A DNA stretch of 50,540 nt from Acidobacteriota bacterium (GTDB lineage Bacteria; Acidobacteriota; JAAYUB01): positions 1 to 50,540 of the forward strand of contig JAFGRT010000063.1 in the NCBI GenBank assembly GCA_016935015.1, written 5' to 3'. Both the position numbers and the translations under genes were made by a program. Below are positions 1 through 50,540 of this stretch, piece by piece. Numbering within the stretch: the stretch's first letter is position 1; each line of letters starts with the position of its first letter. The notes beneath the pieces were generated by a model, which worked only from the letters and a program-made list of their open reading frames with translations, did no database searches and was not told the DNA's origin.

Positions 1-680
1 CCGCCGCTCAGGCTGGTCACCGGGGTGTCGGGTGCGAACTTTTCGCCGGCCAGCCGGTTGGCCTCGGCGATGATCCGCTCGATGACGGCCTGAGGATCGG
101 CCACCAGCCGGCTCTCGGCGTGCAGCTCCAGGAACTCGCGCACCGTTAAATCCATGACGAAATTCATGTTCTGGGACAGCTGGGCCACCAGCTTGTCGGC
201 AGCCGAGAACCGCCACCTGGTTTCAGGGACTTCGTCGTTGATGAGTATCCGTCGCCCCGTGGGTGTGTCCTGCTGCGCCACCCACTCGATGTCGCCCAAC
301 AGGCGGCTTTTGCCCGAGCCGGTGGGACCGACGATGCAGACGATCTCGCCGCGGCGGATATCCAGCCGGTCGAAGGCTTCGGCGCGGCCGCTCTTGTCTG
401 TGCCGGGCAGGATGGTGACGGATTCCACCAGTGACTCCCCCTCGCCGAGGAACTCGTTCATCTGCCGGATATACTCCGTCATGTTCTGGATGAACTGGGC
501 CGGATCGAGGGCCCGGTCCTCCAGCGTTTCTTCGTCCAGGGAGTCCAGTCGCTGGCGAAGGGTGACGGAACGGTCCCCGGATTCGGCCAGGTGGAAGCTG
601 TCCAGGAAAGAGTCCAGGAACGGGTAGCGCGCCAGCAGTTCGGGGACGGTCAGGTCGAGCAGTTCGCAGGATTCGTACAT
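1..680 (-). CDS. Soluble ABC-type ATPase with N-terminal DUF1858-like module (3' end outside window)
   Basis: I translated this from the reverse strand. The frame is open from ATG at 678-680 to the window edge (226 codons). Residues 1-75 form a small helical region beginning LLDLTVPELLARYPFLDSF, which resembles the DUF1858/ScdA-N-type fold. An ABC nucleotide-binding domain follows, with Walker A GPTGSGKS at residues 118-125. The signature LSGG lies exactly at the edge (about 223-226), so Walker B and any further domain are off-window. No signal peptide or membrane segment is seen, so this is an ABC ATPase without a fused permease. The start is supported by GAGGAGG five bases upstream. It begins 10 nt after the GTPase stop and is the third gene of the operon. 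Whether a permease follows cannot be seen. The function is unknown; energising a transporter and a soluble AtwA/UvrA-like role are both possible. Confidence 0.85.
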   Translation of the reverse strand, partial: MYESCELLDLTVPELLARYPFLDSFLDSFHLAESGDRSVTLRQRLDSLDEETLEDRALDPAQFIQNMTEYIRQMNEFLGEGESLVESVTILPGTDKSGRAEAFDRLDIRRGEIVCIVGPTGSGKSRLLGDIEWVAQQDTPTGRRILINDEVPETRWRFSAADKLVAQLSQNMNFVMDLTVREFLELHAESRLVADPQAVIERIIAEANRLAGEKFAPDTPVTSLSG

Positions 681-690
681 GGGTGCCTCC

Positions 691-1395
691 TCAGCGGTGG
701 GTGGTTTCATCGAAGTTCATCTTGCGCACGTTGCCCATCTGGTAGGACTCGCCGATGCGGGTTTCCCCCAGGCAGTAGGAACAGAGCGCCGCCGGCATGG
801 AAAACCGCAGGCGCTGGCCCTTGAGGCTTTCCACGCCCGCTGTTTCGTCGTGGAGCAGGGTGCTCAACTCGAAGCTGCCCTGGCCCGTCAGGCCGTTGAC
901 ATGCAGGATGACAGCGGTGGGATTGACGCTGTGCACCCGCGAGGCGAAAACTTCACGTTCGGCCTGGGAGACGATGTCCCCTTTGGTGATGACCACGATG
1001 TCGGCCGCCTTGAGCATGGGGCCGATCTTGCGGGGCGTGTTGATGCCGCTCAGGTTGTCGATGACACACACGGCCTTGATATCCTTGATGTGGGGCGAGC
1101 AGCGGTTGCACAGGCCGGCCGACTCGCTGATGAGCAGGTCCAGCCCCTGCTCGCGGCCCCATTGCACCACTTCCTCGATGTTGCTCACGAAATAGTGGTC
1201 GGGGCACAGGGCGCCGGAGAGGCCCTTCTTGACGGGCACGCCGGCCCGGGCGTAGAGGGTGTCATCATCGGTGAACAGGCAGTCGAACTTGACCACGCCG
1301 ATGCGGAGTCCGCGCTGCTGCAGGGCGCTGATGGTTTTGAGAATGACGGCCGTCTTCCCCGAGGAAGGCGGACCGGAAACGGTGACCAGGTTCAT
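691..1395 (-). CDS. P-loop GTPase, SIMIBI (CobW/HypB/UreG-like) class
   Basis: This 234-residue cytoplasmic protein has P-loop GPPSSGKT at residues 8-15. It has a Walker B-like stretch DLLISESAGLC and a guanine-specificity motif ITKGD (T-K-x-D type), the pattern of the HypB/UreG/CobW metallochaperone GTPases. Extra cysteines occur in SAGLCNRCSPH, and a C-x2-C pair (CSYC) near the C terminus could bind a metal or Fe-S centre. I chose the ATG at 1393-1395 because its first residues lead straight into the P-loop and because it overlaps the upstream stop as ATGA (1392-1395), a sign of translational coupling. Family knowledge suggests metal or cofactor insertion driven by GTP. The partner and metal are not identifiable from this sequence. 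Between a substrate-binding-like protein and an ABC ATPase, it is probably part of one complex or pathway with them. Confidence 0.85.
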   Translation of the reverse strand: MNLVTVSGPPSSGKTAVILKTISALQQRGLRIGVVKFDCLFTDDDTLYARAGVPVKKGLSGALCPDHYFVSNIEEVVQWGREQGLDLLISESAGLCNRCSPHIKDIKAVCVIDNLSGINTPRKIGPMLKAADIVVITKGDIVSQAEREVFASRVHSVNPTAVILHVNGLTGQGSFELSTLLHDETAGVESLKGQRLRFSMPAALCSYCLGETRIGESYQMGNVRKMNFDETTHR

Positions 1396-2630
1396 GAAAC
1401 ACCCCCGGTGGATTCGAGCTGGAACAGGTCTAGGCAGTGCCGAAGCCGGACCGACAGGTCCTGGCCGTTGATGGTGTTCCAGCCCAGCCACATGAACGGG
1501 CGGTCGGCCGGCAGGCGGTTGTCCACGTCGGGGTGCAGGCTGGGAAAGAGTCCCTGGTGGGCGAGGATTTCACCCACTTCCCGGGAGGCGAAAAAGTCGG
1601 CCACGGGCTGCAGCGCCGCCCGTTTGGCCCGCTGGGCCAGCATGAAAACGGGACTGATGATGGCGCCGTCGGCCGGCCAGACGGCCTGCATGGGGCCGCC
1701 GTCCTTGACCATGCGCGTGAAGAAGTTGGGCATGATGGTCACGGCTGGGCGCTGGTCCTTGCGGCGATCGCTCTTGACCATCTGGGCCGGGTGCAGCGAC
1801 GACAGCATGTTGCGACTCAGCCGCTGGACGCCATCGTCGCCGAAGCGGTGGTGAATGTGCAGCAGGATGGCGTTGAACAGGTCGAAATCGCCCACGGGCA
1901 AGGAGACGCGCTGGGTGAAGCGGGCGTCCAGCAGGTCTTCCCACCCGCGCGGTACCGCCTCGTCATGGAGTTCCTCCGTGTTGACGAGAAACACTGCCGG
2001 CACCACCGCCAGGAGGGAGTAGTGACCGTCGGGATCGGGCAGGTCCAGTCCGGCGAAGGAAGCGTTAACGCGCGGAAATTTGACCAGGTCGGCGAAGACG
2101 CCGTCCGCCTTGAAGCGGCCGAAGCGCTGCCGGTCGAAGAACAGGTCGAACCCGGCCGAAATGAACAGATCCGGCAAGTCGGCCGCGTCCCGGGCCTGGT
2201 CCACCAGGCGGGCGATGCCGTCCACGCCCATGGACGCGGCCTGCAGCTCGGCCCGCAGGGCCAGGCCGGTCTCGTGACGGTAGCCTTCGGCGAAGCGCTG
2301 AAAGGATTCCAGCAGGGGAATCCGCACCGGGCAGGGGAGAACACCGTGGATGGACAGACTCGCCCCGGCTTCTGCCACCCCGGCCGCCTGCAGGGAGACG
2401 TCCGCCCCGTTGCGGCGCTGTTCGATAGCCGCCTCCAGCAGCCGGGTGAAGGCGGTCACGCTGGTCCCCTTGAGGGTCAGCGCGCTCTCCAGGCTGATCT
2501 TCGGGGCGAACAGCCGGCGCCGGACCTCGTCGCCCATCTGCGGGAACCCGTGGGCGGTGAACACGGCGATGGTCTCCGGATAGTTATCCGTAATGGTGGC
2601 CAGAGTATCTTCCTTGCTGAAATAGGTCAT
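1392..2630 (-). CDS. Cytoplasmic ABC substrate-binding-like protein with N-terminal DUF1858-like domain
   Basis: This is a 412-residue protein. Residues 1-70 (containing ITDNYPETIAVFTAHGFPQ) look like the DUF1858/ScdA-N-type helical module. The remainder resembles type II periplasmic substrate-binding proteins (segments such as LPDLFISAGFDLFF and PRGWEDLLDARFTQRVSLP are typical of iron- or sulfate-type binding proteins). It has no signal peptide or lipobox, which is odd for a binding protein and places it in the cytoplasm. I chose the ATG at 2628-2630 because AGGAGG lies nine bases upstream. An in-frame ATG three codons earlier abuts that Shine-Dalgarno and is less likely. It is the first gene of an operon with the GTPase and ABC ATPase. 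An FNR/CRP-type palindrome lies about 100 bases upstream. The ligand is unknown. Confidence 0.8.
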   Translation of the reverse strand: MTYFSKEDTLATITDNYPETIAVFTAHGFPQMGDEVRRRLFAPKISLESALTLKGTSVTAFTRLLEAAIEQRRNGADVSLQAAGVAEAGASLSIHGVLPCPVRIPLLESFQRFAEGYRHETGLALRAELQAASMGVDGIARLVDQARDAADLPDLFISAGFDLFFDRQRFGRFKADGVFADLVKFPRVNASFAGLDLPDPDGHYSLLAVVPAVFLVNTEELHDEAVPRGWEDLLDARFTQRVSLPVGDFDLFNAILLHIHHRFGDDGVQRLSRNMLSSLHPAQMVKSDRRKDQRPAVTIMPNFFTRMVKDGGPMQAVWPADGAIISPVFMLAQRAKRAALQPVADFFASREVGEILAHQGLFPSLHPDVDNRLPADRPFMWLGWNTINGQDLSVRLRHCLDLFQLESTGGVS

Positions 2631-2698
2631 GGCTGTCATCCTCCTTGTCGTGGGGAACGGCTGTTCGATTTGTTTTTTCAAGGCCGTTCGCCAGTGTA

Positions 2699-2748
2699 CG
2701 TTCCTACGATACCGTCCGTGATCAGCCGGCGCCTTGACCTGGGTCAAG
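2699..2748 (-). promoter_or_regulatory. Putative FNR/CRP-family class II promoter for the substrate-binding/GTPase/ABC operon
   Basis: CTTGACC-TG-GGTCAAG (2733-2748) is a perfect 7-2-7 inverted repeat. Its core TTGAC-N4-GTCAA matches the half-site layout of FNR/CRP-superfamily operators. On the minus strand a hexamer TATCGT (plus 2706-2711) could be the -10 box. If so, transcription would begin near 2699 and the palindrome would be centred at -41.5, the class II activator position. The palindrome is seen directly; the -10 assignment and the regulator family are inference. Confidence 0.5.
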
Positions 2749-2782
2749 ACGGGGTATTTTTATTGGGGAAAGCAAGAAAAAA

Positions 2783-2819
2783 TTGACACGTCCGGTGGAT
2801 TCTGGGATACTTAATTAAG
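2783..2819 (+). promoter_or_regulatory. Promoter and candidate Rrf2 operator of the Rrf2-hao operon
   Basis: A perfect -35 TTGACA (2783-2788) is followed after 17 bases by GATACT (2806-2811), with an extended -10 TG at 2803-2804. A perfect 10-bp palindrome CTTAATTAAG (2810-2819) overlaps the -10 box and start site. This is where a self-repressing Rrf2 protein would bind. The first codon of the regulator is 28 bases further on. That the regulator binds here is inference. Confidence 0.6.
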
Positions 2820-2846
2820 ATAAAAAAATCTGAATTTGGATCGGGC

Positions 2847-3338
2847 ATGATTCTATCCAAAGGCAGTGTTCACGGCATCCGGGCCATGATCTATCTGGCC
2901 GGCTTTCCGGCCGATCAATGGCTCTCCACCCGCGACATCGCCCGGCAGCTGGGGATTCCGTTGTTCTACCTCGGCAAGATCGCCCAGCGCCTGGTCCGGA
3001 CTGGCCTGCTCACCGCCAGCCGCGGTGTGCAGGGGGGCGTGCGCCTCGGCCGGCCGCCGACGGCGATCACGCTGATGCATCTGATCATGGCCATTGACGG
3101 CGACGACATTTTTGGGCAATGCGTGCTGGGCCTGGCTGGCTGCGGCCATTTCCGGCCCTGTCCCGTTCATGACCAGTGGATGGAAATACGGGAACAGCTG
3201 GTGGAGATGTTCCGGCGGACCACTTTGGCCGACCTCGTCGCCAAAATCCGTCGCGACGGCTTACGCCTGACCGATGCCGATGAAACGGTGGCCTTTATCG
3301 TTGCCCCCGATGATCCGGTCGGACCGTCGCTGCCCTGA
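2847..3338 (+). CDS. Rrf2-family transcriptional regulator, probably Fe-S dependent
   Basis: This 163-residue protein begins MILSKGSVHGIRAMIYLA, the usual Rrf2 opening. A winged helix follows, with the recognition region LSTRDIARQLGIPLFYLGK and the wing LLTASRGVQGGVRLGRP. Cys92, Cys99 and Cys105 lie in the loop where IscR, NsrR and relatives bind a [2Fe-2S] or [4Fe-4S] cluster, so redox, NO or Fe-S sensing is likely. It sits 64 bases upstream of an octaheme nitrogen-oxide cytochrome and is the first gene of that operon. NsrR-type control of nitrite/NO metabolism is therefore an attractive inference, though the C-x6-C-x5-C spacing is not proof of NsrR identity. No strong Shine-Dalgarno precedes the ATG. 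Confidence 0.9.
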   Translation: MILSKGSVHGIRAMIYLAGFPADQWLSTRDIARQLGIPLFYLGKIAQRLVRTGLLTASRGVQGGVRLGRPPTAITLMHLIMAIDGDDIFGQCVLGLAGCGHFRPCPVHDQWMEIREQLVEMFRRTTLADLVAKIRRDGLRLTDADETVAFIVAPDDPVGPSLP

Positions 3339-3402
3339 TCCAAACGGTACTTGCCGTGCCGGGATCGTCTTATTCATCTTTACCTGCAGGAGAACGATCG
3401 TG

Positions 3403-4737
3403 ATGTCAAAAAAACATGTCCTGGTGATGATGCTGGTCGGGCTGGCGGCCGCGGTGGGGCTTGCCGCGGAAGATGCCGCCGTGGCCGGCAAGTGCATGAC
3501 CTGCCACAAGGAAAAGTCGCCGGGGCTATACCGGCAGTGGTATCAGTCGGCCCACGCCCTGCACAAGGTGACGTGTGCCGACTGTCACCGGGCCGCGGCC
3601 GGGGACCCCGATGGTTACGAGCATTACGGCGCCCGCATCGCCACCCTCGTGACACCCAAGGATTGCGGCCGTTGCCACAAAAAGGAAATGGAAGAGGTGG
3701 ACCGCTCCTATCACGCCCAGGCTGGGCTGATCCTGGAATCCCAGGACGCCTATCTGGCCCATGTGGGCGCCGGCGAGCAGGTGGCCATCCAGGGTTGTGA
3801 AAGCTGTCACGGTGCAAAAGTGAAAATCGATGCGGATTCACCCAACAAGCTGTCCATGAAAAATTGGCCCAATTCGGGGATCGGCCGCCTGAACCCCGAC
3901 GGCTCCAAGGGCTCCTGCAACGCCTGCCACACCCGGCACTCCTTTTCCAAGGCCCAGGCCCGCCAGCCCGAGGCGTGCGGCAAATGCCACCTGGGACCGG
4001 ATCATCCCCAGAAGGAGATTTACGAGGAGTCCAAGCACGGCAACACCTATTTCACCAACATGGACAAAATGAACCTGGACGCTGACCGCTGGGTGGTGGG
4101 GGAAGACTATTTCGTGGCTCCCACCTGCGCCACCTGTCATCTGTCGGCCACGGTCAAGCAGAAAGCGACCCACGACGTGGGCCAGCGCATTGCCTGGACC
4201 CTGCGGCCGGTGGTCTCCGTCTACAAGGAGAACTGGCAATCCCGGCGGACCAACATGATGGACGTCTGCTCCACCTGTCACGGATCCGTATTCGTCAAGG
4301 GGCATTTCTACCAGTTCGATGCCTCGGTCCGACTATATAATGAAAAATTCATCACGCCGGCCACCGACATCATGAAACTGATCCGGAAGAAAAATCTGCT
4401 GGCGAACCCGGCCGAATTCAGCAACGACATAGAGTGGGTGTACTGGGAATTGTGGCACCATGAGGGTCGCCGGGCCCGCCACGGTGCCGCCATGATGGGT
4501 CCCGACTACACCTGGTGGCACGGTTTCTACGAAGTGGTCAAGCATTTCTATTTCAAGTTCCTGCCCGCCGCCCGGGCCTATGGCGATCCGGAAATCAACG
4601 ACCGCATCCATCGCCTGCTGGCCGACGATCCCATGCACCAGTGGCTGAACCGCTCCGCCGACGATCTGAAGGCCGCCATCCGTTCCGGTGACATGCAGAA
4701 GATGTATCAAAAGTTCTACGAGCAAGGACAGAAATAA
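3403..4737 (+). CDS. hao: Octaheme cytochrome c, hydroxylamine oxidoreductase (HAO)-like
   Basis: This 444-residue secreted protein has a signal peptide (about residues 1-21) and eight CXXCH heme motifs: CMTCH (C31), CADCH, CGRCH, CESCH, CNACH, CGKCH, CATCH and CSTCH. Eight c-type hemes, this length and the C-terminal block GPDYTWWHGFYEVVKHFY match the HAO family, which oxidises hydroxylamine in nitrifiers or reduces nitrite/hydroxylamine in many anaerobes. Which direction applies depends on the tyrosine that cross-links to heme P460. A Tyr is present in the GPDY block, but its equivalence needs an alignment. GCAGGAG lies 10 bases before the ATG at 3403. Three bases separate its stop from the NapC-like gene, as in the haoA-haoC pairing of Epsilonproteobacteria (there in the order haoC-haoA). 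It acts in the periplasm and was probably matured by a c-type cytochrome assembly system located elsewhere. Confidence 0.92.
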   Translation: MSKKHVLVMMLVGLAAAVGLAAEDAAVAGKCMTCHKEKSPGLYRQWYQSAHALHKVTCADCHRAAAGDPDGYEHYGARIATLVTPKDCGRCHKKEMEEVDRSYHAQAGLILESQDAYLAHVGAGEQVAIQGCESCHGAKVKIDADSPNKLSMKNWPNSGIGRLNPDGSKGSCNACHTRHSFSKAQARQPEACGKCHLGPDHPQKEIYEESKHGNTYFTNMDKMNLDADRWVVGEDYFVAPTCATCHLSATVKQKATHDVGQRIAWTLRPVVSVYKENWQSRRTNMMDVCSTCHGSVFVKGHFYQFDASVRLYNEKFITPATDIMKLIRKKNLLANPAEFSNDIEWVYWELWHHEGRRARHGAAMMGPDYTWWHGFYEVVKHFYFKFLPAARAYGDPEINDRIHRLLADDPMHQWLNRSADDLKAAIRSGDMQKMYQKFYEQGQK

Positions 4738-4740
4738 GCC

Positions 4741-6237
4741 ATGCTGCAGCGCTACCGCAACTTTATCCGTGGCGTTTCCGTCAATTGGTTCGGCCGGCTG
4801 GGCGTAGTGCTGACCACCTCCTCCTTTATCAGCTTTCTTTTTCTGGAGTTGCTGCGCCTGATGGGTGTGCTGACCAATGCCTATATCGGCCTGATCACCT
4901 ACCTGCTGTTTCCGGCCCTGTTCGCGGCGGGGCTCGTCCTGATCCCCATCGGCTGGTGGAAATACCGGCGGCAGCGGCAACAGACGACGCGCGAATTGCT
5001 GGCGCAGCGTTTCGATGAGACCGAAGTGCGCCCCGCGGCGTGGGGCTCGCGTCTGGTGGTGACCATCCTGGGCCTGAGCCTCGTCAATATCCTCTTCATG
5101 ATCGGCGCCAGCATGCGCATGCTGGAATTCATGGATCAGCCCGTGTTTTGCGGTACGGCCTGCCATACGGTGATGAATCCCGAATGGACCACCTACCAGG
5201 TGTCGCCCCACGCCCGGGTGCGGTGCGTGGACTGCCACGTGGGCGAGGGGGTGGACGCCCTCATCGATTCCAAGCTCAACGGCATGCGTCAGATGTTTCT
5301 GGCGGCGTTCAACGCCTACAACCGGCCCATTCCCACGCCGGTGCACCAGTTGCGGCCGGCCCGGGAAACGTGCGAAAAATGTCACTGGCCCGAGAAATTT
5401 TACGGCCATCGCTTTCTGGTGAACGTCCGGTATGCCCTGGACGAGGCCTCCACGCCCCACTACACGACCCTGCTGCTGAAAATCGACACGGGCCAGACCG
5501 CCGCCGGCGCGGGCATCCACTGGCACGTCGGCGCGCACAACGTCGTCCGATATGCGTCGGTGAACGACCAGCGGGAACAGATGATCTGGGTGGAGGCGCG
5601 CCAGCCCGACGGCACCTTCCGCCGTTACGAGAACCGGCGTCTGGACGCATCGCCCGCCGACGCGGCCAACGTCCGGGTCATGGACTGCGTGGATTGCCAC
5701 AACCGGGCCACCCATATCTATGAACGGCCCGAGGCGGCGGTGGACGAACGGATCCGGCGCGGTCTCATCGACCGCTCGCTCCCCTTTGTCAAGCGGGAGG
5801 TGCTGGCCGCCATCACCAACGACTACCCTGACCCCGACGCCGCCATGACCGGCATCGCCCGTCACCTGGAGGGTTTCTACCAGCGGAATTATCCGCAGAC
5901 GTCGTTCCGCCAGCTGGACCTGATCCACCAGGCCGTGGCCGCGGCCCAGGACATCCACCGCCGCAACATCCATCACCATATGCGCATCGACTGGAATGCG
6001 TATCCCGGTTTCATCGGTCACCAGCGGCCCAGCGGCGGCTGTTTCCGCTGTCACAACCCCGATCTGCAGGATGCCGAGGGCCGGTTCGTGTCCGACGATT
6101 GTGTGCTGTGCCATTCCATTGTGGCCTTTGGCGATGAACAACCCTTCCAGTACCTGGCCGAACCGGCGGAAGACGATCCGCGGCGACCCATGCACGAATA
6201 CCTGCGGCAGGAATTCCTGCACTTTTCCCGCCGCTAG
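4741..6237 (+). CDS. NapC/NirT-like membrane-anchored multiheme cytochrome c (quinol dehydrogenase)
   Basis: This 498-residue protein has three predicted transmembrane helices (about 16-42, 47-72 and 103-124), followed by a periplasmic domain. Six heme-binding motifs are visible: an unusual CGTACH (C137-x3-C141-H) and five CXXCH motifs starting at C162, C211, C316, C434 and C454. The CX3CH first motif followed by MNPEW is seen in NapC/NirT relatives of Geobacter-type organisms. It is longer than NrfH/NapC (about 200 residues) and probably carries electrons from menaquinol to the HAO-like protein encoded three bases upstream. It has no Shine-Dalgarno of its own, so translation is likely coupled. 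The assignment to quinol oxidation is inferred from family and context. Confidence 0.88.
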   Translation: MLQRYRNFIRGVSVNWFGRLGVVLTTSSFISFLFLELLRLMGVLTNAYIGLITYLLFPALFAAGLVLIPIGWWKYRRQRQQTTRELLAQRFDETEVRPAAWGSRLVVTILGLSLVNILFMIGASMRMLEFMDQPVFCGTACHTVMNPEWTTYQVSPHARVRCVDCHVGEGVDALIDSKLNGMRQMFLAAFNAYNRPIPTPVHQLRPARETCEKCHWPEKFYGHRFLVNVRYALDEASTPHYTTLLLKIDTGQTAAGAGIHWHVGAHNVVRYASVNDQREQMIWVEARQPDGTFRRYENRRLDASPADAANVRVMDCVDCHNRATHIYERPEAAVDERIRRGLIDRSLPFVKREVLAAITNDYPDPDAAMTGIARHLEGFYQRNYPQTSFRQLDLIHQAVAAAQDIHRRNIHHHMRIDWNAYPGFIGHQRPSGGCFRCHNPDLQDAEGRFVSDDCVLCHSIVAFGDEQPFQYLAEPAEDDPRRPMHEYLRQEFLHFSRR

Positions 6238-6376
6238 CGCGGGGGGAGCCACCGGCGGTGACTTTTGCGATCCGGTGGATGAGGCCGGCCCATGGTCAGG
6301 GGGCCGTTGTGGATGCTGGTGAAAGCCGATTTTACGTATGTCTAGCGGTATTCTGACGGTCTCCTGACACCGCTTG

Positions 6377-6385
6377 TGGTACAAT
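6377..6385 (+). promoter_or_regulatory. Extended -10 promoter upstream of the flavoprotein gene
   Basis: TGGTACAAT contains an extended -10 TG followed by TACAAT (5 of 6 matches), 45 bases before the flavoprotein start. No convincing -35 is present at 16-18 bases upstream, which is tolerated by extended -10 promoters. The preceding sequence (6238-6376) shows GC-rich imperfect repeats but no gene. Confidence 0.45.
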
Positions 6386-6429
6386 TTCCTGTCATCCTTT
6401 CCGTCAAATCAAATTCAGGAGAAGTCGGT

Positions 6430-7800
6430 ATGGACATCGTGGTTCTCGGCGGCAGCCCCAAGGGGGAAACCAGCGTCACCATGCAATATGTGGCGTTCAT
6501 GCAGCGCCGGTTTCCCGATCATGCGTATGACGTGATCCAGCTGGCGCCCTGGCTGAGGCGGCTGGAGGAGGACGACGGCGAATGGCGCCGCCTCACCGAG
6601 CGGATCGCCGCCGCCGACGCCGTCATCTGGGCCTTTCCGGTCTATTTCCTTATGGCCCCGTACAACGTGAAGCGATTCATCGAACTGGTGGGGGAGCGAG
6701 ACGCCGGCTCCGTCTTCGCCGGCAAATACGCCACGGCCGTGACCACATCCGTCCATTATTTCGATCACACGGCCCACAATTACATCCACGCCATCAGTGA
6801 GGACCTGGGATTGCATTACGGGCCGGGGTATTCGGCCGAAATGTACGATCTGCTCGCCGAAACGGAGCAGCAGCGCTTCACCGCTTTCCTGGCGGATTTT
6901 TTCAAACAGGTCACGGCGAAGGGGGTCCTGCCCCGCCGGTTCAATCCCTTACTGACCAAGGTGCCGGACTACAAACCGCCGGCCATGGAGGATACACCCA
7001 AGGGTGACGGCGGCACCATCGCCCTGCTGACGGACGCCGGTCCGGCGGATCACAACCTGCGCCGGATGACGGAGGTTTTTCAGCGGGTGTCGCCGCTGCC
7101 GGTGGAGGTGAAGCATCTCGACGATTTCACCATCCGCGGCAGCTGCCTGGGCTGCTGTTCCTGCTGTTTCGACGGGCAGTGCGTGTACGAGGATGAGTTC
7201 CGGACCATCTACGACGATTTCCTGCGGCCGGCCCGGGCCGTGGTGCTGGCCGGGACCATCCGGGACCGCTACCTGTCCGCCTGCTGGAAGATGTTCTGGG
7301 ACCGCTCCTTCTACCACGGCCACAAGCCGGCCCTCACCGGCAGCCAGCTGGGGTTCCTGGTGTCGGGGCCGTTGCGCCAGCTGCCCGACTTGCGCCAGGT
7401 GCTGGACGCCCTGGGCGAGAGTGTCGGCCTGGCCGGGGTCGTCACCGATGAGGACGCCGATCCGGCGCGGGTCACGGCCCTGCTGGCCGGCCTGGCCGCC
7501 CGGCTGGCGCGGCCGGACGGGGCCATAGCGCTGCGCCCCGGCACGTTTCTGTCGGTGGGCGGGATGAAACTGTTCCGCGACATGGTCTACAGTGCGCCGT
7601 ATATCTTTCGGGATGATCATCAGTACTACCGCCGGGCCGGCCTGTACGATTTTCCGACGCGGAAACCGGGCCAGCGCATGCGGAACATGGTCATGGGCTG
7701 GCTGATGAACCTGGAAGGGTTCCGCACGGAGTACCAGCGCCGGACCAAAGAGGGGATGCTGGAACCCTTCCGCAAGATGTTCGGCGACGGGAAGGAATGA
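6430..7800 (+). CDS. Double flavodoxin-fold NAD(P)H-dependent FMN/iron-sulfur flavoprotein
   Basis: This 456-residue cytoplasmic protein opens with the FMN-reductase signature VVLGGSPKGETSVT (residues 4-17) and has an NADPH-dependent FMN reductase/flavodoxin-like domain to about residue 190. A second flavodoxin-like domain (about 195-400) carries a cysteine cluster CLGCCSCC (C239, C242, C243, C245, C246) plus C251. That is the position where archaeal/clostridial iron-sulfur flavoproteins bind a [4Fe-4S] cluster. A fusion of two such domains is longer than the usual 180-250 residue members. I chose the ATG at 6430 because AGGAG lies nine bases upstream and the sequence enters the flavin fold at once. 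It follows the HAO-NapC pair after 192 bases with its own promoter. The substrate is unknown; electron transfer or reduction of small quinones, aromatics or NO-related compounds are possibilities. Confidence 0.8.
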   Translation: MDIVVLGGSPKGETSVTMQYVAFMQRRFPDHAYDVIQLAPWLRRLEEDDGEWRRLTERIAAADAVIWAFPVYFLMAPYNVKRFIELVGERDAGSVFAGKYATAVTTSVHYFDHTAHNYIHAISEDLGLHYGPGYSAEMYDLLAETEQQRFTAFLADFFKQVTAKGVLPRRFNPLLTKVPDYKPPAMEDTPKGDGGTIALLTDAGPADHNLRRMTEVFQRVSPLPVEVKHLDDFTIRGSCLGCCSCCFDGQCVYEDEFRTIYDDFLRPARAVVLAGTIRDRYLSACWKMFWDRSFYHGHKPALTGSQLGFLVSGPLRQLPDLRQVLDALGESVGLAGVVTDEDADPARVTALLAGLAARLARPDGAIALRPGTFLSVGGMKLFRDMVYSAPYIFRDDHQYYRRAGLYDFPTRKPGQRMRNMVMGWLMNLEGFRTEYQRRTKEGMLEPFRKMFGDGKE

Positions 7801-7899
7801 CGGGGCGGATGGGTGAGGGGGTCGTCGGATAGACGTCACCGCTGCCCAACGCTCCAGGGTGGCCGGGCCCAGGCAAGGAGGTCACGTTTACGCCGCCAT

Positions 7900-8877
7900 C
7901 TAACGGCGGTCATTGACGGGATGAATCCAGCGGAAGGCCACGCAGTCGTCCAGAACGGCGGGAATCCCTTCATGGATGGTGGGGAAATCGGGCTGAATTC
8001 CGATATCGTCCCAGATGAGCCCCGCTTGGACCGGCAGGCGCATGTTGGCGCTGCGCACGGCGTCGGGCGTATACAGAAACGGCCGGTCCCCCCGCCGCGG
8101 CGTCACATTCAGCAGGGCGGTCCCCAGCAGGGCCAGCCAGCGGGGCAGTTTCACCAGGCGCAGGTGGGGCAGATATTCCTTCACCACGGCAAAAAATTCC
8201 ACCCATGTGGCCGGTCGCTGGTCGGCCACGGCGCTGACGCCGGACCAGCGGGTTTCGGCGATACGGATCAGCAGTCGGGCCGCGTCGGCAATGTGCAGGT
8301 GGGCGAACAGGTTGTGGCCCGGCCCCGGATAGATGGCCTTGCCGCGGCGGATCTGCTCGAAGATCAGGTCACGGGCGCCGTACACATGGGGCAGGCGCAC
8401 CATGGACAGGGCCAGATCGCTGCCGGCTGCCATCTGCTGGAGAGCGGCCTCGGTTTCGAGCTTGGCCCGGCCGTAGCCGAGACGGGTGCCGGCCGGCGTG
8501 GCGGCGTCGATGGGCCGGTCCTGGGAGGAATAGACCAGCAGGCTGCTGCTGTAGACAAATGTTTTCACCCCCGCCGCCAGGGCGGCTTTCATCAATTCCA
8601 CGGAGCCCTCGACGATGGTGGGGCGCAACCGGCCGTAATCCTCAAAGGTGGCCCGGGCGCCGAGATGCAGGACCGTGTCCATGCCTCGTACCGCGCGGCG
8701 CAGGCTCTCGGGGCTGGTCAGGTCCCCCTGCATCAACTCCGCATCGCCGCCGGCCAGAAGGCCGCCGCGCAACGGCCGTCGAACCAGGCAGCGCGGCCGG
8801 TACCCCTGTTCGGCCAGGCGGCGGGCCACTTCGTAGCCGATGAAACCGGTAGCGCCGGTGACGAGGATGTGTTTCAT
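7900..8877 (-). CDS. Extended SDR-family NAD(P)-dependent epimerase/dehydratase-like protein
   Basis: This is a 325-residue protein. The Rossmann motif GATGFIG (residues 8-14, G-x2-G-x2-G) is near the N terminus. An SDR active site has Tyr135-x3-Lys139 (YGRAK) with upstream serines (YSSSLLVYSS), so catalytic residues are intact. The substrate may be a sugar nucleotide, an isoprenoid or a steroid-like compound; the sequence does not decide. The start ATG (8875-8877) overlaps the stop of the upstream SDR gene as ATGA, so the two are co-translated. It lies at the end of a minus-strand run of genes. Confidence 0.85.
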   Translation of the reverse strand: MKHILVTGATGFIGYEVARRLAEQGYRPRCLVRRPLRGGLLAGGDAELMQGDLTSPESLRRAVRGMDTVLHLGARATFEDYGRLRPTIVEGSVELMKAALAAGVKTFVYSSSLLVYSSQDRPIDAATPAGTRLGYGRAKLETEAALQQMAAGSDLALSMVRLPHVYGARDLIFEQIRRGKAIYPGPGHNLFAHLHIADAARLLIRIAETRWSGVSAVADQRPATWVEFFAVVKEYLPHLRLVKLPRWLALLGTALLNVTPRRGDRPFLYTPDAVRSANMRLPVQAGLIWDDIGIQPDFPTIHEGIPAVLDDCVAFRWIHPVNDRR

Positions 8878-10337
8878 GAGGCTTCCTCCGGCGCGGCTTC
8901 CGCGGCGCGGACGATGCCGCGAAGCATATTCCGAAAAATCAGGCCGTGGATGGGATAGATGCCGTACCAGTAAACGATGCCCCACAATCCGACGGGATCG
9001 AATATGGCCGTCTGCTTGACGATGGCGCCGTCACCGGCGGGTTCCACCTCGAATTCGAGCCAGGCGCGGCCGGGCAGTTTCATCTCCGCCAGCAGGCGCA
9101 ACCGCCGGTCGGGTATGTATTCCTCTACCCGCCACCAGTCGATGGTATCTCCCGCGGAGAGCACTTCGGGATGTGGTCGCCCGCGCCGCAAACCGACGCC
9201 GCCCATAAGCAAATCGATGAAACCGCGTACCCGCCACAGCCAGTTGGCGTAATACCAGCCGGTCCGGCCGCCGATGAGGCGGATGGGTGCGAAAGCCTGC
9301 CGTGGCGGCAGCTGTGTTTCACGCCGGCGGAAGTCGATGAGGCGGTTGCCGAAACGGGTCCCGCCCCAGTTGCGGGTGGGCCCGGCCGAGGAGATGGCAT
9401 CGGACCAGCGCGTGGCCGCAAATTCCGCGTCCTCGTTGTGCAGGGCGTCGGCGATGGCCTGGGCGACGCCCCGGGGCCGGATGGAGAACACCTCGGCAGC
9501 GGCTGGGTTGCGAACGACGGTTTCATGGCGCAGGCTGTCCACCAGCTTGCGGCCGATGCGGGCATAAAGAGGCGTGACCAAGCCCAACCACAGGCTGGAC
9601 AGGCGGGGGGTCAGCACCGGCACGGGGATCATCAGGCGCTTCAGGCCGCGCTGGCGGGCGTATTCCCGCATCAGTTCGCCGTAGGAGACCTGATCCGTGC
9701 CGCCGATTTCAAAAATCCGGTGGCCGTCCAACGGGATGTCCAGGGCCTCGCGCAGGTAGGCCAACAGATCCGAAACGGCGATAGGCTGGGCCTTGACGGC
9801 CACCCAGCGCGGGGTGATCATCACCGGCAGCCGTTCCACCAGGGCGCGGATCATTTCGAAGGACAGGCTACCCGAGCCGAGGACGATGGAGGCCCGCAGT
9901 TCCAGCACCGGGGTGTCGTATTGGCGCAAGATTTCGCCCACCTCCTGGCGGCTGAGCAGATGGGGCGACAGGCCGTCGTCGTCATCACCCAGGCCGCCCA
10001 GATAGATGATGCGGCGGACGCGGACTGCCCGGGCGGCGGCGCCGAAGTTGTGGGCGGCCCGGCGGTCCAGTTCCTGGAAGTCCTTGCGGGAGCCCATGGA
10101 ATGGATCATGTAGTAAGCGGTGTGGACGCCCTGCAGGGCGGCTTCGAGGCTGTCCGGCTCCATCACATCACCACCCGCCACTTCGGTGGTCGGGGATACC
10201 TTGGGCCGCAGAAATTCCGGCCGGCGGGCCAGGCAGCGCACCGGCCGTCCTTCCTGCTCCAGCAGCCGCAGCAGGCGGCCGCCTACGTAACCCGTGGCGC
10301 CGGTGAGCAGAATCAAATGATCGTTATTTTCAGCCAT
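8874..10337 (-). CDS. SDR oxidoreductase with C-terminal DUF2867 domain
   Basis: This 487-residue protein has an atypical SDR/NmrA-like N-terminal half with GATGYVG at residues 13-19. The C-terminal half (about 300-480) has blocks WWRVEEYIPDRRLRLLAEM and VKQTAIFDPVGLWGIVYWY, typical of DUF2867 (YbjT-like) proteins. Family members bind NAD(P), and their function is largely unknown. The Tyr-x3-Lys pair of classical SDRs is not obvious, so a binding or regulatory role is possible. Its stop overlaps the start of the next SDR by four bases. Two SDRs in one operon suggest consecutive steps or a heteromer acting on one metabolite. Confidence 0.85.
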   Translation of the reverse strand: MAENNDHLILLTGATGYVGGRLLRLLEQEGRPVRCLARRPEFLRPKVSPTTEVAGGDVMEPDSLEAALQGVHTAYYMIHSMGSRKDFQELDRRAAHNFGAAARAVRVRRIIYLGGLGDDDDGLSPHLLSRQEVGEILRQYDTPVLELRASIVLGSGSLSFEMIRALVERLPVMITPRWVAVKAQPIAVSDLLAYLREALDIPLDGHRIFEIGGTDQVSYGELMREYARQRGLKRLMIPVPVLTPRLSSLWLGLVTPLYARIGRKLVDSLRHETVVRNPAAAEVFSIRPRGVAQAIADALHNEDAEFAATRWSDAISSAGPTRNWGGTRFGNRLIDFRRRETQLPPRQAFAPIRLIGGRTGWYYANWLWRVRGFIDLLMGGVGLRRGRPHPEVLSAGDTIDWWRVEEYIPDRRLRLLAEMKLPGRAWLEFEVEPAGDGAIVKQTAIFDPVGLWGIVYWYGIYPIHGLIFRNMLRGIVRAAEAAPEEAS

Positions 10338-10454
10338 GATCGTATCCCTCTCGATCCAATGTCGTGCCCGCTGCCGTCGAATTTCCCGCCGGACCCTGGT
10401 ATGGATGCCGCGGACGGGCGTGATTATTCAGGCAAAATCACTGTCGCCGGGAAA

Positions 10455-13400
10455 TCAGCGATATTCACCGGTCAGGACCAGTCCGGCCCAGTGGAAGGGG
10501 TGGACGGCGTCCGCGGCCGGTCCCGCGGTGCCGGCCAGCAGTTCACGCTGGGCCAGGCACAAAGCCTCACTGCGGGTTTTTCCCTGTTGCAGGTACCCAT
10601 AGAAGGACGTCATGAGGAGAGCCGTACTCTCGTCGGCCACTTTCCAGAGGGAAGAGAGGACGCTGCGGGCGCCGGCAAAGTGGAACGCCCGGGCAAGGCC
10701 CACCAGGCCCTCGCCGCCCCGCTCCTCGCCCAGGCCGGTTTCACACGCCGAAAGGGTCACCAGATCCGTGTCCAGTCGCAGGTGGTCAAGAATCTCCCAG
10801 GCCTGCAGGATCCCGTTTTCGGCCTCGGCCTCAGCCGGCGAAGGCAAGGTGAAGACCAGGCCGGATTCCAACGGCCGGAATTCGTCAAAAAACCCATGAC
10901 AGGCAAAATGCACGATGCTGGTGGCCGGGGGGATCTGTCGCACGGCTTCCTCCCGGGCGTCACTCCCCAGGTATGGACGAGCGGCGCCGGGAAACAGACG
11001 GCAGATGGCCTCCACTTCCCGTCGGGTGGCCGGCAGGGCGTCGAGTCCGGCCAGCGGCAGGGAGCGGATCAAGGCCGCCTGACGGTCGGAGATGGCAGCC
11101 GGGCCGGGATAATGCGGATCACCGAAGGCCACTACCTGGTGAACGGTCCTGCCCGGGCGGCGGTGTTGACGGATTTCCGCCAGGACCGTGACGGATGTGA
11201 TCCGGGAAACGGATTTTTCCTGGATCAGGTAGCGTTCGGCGGAGACGGGCAACGCGGCGAAGGGCAAAATATGCAGGGGGCCGTCGGGACAGACCAGCAC
11301 GTGACGGGCCGCCGCCAGTTCAGCCCGGGCAGGCTGCAGCAGCATGCGGAAGAGTTCGGCGCCCTTTTCCTGCCGCCATGGGTCATCGCCGGCCGGACGA
11401 CTCAGCAGGCGGCGGTACATGTTCACCGCCGCGGCCAGGGCCGTGCGCCGCACGGGCAGCACGTGCACCTTCAGCCGGCCGTTGAGCAAGGTGAAGAGCA
11501 GGCTCTGGTCGGAGCTCACGGAATAACTCAGCAGCAGGGTGTCCTTCTCCAGGAGGGCGGTGGCGGCCGGCAGGTCCAGCGGTTTCGGCGATTCCAGCGC
11601 CGCCAGCGCCGGAGCGCAGGCCCGGATCCGTTCCTGGACCTCCTGCTGCTCCCTGTGGATTTGTTGCAGTTCGCGCTGCAGCGCCTCGATCCGGGGGGTA
11701 TTCTCCCCGGTCATGTCCAGCTCGGCCAGCTGTTGCCGGCAGCGGTCAGCGCGGGTGTCCAGCCGCTGCCGGTCCTGCCGCAGTTGGGCGGGGACATCGG
11801 CGGTGAACAGCAGATCCCGTTCGGCCAGCATCTGCCGCAACACCTGGGCCCGGTATTGCTCCAGGGTGACAAAGGCCGCGGCTTCCTGCCCCAACCGGAT
11901 CTCCAGCTCAATGAGCGAGCGGTAGTAATCGGCGTACCGGGCCGAGAACCGTTCCTGGCTTTCCCGTCCCCCGCCCAGGCGCGACTTCTGGGCGGACAGG
12001 GCCGCCACCGCCTGCCGGAAGCAATCGAGGGCGGCGGGGAGTTCCTCCCGAATCCGGTGCACACGGCCCAGGCAATAGAGGCTCTCCGCCTCCCAGCGGC
12101 TGTCCGGAGCCAGTTGCTGCCGGATGGCCAGGGCCTGGCGGAAGACCGTCTCGGCCTCGTCCAGCCGGTCGGCGTTCAGCCGGAGTTCGCCCAGGTTGTT
12201 GAGGCAGAGGGCGTATTTCATGTTGCGCCCGCCGAGGGTTTCGTAGATATGCAGGGCCTGCAGAAACAGGGTTTCGGCTTCATCAGACCGCTGCTGATCG
12301 GCCCGCACCTGGGCCAGGCTCTGCAAGCAGTCGGCCACCGGCAGGCTGTCCGGCGCCTCGGTCCGGGTAAGCTCGAGCATGCGGGCGAAGGCGTCCGCCG
12401 CCTGTTCCAGTGCGCCACGGGCCCGCCAGATGGTGCCCAGATTGCCCCAGCTCCGGGCGGTGTCCAGGCCCGTCGGGGCAATTCTGGTCCGCAGCTGCAG
12501 GGCCTGGTGGTGGTAACTTTCCGACAGGTCGAGGTCGCCACGTCGATAGGCGATATCGCCCAGGCTCTCTACGGCGAAGGTCATGTCGATATGATCGGGC
12601 GCTACGCTCCGCTGCAGGTCGAATTCGCGGCGGAACACGCTTTCGGCGGCCACCAGGTCCCCCCGGTTCATCAGGACATTGCCCAGATTGTGAAGGGAGA
12701 CGGCGACCTCGACGCTGCCGGGAGCGGTCTTTTCCTTGATGGCCAGGGAGCGCCGGAAATACCGCTCGGCGGCGGCCAGGTCGCCCTGGTCGTTGGCCAG
12801 GTTGCCCAGGCTGTTGAGGGTATAGGCGAGGCGGCGGCTGTCGGGCGCCAGGCGCTCCTGCAGGGCCAGGGCCAGGCCCAGCTGTTCCTCCGCTTTTTTG
12901 AATTGCCCCCGCATAATGGAGATAATGCCGAGGTTGTACAAGGTGCCGGCCACCGCTAGGGACTCGGCGTCCTCGGCCCGACGGACGGCCAGCGCTCTCT
13001 CAAAGAGCCGCTCGGCTTCGGCCAGGTCGCCGCGCCGGCGGGCGATGAGACCGAGGTTGGACAAGAGGTTGCCGTGCAGCCGGGCCTGGGGGGTGAGCTG
13101 TTCCACCAGGGCCAGGGCCTGGCTGTAGTGGCGGTCGGCGGTTTCGAAATCGCCGCGCATGAACGCCACGTTGGCCACATTGTTCAGGGCGGAGCAGGTG
13201 ATCATCCGTCCGGGGGCCAGCTGCTGCCGCCATTGCAGGGACCGGCGAAAATGATGATCGGCGGCGTCGAAGTCGTCCCGGGACCAAGCCAGGAGGCCCA
13301 GGGACTGGTGAAGGTCGGCGGCGACCAGGCTTTCGGGCGCGATCCGCTGCTGCAGTTCCAGCGCCTCCGTGCCGGCGGCCGCGGCGGCCGCGGGCTGGTC

Positions 13401-14042
13401 CGTTTTCTGCAGGAGATCCGCCAGCCGGATCTGGCAGCGGATCATGGCCTCGGCGTCCCCGGCGGCCGTGCCGGCCGCCAGGGCGGCCCGGCACCACGCC
13501 TCGGCCGCTGCCCATTGTTCCAGCGCCGCCAGGCGGTCGGCCAGGGCGGCCAGGAACCAGGCCTCCTGCCAGGCTGCCCCGGCCGCCAGCCGGCGCCGGA
13601 ACGCCGCCACGTCCGTCGCGGCGGGATCGCCTGGGGGTTCCGTCCACCATCGCCGGAAAACGGCCAGTTCCCCTTCGCTCAGGTCAGGGCGTGCGCGCAC
13701 ACCCCACGCGGAATCCGGCGCCAGCTCCACCACCTGAATCTCGTCCCCGCGCTGCAGCTGCAGCCGCAGGGGCGATCGCGGCCCCTGCTCCTGTTCGATC
13801 GTTTCCACGTTGAAGGTCGTCAAAAACGTGCCGCTGACAGCGGGATTGCCGGCCGGCCGTTCCCAGCGCAGCAACCGGTCTCCCGCCCGGATGCCGGTCT
13901 GCTCGGCGCCCTGGCCGACGACAACTTCCTCTACCATGATGGCGGCTGTTTCGGCCGTTGTGGCCATCGCCACCGGAAGAATCGTCGTCCAGAGGATGAC
14001 CGCCAATCCAACGCCCAGATGTTTGTTCACGATGCGCTCCAT
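10455..14042 (-). CDS. Secreted PDZ-like/TPR/CHAT-domain protein (caspase-like peptidase fold)
   Basis: This is a 1195-residue protein. The signal peptide covers about residues 1-27. A PDZ-like segment (VVVGQGAEQTGIRAGDRLLRW) spans about 39-110. Then come at least a dozen TPR units, each with the pattern LGNLANDQGDLAAAERYFRRSL, to about residue 760. A coiled-coil-rich linker follows, and a C-terminal CHAT domain runs from about 870 to 1195. The CHAT catalytic dyad is present: His1049 in HFACHG and Cys1100 in LSACETG. CHAT proteases belong to clan CD with caspases and separase. TPR-CHAT proteins have been found in defence (TPR-CHAT/Csx29 with type III-E CRISPR), but many Acidobacteria-type genomes have secreted versions of unknown role. 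No CRISPR or defence genes lie nearby. Export to the periplasm argues against a cytoplasmic defence role. Confidence 0.88.
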   Translation of the reverse strand: MERIVNKHLGVGLAVILWTTILPVAMATTAETAAIMVEEVVVGQGAEQTGIRAGDRLLRWERPAGNPAVSGTFLTTFNVETIEQEQGPRSPLRLQLQRGDEIQVVELAPDSAWGVRARPDLSEGELAVFRRWWTEPPGDPAATDVAAFRRRLAAGAAWQEAWFLAALADRLAALEQWAAAEAWCRAALAAGTAAGDAEAMIRCQIRLADLLQKTDQPAAAAAAGTEALELQQRIAPESLVAADLHQSLGLLAWSRDDFDAADHHFRRSLQWRQQLAPGRMITCSALNNVANVAFMRGDFETADRHYSQALALVEQLTPQARLHGNLLSNLGLIARRRGDLAEAERLFERALAVRRAEDAESLAVAGTLYNLGIISIMRGQFKKAEEQLGLALALQERLAPDSRRLAYTLNSLGNLANDQGDLAAAERYFRRSLAIKEKTAPGSVEVAVSLHNLGNVLMNRGDLVAAESVFRREFDLQRSVAPDHIDMTFAVESLGDIAYRRGDLDLSESYHHQALQLRTRIAPTGLDTARSWGNLGTIWRARGALEQAADAFARMLELTRTEAPDSLPVADCLQSLAQVRADQQRSDEAETLFLQALHIYETLGGRNMKYALCLNNLGELRLNADRLDEAETVFRQALAIRQQLAPDSRWEAESLYCLGRVHRIREELPAALDCFRQAVAALSAQKSRLGGGRESQERFSARYADYYRSLIELEIRLGQEAAAFVTLEQYRAQVLRQMLAERDLLFTADVPAQLRQDRQRLDTRADRCRQQLAELDMTGENTPRIEALQRELQQIHREQQEVQERIRACAPALAALESPKPLDLPAATALLEKDTLLLSYSVSSDQSLLFTLLNGRLKVHVLPVRRTALAAAVNMYRRLLSRPAGDDPWRQEKGAELFRMLLQPARAELAAARHVLVCPDGPLHILPFAALPVSAERYLIQEKSVSRITSVTVLAEIRQHRRPGRTVHQVVAFGDPHYPGPAAISDRQAALIRSLPLAGLDALPATRREVEAICRLFPGAARPYLGSDAREEAVRQIPPATSIVHFACHGFFDEFRPLESGLVFTLPSPAEAEAENGILQAWEILDHLRLDTDLVTLSACETGLGEERGGEGLVGLARAFHFAGARSVLSSLWKVADESTALLMTSFYGYLQQGKTRSEALCLAQRELLAGTAGPAADAVHPFHWAGLVLTGEYR

Positions 14043-14198
14043 GTTCGCCGGACACAGGGGCTGTCGGCCACCGTCATGAAATCCGGTTGGTTCGAAGAGA
14101 GGCCACCATGGTCCGATTGCAGGAATTCATCCGGATTATAATGGAAGCCGCGCCCGGGTGCAATGACCATGCGATGTCGTCCCGGACAGGCGGGGTGA

Positions 14199-15002
14199 TC
14201 AGGCCGGCTTTTCGGCGAAAATGGCCGGATCCAGGGTGCCGTAGGCCGTGAAACTGCCGGGGCGGGACAAGCGGATGCTGAGGAGCACCGTCAAGGCCGT
14301 GCCCACGAAAATGGCGATCATGATGGCGATCTGGTATTTGATAGCCGTCATGGGGCTGGCCCCGCCCATGATGATACCGGTCATCATCCCCGGCAGGGCC
14401 ACCAGTCCGATGGTCGCCATGCTGGCAATGGTGGGATTGAGGGCGGCCTGATAGGCCCGGCGGATATAGGGGAGCACGGCTTCCTGCAGGCTGGCGCCCT
14501 GGGCCAGAAGCAACTGATAGGCTTTCTCTTCCTTGTGGATGGAATGGAAGAAATCGCTGAGACCGATGATGCTGGCGCGCAGGCAGTTGCCCATGATCAT
14601 GCCGGCGATGGGGATGAAGTACTGCGCCTCGAACAGGTAGGGGAGCTGCAGGATGACGCACAAAAAAAAGGCGAGGGGGATGGCGGTGCCCGCCAGCACG
14701 GCAACGAACAACGGGAAAATGAATTTCTGGACGGTGACACCGGCCGAGTGGATGATGGACAGATCGGCCGCCACGACCATGACCAGCAGCCAGAGCAGGT
14801 TCAGCCACCACAGATTGAGCTGGAAGATGAACTGCAGGTAGAAACCCACCAGCAGGAGCTGAACGGTCATCCGCAAAATGGAGACCAGCAGGTTTTTCAG
14901 TAATTTGACCCGGTAATAGAGGATGAGCAGAATGGGGATGATGAGGAGCAGGTAGCCGGCCGCCAGGGCCATGTAACCGATATCGATGGTCGATGTGTTC
15001 AT
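14199..15002 (-). CDS. fetB: FetB-like ABC permease (UPF0014, putative iron/metal export)
   Basis: This 267-residue integral membrane protein has about seven hydrophobic segments. The family-specific blocks GMIMGNCLRASIIGLS and IGLVALPGMMTGIIMGGASP mark the UPF0014/FetB family. E. coli FetAB exports iron and helps resistance to oxidative stress; related members transport other solutes. The start ATG (15000-15002) overlaps the fetA stop (ATGA), so a fetA-fetB operon is clear. It has the usual length. Confidence 0.88.
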   Translation of the reverse strand: MNTSTIDIGYMALAAGYLLLIIPILLILYYRVKLLKNLLVSILRMTVQLLLVGFYLQFIFQLNLWWLNLLWLLVMVVAADLSIIHSAGVTVQKFIFPLFVAVLAGTAIPLAFFLCVILQLPYLFEAQYFIPIAGMIMGNCLRASIIGLSDFFHSIHKEEKAYQLLLAQGASLQEAVLPYIRRAYQAALNPTIASMATIGLVALPGMMTGIIMGGASPMTAIKYQIAIMIAIFVGTALTVLLSIRLSRPGSFTAYGTLDPAIFAEKPA

Positions 15003-15655
15003 CGGGTTTTCCTCCCCTGAGGTGGCTGGAGATCCACCACGCGGTGGGCCAGCTCCTGGAAATGGGCGTCATGGGTGACGGCCAGGACGCTCAGTTCCGG
15101 CTGTCCGGCGAAATAATCCTGCACCGCCGTGCGGGCTTCGCGGTCCAGGGCGGAGGTGGCTTCGTCGAGAAGCATGATGGGCCGGCGGAGAAGCAGGGCG
15201 GCGATGATGGCCACGCGCTGTTTCTCTCCGCCTGACAGGGTGCGGATCTCCTCCTGCAGCAGGGCTTCGGACAGATAGAAGCGTTCCAGCAGTGCCGGCA
15301 GTTCCGTTTCGGGAAAGTCCAAGTCGGCGTTGGACTTGAAGGTGAAGGGGCGGTGGAGGACGTCCAGCACCCGGCCGCGACCCAGGTCGGCCTCCTGCGG
15401 GACAAAGGCCATTTTGCGCCGCAGGCGCCAGACGGATTCCACCGTCAATTCCTCGCCGTCCACGAAGACCCGGCCCTGGTCCGGCGTCACAAATCCCAGC
15501 AGACATCGCAGCACGGTGCTCTTGCCGGCTCCCGAGTCTCCCGTGATGACGACCCTCTCCCCGGGCCGGAGTCCCAGGTTGAAATCCGCCAGCACCGGGC
15601 GCTCGTTAAATCGGATGGATATGTTTCGACACTCGCATCGCCAGGAATCGTTCAT
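14999..15655 (-). CDS. fetA: FetA-like ABC transporter ATP-binding protein
   Basis: This 218-residue ATPase has Walker A GDSGAGKS (39-46), signature LSGGE (140-144) and Walker B LLDEATSALD (about 162-171). All catalytic elements are present. It pairs with the overlapping fetB-like permease. I chose the ATG at 15653-15655, which is preceded by GGCGGAGAC; longer upstream extensions run into the receptor gene's frame and lack similarity. It starts 79 bases after the TonB-dependent receptor stop on the same strand, so the receptor may belong to the same transcript. Confidence 0.88.
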   Translation of the reverse strand: MNDSWRCECRNISIRFNERPVLADFNLGLRPGERVVITGDSGAGKSTVLRCLLGFVTPDQGRVFVDGEELTVESVWRLRRKMAFVPQEADLGRGRVLDVLHRPFTFKSNADLDFPETELPALLERFYLSEALLQEEIRTLSGGEKQRVAIIAALLLRRPIMLLDEATSALDREARTAVQDYFAGQPELSVLAVTHDAHFQELAHRVVDLQPPQGRKTR

Positions 15656-15734
15656 GTCTCCGCCTCTGCGTGGCCGGGCCGACCCGCCGCTGTCGTCCGC
15701 CCCGCGACGGCCGCCCGCTGCCAGGTGACGCTCG

Positions 15735-18218
15735 TCAAAAATCGAACTCCAGCCGGAACCGGAATTTACGGCCCACGCTGTTGTAAAATCCTCCGAATGC
15801 GTCGCTGTCCAGGTTGTTCTGTACATCCCGCGGGTTCCAGTGATGGGTCAGGTTGTACACACCGAGCACGAGGCGTGTGTGATACGTCCGACCGCGAAAG
15901 GGGATGCTGAGCGACCGGGCGATCTGGATGTCCGCCGAAAAAAAGCGGGGGAACCGCCCGCCGCGGTTGCGTTCGCCCACGAAATTCTGGTCCTCGTCGA
16001 CGACAGACCAGGGGAAGCCGTTGCGGTACTCCACGGTCGGGGAAACGGTCAGGTCCCAGGGGAGGGTGATGATCCCGCTGAACAGGAACCGGTGGGGGAC
16101 GTCATACGGCTCCGGCCCGTATTCGTCTTCCCGGATGATGGGCTGATGGTAGTTGCCCAGGAAATTCTGGTAGTGGTTCAGGTTGCCCTGGGACGAAGAC
16201 CGTACATAACTGAAGGAAAATTCACCCCGCGTGGAAAACATGTATTTGAGGATGAAGAGTCCCTCGCGGTAATTCGATTTGCCCCCGTTGCTCAGCATCA
16301 GCCGAGGCTCGCCGTCGTCGGCCACATTCAGCAGCAGGTCCCGGCGCTGATTCCGCTGCAGGTAACCCAGACGGAGAAGGAGGTGGTCAGTGATGCGGCG
16401 ATCGGCTTCCACGTTCCAGGTCAGCGAGTAGGGGTTGGCCAGGGTATTGTCGAGGATGACGTTGCGGTAACGGGTGGTGTCGAGAGAGAAGTTGTCGTCC
16501 GCCGGGCCGTAACGCGTGACCTGCATATGCTGGTACTGGGGAAAGACGCCGGCGATCAGGGGGATCTTGTCATAAAACAAGCCGAATCCGCCGCGGATGA
16601 CAGTCCGGTCGTCCCCCGGGACGGGGAGCAGGGCGAAACCCAGCCGCGGGGCGACGTTGTTCGTTCGGCTGAGGCTGTCGCGATCGAAGCGAAGCCCGAG
16701 ATGCAGGTTCAGCCAATCGCGGGGCTGCCAGTCGTCCTGCAGGAAAACGGTCAGTTCGGTGATATCGCCGGCGACGGACGGTGAGCCAAGAAATTCGATG
16801 CGTTGGGAAAGGGAGCCGTCGGCGCGACGGATGTTTACGGGCCGGCTGTCGTCGGCGCTTTCGTAGGCGGCGTGGGCGACGGTGCAGCCGGCCTTGGCCA
16901 GGTGGATTCCGTGCCAGCGAAACGGGGCGTGAGCATATTCCTGGCTGAATTCATAGCGGCGGCTGAAACGTTCCTGCCGGTTGAAATAGCCGCCCTGCCA
17001 GCCGTCGGGTGTGATGGTCGTTTCGGTAGCGCTGTTGGCCCAGATGTCGGCGTCGTAGTCCTTGATGCTGAATGTGGTCTCCAGTACCGAATTCAGGTGG
17101 ATGACCGCCTGTTCGCTGAAGGCCAGGAAGAAACCGCGCTGGCGGAAATTGGCCGTCGATTCCCGCGGATGGAACGTGTTCATGTTGACGTAGGAGACCG
17201 TCTGCGGATAGCGGGAGAAGGCGGAACGTAAACGATGGTCCGCATTGATCTGCCAATCGAGGCGGGAGAAGAAATCATACGATTCGAGAACGGTTTCGTT
17301 GTCCGGATCGGGCAGGGAATAGACCCGCTGACGGATGAAGCGGTACTCGCTGTTGAAAGCAAACCAGAGCTTATCCTTGACGAGGGGGCCGGAAAAAGAC
17401 AGGCGGGGTGTAAAGGACCGGATGCCGTTGATGGTGCCGTTCCGCCAGCGCGGGCGTGGGATGAATCCGGTCATTCCGAACTGCCAGCGGTTGGTTCCCG
17501 AACGGGTCTCGATGGACGTAACGGCACCGGTGAACTTGCCGAACTCCGCGGCGTACGGATGAAGGTAGACTTCCATGCTCTCGATGGCTTCCAGGGGGAG
17601 GTCCATGGCAAATTCGCCGGTGACGGGATCGGTGACGTTGACACTGTTTACCAGCAGGCCGCTCTGGCTGGCGCGGGCGCCCTTCATGTTGAGTTGTCCG
17701 TCGGGGCTGCGTATGACACTCGGCAGAAGGGGCAGGGTATCCTGAAACTGTTCGTCCAGCAGGGGCACATTCTGGAGCAGCCGTTGCCGGATGATCTCGG
17801 GCAGGACGGCGTGGTCCGGCGCGCCGTCGGTTTGCCCTGGCACATGGATTTCATTGGCCGGGCCGATCAGGGTCATCTGCAACCGCTGCCGGGTCGTCTC
17901 CCCGGCCGGGACGGTGACACGCTGCCGCAGGGTTCGGAAGGCTTCGAGCTCCGCCTGGATGATGTATTCGCCGGGCGGGAGATGCGCTAGCAGTCCCTGA
18001 CCCTGGCCGTCCGTTGTTACCCGGCCGATTTCACGGCCGTCGGAAGTGAACAGGATGACCCGGGCGTTCGGTAATCGCGATACGTCGCCGTCGGGTGAAA
18101 CATGCTCCACAATGACACGCAGCCGCCCGGCGGCGGCACTGGGGGGCGAATCCGCCCCGACGGCGCCGCCGATAAGGAGGAACAGGCCATGGATGAACAT
18201 CAGGCGCAACGTCATCAT
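15735..18218 (-). CDS. TonB-dependent outer-membrane receptor with carboxypeptidase-regulatory-like domain
   Basis: This is an 827-residue protein. The signal peptide covers residues 1-21. A CarboxypepD_reg-like beta-sandwich (about 30-110) contains VTTDGQGQGLLAHLPPGEY. A plug domain (about 130-250) contains GARASQSGLLVNSVNVTDPVTGEF. A 22-strand-type barrel follows, ending in the aromatic outer-membrane signal RFRLEFDF. This Oar-like architecture is common in Acidobacteriota and Myxococcota. The transported substrate is not evident. It lies directly upstream of fetAB on the same strand, which hints at a metal-related role, but this is inference. I chose the adjacent ATGs at 18213-18218 because a signal peptide starts there; the region further upstream has no hydrophobic or conserved sequence. 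Confidence 0.85.
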   Translation of the reverse strand: MMTLRLMFIHGLFLLIGGAVGADSPPSAAAGRLRVIVEHVSPDGDVSRLPNARVILFTSDGREIGRVTTDGQGQGLLAHLPPGEYIIQAELEAFRTLRQRVTVPAGETTRQRLQMTLIGPANEIHVPGQTDGAPDHAVLPEIIRQRLLQNVPLLDEQFQDTLPLLPSVIRSPDGQLNMKGARASQSGLLVNSVNVTDPVTGEFAMDLPLEAIESMEVYLHPYAAEFGKFTGAVTSIETRSGTNRWQFGMTGFIPRPRWRNGTINGIRSFTPRLSFSGPLVKDKLWFAFNSEYRFIRQRVYSLPDPDNETVLESYDFFSRLDWQINADHRLRSAFSRYPQTVSYVNMNTFHPRESTANFRQRGFFLAFSEQAVIHLNSVLETTFSIKDYDADIWANSATETTITPDGWQGGYFNRQERFSRRYEFSQEYAHAPFRWHGIHLAKAGCTVAHAAYESADDSRPVNIRRADGSLSQRIEFLGSPSVAGDITELTVFLQDDWQPRDWLNLHLGLRFDRDSLSRTNNVAPRLGFALLPVPGDDRTVIRGGFGLFYDKIPLIAGVFPQYQHMQVTRYGPADDNFSLDTTRYRNVILDNTLANPYSLTWNVEADRRITDHLLLRLGYLQRNQRRDLLLNVADDGEPRLMLSNGGKSNYREGLFILKYMFSTRGEFSFSYVRSSSQGNLNHYQNFLGNYHQPIIREDEYGPEPYDVPHRFLFSGIITLPWDLTVSPTVEYRNGFPWSVVDEDQNFVGERNRGGRFPRFFSADIQIARSLSIPFRGRTYHTRLVLGVYNLTHHWNPRDVQNNLDSDAFGGFYNSVGRKFRFRLEFDF

Positions 18219-18649
18219 GAGGTTCTTTCGATGGAAGGATCTCCAGCGGTCCTGCCGGCGTACGTCGGGACGATTGCCTCTCGCATCGCCGCCGCGGCTC
18301 CGGGTTCCTCGTCGATTCTCGTCGGCTGCGGTCCGGGTCACGCTGTTACAGGGAACGTGCATTCTCCGCCCGGCGATAATGCCCATTCCCTGTGTACCAG
18401 AAATTTCGTTAAAAGCAAGCGAAGATTCGTCCCCGGAGAAATCTGAAAAGAGAACAAACGTGTAGCATTGTCCGGGACATGGAATAAACTGGGTCCACCG
18501 GGTGCGGCAAGTCCAGGGGAAGGGTGTTCCGCGCTGGCCATGGAATTCAATCTCGAAAAAATGTCAATTTTGTGGTAAATTGGATTTAACACCATTCTGG
18601 AAATCAACGAGCATCCGCTGTCGGCGGATTGTCCCGGGGAGGGGACATC
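18219..18649. other. Divergent intergenic region between TonB receptor and HD-GYP gene
   Basis: This 431-base stretch separates two divergently transcribed genes and should hold both promoters. I see a small palindrome TGTCC-G-GGACA near 18473 and AT-rich sequence around 18550-18600 before the HD-GYP gene. I found no convincing -35/-10 pair, no RNA gene and no supported short gene. Confidence 0.4.
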
Positions 18650-19969
18650 ATGAATCGTACGGTGAACTGCCGCCTGGGGGATTTGCTCCTCAGCCTCTCC
18701 CAGGCCATCGACATGATGAACAGTTGTCTGGTGGGGCATCATCGCCGGGTGGCCTACATGGCCTATCACCTGGCCGACGCACTGAAGCTGCCACCGGAGG
18801 AAAAACAAAACATTCTCCTGGCCGGCCTGATTCACGATATCGGGGCGCTCTCCCTGCGTGAACGGCTGGACATGATGCAATTCGAGAGTGATTTCGCCCG
18901 GATGCACTGCGAGGCCGGCTATTATCTGCTGCACCTTTTTCAACCATTGCGGGGGGTGGCCGAAATCATCCGCTATCACCACCACTGGTGGAAAGAGGTC
19001 CCGGCGCACCGGCGGGTACCCGGGGCCAAGGGCGACGGCTTTCGCGGCGGTCAAATCCTTCACCTGGCCGACCGCATCGACGCGCTCATCAACCGGCAGG
19101 AAAACATCATTTCCCAGGAGATCGAGATTGCCCGCCATATTTCCGCGGAGGTGGGCGACCGCTTCATGCCGGCCGCCGTGGCGGCCTTCAACACCATTCG
19201 CCAGTATGAGTACTTTTGGTTGTACATGAGTCCCTATTACATCCAGAGGAAGATCCGTGAATACCTGGAAGAATCTCCTGTCACCGAAATCGGTCTGGAA
19301 GAACTGTTGGCCTTTTCTGAAATTTTCGTGAACCTGATCGATTTCAAGAGCCGCTTTACGGCTACCCACACCAGCGGCGTCAGCGCCACCGCCGTGGCCC
19401 TGGCCCGTCTGCTGGGTTTCGAGGAGGACCGGCTGATGCTGATCCGCATCGCCGGCAATTTACACGACATCGGCAAGCTGACTGTACCGACGGAGATCCT
19501 CGAGAAGCCGGCGCCCCTGGATTACAAGGAATTCAGCATGATCCGCAGCCACACGTTCTACACCTTCAACATCCTGGAAACACTGAACCTGCCCTGGGAC
19601 ATCCACAAATGGGCCTCCTTTCACCATGAGCGGTTCAAGGGGACGGGATACCCCTTTCATGTTAAGGAAGACGACATTTCGCTGGAGGCCAAGATCATCA
19701 CCCTGGCCGATGTGTTCACCGCCATTGCCGAGGACCGGCCCTATCGGTCCGGGATGAGCCGCGAGGAAGCGGATGCCGTGTTGGAGTCCATGGTGGCGGA
19801 AAAACGCCTGGATGCGCGCCTGGTGGAAATCCTGCGTGAAAACTACCTGTATATCGACAGTGCCCGCCGGACGGCCCAACATGAAGCCACCCGCCGCTAT
19901 GCCACGTTTCAGGACCATCTGCACGCCGCATTCCCCAAAGAACAGGCGGCGGCGGATCTGTTTTTCTGA
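18650..19969 (+). CDS. Tandem HD-domain (HD-GYP) protein, putative cyclic di-nucleotide phosphodiesterase
   Basis: This 439-residue cytoplasmic protein has an N-terminal HD domain (residues about 20-150, HD at H62-D63, histidine-rich YHHHWW around 109-114). A C-terminal HD-GYP domain (about 235-420) has H272-D273 in LHDIGKL and HHERFKGTGYP at 325-335. The GYP tripeptide is intact, but the usual HHExxDGxGYP aspartate is replaced by Lys (FKGTGYP), so activity or metal binding may differ. HD-GYP proteins hydrolyse c-di-GMP or 3'3'-cGAMP. No receiver or membrane sensor is fused; the first HD domain may be the sensor. Start: GGGGAGGGG lies six to ten bases before the ATG at 18650. A strong hairpin follows its stop. 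Confidence 0.85.
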   Translation: MNRTVNCRLGDLLLSLSQAIDMMNSCLVGHHRRVAYMAYHLADALKLPPEEKQNILLAGLIHDIGALSLRERLDMMQFESDFARMHCEAGYYLLHLFQPLRGVAEIIRYHHHWWKEVPAHRRVPGAKGDGFRGGQILHLADRIDALINRQENIISQEIEIARHISAEVGDRFMPAAVAAFNTIRQYEYFWLYMSPYYIQRKIREYLEESPVTEIGLEELLAFSEIFVNLIDFKSRFTATHTSGVSATAVALARLLGFEEDRLMLIRIAGNLHDIGKLTVPTEILEKPAPLDYKEFSMIRSHTFYTFNILETLNLPWDIHKWASFHHERFKGTGYPFHVKEDDISLEAKIITLADVFTAIAEDRPYRSGMSREEADAVLESMVAEKRLDARLVEILRENYLYIDSARRTAQHEATRRYATFQDHLHAAFPKEQAAADLFF

Positions 19970-19979
19970 GACAACGCGT

Positions 19980-20010
19980 GCCCCGCCCGGTTCCGACCGG
20001 CAAGCGGGGC
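19980..20010 (+). terminator. Hairpin terminator after the HD-GYP gene
   Basis: GCCCCGC-CCGGT-TCCG-ACCGG-CAA-GCGGGGC forms a 12-bp stem with a TCCG tetraloop and a three-base bulge, 10 bases after the stop. No U-tract follows, so intrinsic termination may be partial. Confidence 0.6.
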
Positions 20011-20223
20011 GAGGCTGCCACTACCGGAGTCTGACCGATACACGGCCTGCATATTCCCATTTGATATCCGCTGTTGGCTGTCGTATGATAGCCCGTCGAT
20101 CCGCCGGAGTGGATGATGCCGGTATACCGCCGGCACCGGCCTGGTTCGGCGGTTCCTGTTACACCTCACCGCTGGCGGACGGTAGGCGGAAACTTCTGCC
20201 AAATCAATGACCAGGAGACCATG

Positions 20224-20685
20224 ATGAGAACGACGCCTCTTGTGATCGTGATCATTGCCATTTTGCTGGCGGGCTGTGGCAACGACCCGGAGACCTCCAC
20301 CGACCCGACCCCCGCCGCCGAACCCGCACGTCTGGAAGTGCAGCATATCCTCATCTCATTCCAGGGCGCCATCCCCAAACCGGAAGTGACCCGCAGCCGG
20401 GCCGAGGCTGAGGCGCTGGCACAGCAAGTGTACCGGCGTGCCCGGAGCGGCGAGGATTTTGATGCCCTGGTCCGCGAGTATACCAATGACGAATACCCGG
20501 GAATCTATCGCATGGCCAACCATGGCACCACCGCCGACCGCGCCGCTCAGGAATATCCGCGGGCGGCCATGGTCCAGGCGTTTGGCGATGTCAGCTTTGG
20601 CCTGGCCGTGGGCGAAATCGGCATGACCACCTATGAACCGGCCACCAGCAAGTACGGCTGGCATATCATTCGGCGGCTGAAATAG
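20224..20685 (+). CDS. Lipoprotein with parvulin/PpiC-type peptidyl-prolyl isomerase domain
   Basis: This 153-residue protein has a lipoprotein signal with lipobox LLAG-C (Cys at about 18). A single rotamase domain follows, from VQHILISF through RSGEDFDALVREYT to KYGWHIIRRLK, the standard parvulin core. It would act on the outer face of the inner membrane or in the periplasm, assisting folding of outer-membrane proteins in the manner of PpiC/PrsA. I chose the second of two adjacent ATGs (20224) because AGGAG is six bases away; the first (20221) would be only three. It is short and lacks the SurA/PrsA chaperone arms. Confidence 0.85.
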   Translation: MRTTPLVIVIIAILLAGCGNDPETSTDPTPAAEPARLEVQHILISFQGAIPKPEVTRSRAEAEALAQQVYRRARSGEDFDALVREYTNDEYPGIYRMANHGTTADRAAQEYPRAAMVQAFGDVSFGLAVGEIGMTTYEPATSKYGWHIIRRLK

Positions 20686-20938
20686 CACACCACCAGCCTG
20701 GGATAGTGATGGTGGGGGAAGGCGTGTGTCAAAGTGTTGGCTGACGAAATTGTCATATATTTCTGTATCCCATTGGCCAATAGTGTTTAATAAACAAAGA
20801 ATGGTCTCCGGTCGCTGCCGGTAATTGACGGGATTGCGTAACCGGTGGGCCCCGCACAGCACGTTCCTGTGATAACGGCGGCCGGATTCTCCGGGGAGGG
20901 TCGCCCCGGTGATGTGAAGGGAAGGAGCCGCCGGTGGG

Positions 20939-21469
20939 ATGAGAGTACAGCGAAAGGACCTGCGCGATCTGGCGGTTCGGGTGGCTCATAAGATGCTACC
21001 TGGGGAAGCTGGCCGCATGGTCGCGGATATCCTAAGCGGCATGATGGCCGCCCTGTTGGATACGGCATGCGCTCCGGCAGCCGCCCGGACATTCAGCCGG
21101 GAATTCACTCGTCAAACCGATCAGCTGGCCGCTACCGGGCAACGTCTGTCGTCCGTCCTGCGACAGGCCAACGGACCTGCCGGTGCGCTGTCCCCGCCCA
21201 TCATGACCGGTTCCCTGACCGCACCTGCCGGCGCCGGAGACGCTGATCCGCCGGCCGAGGCGGGAGGTCGTCCACCCGGCGGCGAGATGGCGGACTGGTT
21301 GCCCCGCGTGGCCGATGAATCCCGCACCCTGGTATCCGACCTGGAGTATCTGGTGCGCCATTCCCGTGAACTGGCCGCCGGTTTGGCCCGGGCCCTTCCG
21401 GCGGAAAAGGACGACCCGGCAAGGCCGGTGGACGATTGTCCGGACCTGGGCCCATGGTCCATGTCCTGA
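20939..21469 (+). CDS. Hypothetical protein, mostly helical
   Basis: This 176-residue protein is not recognised. The first 75 residues are predicted helical (RKDLRDLAVRVAHKML, ADILSGMMAALLDTA). A Pro/Gly/Ala-rich linker follows (about 80-115), then a second helical segment (DLEYLVRHSRELAAGLARAL). It has no signal peptide. AAGGAG lies 11 bases before the ATG. It overlaps the start of the next gene, so the two may work together. Third-position GC is lower than in nearby genes but still consistent with coding. Confidence 0.55.
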   Translation: MRVQRKDLRDLAVRVAHKMLPGEAGRMVADILSGMMAALLDTACAPAAARTFSREFTRQTDQLAATGQRLSSVLRQANGPAGALSPPIMTGSLTAPAGAGDADPPAEAGGRPPGGEMADWLPRVADESRTLVSDLEYLVRHSRELAAGLARALPAEKDDPARPVDDCPDLGPWSMS

Positions 21470-22224
21470 AAATAGAGATCGCCATGGTGGGCCGTTCGTC
21501 CCAACTTGCCGGCGGGATTCTGGGGCGGCTGACGCCAACGCCGGCGGTCGTCCCCGGGCCGAAAGAATCGCTCGAGATCGGTGAGCCGGCCTCTCCGGGC
21601 GCCGCCCCCTTCGGCGGAACGAGCGCGATGGTTCACGCCGCCCGGCTCACCGCGCACCAGGCGGCGTTGGTGGACATCCGTCGCCTCCTGGACGATTTCC
21701 GACAGGCATCGCAGCGTTTTCATGAGCAGATCCACCGCCTGGAAGCGGGACTCCGCCCGGGCGGTTCGGCGGAGCCGGGGGTGGCGGTTCCCGCGAGGGA
21801 TCGTCTCTCCGTGACGGCGTTGGCCATGGGAACCCCCGCCGAGGGGCGGCATTGCCTGGAAGAACTGGCTCGTTTCACTGAATGTTTCGCGCGGACGCCG
21901 GAACCGTCGTCCCGGGAGGAACTCTCCGGGCCGCCATCGCGCTATTGGCCCCCGGACCTGCATCTTGTTCCGCCGATGCCAGACGTCCTTCAGCAACATT
22001 CGGCGTTCGACGCGGCCCAGGATTTCCACGACCGGGTGGACCGGGTCCAGATGTCCCGTATCAAACTCGTCCGCCTGGCCGACCCGTCCGTAGCCGCTGC
22101 GCCGGACGTCACCGCCGAACCTGTCCCGGCGCCGGCATTTCTGGAACGGTTGTGCGGGGTGCTGGACTCCGCCGAGACCATGAACCGGGTCCTCGGACAA
22201 CGGTTTCATCAATTCCGGTTTTAG
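21454..22224 (+). CDS. Hypothetical protein, helical, overlapping the previous gene
   Basis: This protein is about 256 residues long and not recognised. It contains an amphipathic helix AALVDIRRLLDDFRQASQRF and later helices near the C terminus, separated by Pro-rich segments. It has no signal peptide or membrane helix. Start choice is uncertain: ATG 21454 lies inside the preceding gene, and ATG 21484 is an alternative with a weak GAGATC upstream. Third codon positions are strongly GC-biased in this frame, which supports coding over the open antisense frame covering the same bases. Confidence 0.5.
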   Translation: MVHVLKIEIAMVGRSSQLAGGILGRLTPTPAVVPGPKESLEIGEPASPGAAPFGGTSAMVHAARLTAHQAALVDIRRLLDDFRQASQRFHEQIHRLEAGLRPGGSAEPGVAVPARDRLSVTALAMGTPAEGRHCLEELARFTECFARTPEPSSREELSGPPSRYWPPDLHLVPPMPDVLQQHSAFDAAQDFHDRVDRVQMSRIKLVRLADPSVAAAPDVTAEPVPAPAFLERLCGVLDSAETMNRVLGQRFHQFRF

Positions 22225-22349
22225 GTCGTCGCCATCCGTCGCACCGGACCGGTCTCTTCATGTCCGGCACATGTCCGTCCTTGGGCCCAGTCGAATGCCT
22301 GTCGCGGACGGGGCGCAAATTTCCCGCCAGGATTCATTACGGTATGTTT

Positions 22350-22355
22350 TATAAT
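22350..22355 (+). promoter_or_regulatory. Consensus -10 box upstream of a small unknown gene
   Basis: A perfect TATAAT lies 67 bases before the start at 22422. No -35 match is seen at 16-18 bases upstream (the sequence there is GC-rich), so an activator may be required. The position fits the small gene that follows. Confidence 0.4.
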
Positions 22356-22421
22356 GGCCGGTTCCGGTCCCCGGGGCCGGACGATGTCGCAACGGCGATC
22401 TATTCCAGGGAGGCTTTCTTC

Positions 22422-22823
22422 ATGATGGAAGAGCGATGGATGGGCATCCTTCCCAACCTCAGCAAGCGAAAGGGATTGTTCGGCATGCAGGCCTTCAACC
22501 TCCTGCTGACCGAACGGCGCATGATCCCCGCCGAGATGACGAAGGAGATGCTGAAGGATGAGGCCCGGCGCACGGCGGCCGAAGCGACGGGGGCCGGCGC
22601 CGTGAACCGGGTGATGGCCACCATGAACTCCGGAATTCACCTCTACAAGCGGTATGAGACCATGGACCCGGTCGCGGCGTTGGCCGAGAACCCGGGCAAT
22701 TTTGCCCTGGAGCGGGCGCAGCTCCAGTCCATCCGGGTGAAGGGGGGCGGCACGGACGAAGAGGGGCGCCCGGAACCGGCCGAGATCACCATCCGGTGGA
22801 ACGGCGGCAAGGTGGTCTGGTGA
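22422..22823 (+). CDS. Hypothetical protein (133 aa)
   Basis: This protein is not recognised. It starts MMEERWMGILPNLSKRKGLF, has a charged helical middle (EMTKEMLKDEARRTAAEATG) and ends in a short beta-rich tail (AEITIRWNGGKVVW). It has no signal peptide or transmembrane segment. Start support is good: AGGGAGG lies eight bases before the ATG at 22422. A -10 box upstream suggests independent transcription. The size and layout (hydrophobic opening strand, helix, final strands) could be a small PH/GRAM-like fold, but that is a guess. Confidence 0.65.
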   Translation: MMEERWMGILPNLSKRKGLFGMQAFNLLLTERRMIPAEMTKEMLKDEARRTAAEATGAGAVNRVMATMNSGIHLYKRYETMDPVAALAENPGNFALERAQLQSIRVKGGGTDEEGRPEPAEITIRWNGGKVVW

Positions 22824-22940
22824 AGCGGCACCGGCAGTCTGTCCGCCGGTGAAATGCGGACCCTGTTGCGCCGGGCCTTTGGTGAGATCGTTCGCTGAGG
22901 GATATGGAGTGGAGCAGGATGAATTCAATCCGATATCTGT

Positions 22941-22981
22941 CACCTGATACCTGAAACTTCTCCGTGACAGAGCCTGGCACC
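22941..22981 (+). repeat. Dispersed repeat copy 1 (GTGACAGAGCCTGGCACC with 23-nt upstream extension)
   Basis: The 18-mer core lies at 22964-22981. The 41 bases 22941-22981 match 25454-25494 at 37 of 41 positions. This copy lies left of the IS630 element, whereas the other four lie to the right of the following gene. Confidence 0.85.
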
Positions 22982-23066
22982 TTGTCTGCGACTTTTTTTT
23001 CGGATTTCCGCCATTTTTTTCACCTTTGCTTCGTACATTTTCCGCCCCGCGCGTTATTTATATATA

Positions 23067-23095
23067 ACGACATATATTATTGCGCATAATACGCG
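23067..23095 (+). repeat. Left terminal inverted repeat of the IS630 element
   Basis: Starts ACGAC and contains TATTGCGCATAAT followed by ACGCG. It pairs with 24139-24167 on the opposite strand with five mismatches. Confidence 0.9.
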
Positions 23096-23114
23096 GATAT
23101 GATATTATGCAGGC

Positions 23115-24162
23115 ATGAAAAAACTCACCATATCCGAAGCGGATGAGATTGTTTTTGGCCTCCAGGATGAGATCCGCCGGTCCCGGGACTCGCGGTATGA
23201 CCATCGTCTCCATGCCGTGCTGCTCGTCGCCCAGGGGATGAGTTGTCCTGAAGTGGCGCGTTTGCTGGGGGACGCGCCCCGGACCGTCGAATACTGGGTC
23301 AACCGTTTCGAATCAGACGGTCTGGCCGGCCTGGTGGATCTGGATCGTCCGGGGCGGCCGCCCCGACTCGGGGCCGAGCAGTACCGGGAGATCGGCGAAG
23401 TGCTTCGCCGGCCACCGGCCGAGGTGGGCCTGGGAACGCACCTCGGGGATGGCAAGGCGTTGTCGGCGTTCATCCGGCGGCGGTACGGCATCGAGTTGGG
23501 GGTGCGACAGTGCCAGCGGATTTTTCGCCAGCTGGGCTTCCGGATAAGAAAGCCGCGGTCGGTGATCGCCTGGGCCGACCCGGAACGACAGGCGGAGCAT
23601 AAAAAAAACTCCGCGCCATAGCCCGGCTGGATGGCATCGATCTGTGGGCCCTGGACGAGGTTCGCTTTCAGCAATACGGTTCGCGGTGCCGGATGTGGAT
23701 TCCGCCCGAGGTCAAGGATCCGGTGCTCCGTCATTTTCCGGGCCGCAAGAGCGTCGGCTACTTTGGCGCGGTCAGACTCCGGGACGGGTTGTTTGTGGCC
23801 ATGCGCGAAACGGACAAGTTCAACGCCAGGAGTTTTCATGCCTTCATGAAAAGGGTGTGGGCGGTGGGCGCCCGTGCGGAGGGCCGCATGGTGTGGTCAT
23901 TGCGGACAACGCCAAATACCACCATGCCCAACTCCACCAGTCGTGGCGACAGGAGCAGGCGTCGGTTTTCGCGCTCGATATCCTGCCGCCCTACAGCCCT
24001 GAGCTGAACCCGGTGGAGCGGGTCTGGAAGTTGTTGCGTCGGATGTGCCTGCATAATCGATATTTTCACACTCTCCAGGAGATCCAGGCGGTGGTGGATG
24101 CCCAATTTGCGCAGTGGTCGTCGAGCAATGAAATCCTTCGCGAATTATGCGCAATAAATTAA
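23115..24162 (+). pseudogene. IS630-family transposase, interrupted by two frame changes
   Basis: The N-terminal piece (23115-23621) carries the helix-turn-helix (PEVARLLGDAPRTVEYWVNRF) and the linker. It stops after a run of eight A (23601-23608). A -1 shift there restores the expected continuation EHKK-KLRAIARLDGIDLWALDE with the first catalytic Asp. That resembles the programmed frameshift used by several IS630 members. A second change to the third frame is needed between about 23865 and 23900 to reach VVIADNAKYHH (second Asp) and YSPELNPVERVW (catalytic Glu), ending at 24162 inside the right repeat. The second shift has no slippery run and probably inactivates the enzyme, unless it is a sequencing error. 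All three DDE residues survive. Confidence 0.85.
23601..23608 (+). other. A8 slippery run, possible programmed -1 frameshift site
   Basis: Eight adenines follow CAT. The 0 frame reads AAA AAA AAC and stops 15 bases later; the -1 frame continues the transposase catalytic domain. Such A-tracts are the usual slip site in IS transposases. Confidence 0.6.
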
Positions 24163-24167
24163 GTCGC
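24139..24167 (-). repeat. Right terminal inverted repeat of the IS630 element
   Basis: The reverse complement starts GCGAC and contains TATTGCGCATAAT then TCGCG. The transposase stop codon (24160-24162) lies inside it. Confidence 0.9.
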
Positions 24168-24191
24168 TATGTATAATGTTTTATACAGAGT

Positions 24192-25019
24192 TTACTGATT
24201 GATCCGCACCCAGGTGCAGGTTGAACTGGGATCAACGCAGAATCCCTTGGCGCTGTTGTAGTCAGGAGAAAATCGAACTTCGTAGAAACCGGAACCACCA
24301 CTAAACGTGTAGTCGATGCGGAAGGTTCCACTCTGGGTAAAATAAGCCGGACCTTTGGCACTTCCCAACCCGCTCTCCTGTGCGAAGTACGTACCATCTG
24401 CGGTGGCAGTGATGGTCCAGGTGCTGACCCTGTTATTGATTGTATTGTGCCATGATCCCACCGGGCTTCCACTTGAGGAGGTAATGTTTCCATTCCATGG
24501 CATCGAAGATTCAACTTGCCCTTTTACGTTGAAATTAACCATGGTGTTGGCCTTGTATCGTCTCGCGATCCCCTTGGCGTCGGGCAGATCCATGTCGTAG
24601 GCAATAACGCCGGAGACCACCCCGCTATCATACCCGAATGTCACAGGTGAAAGCTTGGCGAAGGAAATCCACGTGCTGGAATATACGATGCGCATTCTTG
24701 TTTCGCTGCAGATGAACCCTCTCAGGACTCCCCCCGCTCGCTCGAATTCAATCACGGTATTGCCTGCAAAACAGATGGATGTCGTGCTGTTCCATATCTT
24801 GAGATGGGTGTCGACGGCCAGGGTACCGATTTTCACGCCACCGTCAAAATCGTCAATAGTAATTTGTCCCATCTTAAATAGTATTGTCCCGGATTGCCAT
24901 CCGACGGGCCTCACTCTTGTGTCGTTTGGAAGTAGTTTTACAGTGACTGCTTCAACCTGACCTGCCCAGGTTATCAATGCAAGGGAACTCAACACAGATA
25001 GAATAAATACTTTTTTCAT
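24192..25019 (-). CDS. Secreted hypothetical protein, beta-rich, atypically AT-rich
   Basis: This 275-residue protein has a clear signal peptide (residues 1-24, cleavage after QVEA-like sequence). The rest is beta-rich with many Ser/Thr/Gly (for example GSGFYEVRFSPDYNSAKGF) and two cysteines near the C terminus in FCVDPSSTCTW. I recognise no domain. AAGGAG lies five bases before the ATG. Base composition is visibly lower in GC (about half, against roughly two thirds nearby). The IS630 element abuts its 3' end, and dispersed repeats lie on both sides. These are signs of recent acquisition. Confidence 0.75.
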   Translation of the reverse strand: MKKVFILSVLSSLALITWAGQVEAVTVKLLPNDTRVRPVGWQSGTILFKMGQITIDDFDGGVKIGTLAVDTHLKIWNSTTSICFAGNTVIEFERAGGVLRGFICSETRMRIVYSSTWISFAKLSPVTFGYDSGVVSGVIAYDMDLPDAKGIARRYKANTMVNFNVKGQVESSMPWNGNITSSSGSPVGSWHNTINNRVSTWTITATADGTYFAQESGLGSAKGPAYFTQSGTFRIDYTFSGGSGFYEVRFSPDYNSAKGFCVDPSSTCTWVRINQ

Positions 25020-25191
25020 CCTTGCTCCTTTGAAATATAAATTGTATCGCTTTGTGGACAGAGCTTCTGTTGGGATTGAAAAGGAAAGGCTCTTTAAGGA
25101 ATTTTCATAAGATCCAGACTGTTTTCTTAGGCTGTTGTCTTCTCATGCTATGATATATTGGGCAATAAAGCTAGACAATTACGAGGCTATT

Positions 25192-25612
25192 GTGACAAAG
25201 CCTGGCACCGTTGCCGAACCGGCGACGGGGCAACGGGGCGATCGGGCGAATCGGCGAAAAACCCTGAAGGCCTCGGGTCAGGTGATCATCCCCGCAGAGA
25301 AGCAGCGTTCGCAGAGATTCCCTGGATGATCCCATCGACAGCCGGCATTCTCCGCGGGATCAACCCAACTTCAGGGTCGACACATTTTCGTGACAAAGCC
25401 TGGCACCATTTTCTTTCTTATTTTCTTTCTTGACATTTGACACTTGACACTGACACCTGCCACCTGAAACCTCTACGTGACAGAGCCTGGCACCGTCTCG
25501 ATGAATCGGTGATAGCGCGACAAGGCGAATTGGCGAGAGGACAACATGACTATCGTTCCGTCGACCGTATTCCAATCCAAATTGACACACTTTTGTGACA
25601 AAGCCTGGCACC
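25192..25612 (+). repeat. Cluster of four copies of the 18-mer GTGACARAGCCTGGCACC
   Basis: The four direct copies are spaced 198, 87 and 118 bases apart (start to start). Copies at 25192, 25390 and 25595 read GACAAAG; the copy at 25477 reads GACAGAG, like copy 1 at 22964. Each is followed by a different simple-sequence tract. Spacing and intervening sequence are irregular, so this is not a CRISPR array. Confidence 0.85.
25408..25431 (+). repeat. Perfect tandem duplication of a pyrimidine-rich 12-mer
   Basis: ATTTTCTTTCTT occurs twice in direct succession, followed by three to four degenerate TTGACAC units (about 25430-25456). This tract sits between two copies of the 18-mer. Confidence 0.8.
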
Positions 25613-25805
25613 ATCAAACCGAGCGGGCGAACGGGCGACGGGGCGAATCGGCGACCGGGTGACTGAATGAACATTTTGCTCGTCATGCCCCGACTTTATC
25701 ATTGTCCTTTCCATCTTTTTGAGGGGATGATGTTTATGGCCCGCAACGCCACTGTTTTCAGCGCGGATCAAAGCGGATCAGGCCCATCGATACGAGAGGC
25801 GGCGT

Positions 25806-27098
25806 TCAGGAGTGGCCGCGCAGGATGTCGCGGATGCGCCAGGTGCCCAGGAACGGGGCGTTCATGTGACCGTCCCAGGCCGCCTCGGCGAATTTGCCCG
25901 AATCCAAGACATAAAACAGCCATTCGTTTAGATAATCCAGATTTTCCTGCGGGAAGCCGGCGCCCACGTGCTGCAGCCAGCGCTGGTTCTCCTTTTCATG
26001 CGCACCGACGGGCGGACTGGTGATGATGGGCAGGCCCAGGGCGGCGTAGAAGGTTAACTCCGACGGTTTGGTCCACAAGATGTCTGTGACGCGCAGGACT
26101 TCATCCATACGGGCGAAATACTTAAATTTTCCAGGGGCGTAGACGATCTCCACGCTGTCGGCCAGCCCCAGATCGGCCAACTCGCTCCGGAAATAATTAT
26201 GCACGTCCATGCGGATACCCGCCACCAGGTTGATCCGGACCTCCTGCCGGTTTAGGTGCTCCCGCAGCACTTTGACGATGCCGATGCCGATTTCGCGTTG
26301 GGCCCCGGCGCCGCCCACCATGTACGTGATAGTCAGCGGCCGCGAGACGGGTAAATTGACGTTATCGATACCCAGGGTGGCTGCCAGGATGGGCAGGTAC
26401 TTGGCGGCGAAGGCGCCCTTTGGGTCAAGCTGGGGCAGGCGAGCGCCCAGGTCGTGCTTAATAAGGGAGCCTTCCCGGTCGCCGGTCAGTTCATCGGGCA
26501 GGGGGAAACCGGTCATGACGATGCGCTCGGCGGGGATTCCATACTGGCGCAATCGGGTCTGGGCATGGCGCGAGGGCGCCAGGTAGATGATCCTCGATTT
26601 TTGCGGATGGGCGGACACCCAGACCCGGTTGATATCCGTATCCGTCACCACACAGAAGACGTTTTCCAGTCCGAGGTAATCGGCCGCCAGGGCCGGGATG
26701 AAATGGGTGGTCAGGATGGGGAGCGACGGCCGGCGGATGTACTCCACCAGACTGGCACACAGGCCCTTGCGGATTTTGCGGCGCAGAAACAGGGCGGCCA
26801 GGGTCGGCTTGGACAGATCCTTGAAGGGGAAGAAGGGCGAGATGGACTGCAGCCGGTCGTAGAGGTTAAACAGCCGGCGCCCGAACAGCGGCAGGTTTTT
26901 TAGTCGCGAGATCCCTTCGTAAAAGCCGCGGGCGTTCTCCCAGTAGCGCCGCTCCCGGGGTGAGATGATCTGGTCGTTGTTGGCGGTGATGATCCGTTCA
27001 TGGGCCATGTCCCGGAAGGGATAGGCCGCCCGCTGGTGGCCGTAGCCCATGTCCACCGAAACAATCCAGGCCTTTTCATCCGTCGGGGGAGTGGTCAT
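25806..27098 (-). CDS. Glycosyltransferase, MGDG-synthase/GT28-like
   Basis: This 430-residue cytoplasmic or peripheral protein begins with VSVDMGYGHQRAAYPF (about 13-28). That is the G-x-GH-xx-A motif of MGDG synthase and MurG-like GT-B enzymes. A C-terminal half with VGGAGAQREIGIGIVKVL and WTKPSELTFYAALGLPII fits the sugar-nucleotide-binding lobe. It probably transfers a hexose to a lipid, although the acceptor is not evident. It has no signal or membrane helix. TAGGA lies about nine bases before the ATG. It is transcribed away from the next gene, with a 186-base divergent spacer. Confidence 0.7.
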   Translation of the reverse strand: MTTPPTDEKAWIVSVDMGYGHQRAAYPFRDMAHERIITANNDQIISPRERRYWENARGFYEGISRLKNLPLFGRRLFNLYDRLQSISPFFPFKDLSKPTLAALFLRRKIRKGLCASLVEYIRRPSLPILTTHFIPALAADYLGLENVFCVVTDTDINRVWVSAHPQKSRIIYLAPSRHAQTRLRQYGIPAERIVMTGFPLPDELTGDREGSLIKHDLGARLPQLDPKGAFAAKYLPILAATLGIDNVNLPVSRPLTITYMVGGAGAQREIGIGIVKVLREHLNRQEVRINLVAGIRMDVHNYFRSELADLGLADSVEIVYAPGKFKYFARMDEVLRVTDILWTKPSELTFYAALGLPIITSPPVGAHEKENQRWLQHVGAGFPQENLDYLNEWLFYVLDSGKFAEAAWDGHMNAPFLGTWRIRDILRGHS

Positions 27099-27148
27099 AT
27101 GGTGTTATCCTACTCCATTTTTTGAAACAGGCCAACTGTAACATCCAG

Positions 27149-27239
27149 TTTAACGCTGATTATTCAGGTTCAGATGGAAAATCCCGGCGGCAGCGATTGG
27201 GCCACATGATCCGTGGCAATATTTTCAATCAGCGCTAAA
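27149..27239. repeat. Inverted repeat in the divergent spacer
   Basis: TTTAACGCTGATT (27149-27161) and AATCAGCGCTAAA (27227-27239) are complementary at 12 of 13 positions, with 65 bases between. The repeat may be an operator pair or a cruciform; the spacer also holds the promoters of the two flanking genes. Confidence 0.6.
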
Positions 27240-27284
27240 ATGAAAACGACCGGCGAAGACCGGAATCTGCTGCGGAGGTGACGC

Positions 27285-27731
27285 ATGACCGAGCAACCGC
27301 CTGATCTGATGGTGGAGTATGAATGGTGCGAGGGGACGATACCGCCGCCGGACTACTACGAGTACACCATCCGGATCGGGCCCGGTCCGCACGGTGTCGT
27401 CCTGTTCCGGCCCGATTATCCGTCCCACGATCCGCCCGAATGGGCCGTCCCGTTCGACGTGACCGCCGACGAGCTGTCGGCCTTGTGGGCGGAGCTGGCG
27501 GCAGCGGGCCTTCTCTCGGGCCGGTCCTGGCCGGCCCGGGAAGACCACGCTGTCGGCGGGAGCCTGGAGCGGGTGACGGTGGCACAGGCCGGGCGGCCGG
27601 TGACCGTCCCCTGGCGGCCGGCCGAGCCGGAGCGCCTGGCCCCGCTGTACCGCTTCCTGCGTTCTCTTGTTCCGGAGCCGCTGTGGCGCGATCTCCGGGC
27701 GCGGCACGAGGCCTATGGACGTACGTCCTGA
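27285..27731 (+). CDS. Hypothetical protein (148 aa)
   Basis: This protein is not recognised. It opens with a beta-rich segment (MVEYEWCEGTIPPPDYYEYTIRI, then GVVLFRPDYPSH), followed by a helix (TADELSALWAELAAAGLL) and a C-terminal helical region (APLYRFLRSLVPEPLWRDLRARHEAY). It has no signal peptide. GGAGG lies six bases before the ATG, and its third-position GC is high, so it is a convincing gene. It precedes the DUF5916 gene by 111 bases on the same strand. Confidence 0.75.
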   Translation: MTEQPPDLMVEYEWCEGTIPPPDYYEYTIRIGPGPHGVVLFRPDYPSHDPPEWAVPFDVTADELSALWAELAAAGLLSGRSWPAREDHAVGGSLERVTVAQAGRPVTVPWRPAEPERLAPLYRFLRSLVPEPLWRDLRARHEAYGRTS

Positions 27732-27842
27732 AGGCTGCTCCTGCGTCTTCCATCCTGATTTCGCATTTGGATTTACTGGGCGATATGGTATTTTATGCCG
27801 GAGACAGTCCATGGGACAAAAAGAGTAACGGGAGGCCACTCG

Positions 27843-29900
27843 ATGCGGATCTATCGGCTGATGCTCGGCCTCCTGTTCGGCGCCATCATCCTGGCCGGGG
27901 ATGGCTATCCGGCGCTGGACCGAACGCTGTCCACCCGGCGGCTGGCCGCGGCGCCGGTCATCGACGGTGTTCCCGAGCCGGAAATCTGGGCGGACGTGCC
28001 CGTGTCCGGTGGTTTCGTGCAGCATGAGCCCGATCGCGGCCAGCCGGCGACGGCCGAGACTTTCGTCCGCGTCGGCTTTGATGAAACCCACCTGTATGTG
28101 CTGGTGGAATGTCGCGATCCGTCACCCGGCCGTATCGCCGCGGCTGTCACCCAGCGGGACGGCGACCTGGAAGACGAAGATGCCGTCGTGATCATGCTGG
28201 ACACCTTCCTCGACCGCAACACCGGCTACCTGTTCGGCACCAATGTGCTGGGTACCCAGTACGACAGCCGCCTGGCCGACAATGGCCGCACCGAGGACCA
28301 CCGGTGGGACGGCGTGTGGCAGTGCGCCGCCGCCCGCACGTCCACCGGCTGGAGCGCCGAGTTCGCCATCCCGTTCCGCACCCTCCGCTTCACGGGAGGG
28401 GCCGACACGGTGTGGGGCCTGAATGTCATTCGCGGTTATCCGCGCCGGCTGGAAACGGCTGTCTGGAGCGGGCCGGCGGAGGAAATCTTCCGCGTGGCCG
28501 CCTTCGGGCACCTGACAGGTCTGGAACCTGGCCTCGACCGCGGCCAGCGGTACGACATCATCCCCTACGGCCTGGTGCGTCTGCAGCAAGGGAAGAAAAC
28601 AACCGCAGATGCCGGCGTCGACCTGCGCTACCGGTTGCGCAACGATGTGAGCGTCGAGTTCACCGTCAATCCCGATTTCGCCACAGTGGAAGCCGACCAG
28701 GAGCAGATCAACCTCACCCGTTTCGAGCTGTTCATTCCGGAGAAACGGCCCTTTTTCCAGGAAGGCACGGAGCTGTACCAGCAGCGTGTCACCCAGTTCT
28801 ACAGCCGCCGCATCGGGGAAATCCCCTGGGGTGCCAAGTTCAACGGGAAATTCGGCGGTTGGGAAATGGCCTTTCTGACGGCGGCCAGCGATCCGCAGGC
28901 CGGGACGGACGGTCTGGACGACGAGGGAAGAAATGCATATTATTCCGTCTTTCGTCTGAAAAAAGTGATCATCGGCTCCTCCAATGTCGGCCTGCTGCTG
29001 GCCAATCGCTATTGGGAAGGCGACAACCGCGGCTCCATCGGGGCCGACATGACCCTATTCTTTACGGATACGCTGGGCATGACCGCCCAGTTCGTGCGCG
29101 CCCACGGGCCGGAAAACGACGGAAAAACCACCTGGTTCGTCCGGCCCGCCTACGACAGCTCGACCACCCATTTTCATGTCCGTTACTCCCACTGGGACAA
29201 GGACCTGAAAGAAAACATGAACGTTATCGGCTTCATCCGCGATGATGACCGTCGGGAGGCGGATACCAATTTTTCCCGGACCTTCTGGTTGGCGCACCCA
29301 TTCTTTGACAGCGGCACCACTTCCAATAACTTCAACATTTACTGGAGCCAACAGGGAACCCTGCGCAGCTGGGAGTTCGAGTCATCAAACGAGCTGAAAC
29401 TGGCCAGCAACTGGAACATTGACCTGTCGGTCACCGAAGAGTTCAAGCGCTATGAAAAGGACTTCCGCAACCGGCTCATCTCTTTCGGGCCAGAGTATGA
29501 CAACCGACGGGGAACCTCGGTGGGCGTCGAGTGCGGTTTCGGGCGCAATTACGACAGCGACCTGCGGCTGCTGGGCGCGGATGTCGAGATCAAGCTCACG
29601 GACAAATGGAAAGTAGAATACGGGCTGACCCGCCTGTGGCTGTCGCCCGATCCGGACAGGGAGTCCACCTGGATCCATGTGCTGCGCAGCCAGTATTACT
29701 TTCACCGTGACCTTTACGTGAAACTGTTTTTCCAAACCAACTCCGTAATTTCCAAGGAAAACGTCCAGACGGTCTTTGTCTGGCGGTTCCTGCCGCCTTT
29801 CGGCGCTTTCCAGCTGGCGTACCAATACGGCACGTCCGCCCTGGGCACCGAATCGGCGCAGGGGCATACCCTTTTCAGCAAACTGTCGTGGCTGTTCTGA
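27843..29900 (+). CDS. Outer-membrane DUF5916 protein with CBM9-like N-terminal domain
   Basis: This 685-residue secreted protein has a signal peptide (about 1-23). A carbohydrate-binding-family-9-like beta-sandwich (about 28-215) contains APVIDGVPEPEIWADVP and FGTNVLGTQYDSR. A DUF5916 barrel-like region runs to the end, including the conserved block PDFATVEADQEQINLTRFE and EKRPFFQEGTELY. It ends in an aromatic residue (KLSWLF), as outer-membrane barrels do. The family's function is unknown; membership in carbohydrate or peptide uptake has been suggested by context in other genomes. GGGAGG lies eight bases before the ATG at 27843, which I prefer to an upstream in-frame start because the signal peptide begins here. 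Confidence 0.85.
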   Translation: MRIYRLMLGLLFGAIILAGDGYPALDRTLSTRRLAAAPVIDGVPEPEIWADVPVSGGFVQHEPDRGQPATAETFVRVGFDETHLYVLVECRDPSPGRIAAAVTQRDGDLEDEDAVVIMLDTFLDRNTGYLFGTNVLGTQYDSRLADNGRTEDHRWDGVWQCAAARTSTGWSAEFAIPFRTLRFTGGADTVWGLNVIRGYPRRLETAVWSGPAEEIFRVAAFGHLTGLEPGLDRGQRYDIIPYGLVRLQQGKKTTADAGVDLRYRLRNDVSVEFTVNPDFATVEADQEQINLTRFELFIPEKRPFFQEGTELYQQRVTQFYSRRIGEIPWGAKFNGKFGGWEMAFLTAASDPQAGTDGLDDEGRNAYYSVFRLKKVIIGSSNVGLLLANRYWEGDNRGSIGADMTLFFTDTLGMTAQFVRAHGPENDGKTTWFVRPAYDSSTTHFHVRYSHWDKDLKENMNVIGFIRDDDRREADTNFSRTFWLAHPFFDSGTTSNNFNIYWSQQGTLRSWEFESSNELKLASNWNIDLSVTEEFKRYEKDFRNRLISFGPEYDNRRGTSVGVECGFGRNYDSDLRLLGADVEIKLTDKWKVEYGLTRLWLSPDPDRESTWIHVLRSQYYFHRDLYVKLFFQTNSVISKENVQTVFVWRFLPPFGAFQLAYQYGTSALGTESAQGHTLFSKLSWLF

Positions 29901-29980
29901 ACGGCCTGATCGGTTCCGTTATCTACGAAGAAGTTGATTTTCAAAAAATTTCTACGGATGGCTGATCGGCCGGCTGCGAA

Positions 29981-30013
29981 ACCGGGCCCTGTACGCTGGC
30001 AACGAGGCCCGGT
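29981..30013. terminator. Possible bidirectional hairpin between convergent genes
   Basis: ACCGGGCC (29981-29988) pairs perfectly with GGCCCGGT (30006-30013) around a 17-base loop. It lies between the convergent DUF5916 and M1 peptidase genes. The long loop and lack of a U-tract make it weak. Confidence 0.35.
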
Positions 30014-30018
30014 CGGAA

Positions 30019-32424
30019 TCAGCGCTTTTTGGTCTGGGTGTCGGCAGACAGAATCCACGCGTTGGGATCCAGTTCCACTTTTTTGGGCGGCGCCGGCAGA
30101 GGAATGCGGAAATCCGTCTGCGGTCCCTGGACGTGCACCGTGCCACGGGCGTACTGATCCTTGTCAAATTCCAGCACCAGCGGCAGGGGCATGAACCAGT
30201 CGTCGGGCGCGTTCTCCTGGTAGACGGTGCCGCTCAGGATCACGCCCTGGTCGCCCTTCTCCAGACGGTACTCCATCCGGTACCTGGGCAGAGGGGTCTG
30301 ATAAACCCATTGCCGGAAAAACCAGTTGAGGTCCGGCAATTTGTATTTCCGGGCAATGGGCGTCTTGACAAAATGCTGATTGGCCGTCGCGATGAACGAT
30401 TCGGTGGTGGCCCACCCGTTGCGATGGCGGACGACGAAATCCCGCATCATCTCAAAGAACGCGTCATCCTTGCCCGTGGCGGGATCGGAGAACAGGAAGT
30501 GCAGCATGCGCAGCACCAGGGCGCCCTTGTCGTAAATCAAGGTGGAATAGGCTTGCAGGGATTCACTGGTGGCCAGCCGATGACCCAGGATCAGCGGACC
30601 AATGTCCACCAGCATGCCCTTGCCGACGCCTGTTTCCGTAAGTGGCGGATCCTTCAGCGAGCGGCGCAGGCTGCCGACGAGCTCCCGCCACGATTCCTTC
30701 TTGTCGCGGAAGGCGGTATACAACACGCCCGAATATTCAGCGAAGCCTTCGCTCAACCACTGATCGCGGTAACTGCGCCAGCCGACGATGCCGCCCCACC
30801 ACTGGTGTGAACTCTCATGAGCGATAAAGGAGTATGTGTACTTGCTGGACCGGTCGGAGCGGGGCAGCAACAGCAGGGAGGGAAATCCCTGCCCCCAGTA
30901 GGTAGGGTAAAAAACCGCGCCGATTTTGGGATAGGGGAAGGGGCCGAACAGAGTATGGAAATACTTGACGGTGTTGCCCAATTCGGCCCGGACGAAGTCC
31001 TCCTTGATATACGTCGCCCATTTGGGCACGGCATAGAACTCCACGGCCACTTCATGATCGTCGAGGGTGATGGTTTCTTCATGCCGTTCCAGCCGGCCGA
31101 CGGAGAACGTGGCCAAGGGCACGGGCTGGTCCATGACCCAGCGGGTTTTCAGGCCGCCCGGATGTTCGGGATCCGCCTCTTCGGACAGCCGCCGGCCGAC
31201 GCTGACCACACGGTGATTGTCCTTGTGCCGGAAGGTGAGGTCGTATCTGGAGCGGTTCAGGTAGCCGCAGCGGGGGTACCAGCAGGTGGTGGACAGCGGA
31301 AAATAGCAGGGCATGTCGGCGTATTCATGCATGAACTCGCCCGCCAGGCGAAATTGCAGTGTCAGCTTATCGCCGGCGGCGGTGGGGGGCAGGAACACCA
31401 GCAGGCCTTTCTGCCACTCCTCCTGCACGAAAGGCAGCTCCGTGCCGTCGGCCAGACGGAGACTCTCCACCTTCATGGCCTTCTTGCGGCGGGTGTCGCT
31501 GTACTCGCTCAGGTTCTCATTGAGCAGGAACGTGGCGGCCCGCAGGTCGGGCGCGGCGACGGTCAGGTCCATGGCGCAGTCCAACCGCAGCATCTTCTCG
31601 CCGTCGTGCAGGTCCACGTCCATGGTGTAGCGCTCGATGGACGTCTGTTCAAACGCGTCGGCGTACTGGGCCTCGCCGCGGGCGTAATCGTCCTGGCTGA
31701 AAAAGGCCAGCCAGACGTCGTTGCCGAACATGGTCTTGTGATAGCGGAATACCAAACCCTTCTCGCCGCCGTTGATGGTGAAGCAGTCGGCGGGGATACG
31801 CTCCTGGTGATCCATCACGAAGGTGAAGCGTTCGCGTCGCCCACCGTCGAACTGGGCGATGAAAAAGCCCGGTTTTTCGTTGTTGAGCATGGATTCCGCC
31901 AGGCGGGCGGCGATGTTGGCACCTGTCTCCTTGATAAGCTGTGAGCCAAATTCCCGGGCCAGTTCCCGGGCCCGTTCGTCCACCGGCACGCCTTCGGCCA
32001 TGGACGGGCCGATGAGATCGAACGTGTCGTCGGTGAAGCGCAGAACGGCCGTCTGGAAATCGGACGTTACGGTGTCCGCCTCGAGCAGTCGCCGCAGGTG
32101 CTCCTTTTCGAACGGGTCGGGCGGCGGTTCGGCGTGGAATGTGCCCCGGCCGATGAACACGGCGCTGTGGATGCCGCCGCTGGTGGGGACTTCGAAAAAG
32201 AAGCGCCCGCTGAAGGTCATGGTGACCCGGTCGCGGGTCAGGGTCAGGTTTTCCACGGCCGCCGAAGCACCCGACAGCTGAAACTGCTGCAGCTGGGCGT
32301 AGAGCTCGGGGCCGGCCGGGTCCACCGTGCCGGCATACGCCCGGGAAACGGTCGTCGCCGGATCCAAGGCGATCCAACCAACGACCAACAGGCAGATCCA
32401 TACGGCATGAATGTGCTGTCTCAT
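30019..32424 (-). CDS. Secreted M1-family zinc metallopeptidase (gluzincin)
   Basis: This 801-residue protein has a signal peptide (about 1-31). A long N-terminal region (to about 260) is not typical of M1. Then come the M1 N-terminal beta domain and a catalytic domain with zinc motif H536-E-S-S-H540 and, 18 residues on, E559 in WLSEGFAEYSG. The zinc ligands and catalytic Glu537 are intact. The usual GxMEN exopeptidase motif is not evident (GQGFPSLLLLP at that position), so aminopeptidase activity is uncertain. AGGAGG lies about ten bases before the ATG at 32422-32424. It has its own -10 box upstream and follows hemB after 142 bases. Confidence 0.88.
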   Translation of the reverse strand: MRQHIHAVWICLLVVGWIALDPATTVSRAYAGTVDPAGPELYAQLQQFQLSGASAAVENLTLTRDRVTMTFSGRFFFEVPTSGGIHSAVFIGRGTFHAEPPPDPFEKEHLRRLLEADTVTSDFQTAVLRFTDDTFDLIGPSMAEGVPVDERARELAREFGSQLIKETGANIAARLAESMLNNEKPGFFIAQFDGGRRERFTFVMDHQERIPADCFTINGGEKGLVFRYHKTMFGNDVWLAFFSQDDYARGEAQYADAFEQTSIERYTMDVDLHDGEKMLRLDCAMDLTVAAPDLRAATFLLNENLSEYSDTRRKKAMKVESLRLADGTELPFVQEEWQKGLLVFLPPTAAGDKLTLQFRLAGEFMHEYADMPCYFPLSTTCWYPRCGYLNRSRYDLTFRHKDNHRVVSVGRRLSEEADPEHPGGLKTRWVMDQPVPLATFSVGRLERHEETITLDDHEVAVEFYAVPKWATYIKEDFVRAELGNTVKYFHTLFGPFPYPKIGAVFYPTYWGQGFPSLLLLPRSDRSSKYTYSFIAHESSHQWWGGIVGWRSYRDQWLSEGFAEYSGVLYTAFRDKKESWRELVGSLRRSLKDPPLTETGVGKGMLVDIGPLILGHRLATSESLQAYSTLIYDKGALVLRMLHFLFSDPATGKDDAFFEMMRDFVVRHRNGWATTESFIATANQHFVKTPIARKYKLPDLNWFFRQWVYQTPLPRYRMEYRLEKGDQGVILSGTVYQENAPDDWFMPLPLVLEFDKDQYARGTVHVQGPQTDFRIPLPAPPKKVELDPNAWILSADTQTKKR

Positions 32425-32460
32425 GACGAGTCTTCCTCCTGAAGTATGATGGTGGAGAGA

Positions 32461-32466
32461 ATTATA
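32461..32466 (-). promoter_or_regulatory. Consensus -10 box for the M1 peptidase gene
   Basis: On the minus strand TATAAT occurs 37 bases before the start codon, within the otherwise empty gap after hemB. The hexamer 18 bases upstream (CTGCCG) is a poor -35. This suggests the peptidase is transcribed separately from the heme operon. Confidence 0.5.
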
Positions 32467-32566
32467 CACGAAACAGTGGGGTGACGGCAGATTTTTTCCT
32501 GAGATGGATGCCGTCGGATGGCGAAGCCCGGCCGAAACCGCCACCGGTCCCGGCCGGAAGGAAGGT

Positions 32567-33541
32567 TTATCGGCCAAGCCAGGCGGCTACGTCGCGGGTG
32601 TGGTAGGAGAGGATCAGCTGCGCGCCGGCCCGTTTCATGGCGGTGAGGGTTTCCATGACGATGCGCGGCTCGTCCAGCCAGCCCCGGGCGGCAGCGGCCT
32701 TGATCATGGAATATTCACCGCTGACGTTGTAGCAGGCCACCGGCACGTCGAACGTGTCGCGGACGGCCCGGATGACGTCCATGTAAGCCAGGGCCGGTTT
32801 GACCATGACCAGGTCGGCACCTTCCAGGATATCCAGTTCCACCTCGCGCAACGCCTCGCGGACGTTGGCCGGATCCATCTGGTATGAGCGGCGGTCGCCG
32901 AACTGAGGCGCGCTTTCGGCGGCGTCACGGAAGGGGCCGTAGTACGCCGAAGCGTACTTGGCGGCGTAGGACATGATGGGCACATGGGCGAAACCGTGCT
33001 CGTCCAGCGCTTCGCGGATGGCACCCACCCGGCCGTCCATCATGTCTGACGGCGCCACCATATGGGCGCCGGCCGTCACCTGGCTCACGGCGGTGCGGGC
33101 CAGCAATTCCAGGGTGGGATCGTTCAGTATCCTCTCCCCCTCGATCATACCGCAATGGCCGTGGGACGTGTATTCGCACAAGCAGATATCGCCGATGATG
33201 AGCAACTCCGGCACCGCCCGGGCGATGGCGGCCATGGCCTGCTGGATGATGCCGTTTTCGGCCCAGGCGCCACTGCCATGGGGATCCTTTTGTGCCGGAA
33301 TCCCGAACAAGATGACGGCGCGGACGCCGGCATCCGCCAGGCGCTTGCATTCTTCCACCAGCTCCTTGACGGAATAGCGGTACTGGCCGGGCATGGAGGA
33401 AATCTCCTCCCTGCCGCTGAGCCCTTCCACCACGAAGAGCGGCATGACCAGGTCGTTGAGAGTCAGCAGATTTTCGCGCACCAGGTCGCGCACGATGTTG
33501 TGCTCGCGCAGGCGGCGCAGGCGGGTTACAGGAAAATTCAT
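32567..33541 (-). CDS. hemB: Porphobilinogen synthase (delta-aminolevulinic acid dehydratase)
   Basis: This 324-residue enzyme condenses two 5-aminolevulinates to porphobilinogen. The zinc site is of the Cys type, with C120, C122 and C130 in [13 protein letters not shown]. The two active-site lysines are K195 ([13 protein letters not shown]) and K248 (MVKPA). Everything needed for catalysis is present and the length is normal. It is the last hem gene in the operon and is separated from the others by the two-component genes; the gap to the response regulator is 69 bases. Confidence 0.97.
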
Positions 33542-33610
33542 GGGTGATCTCCTTCTTGGATCTTGATTTGTCGTGTCTCGGCCCGGCCGCGGCTGGTGCA
33601 GTCGGGCGGA

Positions 33611-34297
33611 TCAAGGATCGTAGCGGTAGCCGGCGGCATGGACCGTCACGAAGTGCTCCGGCGCCTCCGGGTTGGCCTCGAACAGCTTGCGCAGGCGCAC
33701 GATGAAGTTATCCACGGTGCGGGGGGTGGGATCGGCATCCATGCCCCACACCTCGTCAAGGATGTCGGCGCGGGAGAGCGTTACCCTGGGATTGCGGGCG
33801 AACAATGCCAGCAGAGCGCACTCCTTCTCCGACAGTTTCATTCGCCCCTGCCGGGTATCCGCCTCCCGGGTTTCCAGATTCACCTCCCACGGGCCGACGC
33901 GGATCAGCTGGTGCGAGGGCACGGCCCGTTCCCCCTGGCTGCGGCGGATCAGCGCCTGGACCCGGGCCAGCAGTTCCGCCATGTGGAAGGGCTTGGCCAG
34001 GTAGTCATCGGCGCCGCGATCGAGGGTGCTCACCTTGGTGGGGATGTCGCTCTTGGCCGTGACCATCAGCACCGGCGTGTTGATGCCGCGGCGACGGATG
34101 TGCCCCACCAGTTCTTCGCCGGACATCCCGGGCAGCATGATGTCCAGCAGGATGATGTCGAAAAAAACCTCCGCCAGGCGGTCGAGCAGCGCTTCGGCCT
34201 GAATGAAGCATTCCACCTGGTAGCCCTGTTTCTCCAGGTTGAGCCGCAACATGGTGCGGATCAGTTCCTCGTCTTCCACCACCGCCACGCGTGCCAT
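33611..34297 (-). CDS. OmpR/PhoB-family response regulator embedded in the heme operon
   Basis: This 228-residue protein has a receiver domain (1-120) with acidic pocket E8-D9-E10, phosphoacceptor D52 (IILLDIMLPGMSG) and K in DDYLAKPF. A winged-helix DNA-binding domain follows (about 130-228, ending TVHAAGYRYDP). It follows the histidine kinase by 72 bases and precedes hemB. The target genes are unknown; control of the heme operon itself is an inference from position. Confidence 0.93.
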   Translation of the reverse strand: MARVAVVEDEELIRTMLRLNLEKQGYQVECFIQAEALLDRLAEVFFDIILLDIMLPGMSGEELVGHIRRRGINTPVLMVTAKSDIPTKVSTLDRGADDYLAKPFHMAELLARVQALIRRSQGERAVPSHQLIRVGPWEVNLETREADTRQGRMKLSEKECALLALFARNPRVTLSRADILDEVWGMDADPTPRTVDNFIVRLRKLFEANPEAPEHFVTVHAAGYRYDP

Positions 34298-34369
34298 GAG
34301 TGTCTCCTTCCCGTCTCAGATTGTTACCGCCTCCATTTAACTCCAGCCACCGGCCGCACGCAAGGGCAA

Positions 34370-35548
34370 TCAGGCCGACCGGGGCGGGCACCGCTTCAAA
34401 TTCAACTGGAAGCAGGCCCCCTGCCGCGGGCCGGCGCTGCTGCCCGTCAGGTCGCCGCCCATCTTGCGCGCCAGGCTTCGGGAAATGTACAGTCCCATGC
34501 CCGTACCGTGCTGACCATCGGGCAATTCTCCCGGGAAGCGCCGGAAGGCCTCGAACAGGTTTTCCGCCTGGGCCGGATCGAAGCCGGGACCGTTGTCGCA
34601 TACGCTGACCTGCGCCTCATCATCGTCGGCCGTCACCCGGATCTGCAGGTCGAGGCCTTCGCCGGCGTATTTGAAGGCGTTGTCCGTCAGGTTGTCCAGA
34701 ATGACATGCACCGCGTCGGGATCGGCCATGACCCAGACATCATTCGGTGACGGCCGCTGCAGGCGGATCCGTTCGCCGAACTGACTGCGGTGGCCACCGA
34801 CGAAACGTTCCAGAAAATCGCCCAGGGCCAGCGGCGTCGGATTGAGCCGGGCGGCATCGCGTTCCAGTCGTTGACCGACCAGGATGTTCTGGGCCAACTG
34901 CTGCTGGCGGTCCACCTGGCGCAGGGCCATGTGGACCAGCGGCTCCAGCTCTTCCCGGGAAAGTTCCTGGGATTTCAGGGTTTCGAGAAAGGCGCGCAGT
35001 CCGGTGATGGGCGTCTTGATTTCGTGGGTGATGCGACTCCAGAACTCCTGCAGTTCCCGGGCGGAGCGGCGCTCTTCGTGGATCAACCGGTACAGCATGA
35101 AAGTGCTGATGAGGATGAGCAGGGCGAGGAGAGTGCCCTCGCCGATGACCATGATGCTGCGTCGCCGGAATTTGTCCTCGACGAAGGCCAGCTCCGCCGG
35201 TCGCGGCTGGATGGCGTATTCGGGCCAGTACGGCTGCATGGCCACGGCGTCCGCCGCCGCCGTCGCGGCGGGCACGATTTCGAAGCGGGCGTCATCGGGC
35301 AGGGGCCCGGGCTGGGGAACGGGCTGCGGCTGGTGGCCGAGGGTCAGAGCGTAGGCCTGGACGCGGAAGACCAATTCTTCCTTTTCCCGGTTGTGCTCAC
35401 GATGGATGGAGTTGCGGATGAAAACCGCCCACCAGCCGACCAGGGACGTCAGGGACAGCAGGGTGATGACGAACAGCAAGTGGTGTCCCCGTTGCCGCAG
35501 CCAGCGAATGAGCGGCCGGCCGTCGCCGGTGGCGCCGTTGATTTTCAT
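34370..35548 (-). CDS. Membrane sensor histidine kinase embedded in the heme operon
   Basis: This 392-residue kinase has a transmembrane helix at about 23-44, a periplasmic loop of roughly 85 residues (Pro-rich, no recognised domain) and a second helix at about 132-153. The dimerisation/phosphoacceptor domain has H175 in SRITHEIKTPITGL. The catalytic ATPase domain has the N-box DNLTDNAFKYA, and G boxes DNGPGFD and GTGMGLYISRSLA. Its start overlaps the hemL stop (ATGA at 35545-35548). The signal is unknown. Lodged among heme genes, it may sense heme, a porphyrin, redox state or envelope stress. Confidence 0.93.
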   Translation of the reverse strand: MKINGATGDGRPLIRWLRQRGHHLLFVITLLSLTSLVGWWAVFIRNSIHREHNREKEELVFRVQAYALTLGHQPQPVPQPGPLPDDARFEIVPAATAAADAVAMQPYWPEYAIQPRPAELAFVEDKFRRRSIMVIGEGTLLALLILISTFMLYRLIHEERRSARELQEFWSRITHEIKTPITGLRAFLETLKSQELSREELEPLVHMALRQVDRQQQLAQNILVGQRLERDAARLNPTPLALGDFLERFVGGHRSQFGERIRLQRPSPNDVWVMADPDAVHVILDNLTDNAFKYAGEGLDLQIRVTADDDEAQVSVCDNGPGFDPAQAENLFEAFRRFPGELPDGQHGTGMGLYISRSLARKMGGDLTGSSAGPRQGACFQLNLKRCPPRSA

Positions 35549-36837
35549 GCGTTCTCCGTTCGGACCAATTCCACCGCCAGCGCTCCGGCCAGTCCCGTGA
35601 CCTCGGCTTCGGAGTGGGCGGCGCTGAGGAACAGCACCTCATAGGCGGAGGGCGGCAGGTAGTAACCCTGGATCAGCAGCGGCCAGTAGATCCGGTTGAA
35701 TCGTTCCACCGTCGCCGGGGCGATGGCGTCGTCGCGACGGGGAAACGCGCCGCTGTCCAGATAGGGCCAGATGATGGAGCCCATCCGGACGGCCCGGGCG
35801 GCGGGATGGCCGCCGGCGGCCAGGGTTGTCTCGAACAGCCGGCCCAGTTGCTCCAACCGGGCGTAGGGTGATTCATCACGCAACGTTTCCAGCTGGGCGA
35901 TTCCGGCAGCCAGGGACACGGGATTGCCGCTCAGCGTGCCGGCCTGGTACACCTTGCCCAGGGGGGCCAGCCCCTCCATGAGGCGGGCGGGGCCGACGAT
36001 GGCGCCCACGGGCATGCCGCCGCCGATGATCTTGCCCAGGGTGACCATGTCGGGCCGAATGCCCACTTCCTGGTAGTAGCCGCCGAAGCGGAGACGGAAG
36101 CCGGAAATGACTTCGTCGAAAATCAGCAGGCTGCCGTGGGCGGCGGTGACGTCGCGCAGAAACTGCAGGTATTCGCGCCGCTGCACCAACAGGCCGTTGT
36201 TGGCGGGGAGGGGCTCGATGATAACGGCAGCCACGTCACCGCCGTGCACGCGGAAGATCTCCTCCACGGCCGCCACATCGTCCAGCGGGGCGACGAGGGT
36301 GGTGCCGGCGATGTCGGCCGGGACGCCCGACGAATCGGACAGGGCGTGGGTGGCCAGGCCGGAGCCGGCTTTGACCAGCATGCCGTCGAAGTGGCCGTGA
36401 TAGCCGCCGCTGAACTTGATCACCAGGTTCCGGGAGGTGATCCCGCGGGCCAGGCGAAGAGCGGTCATCACCGCTTCGGTGCCGGAGTTCATGACCCGGA
36501 CCTGTTCGAACTCGGGCAAGGCCTCCAGGATCAGACGGGCCAGCCGGATCTCGCCTTCATGACAGGCGCCGTAGGACAGCCCCCGTTGGGCGGCGTCCCG
36601 TACCGCTTCCACGACGCAGGGATGGCTGTGGCCGAGGATTAACGGCCCCCAGGACTGGCAGAAATCGATGTAGGTGTTGCCGTCCACGTCTTCAAACCGG
36701 CTGCCCGCGGCGGTGCGGAAATAGACCGGGGTGCCGCCCACCTTGCCGAACGCGCGGACCGGGCTGTTGACGCCCCCCGGAATCAGGCGGGTCGCTTCAT
36801 GGAACAATTGATGTGAACGGGGCAGCTTGTCATTCAT
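35545..36837 (-). CDS. hemL: Glutamate-1-semialdehyde 2,1-aminomutase
   Basis: This 430-residue PLP enzyme converts glutamate-1-semialdehyde to 5-aminolevulinate. The PLP lysine is K269 in TLGKIIGGGMPVGA. The opening PGGVNSPVRAF and the block MNSGTEAVMTALRLAR are diagnostic of HemL against other class III aminotransferases. It has normal length. It lies 15 bases after hemD and overlaps the kinase gene by four bases. Confidence 0.97.
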   Translation of the reverse strand: MNDKLPRSHQLFHEATRLIPGGVNSPVRAFGKVGGTPVYFRTAAGSRFEDVDGNTYIDFCQSWGPLILGHSHPCVVEAVRDAAQRGLSYGACHEGEIRLARLILEALPEFEQVRVMNSGTEAVMTALRLARGITSRNLVIKFSGGYHGHFDGMLVKAGSGLATHALSDSSGVPADIAGTTLVAPLDDVAAVEEIFRVHGGDVAAVIIEPLPANNGLLVQRREYLQFLRDVTAAHGSLLIFDEVISGFRLRFGGYYQEVGIRPDMVTLGKIIGGGMPVGAIVGPARLMEGLAPLGKVYQAGTLSGNPVSLAAGIAQLETLRDESPYARLEQLGRLFETTLAAGGHPAARAVRMGSIIWPYLDSGAFPRRDDAIAPATVERFNRIYWPLLIQGYYLPPSAYEVLFLSAAHSEAEVTGLAGALAVELVRTENA

Positions 36838-36852
36838 GATGGCGATACTCCT

Positions 36853-37620
36853 TCACAGTTCGTGTTTCGGATCGGTATCGGGCGCCACGGCCCGGAATTC
36901 GTTCCAGGCTTTGCGGACGGCCCGTGCCAGGTGCTCGTGGCGCGGCGAAAGGGCCTGGTATACGGGACCCTGTCCCGCTTCCTCCACCGCCCGGCCCGTC
37001 GTGGGACCGATGGCGACGAAGCGGCTGCCGGTCAGGCGGGCGCCGTTGGCGGCCACAAACCGGAGCAGGGCCGAGGGGCTGGCCACTACCACCAGCCAGG
37101 GAGCTGGTGCCGTCAGCGGCGGCAGGTCGGGGACATCGTTCCGGTAAACGACCATTTCATGGACGGCGAAATCCATCCGGTCAAGAATGGATTTCAGTTC
37201 GCCGGTGCTCTTCGAGCCGCGGACATGCAGTACCGCCTCGCCGGGTTGCAGTATGCCGGCCAGTTCCTGGGCCAGGCCCAGGGAACGGGCGTCGGTGGCA
37301 ATGAGGTCGGGCTCCCGTCCCAGCTCGGCGCGGATGACTTCCGCCGTGGACGCGCCCACTGCGGCGATGATACGCCCCGGGGCAAGAGCCAGTGATCTGT
37401 CGGCCTGGAGGGCGCGCGCGCCGCGCCGGCTGGTGATGAGCACCACCCGGAATTGTGACAGGGGGGCCGGCGGCACGACCCGCCACTCGGTGGCGGGGAT
37501 ATACCGGGTGGCCAGACAAGGATAGACGACCACCGGGATCTCCCAGTCGGCCAGCTCGCGCCGCAGGGCTTCGTTATCTGCGGCCTCGCGGGTCAGGATT
37601 ACCGTGGGAGAGGCCGGCAT
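36853..37620 (-). CDS. hemD: Uroporphyrinogen-III synthase
   Basis: This 255-residue protein has the two-domain HemD fold pattern: RVVLITSRRGARAL in the first domain, HVRGSKSTGELKSIL, and VVVASPSALLRFVA then FVAIGPTTGRAVEEAG near the C terminus. Sequence conservation in this family is low, but the position after hemC and these blocks are convincing. I chose the ATG at 37618-37620 because GGAGGAGCT immediately precedes it; it overlaps hemC by 22 bases. Confidence 0.9.
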   Translation of the reverse strand: MPASPTVILTREAADNEALRRELADWEIPVVVYPCLATRYIPATEWRVVPPAPLSQFRVVLITSRRGARALQADRSLALAPGRIIAAVGASTAEVIRAELGREPDLIATDARSLGLAQELAGILQPGEAVLHVRGSKSTGELKSILDRMDFAVHEMVVYRNDVPDLPPLTAPAPWLVVVASPSALLRFVAANGARLTGSRFVAIGPTTGRAVEEAGQGPVYQALSPRHEHLARAVRKAWNEFRAVAPDTDPKHEL

Positions 37621-38543
37621 AGCTCCTCCTGGTGGTGGACGCTCCGGGGTGCGAAGGCGGTCAGGTCGGCCGGCGACAACTGCCGGCACTGCGTCAGGCT
37701 GCCCTGGAACACACAGTGCCCCCAGCCGGCGGCGGCGTCCTCAAGGCCGGTGATGACTTGCCAGTCACCCGCCGGCTGCTGTGTCGCCAGCGAGCCGAAG
37801 GCCGTGTGACAACCTCCCTCGAACCGGGCCAGCAGATGACGTTCGATGGACACGGCCTTCCGGGTGGTCTCGTGGTCCAGGGGCTGCACGGCGGCCAGGG
37901 TTTGGTGGTCATTGGCGCGGGCCTGCACGGCGATGGCCCCCTGCCCCGGTGCCGGCAGCCAGATCTGCGGATTCAGTTCATAGACCAGCAGTTCCGTTAA
38001 ATCAGCCTGCAGGCGCTCGATGCCGGCCCGGGCCAGGATGATGGCGCCGTACTCCCCGTCGACGCATTTGCGGACGCGGGTGGGGACGTTCCCCCGCAGG
38101 AACGCCGGTTCCGTCCGCGGGGCGTACAGCCGCAGCAGCGCCTGGCGGCGCAGGGAGGTGGCGCCGACGCGACCGCCGTCCCGTACCGGCAGCAGGTTGG
38201 CCGGTTCATGCCAGTCGGGGTGGACAAGCAGCAAATCGCTGACGGCGGCCCGCGGCAGATAGGCGGCCACGGTCAGACCGTCGGGCAGGGTGGTGGGCAG
38301 GTCCTTCAGGGAGTGGACGGCCAGGTCAATGGCGCCCGCCAGCAACTGGTCCTCAATCTCCTTGGTGAAGAAGCCTTTCTCCTGTTGCCCCTGCAGGGCA
38401 ATGCTCAGGAAGCGGTCGCCGGCGGTCTCGATCACCTGAATCTCGGCTGGGACCGTCAGCTGCGCCGCCACGGCGCGGGTCTGCCACATGGCCAGGGCGC
38501 TGCCGCGCGTACCAATGATGAGCGGTTTATTGGGAACGGTCAT
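37599..38543 (-). CDS. hemC: Hydroxymethylbilane synthase (porphobilinogen deaminase)
   Basis: This 314-residue enzyme polymerises four porphobilinogens. The dipyrromethane cofactor is carried by C245 (ARFEGGCHTAFG). The substrate-binding blocks are LIIGTRGSALAMWQT at the N terminus, GAIDLAVHSLKDLPT and GATSLRRQALL. It has normal length. It overlaps hemA by 17 bases and hemD by 22, showing tight coupling. Confidence 0.97.
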   Translation of the reverse strand: MTVPNKPLIIGTRGSALAMWQTRAVAAQLTVPAEIQVIETAGDRFLSIALQGQQEKGFFTKEIEDQLLAGAIDLAVHSLKDLPTTLPDGLTVAAYLPRAAVSDLLLVHPDWHEPANLLPVRDGGRVGATSLRRQALLRLYAPRTEPAFLRGNVPTRVRKCVDGEYGAIILARAGIERLQADLTELLVYELNPQIWLPAPGQGAIAVQARANDHQTLAAVQPLDHETTRKAVSIERHLLARFEGGCHTAFGSLATQQPAGDWQVITGLEDAAAGWGHCVFQGSLTQCRQLSPADLTAFAPRSVHHQEELCRPLPR

Positions 38544-39768
38544 TCTGACTCCAGTATTCCTCCAGCGCGTTCTGTAACGCCTGATGGACTTCGTTGGCAT
38601 AATCGTTGAAACATTTCTTGATGGCGCCCACCACATGGCGGCGGCACTGCTCGTTGGAACAGAGCAGTTGCTCGTCCACCATCAGCGGCAGCCGCTCGTG
38701 GATGTACTGCTGGCGCCCCTGATGAATGCGGTCCAGCAGATGGGACATGTCTCGTTCCAGGCAGAAACGGGTAAATCGTTCCTTTTCCTTGCGGATTTCT
38801 TCCTGCAGTCGTGCCGTGGCGTCGGGATCGGCCTCTTCTTGGGGCAGGGCCAGCAGGTCGTCGATGGAGCGGTAGACGATCCGGGGATCGCTCCGCAGCG
38901 TGGAATCCATCTGACGCGGCACGCCGATGTCCATCACCCACAGGGGAGTCCGGCGAGGCATCCCGTTCAGCATCTCCGCCGTGAGAACCGGTTGCAGGCT
39001 CCCGGTGGCCAGCAGCAGGGCGTCCAGGTCGGCCGCGGCGACCGGCAGTTCCGCCAACGGTCGCCAGGAGCCGTGCAGTTCCGGCCGGATGGTGCGATTG
39101 AAGGGCACCACCTCCATTTGCGGCTGTTCGGTCAGCAGGTGAGCGGCCTTGCGGCCGATGGAGCCCATGCCCACCACGCCGATACGGTGGCGGCCGGCGC
39201 TCGGCGGAAGCTGGCGCAGCAGAAAGGCGACGGCCAGACCATGAATGCCCTGGCGATGATTGGAGCGGAAACCGATGCGGTAGGCCGTCTTGGCCAACCG
39301 GCCGGCGGCGCTGCCGAACCGGTTCAGGATGGGGGATGCGGTTTTTTCCTCCTGGGCCCGGTTGAGGGCGTCCTGAAACTGGCCGGCGATCTGGGCCTCG
39401 CCCAGGGCCAGCGACTCCAGCCCCGCCACCACCTGGAGGGCGTGGGCCACGGCCGCTGAGCCCACGAAACAGGAGGGCTGCGGCACTAGGGCGGAGCCCG
39501 GTACGTTCTCCGTCCAGATCTGGAGCATGCGCGCCTTGAGCAGTTCGGCCAGCCAGGCCGGGTCGTCACTCGTTACGAGCCATTCCACCCGATTGCATGT
39601 CTCCAGGGCCATGAAACCGGCCTCGGGATCCACCCGCTGCAAAGCGCGGAAGAGCTCGGCACGATGTGTCGGGGTCAGGACCAGCTGCTCCCGGAACAGG
39701 GTGGCGGCCTGGCGAAAATCGCAGCCGACGATAGCCAGGGGGATGTCTTCCTTGAGGGGAGCCTTCAT
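38527..39768 (-). CDS. hemA: Glutamyl-tRNA reductase
   Basis: This 413-residue NADPH enzyme makes glutamate-1-semialdehyde from Glu-tRNA(Glu), the first step of the C5 pathway. The catalytic C58 lies in ALETCNRVEW. The SLALGEAQIAGQ block and the NADPH-binding GVVGMGSIGRKAA (about 197) are present, as is the C-terminal dimerisation helix. It overlaps hemY by four bases. With hemL it shows that 5-aminolevulinate comes from glutamate, not glycine. Confidence 0.97.
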   Translation of the reverse strand: MKAPLKEDIPLAIVGCDFRQAATLFREQLVLTPTHRAELFRALQRVDPEAGFMALETCNRVEWLVTSDDPAWLAELLKARMLQIWTENVPGSALVPQPSCFVGSAAVAHALQVVAGLESLALGEAQIAGQFQDALNRAQEEKTASPILNRFGSAAGRLAKTAYRIGFRSNHRQGIHGLAVAFLLRQLPPSAGRHRIGVVGMGSIGRKAAHLLTEQPQMEVVPFNRTIRPELHGSWRPLAELPVAAADLDALLLATGSLQPVLTAEMLNGMPRRTPLWVMDIGVPRQMDSTLRSDPRIVYRSIDDLLALPQEEADPDATARLQEEIRKEKERFTRFCLERDMSHLLDRIHQGRQQYIHERLPLMVDEQLLCSNEQCRRHVVGAIKKCFNDYANEVHQALQNALEEYWSQNDRSQ

Positions 39769-41150
39769 CGGGCACCTTCCGCTGCGGGTGATCTCAGAAA
39801 ACCGGAACAGGCGGCGGCGGCCCGGTAGCCGCTTTCGGTGGCGTGTTCGATGCCGACGCCGGTGAGATAATTGCCGGCCAGAAACAGGCCGGGCAGCTGC
39901 TGTACTTGGTGTTCAATGGCCGCAATCCGTTCGGGGTGCTGCGGCAGCAACTGGGGGATGGCTTCCGGATAGCGCCGGATGCGGATGACCTGCGGCCGCA
40001 GGGCGTCGTCGCCGAAGATATGACGATGTTCGCTGGTCACCAGCGCCGTTAGTTCGCTGTCCGACAGCGCCATGGCCGCTGGGTCATGCATCCCGCCGTA
40101 AAAGGAGGCGTAGAGGGCAGAGCCGGCCGGCGCCCGCCGGCTGAACAGCTGGGAGGCGAAAATGGTGCCCAGCACCCGCAAGTCATAGTGCTGCGGCATC
40201 AGGAAACCGAAGCCCGGCGGGCCTCCGTTGCGACCCGGGCCGGGCGTCCAGTGGACCATGGCCACGGGGGCCATGGGGATGGCGCTGAATTCCGGCTGCA
40301 GTTCGGGTAGCGCTTCGCTGAGGATCCGCGCCGCCGCGGCCGGCGGCACGGCCAGCACGATGCTGCGGCCGGCGAAGGTGTCGGCGACTGTCCTCACGTG
40401 AAAACCGCCGGCCGTGGGAATGATCGTTTCCACCGGCGTGCCGGTCCGGACGGCGTCGCCCAGTTCGGCGCCGAGATGAGCGGTAATCCGGCCCAGGCCG
40501 CCGCGAAAGCTGAACAGCCCCCGGCGGGGCGTGATGCCCTCCGCCGCCAGACGCCGGCGCTTGGCGCGCATGTACTTGACGGCGCCCAGGATCATGGAGC
40601 CCCCATTCTTTTCGAACTCCCAGAACTTGTGGAAGGCGGCGCGGGCGCCCAGCATCCGGACGTCGCCAGCGTACACGCCCGACACGAAGGGCGACATGAT
40701 ATAGGTGGCCGCCTCGCGGCCGAAGCGCCGGCAGAAGAATTCCCAGGCCGTGTCGTTTTCCCGGGCGCCGTTGGGAATGAAGGGTTCCAGACCGAGTCGC
40801 AGTTTGGCGCCCAGGCTCAGCAGCGGGGTGCGCAGAAACATGCCCGGGCCCATGGGCAGCGGGTGCAGCCGTCCGTCCCGATAAATGTAGCGGAAACGGG
40901 ACGCCGCCTGGGCCGGTTCGGCTTCCACTTCCAGCTGCAGCGCGGACGTCAGCTTCCAGACGTTCTCCGAGGACCCCATGAAGCTGTGAGGTCCGACTTC
41001 CAGCCGGAAATCATCCATCTCCTCGGTGCGGATGTTGCCACCCACCTGGGGCGCCGCTTCCAGCAGCCGGACCGAGTACCCCTCCTGACGGAGGTTGTAG
41101 GCGGTGGTCAGGCCGGAAATGCCGCCGCCGATGACAATCACATCATGCAT
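39765..41150 (-). CDS. hemY: Protoporphyrinogen oxidase, HemY type (FAD-dependent)
   Basis: This 461-residue flavoprotein has the dinucleotide motif VIGGGISGLTTAY (about 5-17) and the PPO blocks EVGPHSFMG, SPFVSGVYAGDVRML and FLAGNYLTGVGIEHATESGYRAA (FAD-binding C terminus). It oxidises protoporphyrinogen IX to protoporphyrin IX, usually with O2, next to the membrane. In Gram-positive relatives it acts on coproporphyrinogen, but the adjacent hemN and the Gram-negative context favour the protoporphyrin route. The start (41148-41150) overlaps hemH by eight bases. Confidence 0.95.
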   Translation of the reverse strand: MHDVIVIGGGISGLTTAYNLRQEGYSVRLLEAAPQVGGNIRTEEMDDFRLEVGPHSFMGSSENVWKLTSALQLEVEAEPAQAASRFRYIYRDGRLHPLPMGPGMFLRTPLLSLGAKLRLGLEPFIPNGARENDTAWEFFCRRFGREAATYIMSPFVSGVYAGDVRMLGARAAFHKFWEFEKNGGSMILGAVKYMRAKRRRLAAEGITPRRGLFSFRGGLGRITAHLGAELGDAVRTGTPVETIIPTAGGFHVRTVADTFAGRSIVLAVPPAAAARILSEALPELQPEFSAIPMAPVAMVHWTPGPGRNGGPPGFGFLMPQHYDLRVLGTIFASQLFSRRAPAGSALYASFYGGMHDPAAMALSDSELTALVTSEHRHIFGDDALRPQVIRIRRYPEAIPQLLPQHPERIAAIEHQVQQLPGLFLAGNYLTGVGIEHATESGYRAAAACSGFLRSPAAEGAR

Positions 41151-42120
41151 GCTCTGCCTCCAGTTTGCGGGCGGCCGTGGCCGCCAGGTCGGCCAGGGCC
41201 GCCAGGTAGCGGGGCGAGTCACCCAGGGCCGGGACGCGCTCCAGCCGGGAGATGCCGGCCGCTGCACACTGCTGCCGGAAGACATGGTCCAAATCGTAGA
41301 GCGTCTCCAGATTTTCGGCCACGAAGCTGACCGGCACGACGACCAGCTGTCGCACGTTCTCTCCGGCCAGGCGGGCCAGTTCCTCTTCCAGGGACGGTCC
41401 CTGCCAGCGGACGGGGCCGACGCGGCTGGAGTAAGCCAGCGACCAGGCGCCATCCAGGGACAGTCGTTCCGTCACCGCCCGCACCGTGGCCTCCGTCTGG
41501 GCGACATAGGGGTCACCGGCAACCACGGCCTTGCGGGGGATGCTGTGGGCCACGAACAGGGTATGCCGCTTCCCGCCGTTTTCCAGCCGGGCCAGGCTTT
41601 GGGCTGCGAGTTCAGCCAGAGCGGCGATATAGCCCGGATGATCGTGATGATCCTCGACGAACACGTGAGGCCGGTTGCCGGCGTGGCGTCGGAATTCGCG
41701 GATGGCCGACAGGGTGGTGGCTCGGGAATACTGGGGATAGAGAGGGATGACCACCACTTTGCGCGGGCGCTCGCCGTTGAGATCGGCCAGCGCCTGGGGG
41801 ATGAACGGCTCGATGTAACGCATGGCGTATGTCACCGGACAGTCGAGCAGACGGGCCAGTCCGGTGGCCTGCTTGCGGGTCTCCGTGTCCAGCGGCGACG
41901 CGCCGCCGATCAGCCCGTAGCGTTCGGCTACCCGGGGCGCCCGCCGGGCGGCGATAATTTTGGCCAGCCGGTCCTGATAAAAGTGCCCGCCGGGCATGGC
42001 GATCATGTCCCGGTCGGAAAAAATGCGGCGCAGGTAGGCTTCGATTTCGCCCGGCCGGCGGGGGCCGCCCATGTTGAGTAGCAGGACGGCGGTTTCCGTG
42101 GCGATGGATGTCTGTGGCAT
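41143..42120 (-). CDS. hemH: Ferrochelatase
   Basis: This 325-residue enzyme inserts Fe2+ into protoporphyrin IX. The metal-binding catalytic H192 is in LFVAHSIPRKAV. The opening VLLLNMGGPRRP, the block YGLIGGASPLD and the late FVAENLETLYDLD (second metal-binding acidic residue) are family signatures. It lies 15 bases after hemN and overlaps hemY. No C-terminal Fe-S cysteines are seen. Confidence 0.96.
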   Translation of the reverse strand: MPQTSIATETAVLLLNMGGPRRPGEIEAYLRRIFSDRDMIAMPGGHFYQDRLAKIIAARRAPRVAERYGLIGGASPLDTETRKQATGLARLLDCPVTYAMRYIEPFIPQALADLNGERPRKVVVIPLYPQYSRATTLSAIREFRRHAGNRPHVFVEDHHDHPGYIAALAELAAQSLARLENGGKRHTLFVAHSIPRKAVVAGDPYVAQTEATVRAVTERLSLDGAWSLAYSSRVGPVRWQGPSLEEELARLAGENVRQLVVVPVSFVAENLETLYDLDHVFRQQCAAAGISRLERVPALGDSPRYLAALADLAATAARKLEAEHA

Positions 42121-42135
42121 CGGTAACGAAACTCC

Positions 42136-43533
42136 TTATACTGTTCGGGAATAACGGCGCTCCCGCTCCTCGCCGGCCAGGTACTGGTCGAACACCATGC
42201 AGATGTTGCGGATGAAGAACCGGCCCAGGGGGGTGACCGAGAGGGCCGATTTACCGGTCTGCAGCAGGCCGTCGTCGGCCAGCGGCCGCAGCTTTTCCAG
42301 TTCGGTGGCGAAATGGACTTTGAAATCCAGCTGATGGGCCTGCGACACCCGGGCCAGGTCCAGGTGAAAATTGCAGAACAGGTCGAGGATGATCTCCCGG
42401 CGCAGGAGGTCCTCGTCGCTCAGCCACAAGCCCTTGACCCAGGTGCCGCCGGCGGCGCGTTCCCGGTAAGCGGCGATATCCTTGATGTTCTGACAGTAGG
42501 TGCGACCCACCGAGCTGATGGCCGACGCGCCCAGGCCCATCAGATCCAAACCGCGGCGGGTGGTGTAGCCCATGAAATTGCGGGTCAGGGAGCGGCGGTC
42601 CAGGGCCCGGATCAGTTCGTCCTCGGGCAAGGCGAAATGGTCCATGCCTACATGCCGGTAACCGGCGGCCAACAGCATCTCGAAGGCCAGTCCGAACAGG
42701 TTCATCCGCTCAGCGGGGTTGGGCAGATGGTATTGCTCCAGGGTCTGCTGGTGCGGGCTGACCCAGGGGACGTGGGCGTAGCCGAAGAGGGCGATGCGCG
42801 GCGGACGGAATTCCATGATCCGCCGGATGGTGCGGCCGAAGGTCTCTTCCGTCTGGCCGGGGAGTCCGTAGATCAGGTCCATGTTGACGGCCGTACGCCC
42901 GCGACGGCGCAAATGGGCGACCAGTTCGTCCAGTTTTTCCGGGGCGAGACGACGGCCCACTTTGCGTTGGACGTCGGGCTCCAGGTCCTGGACCCCGAAG
43001 CTGAAGCGGTTGAACCCAACGTCGACGAGCATGTCCAGGTAGTCGGTGTCCAGACGCCGCGGATCCATTTCCAGGGAGCGTTCGGCACCGTGGGCGAAAG
43101 TGAAGCGCCGCTCCATGCCTGCCACCAGGCGGCGCATCTGCGCCGGGTTCAGGAACACCGGTGTACCGCCGCCCAGGGCCAGCTGCTCCACGGCGGGGAG
43201 GTTGCCCGTGAGTTCGACCAAGCGGTCCATTTCGGTGAACAGGGCGGCGAGATAATCATCGACGGCGGCGGCATCGTGCCCGATCTCGGTGAAGCAGCCA
43301 CAATACAAGCAGCGGCTCTGACAGAACGGGATATGGATGTAGAGGGAAAGCCCGGCGGCGCTGATGCTCGACTGCCGCCAGGCGGCGGCGATCCGTTCAA
43401 TGTCGAAATCGGCGGTGAACTGCGGTGCCGTGGGATAGCTGGTGTAGCGCGGCGCGCTGGTGGAATAGCGGGCCAGCATGTCCGACGGGATTTGGCGCGG
43501 GCTGAGGGCAATATCCACCAGGGGTTCAGCCAT
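42136..43533 (-). CDS. hemN: Oxygen-independent coproporphyrinogen III dehydrogenase
   Basis: This 465-residue radical-SAM enzyme has [4Fe-4S] ligands C71, C75 and C78 plus C80 in IPFCQSRCLYCGCF. It has the YTSYPTA segment (30-36) that distinguishes true HemN from the heme chaperone HemW. The substrate-site block QDLEPDVQRKVGR is also present. It makes protoporphyrinogen IX without O2. I chose the ATG at 43531-43533, which overlaps hemE by eight bases; a longer start would lie wholly inside hemE. Confidence 0.96.
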   Translation of the reverse strand: MAEPLVDIALSPRQIPSDMLARYSTSAPRYTSYPTAPQFTADFDIERIAAAWRQSSISAAGLSLYIHIPFCQSRCLYCGCFTEIGHDAAAVDDYLAALFTEMDRLVELTGNLPAVEQLALGGGTPVFLNPAQMRRLVAGMERRFTFAHGAERSLEMDPRRLDTDYLDMLVDVGFNRFSFGVQDLEPDVQRKVGRRLAPEKLDELVAHLRRRGRTAVNMDLIYGLPGQTEETFGRTIRRIMEFRPPRIALFGYAHVPWVSPHQQTLEQYHLPNPAERMNLFGLAFEMLLAAGYRHVGMDHFALPEDELIRALDRRSLTRNFMGYTTRRGLDLMGLGASAISSVGRTYCQNIKDIAAYRERAAGGTWVKGLWLSDEDLLRREIILDLFCNFHLDLARVSQAHQLDFKVHFATELEKLRPLADDGLLQTGKSALSVTPLGRFFIRNICMVFDQYLAGEERERRYSRTV

Positions 43534-44563
43534 GGATGTGCTCCTTGTTCCAGGCGAACGCCGCCTCGATGAATGCGGCGATGCCGGCCAGGGGAGTGTC
43601 GGGGTGGAGGCCATGGCCCAGGTTCAGGATATGACCGCGCCCACCGGTTTGATTCAGTATGGAAAAAACCCGATCCCGGATGAGGGCCGGAGGAGCCATG
43701 AGTATTCCGGGATCGAGATTGCCTTGCACGATCGTGTCGTCACCCAGCCGTCGCCGGACATCAGCCAGGTCCAGTCGCCAGTCGATGCCCAGCACGTCGG
43801 CACCGGTCTCATGGGCCGCTTCCAGCAGTCCGGCGATGCCGTTGACGTAGTAGATCACGGGGGTGCCCGTGGCGCGAATCCGTTGCACGATGGCCCGCAC
43901 ATGGGGCAGCACGTGATCGCGGAAGTCGGGCGGGGACAGCTCGCCGGCCCAGGTGTCGAACAGCTGAACGGCGGTGGCGCCGGCCCGCACCTGCATCAGC
44001 AGGTAATCGGTCACGGCCTCCGCCAGGCGCTCCTGCAGGGTGATAAACGCGGCGGTCTCCCTGTGCATGAACGCCTTGATGCGATGAAAATGCTTGCTGC
44101 CGCCCCCCTCCACCATGTAGCTGGCCAGGGTGTAGGGTGCGCCGGAGAAGCCGAGAATGGCCAGGTCCGGTCCGGCCTGGCGGCGCACCTCGCGGATGAT
44201 GGCGGCCACGTAGCCCAGTTTGTCTTCGGGCTGGGCCGCGGCCAGGCGTGTCACGTCGGCGGCGCGATGGATGGCCGGCGTCACGGTGAGACGGGGTGTG
44301 AATTCCACGTTCAGCCCCATGGCCGCCGGGATGGTCAGGATATCGCTAAAGATCACGGCGGCGTCCATGCCGAACCGGCGGATGGGCTGGAGGGTCACTT
44401 CGGCGCTTAGTTCGGGCGAACGGCACATGTCCCAGAAGGAGTATTTTTCCCGTAGAACGCGGTATTCGGGCAGGGTGCGGCCGGCCTGGCGCATGATCCA
44501 GACGGGTGGTCGATCCACGTCGTCGCCGCGACAGGCTCTTTGAAAACGTTCGATGGGGGTCAT
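43526..44563 (-). CDS. hemE: Uroporphyrinogen decarboxylase
   Basis: This 345-residue enzyme removes four carboxylates from uroporphyrinogen III. The signature RPPVWIMRQAGRTLPEYR (18-35) contains R25 and R29, and D74 lies in FSDILTIP. It has normal length. CGGAGG lies five bases before the ATG at 44561-44563. It is the first gene of the heme operon. Confidence 0.97.
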   Translation of the reverse strand: MTPIERFQRACRGDDVDRPPVWIMRQAGRTLPEYRVLREKYSFWDMCRSPELSAEVTLQPIRRFGMDAAVIFSDILTIPAAMGLNVEFTPRLTVTPAIHRAADVTRLAAAQPEDKLGYVAAIIREVRRQAGPDLAILGFSGAPYTLASYMVEGGGSKHFHRIKAFMHRETAAFITLQERLAEAVTDYLLMQVRAGATAVQLFDTWAGELSPPDFRDHVLPHVRAIVQRIRATGTPVIYYVNGIAGLLEAAHETGADVLGIDWRLDLADVRRRLGDDTIVQGNLDPGILMAPPALIRDRVFSILNQTGGRGHILNLGHGLHPDTPLAGIAAFIEAAFAWNKEHIHG

Positions 44564-44619
44564 GTGCGCCTCCGCTCCCGTTGGTTGTCGGCGGAACGGT
44601 ATCATGTTCGGCCGGGCGA

Positions 44620-44655
44620 GTTGTCATGGAAATATCATGGGTTATGCCAGACAAC
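44620..44655. promoter_or_regulatory. Inverted repeat in the putative heme-operon promoter region
   Basis: GTTGTC (44620-44625) and GACAAC (44650-44655) are perfect 6-bp arms 24 bases apart, about 60-90 bases before hemE. TATCATG also occurs twice here (44600-44606 and 44633-44639). The 162-base gap between arfB and hemE should hold the operon promoter, but I see no clear -35/-10 pair. Confidence 0.3.
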
Positions 44656-44725
44656 GGCAGGGATCTGCCGCGGGCGCGTCCGACCCGTCATCATGCGCGG
44701 CGGGTGTCCGGTAAGAGGGTCAGGT

Positions 44726-45154
44726 CTATTCGTCGGGCCAGTCCACCGGGCGGCGGGATTCCTTGCGGCCACCGCGGTGGTGCTTTTCGCCGAGGCGACG
44801 CTCCCGGGCGGCGGGCGACGGCCGGGTGCGGCGGCGGACTTTCGGCTTGCGGGCGGCGCGGAGGGCCATCGCCTTCAGGCGGTCCAGGGCGTCCTGGCGG
44901 TTGCGGTCCTGGGAGCGGAACCGCCGTGCGTCGATGATGAGTTCGCCGGCGGCGTTGATGCGATTGGCGGCGATTTTCCGCAACCGCTCGCGGATCTCCG
45001 CCGGCAGGGAAGTGTTCTGCGCCAGCTGAAATCGCAGCTGCACCGCCGTGGCCGCCTTGTTGACGTGCTGACCGCCCGGGCCGGAGGCGCGGACGAAGTC
45101 CCACTGCAGGTCGGTGTCGGGAATGACCAGGTCGGGTGTGATTTCGAGGCTCAT
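44726..45154 (-). CDS. arfB: Alternative ribosome-rescue peptidyl-tRNA hydrolase ArfB (YaeJ-like)
   Basis: This 142-residue class-I release-factor-like protein has the catalytic GGQ in FVRASGPGGQHVNKAATAVQ (about 22-41). Its basic C-terminal tail (about 105-135, rich in Lys/Arg) inserts into the mRNA channel of stalled ribosomes. The small size without a codon-recognition domain separates it from RF1/RF2. It stands between the OmpA-family gene and hemE on the same strand, with 83- and 162-base gaps. Confidence 0.93.
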   Translation of the reverse strand: MSLEITPDLVIPDTDLQWDFVRASGPGGQHVNKAATAVQLRFQLAQNTSLPAEIRERLRKIAANRINAAGELIIDARRFRSQDRNRQDALDRLKAMALRAARKPKVRRRTRPSPAARERRLGEKHHRGGRKESRRPVDWPDE

Positions 45155-45237
45155 GCCCTCATTATAGATGAACGGGACGTTTTCCGCAAACAGCGGACGG
45201 ACCGTTCCGTGCGATCCGGGGCCGCGACGGCGGCGGA

Positions 45238-46080
45238 TTACTGTTTCACCAGTTCCACCCGCCGGTTCAGGGCGCGGCCGTCTTCCGTCTGGTTGGTGGC
45301 CACCGGGGCCAGCGGGCCGACGCCGCGGGCCGAAAGCCGCCCGGCGGGGATGCCGTGGTGGACGATCAGGGCATCGACCACGGCTTGGGCCCGGCGGCGG
45401 GACAGGTCCAGATTATGCTGCAGCTGTCCCGTGCCGTCCGTGTGCCCCACCACGTAAAGCTTGAGGGCGCTTTGCTGCTGTAGCAACCGGGCGATCTCCT
45501 GCAGGGTGGGCTCGGATTCCGCCTTCAGGTCGGCCTTGTCCGTGTCGAAGTAGATACCGTACAGGGCCACGCGGCCGCTGCTGTTCAGGTTGTCGGCCAT
45601 GGCCGCCGCGTTGATCTGGATGTCCTGTGCCATGCCGGTCTTTTCGATGATGGTGAGGGTGTACCATTCTCCGTGACCGGGGGCATGCACTCCGATCCAG
45701 ATCTCTTTGCCGCCGCGTTTTAATATCCACGTACCGTCACTGCCTTCCAGATAAACCCGTGTGCCGCCCGCGGTTCGGACGGCATTGTCATAGTTGCGCA
45801 ACACTTGCAGACCGCTGGGTGGCTGATTGCCTTCCTCAATGCTGTAAGAAAGATACGTCTTTTGCCCTTCCACGGCGATCACGTCGCCGCCCGTTGTGTA
45901 GAATTCATGCGAATCGAATTCCTTGACGTCACATTCGGAGATGAAAAAACCGGGCATCCGGTTGAAAAGAGGATGATCCCGGCAGTCCCCGGCGTCCTCC
46001 TCGGCCAGGAGGATGGGTGCCATCAGGATCAGGAGAGCCAATAGGGCGATCGGACACAATCCCTTTTGTTGCGAACGCAT
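45238..46080 (-). CDS. OmpA-family periplasmic/outer-membrane protein
   Basis: This 280-residue protein has a signal peptide (about 1-26) and an N-terminal region of about 140 residues of unknown type that contains two cysteines and lacks beta-barrel repeats. A C-terminal OmpA domain (about 165-280) has YFDTDKADLKAES, VVGHTDGTG and NLDLSRRRAQAVVDALI, which binds peptidoglycan. The architecture resembles OmpA proteins with a DUF4892-like N terminus, but I am unsure. I chose the ATG at 46078-46080 because GGAGG is seven bases upstream; an ATG two codons earlier would be only one base from it. Confidence 0.88.
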   Translation of the reverse strand: MRSQQKGLCPIALLALLILMAPILLAEEDAGDCRDHPLFNRMPGFFISECDVKEFDSHEFYTTGGDVIAVEGQKTYLSYSIEEGNQPPSGLQVLRNYDNAVRTAGGTRVYLEGSDGTWILKRGGKEIWIGVHAPGHGEWYTLTIIEKTGMAQDIQINAAAMADNLNSSGRVALYGIYFDTDKADLKAESEPTLQEIARLLQQQSALKLYVVGHTDGTGQLQHNLDLSRRRAQAVVDALIVHHGIPAGRLSARGVGPLAPVATNQTEDGRALNRRVELVKQ

Positions 46081-46348
46081 GATCATACCTCCGCAAATAA
46101 AATAATAATCAGGGAAAATACATTGCTAAAACGGGGGGGCAAGCCTCCGGTGCGGCACTGCCGTATCGGCCACGCACATGAGATGATTGTAGTACAGATT
46201 TCCTGTCGGGGGATCCATCTTTTTTCAAGGAAATGTGCCGGCCAGCCGATTTCGATGGTGTTTGTTGTCCGTTGGTCCATACGGCCGGTCCGCCGGGTGG
46301 GGCATCCATGGCCTGTTTCGGCGCCGGGTGATGGTGAAGAAATGCGGG

Positions 46349-46858
46349 TCACCGAGGTCGGACAGGGCGACATTCCCCCGGACCCGGCGCAGTGGATTCC
46401 TCGCTGCCGGTGGCGGGCACCGGCGGCAGGGTCGCCGGACGAAAAATGAACCGGTCACTCACCAGGAAGTTGAACAGGGAGCAGGCGGCGATGGCCAGCA
46501 GGTTGGCCATCAGGTAATGCAATCCCATCTGATCTACCAGCAGGAACATGAAGACGAGGTTGCCCAGCAGGGAGGTCAGGCCGGTGGTGACATTGAAGGC
46601 CACGAGGCGGTGCAATACCGCCCCGGGATGATGGCGGGTCCGGTCGGACCAGGTCCAGCGCTCATGCCAGCAGAAATTGTGCAGAATGGCTGCTTCCACG
46701 GCCAGCAGGGTGGCCGGCAGATAATGCATCCCCAGAATCCCCACCAACCCATAAAGCACCGCCAGTTGGACCAGCACACCGGCGCCGCCTACCACGTTGA
46801 ATTTCCCCCAGCGCCAAATGAGATGGAACCAGGGCGAGTGCCGGTACGATCCATTCAC
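46349..46858 (-). CDS. GtrA-family membrane protein
   Basis: This 169-residue protein has four hydrophobic helices (about 20-45, 46-66, 85-110 and 115-135). It has the family blocks FNVVGGAGVLVQLAVLYGLV and NFLVSDRFIF. GtrA-like proteins are thought to flip or help transfer polyprenyl-linked sugars. It starts at GTG (46856-46858), overlapping the stop of the upstream gene as GTGA. The Pro-rich C-terminal tail is poorly conserved. With the CDP-alcohol phosphatidyltransferase it forms a small lipid or envelope operon. Confidence 0.88.
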   Translation of the reverse strand: MNGSYRHSPWFHLIWRWGKFNVVGGAGVLVQLAVLYGLVGILGMHYLPATLLAVEAAILHNFCWHERWTWSDRTRHHPGAVLHRLVAFNVTTGLTSLLGNLVFMFLLVDQMGLHYLMANLLAIAACSLFNFLVSDRFIFRPATLPPVPATGSEESTAPGPGECRPVRPR

Positions 46859-47535
46859 GGGCGGGTCTCCTCGCGATACAGCTGGCGTGTGTGCCGGATG
46901 GCGGTGATGATGAGGATCAGGCCCATGCCGATGATGCCGATGGCGCCGGCGATGTCGAAGAGCAGCAATGGCGGACCGAATACCCGGACGTACGGTTTGA
47001 AGAAGATCACCGTGTTGCCGATGATGAGGAGTAACCGCAGTTCGGTGGGCCCGAACTTGAAGAAGGAGAGGTGAAAAATCCCGATGGTGTAAGTGGCCAG
47101 GTAGACCTCGATGTTGATCATCAGGTACGCGATGAGGGCGCCCAGGGCGATAAGGGGTGTCATATAGCCCGACAGAGCCATGCCACCCAGCAGAAAAAAG
47201 GTGCTGAAGGCATCCACCACGTGATCCACGTAAAATCCGTAACGCGGCCGGGTTTTGTTCCGGACCCGGGCCAGGGTGCCGTCGAGACTGTCACCAAGCC
47301 AGTTGATGACCAGCATGGCACTGACCATGAACAGCGCCCAGGGGTAGTGTGCGGACAGCCAGTAGGCCAGTCCCGCGCCCAGCATGGCGGCAAAACCGAG
47401 GAGGGTGAGATGATCGGAGTGGATGACGGCCGGCAGCCGCTCCGCCATCCAGACGAGGGCTTTTTTCTCCACCCCCGCCAGGATGCTCTGGTGCTGGCGC
47501 TTGGCCTGTCGGAACGAAGTGGGGGAGGCTGACAT
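46855..47535 (-). CDS. CDP-alcohol phosphatidyltransferase family membrane enzyme
   Basis: This 226-residue protein has about six hydrophobic helices. The complete CDP-OH-P motif is present: D82-x2-D85-G86-x2-A89-R90, then G100-x3-D104-x3-D108 (sequence GDSLDGTLARVRN then YGFYVDHVVD). The enzyme transfers a phosphatidyl or similar group from a CDP-activated donor to an alcohol. The alcohol is not identifiable, and the protein does not clearly match PgsA or PssA. I chose the ATG at 47533-47535, with AAAGG eight to nine bases away; an ATG two codons earlier is too close. It overlaps the GtrA gene by four bases, and a near-consensus promoter lies 150 bases upstream. Confidence 0.9.
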   Translation of the reverse strand: MSASPTSFRQAKRQHQSILAGVEKKALVWMAERLPAVIHSDHLTLLGFAAMLGAGLAYWLSAHYPWALFMVSAMLVINWLGDSLDGTLARVRNKTRPRYGFYVDHVVDAFSTFFLLGGMALSGYMTPLIALGALIAYLMINIEVYLATYTIGIFHLSFFKFGPTELRLLLIIGNTVIFFKPYVRVFGPPLLLFDIAGAIGIIGMGLILIITAIRHTRQLYREETRP

Positions 47536-47686
47536 TGGCATCACCTTTCCCGTGAATGTAGCTGGTAAATGAGGCAACGGTTACGGTTTACCCGTCGGGG
47601 GATGTGACTGTTGCCGTGATTTCGGCGGGCGGGAACATCCTGTGGACGCCACTGCGCAGGTGCCCACCGGCCCTCTACCTGGAAAG

Positions 47687-47715
47687 ATCATAGCTTAATA
47701 TTGTTTATATGTCAA
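47687..47715 (-). promoter_or_regulatory. Near-consensus sigma70 promoter for the phosphatidyltransferase-GtrA operon
   Basis: On the minus strand TTGACA (plus 47710-47715) is followed by 17 bases and TATGAT (plus 47687-47692). This is a perfect -35, optimal spacing and 5 of 6 at the -10. The predicted leader is about 145 bases. Confidence 0.75.
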
Positions 47716-47721
47716 CAATAT
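47698..47721. promoter_or_regulatory. Inverted repeat overlapping the -35 and spacer: candidate repressor operator
   Basis: ATATTGTT-TATATGTC-AACAATAT has perfect 8-bp arms around an 8-base centre. It covers the -35 box and spacer of the strong promoter, so bound protein would block RNA polymerase. The regulator is unknown. Confidence 0.6.
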
Positions 47722-47864
47722 ATTGGGAGTCTGAACCGAAACCCGGCGCGGCTGGAATGGCCTGACGAGCCATCAGGAGGAGTTGTCCTCCGGGAACACA
47801 ATCGTTGGGGAACGACAGCCGACCTGTTTTCGGGAAAGGAGAAACCGGCGGAGGAAGACGAGAA

Positions 47865-47890
47865 CCCCCCGCCGGGAAAGTGGCGGGGGG
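47865..47890 (-). terminator. Hairpin terminator after the DUF1573 selenoprotein gene
   Basis: CCCCCCGCC (47865-47873) and GGCGGGGGG (47882-47890) form a perfect 9-bp GC stem with an 8-base loop, eight bases past the stop codon on the minus strand. A moderately U-rich tail (TTCTCGTCTTCC) follows. Confidence 0.75.
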
Positions 47891-47898
47891 CGATGAAT

Positions 47899-49023
47899 CT
47901 AACGATCGGTGGTATCGGTTTTCTTGACGGGCTGGTTCGTCGGGCGATCGGCCCGAATGCGCTGGGCCCGGACGGTCACGCTGACGGGGATCCGCTCCTG
48001 CTGCTGATCGTCCGTGATGATGACGATATTGCCGCGCCAGTACTGCCGGTCGAACGATTCGCGGAAGCCAATCTTGACCTGGTATTCCCGGCCTTCCTGG
48101 ATGGTGATGATCTCGTGGGTGAGGTCTTCCAGCCCGGCCTGGACATCCAGCACATGGAACGTGTAATCGGCGGCCGTGGCCTTCACGACGAGCATCCGTT
48201 CATGGACCGGCTGCCCTTCCTGGGACACGAAATGGAGCCGGTTCGGAAACACGCTGATGTTGCCCAGCACTTCGCCGTACACGGATACCTGGATGCGGTT
48301 GACCAGCGGATGATCGGTAGTGATCAAGACGGTCTCGCGGAAACGGCCCATGGCTGACCCCGGCTTGACGGTGATCTTCACGCGCTGATCCGGCTGGTTC
48401 TCGAATCCGTCGGGATTGTGTTCCACCTCGATATTGCCACCAGTGCTGTTGGTATCGAGGATCTTGACCTGATCCTTCTCCGATCCGATGACGTTCAGAT
48501 AACGGCTGAAGGTTTGGCCGCTACCCATCTGGCCGAAATTCACGGCCGTGGGCTCCAGGGCGAACTGCACGGTTACTTCCGCCGAGACGGTCAGCCTGAC
48601 CGTGGATTGCAGTGGATCGTTGGAATAGACCATCACCGTTTTCGAAACCCGGTTCATGTAACTGCCGGTGTTGAGGGTGACTTCGATCTGGCCTTCCCCG
48701 CCCGGGGGAATATTCTTGGCCGAGGCCAAGACGGCGGCGCAGCCTCAGCCGGATTTCACTTTCTCGATGATCAGTTCTCCGTTCCCCACGTTCTTGAAGG
48801 AGAACGAATGCTTGAGGCTGATCCGCTGGTTGGCGAGGCCGAAGTCGTGCTCGAGATTGGCGAACTCGATCTTCGGGGCGGTACCTTCGATGGGTTGGTA
48901 GAACGGCGCCGGCTGATCCTGGGGCGGAGGAGCCGGTGTCGCCTGGCCGATACCCACGCAACCCGCCAGGAGAAAACCCAGCAGCAGCGTCAGGCGGGCC
49001 GGTTGAGATATCCACTTTGACAT
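47899..49023 (-). CDS. DUF1573-domain lipoprotein, probable selenoprotein (Sec at internal TGA 48745-48747)
   Basis: Read through one in-frame TGA, this is a 374-residue protein. It has a lipoprotein signal with lipobox LLAG-C22 and a Pro-rich linker. A DUF1573 domain (about 50-150) runs FSFKNVGNGELIIEKVKSG-U93-G-C95. Two to three further Ig-like beta repeats follow (about 150-365, for example LEPTAVNFGQMGSGQTFSRY and ISVFPNRLHFVSQEGQPVHE). In ordinary DUF1573 proteins this spot reads S-C-G-C; here the first Cys is TGA and the second is kept, giving U-G-C. Both halves are in one frame and the protein family continues smoothly on either side, so a nonsense pseudogene is less likely. A stem-loop lies 13 bases after the TGA. 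The alternatives are a truncated pseudogene or sequencing error. Promoter: 49065-49093. AGGAG precedes the ATG by 11 bases. It would face the periplasm, perhaps in thiol/selenol redox chemistry. Confidence 0.75.
48714..48731 (-). promoter_or_regulatory. Candidate bacterial SECIS hairpin
   Basis: In the mRNA, UCUUGGC-CUCG-GCCAAGA forms a perfect 7-bp stem and tetraloop beginning 13 bases after the UGA, with the loop 21-24 bases after it. That distance is in the range of bacterial SECIS elements inside the coding region. The loop lacks the G-U pair best known from E. coli fdhF, so SelB recognition is an inference. Confidence 0.5.
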
Positions 49024-49064
49024 TGGTATGTACTCTCCTGCAGAGTGATTGAAACAACCCTGAA

Positions 49065-49093
49065 TCTATACCATACTGGATGCAGGCGGACAA
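49065..49093 (-). promoter_or_regulatory. Promoter of the DUF1573 selenoprotein gene
   Basis: On the minus strand TTGTCC (plus 49088-49093) is followed by 17 bases and TATAGA (plus 49065-49070), with an extended -10 TG at plus 49072-49073. The -10 matches 5 of 6 and the -35 4 of 6. It lies 42 bases before the start codon, and the preceding gene ends at 49134. Confidence 0.55.
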
Positions 49094-49133
49094 TCATTTT
49101 TCCAAATTAATCGGAGAGGGCAACACTTTTTTG

Positions 49134-50540
49134 TCAGGCGCGGATGGTGCGGGTGGTCAGGGTGCCCGCCAGTATCTCGCGCTGGGGCCGGGTTGGCACA
49201 ATCTCTGCCGGATTCGGCAGCCGAACCTGGCCCGTGTCGATGGCCGAACGGAGATCACCGAATTCCTGCCGCAGGGTTCGGTCCAGGTCCTCGGTGCTCA
49301 GGCCGGGTGTCCGCACGGGCGTATAGCGCGGCAGCAGATCGTGGACGTCTCCCAGATTGACCGCCACGTTGAGTTGATGGCCGAACTGGGTGATGGCGGC
49401 CAGGGATGTACCGTCCATGAGGCCCCTCAGGAATCGGCTGCTGTCGCCGACGACGCCCAGTTCCTCCATCACCCGGCGGTCAAACGGGATGTTGGCCCGG
49501 GCGGGCTGCTCGTGCCGCCGCACCAGTTGTTCCACCACGTGATACAGGGTGTCACTGGTGAGAACCCGGAGGAAAGAGCCGCTCTGGGTGCTGGCGGGGA
49601 TGCTCTCCTCGATGGCTTGCTGCAACAAGGTTTTGTCGCCGCTGGTCTCCTTCAGGTGGGTCAGCAGCTTGACAAAATCCCCGCTGCGCAGATAGGCCAA
49701 GAAAACGCCGGCCGGGTGCAGCATGTCCAGCGTCTCCTGCAGAATGGGGCGGCGCAGCAGGTTGCCGGCGGATTGGGTCAGCTCGGCCAGCCCCTCCGTG
49801 AAGGCCGGCGCCGACAGGGTCCGGGTAAAGCGCTGCAGGCCCGCGCTGAACGCTTCGGCTCCGCTGTCCTCCGCCGACCCGGGTCCTTGGCGAAGTGCCT
49901 GCACCGCCTGCTGCAGGTGGGTAAAGGGTTCCGTCAACCGCGGCAGCGCCGGGTGCGAGTCCAGACGGGTGATCTCCCGGTCCAGCTGGTGCAAGCCTTC
50001 GACCAGCTTCGGGCCGGTCAGCAGGGTCTGGATCTCCATCCCCTGGCGGACAAGCTGCCGCACTTCCACGGCCTGGGGCCGGTGATCGTCCTGCAGCGCG
50101 GCATGCAGGCCTTCCAGCCGGCGCTGCCACTGGCCGTTGCCGAGCTGGTGGTGAAGACCCTCCAGGTGCCCGGCCAGTTCCTGCAAGACCGGTGCCCCGA
50201 CCGGATCGGACGTCTGGCGGACAACCTGCAGCAGGTGCTGCACGCTATTCGGCAGGCTGTTCTCTTGCCATGATTGGATGAATTTGGTCCCTTGTCGACT
50301 CAGACCGGACAGCTTGTCCAGGACATCGTCTACCGGTTCGGTCAGGGTGGGGATCTTTTCCGCGCCCGCCACACCGCCGCGCAGTCCGGTGAGGACCGCC
50401 GCTAGGTCGAGGGCCAGTTCCCGGCCGGTGTGATGCAGCTCGGGCACCATGCCGGTGAGCCGCGGCAGCACGGTGGATAGAGTCTCCCAGCCCTGTTCTA
50501 GCAGTTTCACCGTCGGCGCCGGTGGGGGTGGGAAAAGGGA
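49134..50540 (-). CDS. Unrecognised, largely alpha-helical protein (5' end outside window)
   Basis: The frame is open from the right window edge to the stop at 49134, at least 468 residues. The apparent GTG at 50508-50510 is probably internal, because the open frame continues upstream with a Pro-rich stretch PPPPAP. The sequence is dominated by amphipathic helices with Leu/Gln/His (for example LQELAGHLEGLHHQLGN and LLTHLKETSGDKTLLQQAIEE). No signal, membrane helix or catalytic motif is recognised. Strong GC bias at third codon positions supports this strand over the open plus-strand frame opposite. It might be a coiled-coil or scaffold protein; I do not assign a function. Confidence 0.6.
   Translation of the reverse strand, partial: SLFPPPPAPTVKLLEQGWETLSTVLPRLTGMVPELHHTGRELALDLAAVLTGLRGGVAGAEKIPTLTEPVDDVLDKLSGLSRQGTKFIQSWQENSLPNSVQHLLQVVRQTSDPVGAPVLQELAGHLEGLHHQLGNGQWQRRLEGLHAALQDDHRPQAVEVRQLVRQGMEIQTLLTGPKLVEGLHQLDREITRLDSHPALPRLTEPFTHLQQAVQALRQGPGSAEDSGAEAFSAGLQRFTRTLSAPAFTEGLAELTQSAGNLLRRPILQETLDMLHPAGVFLAYLRSGDFVKLLTHLKETSGDKTLLQQAIEESIPASTQSGSFLRVLTSDTLYHVVEQLVRRHEQPARANIPFDRRVMEELGVVGDSSRFLRGLMDGTSLAAITQFGHQLNVAVNLGDVHDLLPRYTPVRTPGLSTEDLDRTLRQEFGDLRSAIDTGQVRLPNPAEIVPTRPQREILAGTLTTRTIRA

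Follow-up and report, generated by a model that had tools for sequence, protein, structure and literature searches.

A single TGA codon interrupts a lipoprotein gene of an Acidobacteriota bacterium, which raises the question of whether this codon ends translation or encodes selenocysteine (Sec). A reading made from the letters alone (hereafter, the sequence-only reading) had proposed a probable new selenoprotein. We analysed the window, that is, the whole stretch of 50,540 nucleotides of contig JAFGRT010000063.1, together with its host assembly, an Acidobacteriota MAG of 4.75 Mb in 237 contigs with an estimated completeness of 96.8%. The selenoprotein part of the proposal is upheld by the Sec machinery, the conserved UGA, the Cys/Sec exchange and a downstream hairpin. 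The word "new" has to be given up, since the family, OS_HP2, is already known. We put the probability that the gene encodes a selenoprotein, with Sec replacing the leading Cys of the DUF1573 motif, at about 93%.

The reading frame and its TGA codon

The gene for this DUF1573 (OS_HP2-type) selenolipoprotein occupies positions 47899-49023 of the minus strand, and all its features below are on this strand. A plus-strand reading of the same interval was dropped, because the true frame is on the minus strand. The gene starts with the ATG at 49023 and ends with the TAG at 47901-47899, and a GGAGAG Shine-Dalgarno-like sequence (49033-49038) lies 9 nt 5' of the ATG. Translation with UGA read as Sec gave 374 residues and bore out the claim that one TGA interrupts an otherwise open lipoprotein frame: the single internal stop is the TGA at codon 93 (48745-48747), in the context KVKSG-U-GCAAV. 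The codon-position GC is equal on both sides of it (GC3 0.77 before and 0.80 after). The lipobox pattern predicts that Cys22 of a LAGC sequence (residues 19-22, 48958-48969) is the lipidated residue, and from this we infer lipidation of the protein.

The Pfam DUF1573 (PF07610) match spans the TGA. It covers residues 52-150 (48574-48870) and bears the U-G-C motif, and the protein scores 101.5 bits against a gathering cut-off of 26.1. Using homologue alignments, we showed that the TGA falls on the first Cys of the DUF1573 motif and that the second Cys is kept, so that the Sec-Gly-Cys arrangement proposed earlier holds. The codon of this second residue, the presumed resolving Cys95 (48739-48741), is invariant in the alignments.

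A lone TGA between open frames is unpersuasive by itself, because the GC-rich window contains more than 50 TGAs with at least 80 open codons on each side. The TGA at codon 93 stands out among them because it lies exactly on the invariant Cys column, is conserved in relatives and is followed by a hairpin. An annotation that reads TGA solely as a stop would truncate or split such genes. Two further observations concern the flanks of the gene. Directly 3' of its TAG lies an inverted repeat, CCCCCCGCC...GGCGGGGGG (window 47865-47890), possibly a terminator. On the 5' side, a 458-codon open frame with no Pfam match occupies window positions 49134-50510 of the minus strand.

Conservation of the TGA and Cys/Sec exchange

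We compared the gene with its homologues in related genomes. A single TGA, situated at this very codon, was present in each of the three same-family genomes (about 35% protein identity) and in each of the two same-order genomes (22% identity). Frameshifts or other stops in close relatives, which the sequence-only reading had named as evidence against Sec, were not what we found. Instead, all five relatives share the TGA at this codon, and the frame after it is kept at the protein level in spite of identities of only 22-36%.

The survey was then widened to the phylum, in which 396 Acidobacteriota genomes were searched with the OS_HP2 model. Of these, 208 gave a match; many of the matches lack a TGA, and some contain one. 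In the homologues whose sequences were read, the motif column holds UGA in 31 cases and Cys in 62, which is the Cys/Sec exchange at the same column that had been suggested as a check. A tree of 87 domains implies at least nine switches between Cys and Sec, of which at least four are forced by well-supported branches, and it places our protein together with the three family relatives. The range of OS_HP2 extends to many Acidobacteriota families, with repeated exchange. Proteins related by such exchange lend themselves to comparisons of what Sec contributes in folds other than thioredoxin.

The distribution of UGA forms was also compared with that of selB in a sample of 60 genomes. UGA forms were confirmed at the motif in eight genomes (G001-G005, G008, G014 and G048), and selB was present in all eight. 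Among the 15 genomes of the sample without selB, no UGA form was confirmed, and several have Cys forms. One candidate UGA form (L026) was rejected, since its TGA sits at the C-terminus and the homologue is a Cys form. The genome studied here also encodes a second DUF1573 protein (L048 on contig C32), a Cys form with the motif TTCGCT that is ended by the contig edge.

Selenocysteine machinery

The sequence-only reading had advised a search for the sel genes, and most of them are present in the genome. We found selA (518 bits), selB (372.6 bits, above the cut-off) and two selD genes; selC, the gene for tRNA-Sec, was not found in this assembly. One of the two selD genes (L051 on contig C122 or L052 on contig C60) has an in-frame TGA in the active-site motif GAG-U-ACKLGP and a hairpin downstream of that TGA. 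This selD gives the genome another, independent selenoprotein gene, which is of a known selenoprotein type. The other selD gene has no stop in a 751-codon open frame and is possibly a fusion.

The search for selC in the assembly used the Rfam covariance model, a loop pattern and BLAST with the selC of a relative. The best covariance-model matches were rejected as ordinary Leu and Ser tRNAs after ARAGORN was run around them. In contrast to this, selC was detected with 78-81 bits in two family relatives (G002 and G003) and in both order relatives (G004 and G005). It adjoins guaA in G002 and G003, and a synteny check showed that the guaA of our genome is present without an adjoining selC. We take the missing selC, as an unproven assumption, to reflect an assembly gap or another location of the gene.

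A SECIS-like hairpin downstream of the UGA

A SECIS-like hairpin was identified by folding and comparison at 48714-48731, from nt +14 to +31 after the UGA. It consists of a perfect 7-bp stem with the loop at +21 (UCUUGGC-CUCG-GCCAAGA), and the stem alone has an energy of -12 kcal/mol and a z-score of -2.3. The corresponding helix of the three family relatives reads CCCUGG(U/C)-UUCG-GCCAGGG. The stem stays 100% paired in all four family members: two pairs differ by compensatory U-A/C-G changes and none is broken, and sliding the partner strand as a control abolishes the pairing. A CUUCUC-GGU-GAGAAG helix occupies almost the same position in the order relatives. The segments of 46-78 nt from the UGA onward gave weak fold z-scores (-0.5 to -1.1), and we therefore relied on the contrast with Cys homologues and not on fold energy alone. 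When the codons of the region were resampled, 116 of 5000 sequences reached the stem score, which is significant but modest for a single gene.

For the comparison across the phylum, a hairpin was counted when 6 bp or more paired without interruption and enclosed a loop of 3-7 nt that started 17-26 nt after the codon. Such a hairpin was present in 30 of the 31 UGA forms versus 2 of the 62 Cys forms, a contrast that is inflated by relatedness, so that independent pairs on the tree were used besides. Across well-supported branches, 3.8 of 4 pairs had the hairpin on the side of Sec and none had it the opposite way, a number of pairs too small for a significant sign test.

The published bacterial (bSECIS) model requires a loop 16-37 nt after the UGA, a stem of 4-16 bp, a loop of 3-9 nt and an MFE of at most -7.5, and it further demands a G in the first two loop positions (PMC13188914). 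According to the same review, a subset of bSECIS elements fails this model (PMC13188914). Our hairpin falls within the geometry, with a loop from +21 (20 nt between), 7 bp, a 4-nt loop and -12 kcal/mol. Its loop, CUCG, lacks the early G, while the loops of the relatives are UUCG in the family and GGU in the order. Most hairpins of UGA forms in the phylum have UCG-, ACG- or UUCG-type loops without an early G, and only a minority have GGU, GAU, GUC or AGUU. We tentatively suggest, as a rather doubtful possibility, that Acidobacteriota have a SECIS variant whose loops mostly lack G at position 1 or 2 (UCG, ACG, UUCG, CUCG), with a SelB loop code unlike the published bacterial consensus, and that OS_HP2 is widespread in the phylum and was gained or lost many times. 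The loops poor in early G may indicate a different loop preference of SelB in this phylum.

Is the TGA a stop or an error?

The evidence for Sec has to be weighed against two simpler explanations. In the standard code TGA means stop, the GC-rich window has many isolated TGAs flanked by open frames, and searches of the assembly did not detect selC. These facts would fit a genuine stop, which would leave a pseudogene or only a 92-residue fragment. Yet five relatives at 22-36% identity share the codon and keep the frame behind it, the TGA falls on an invariant Cys column, the hairpin separates UGA forms from Cys forms (30/31 versus 2/62), and the genome has selA, selB and selD. A genuine stop is very improbable against these observations. 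It is also conceivable that an error of sequencing or assembly turned TGC or TGT into TGA, as this needs a difference of one base and the data come from a MAG. However, the same TGA with the hairpin occurs in independent MAGs from other species and other studies, and the chance of such an error is practically negligible. Sec at codon 93 is thus strongly supported, because the Sec machinery, the conserved UGA, the Cys/Sec exchange and the conserved downstream hairpin all speak for it. From these computed features we infer that Sec is actually inserted.

Relation to known OS_HP2 proteins

The sequence-only reading knew of no established DUF1573 selenoprotein family, and in this it was mistaken. 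Selenoprotein lists in reviews carry the entry "DUF1573 domain-containing protein, pfam07610, UGC", credited to Zhang & Gladyshev 2007 (PMC9312934, PMC13188914). An ocean survey of 2008 lists the DUF1573 family as OS_HP2 with the motif UxC (PMC2398784), and the NCBIfam model NF041425 is named "OS_HP2 family (seleno)protein". OS_HP2 shares with our protein the domain and the U-G-C motif, in which Sec replaces the first Cys and the third position remains Cys, and it has Cys homologues in other organisms. The family was named in a deltaproteobacterial symbiont, whereas our protein is from Acidobacteriota. The Cys-type DUF1573 proteins (PF07610) of Acidobacteriota, Bacteroidota and others share the Ig-like domain, and their C-G-C occupies the position of our U-G-C. 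They differ in having Cys for Sec, and in 60 of the 62 Cys forms there is no downstream hairpin.

Our protein scores 92 bits against NF041425, below the curated cut-off of 100 bits, and two same-family relatives score above it (L116, 100.3 bits; L117, 105.5 bits). The cut-off is strict, because only 3 of the 396 phylum genomes pass it. The protein is an OS_HP2 member in the sense of the literature, as a DUF1573 protein with UGC, and not by the NF041425 cut-off. This kind of selenoprotein is already known, and what is new is this Acidobacteriota member.

Predicted fold and possible function

The AlphaFold2 model has three all-beta domains (mean pLDDT 86, pTM 0.66), with U-G-C (residues 72-74 of the mature protein) in a loop between two strands. 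The domains resemble the Ig-like domains of ASH/HYDIN/VesB and of PDB 2qsv in sequence and predicted fold, although the global TM-scores are low (0.22-0.38), so that the resemblance is to single domains and not to the whole protein. PDB 2qsv is an uncharacterised protein, and HYDIN-type proteins are ciliary scaffolds. The locus is an evidence-rich case of Sec in a periplasmic lipoprotein that is predicted to be all-beta and not of the thioredoxin type.

On the basis of these predictions, the lipoprotein would be anchored in the membrane via Cys22 of the LAGC sequence and would face the periplasm. SelB, directed by the hairpin just 3' of the UGA, would put Sec at codon 93, a position occupied by Cys in most homologues. 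The Sec-Gly-Cys pair would then lie on the inter-strand loop of the first of the three Ig-like domains. Sec93 and Cys95 could form a reversible selenenylsulfide there and serve as a thiol/selenol redox site in the periplasm. A redox role of the U-G-C site is the most likely working model, which we hold with slightly better than even confidence.

The main rival to this role accepts the selenoprotein and supposes that Sec-Gly-Cys mainly binds or detoxifies a soft metal or metalloid (Hg, Cu, Ag or As). Exposed loops with a C-x-C or U-x-C pair are capable of chelating soft metals. In addition, OS_HP2 is listed beside Sec-containing mercury proteins (PMC9312934, PMC2398784). Against metal binding, no metal-resistance genes lie near the gene among the scanned genes of the window, and no conserved neighbourhood points to such a function. 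We consider metal binding unlikely and keep the redox role as the working model. No conserved gene neighbourhood links the window to the family relatives, and the surrounding genes gave no clue to function. Elsewhere in the window, positions 38527-44605 of the minus strand hold a haem biosynthesis cluster, with genes for glutamyl-tRNA reductase, an amine-oxidase-type protein (perhaps protoporphyrinogen oxidase), ferrochelatase, a HemN-type radical SAM protein and uroporphyrinogen decarboxylase.
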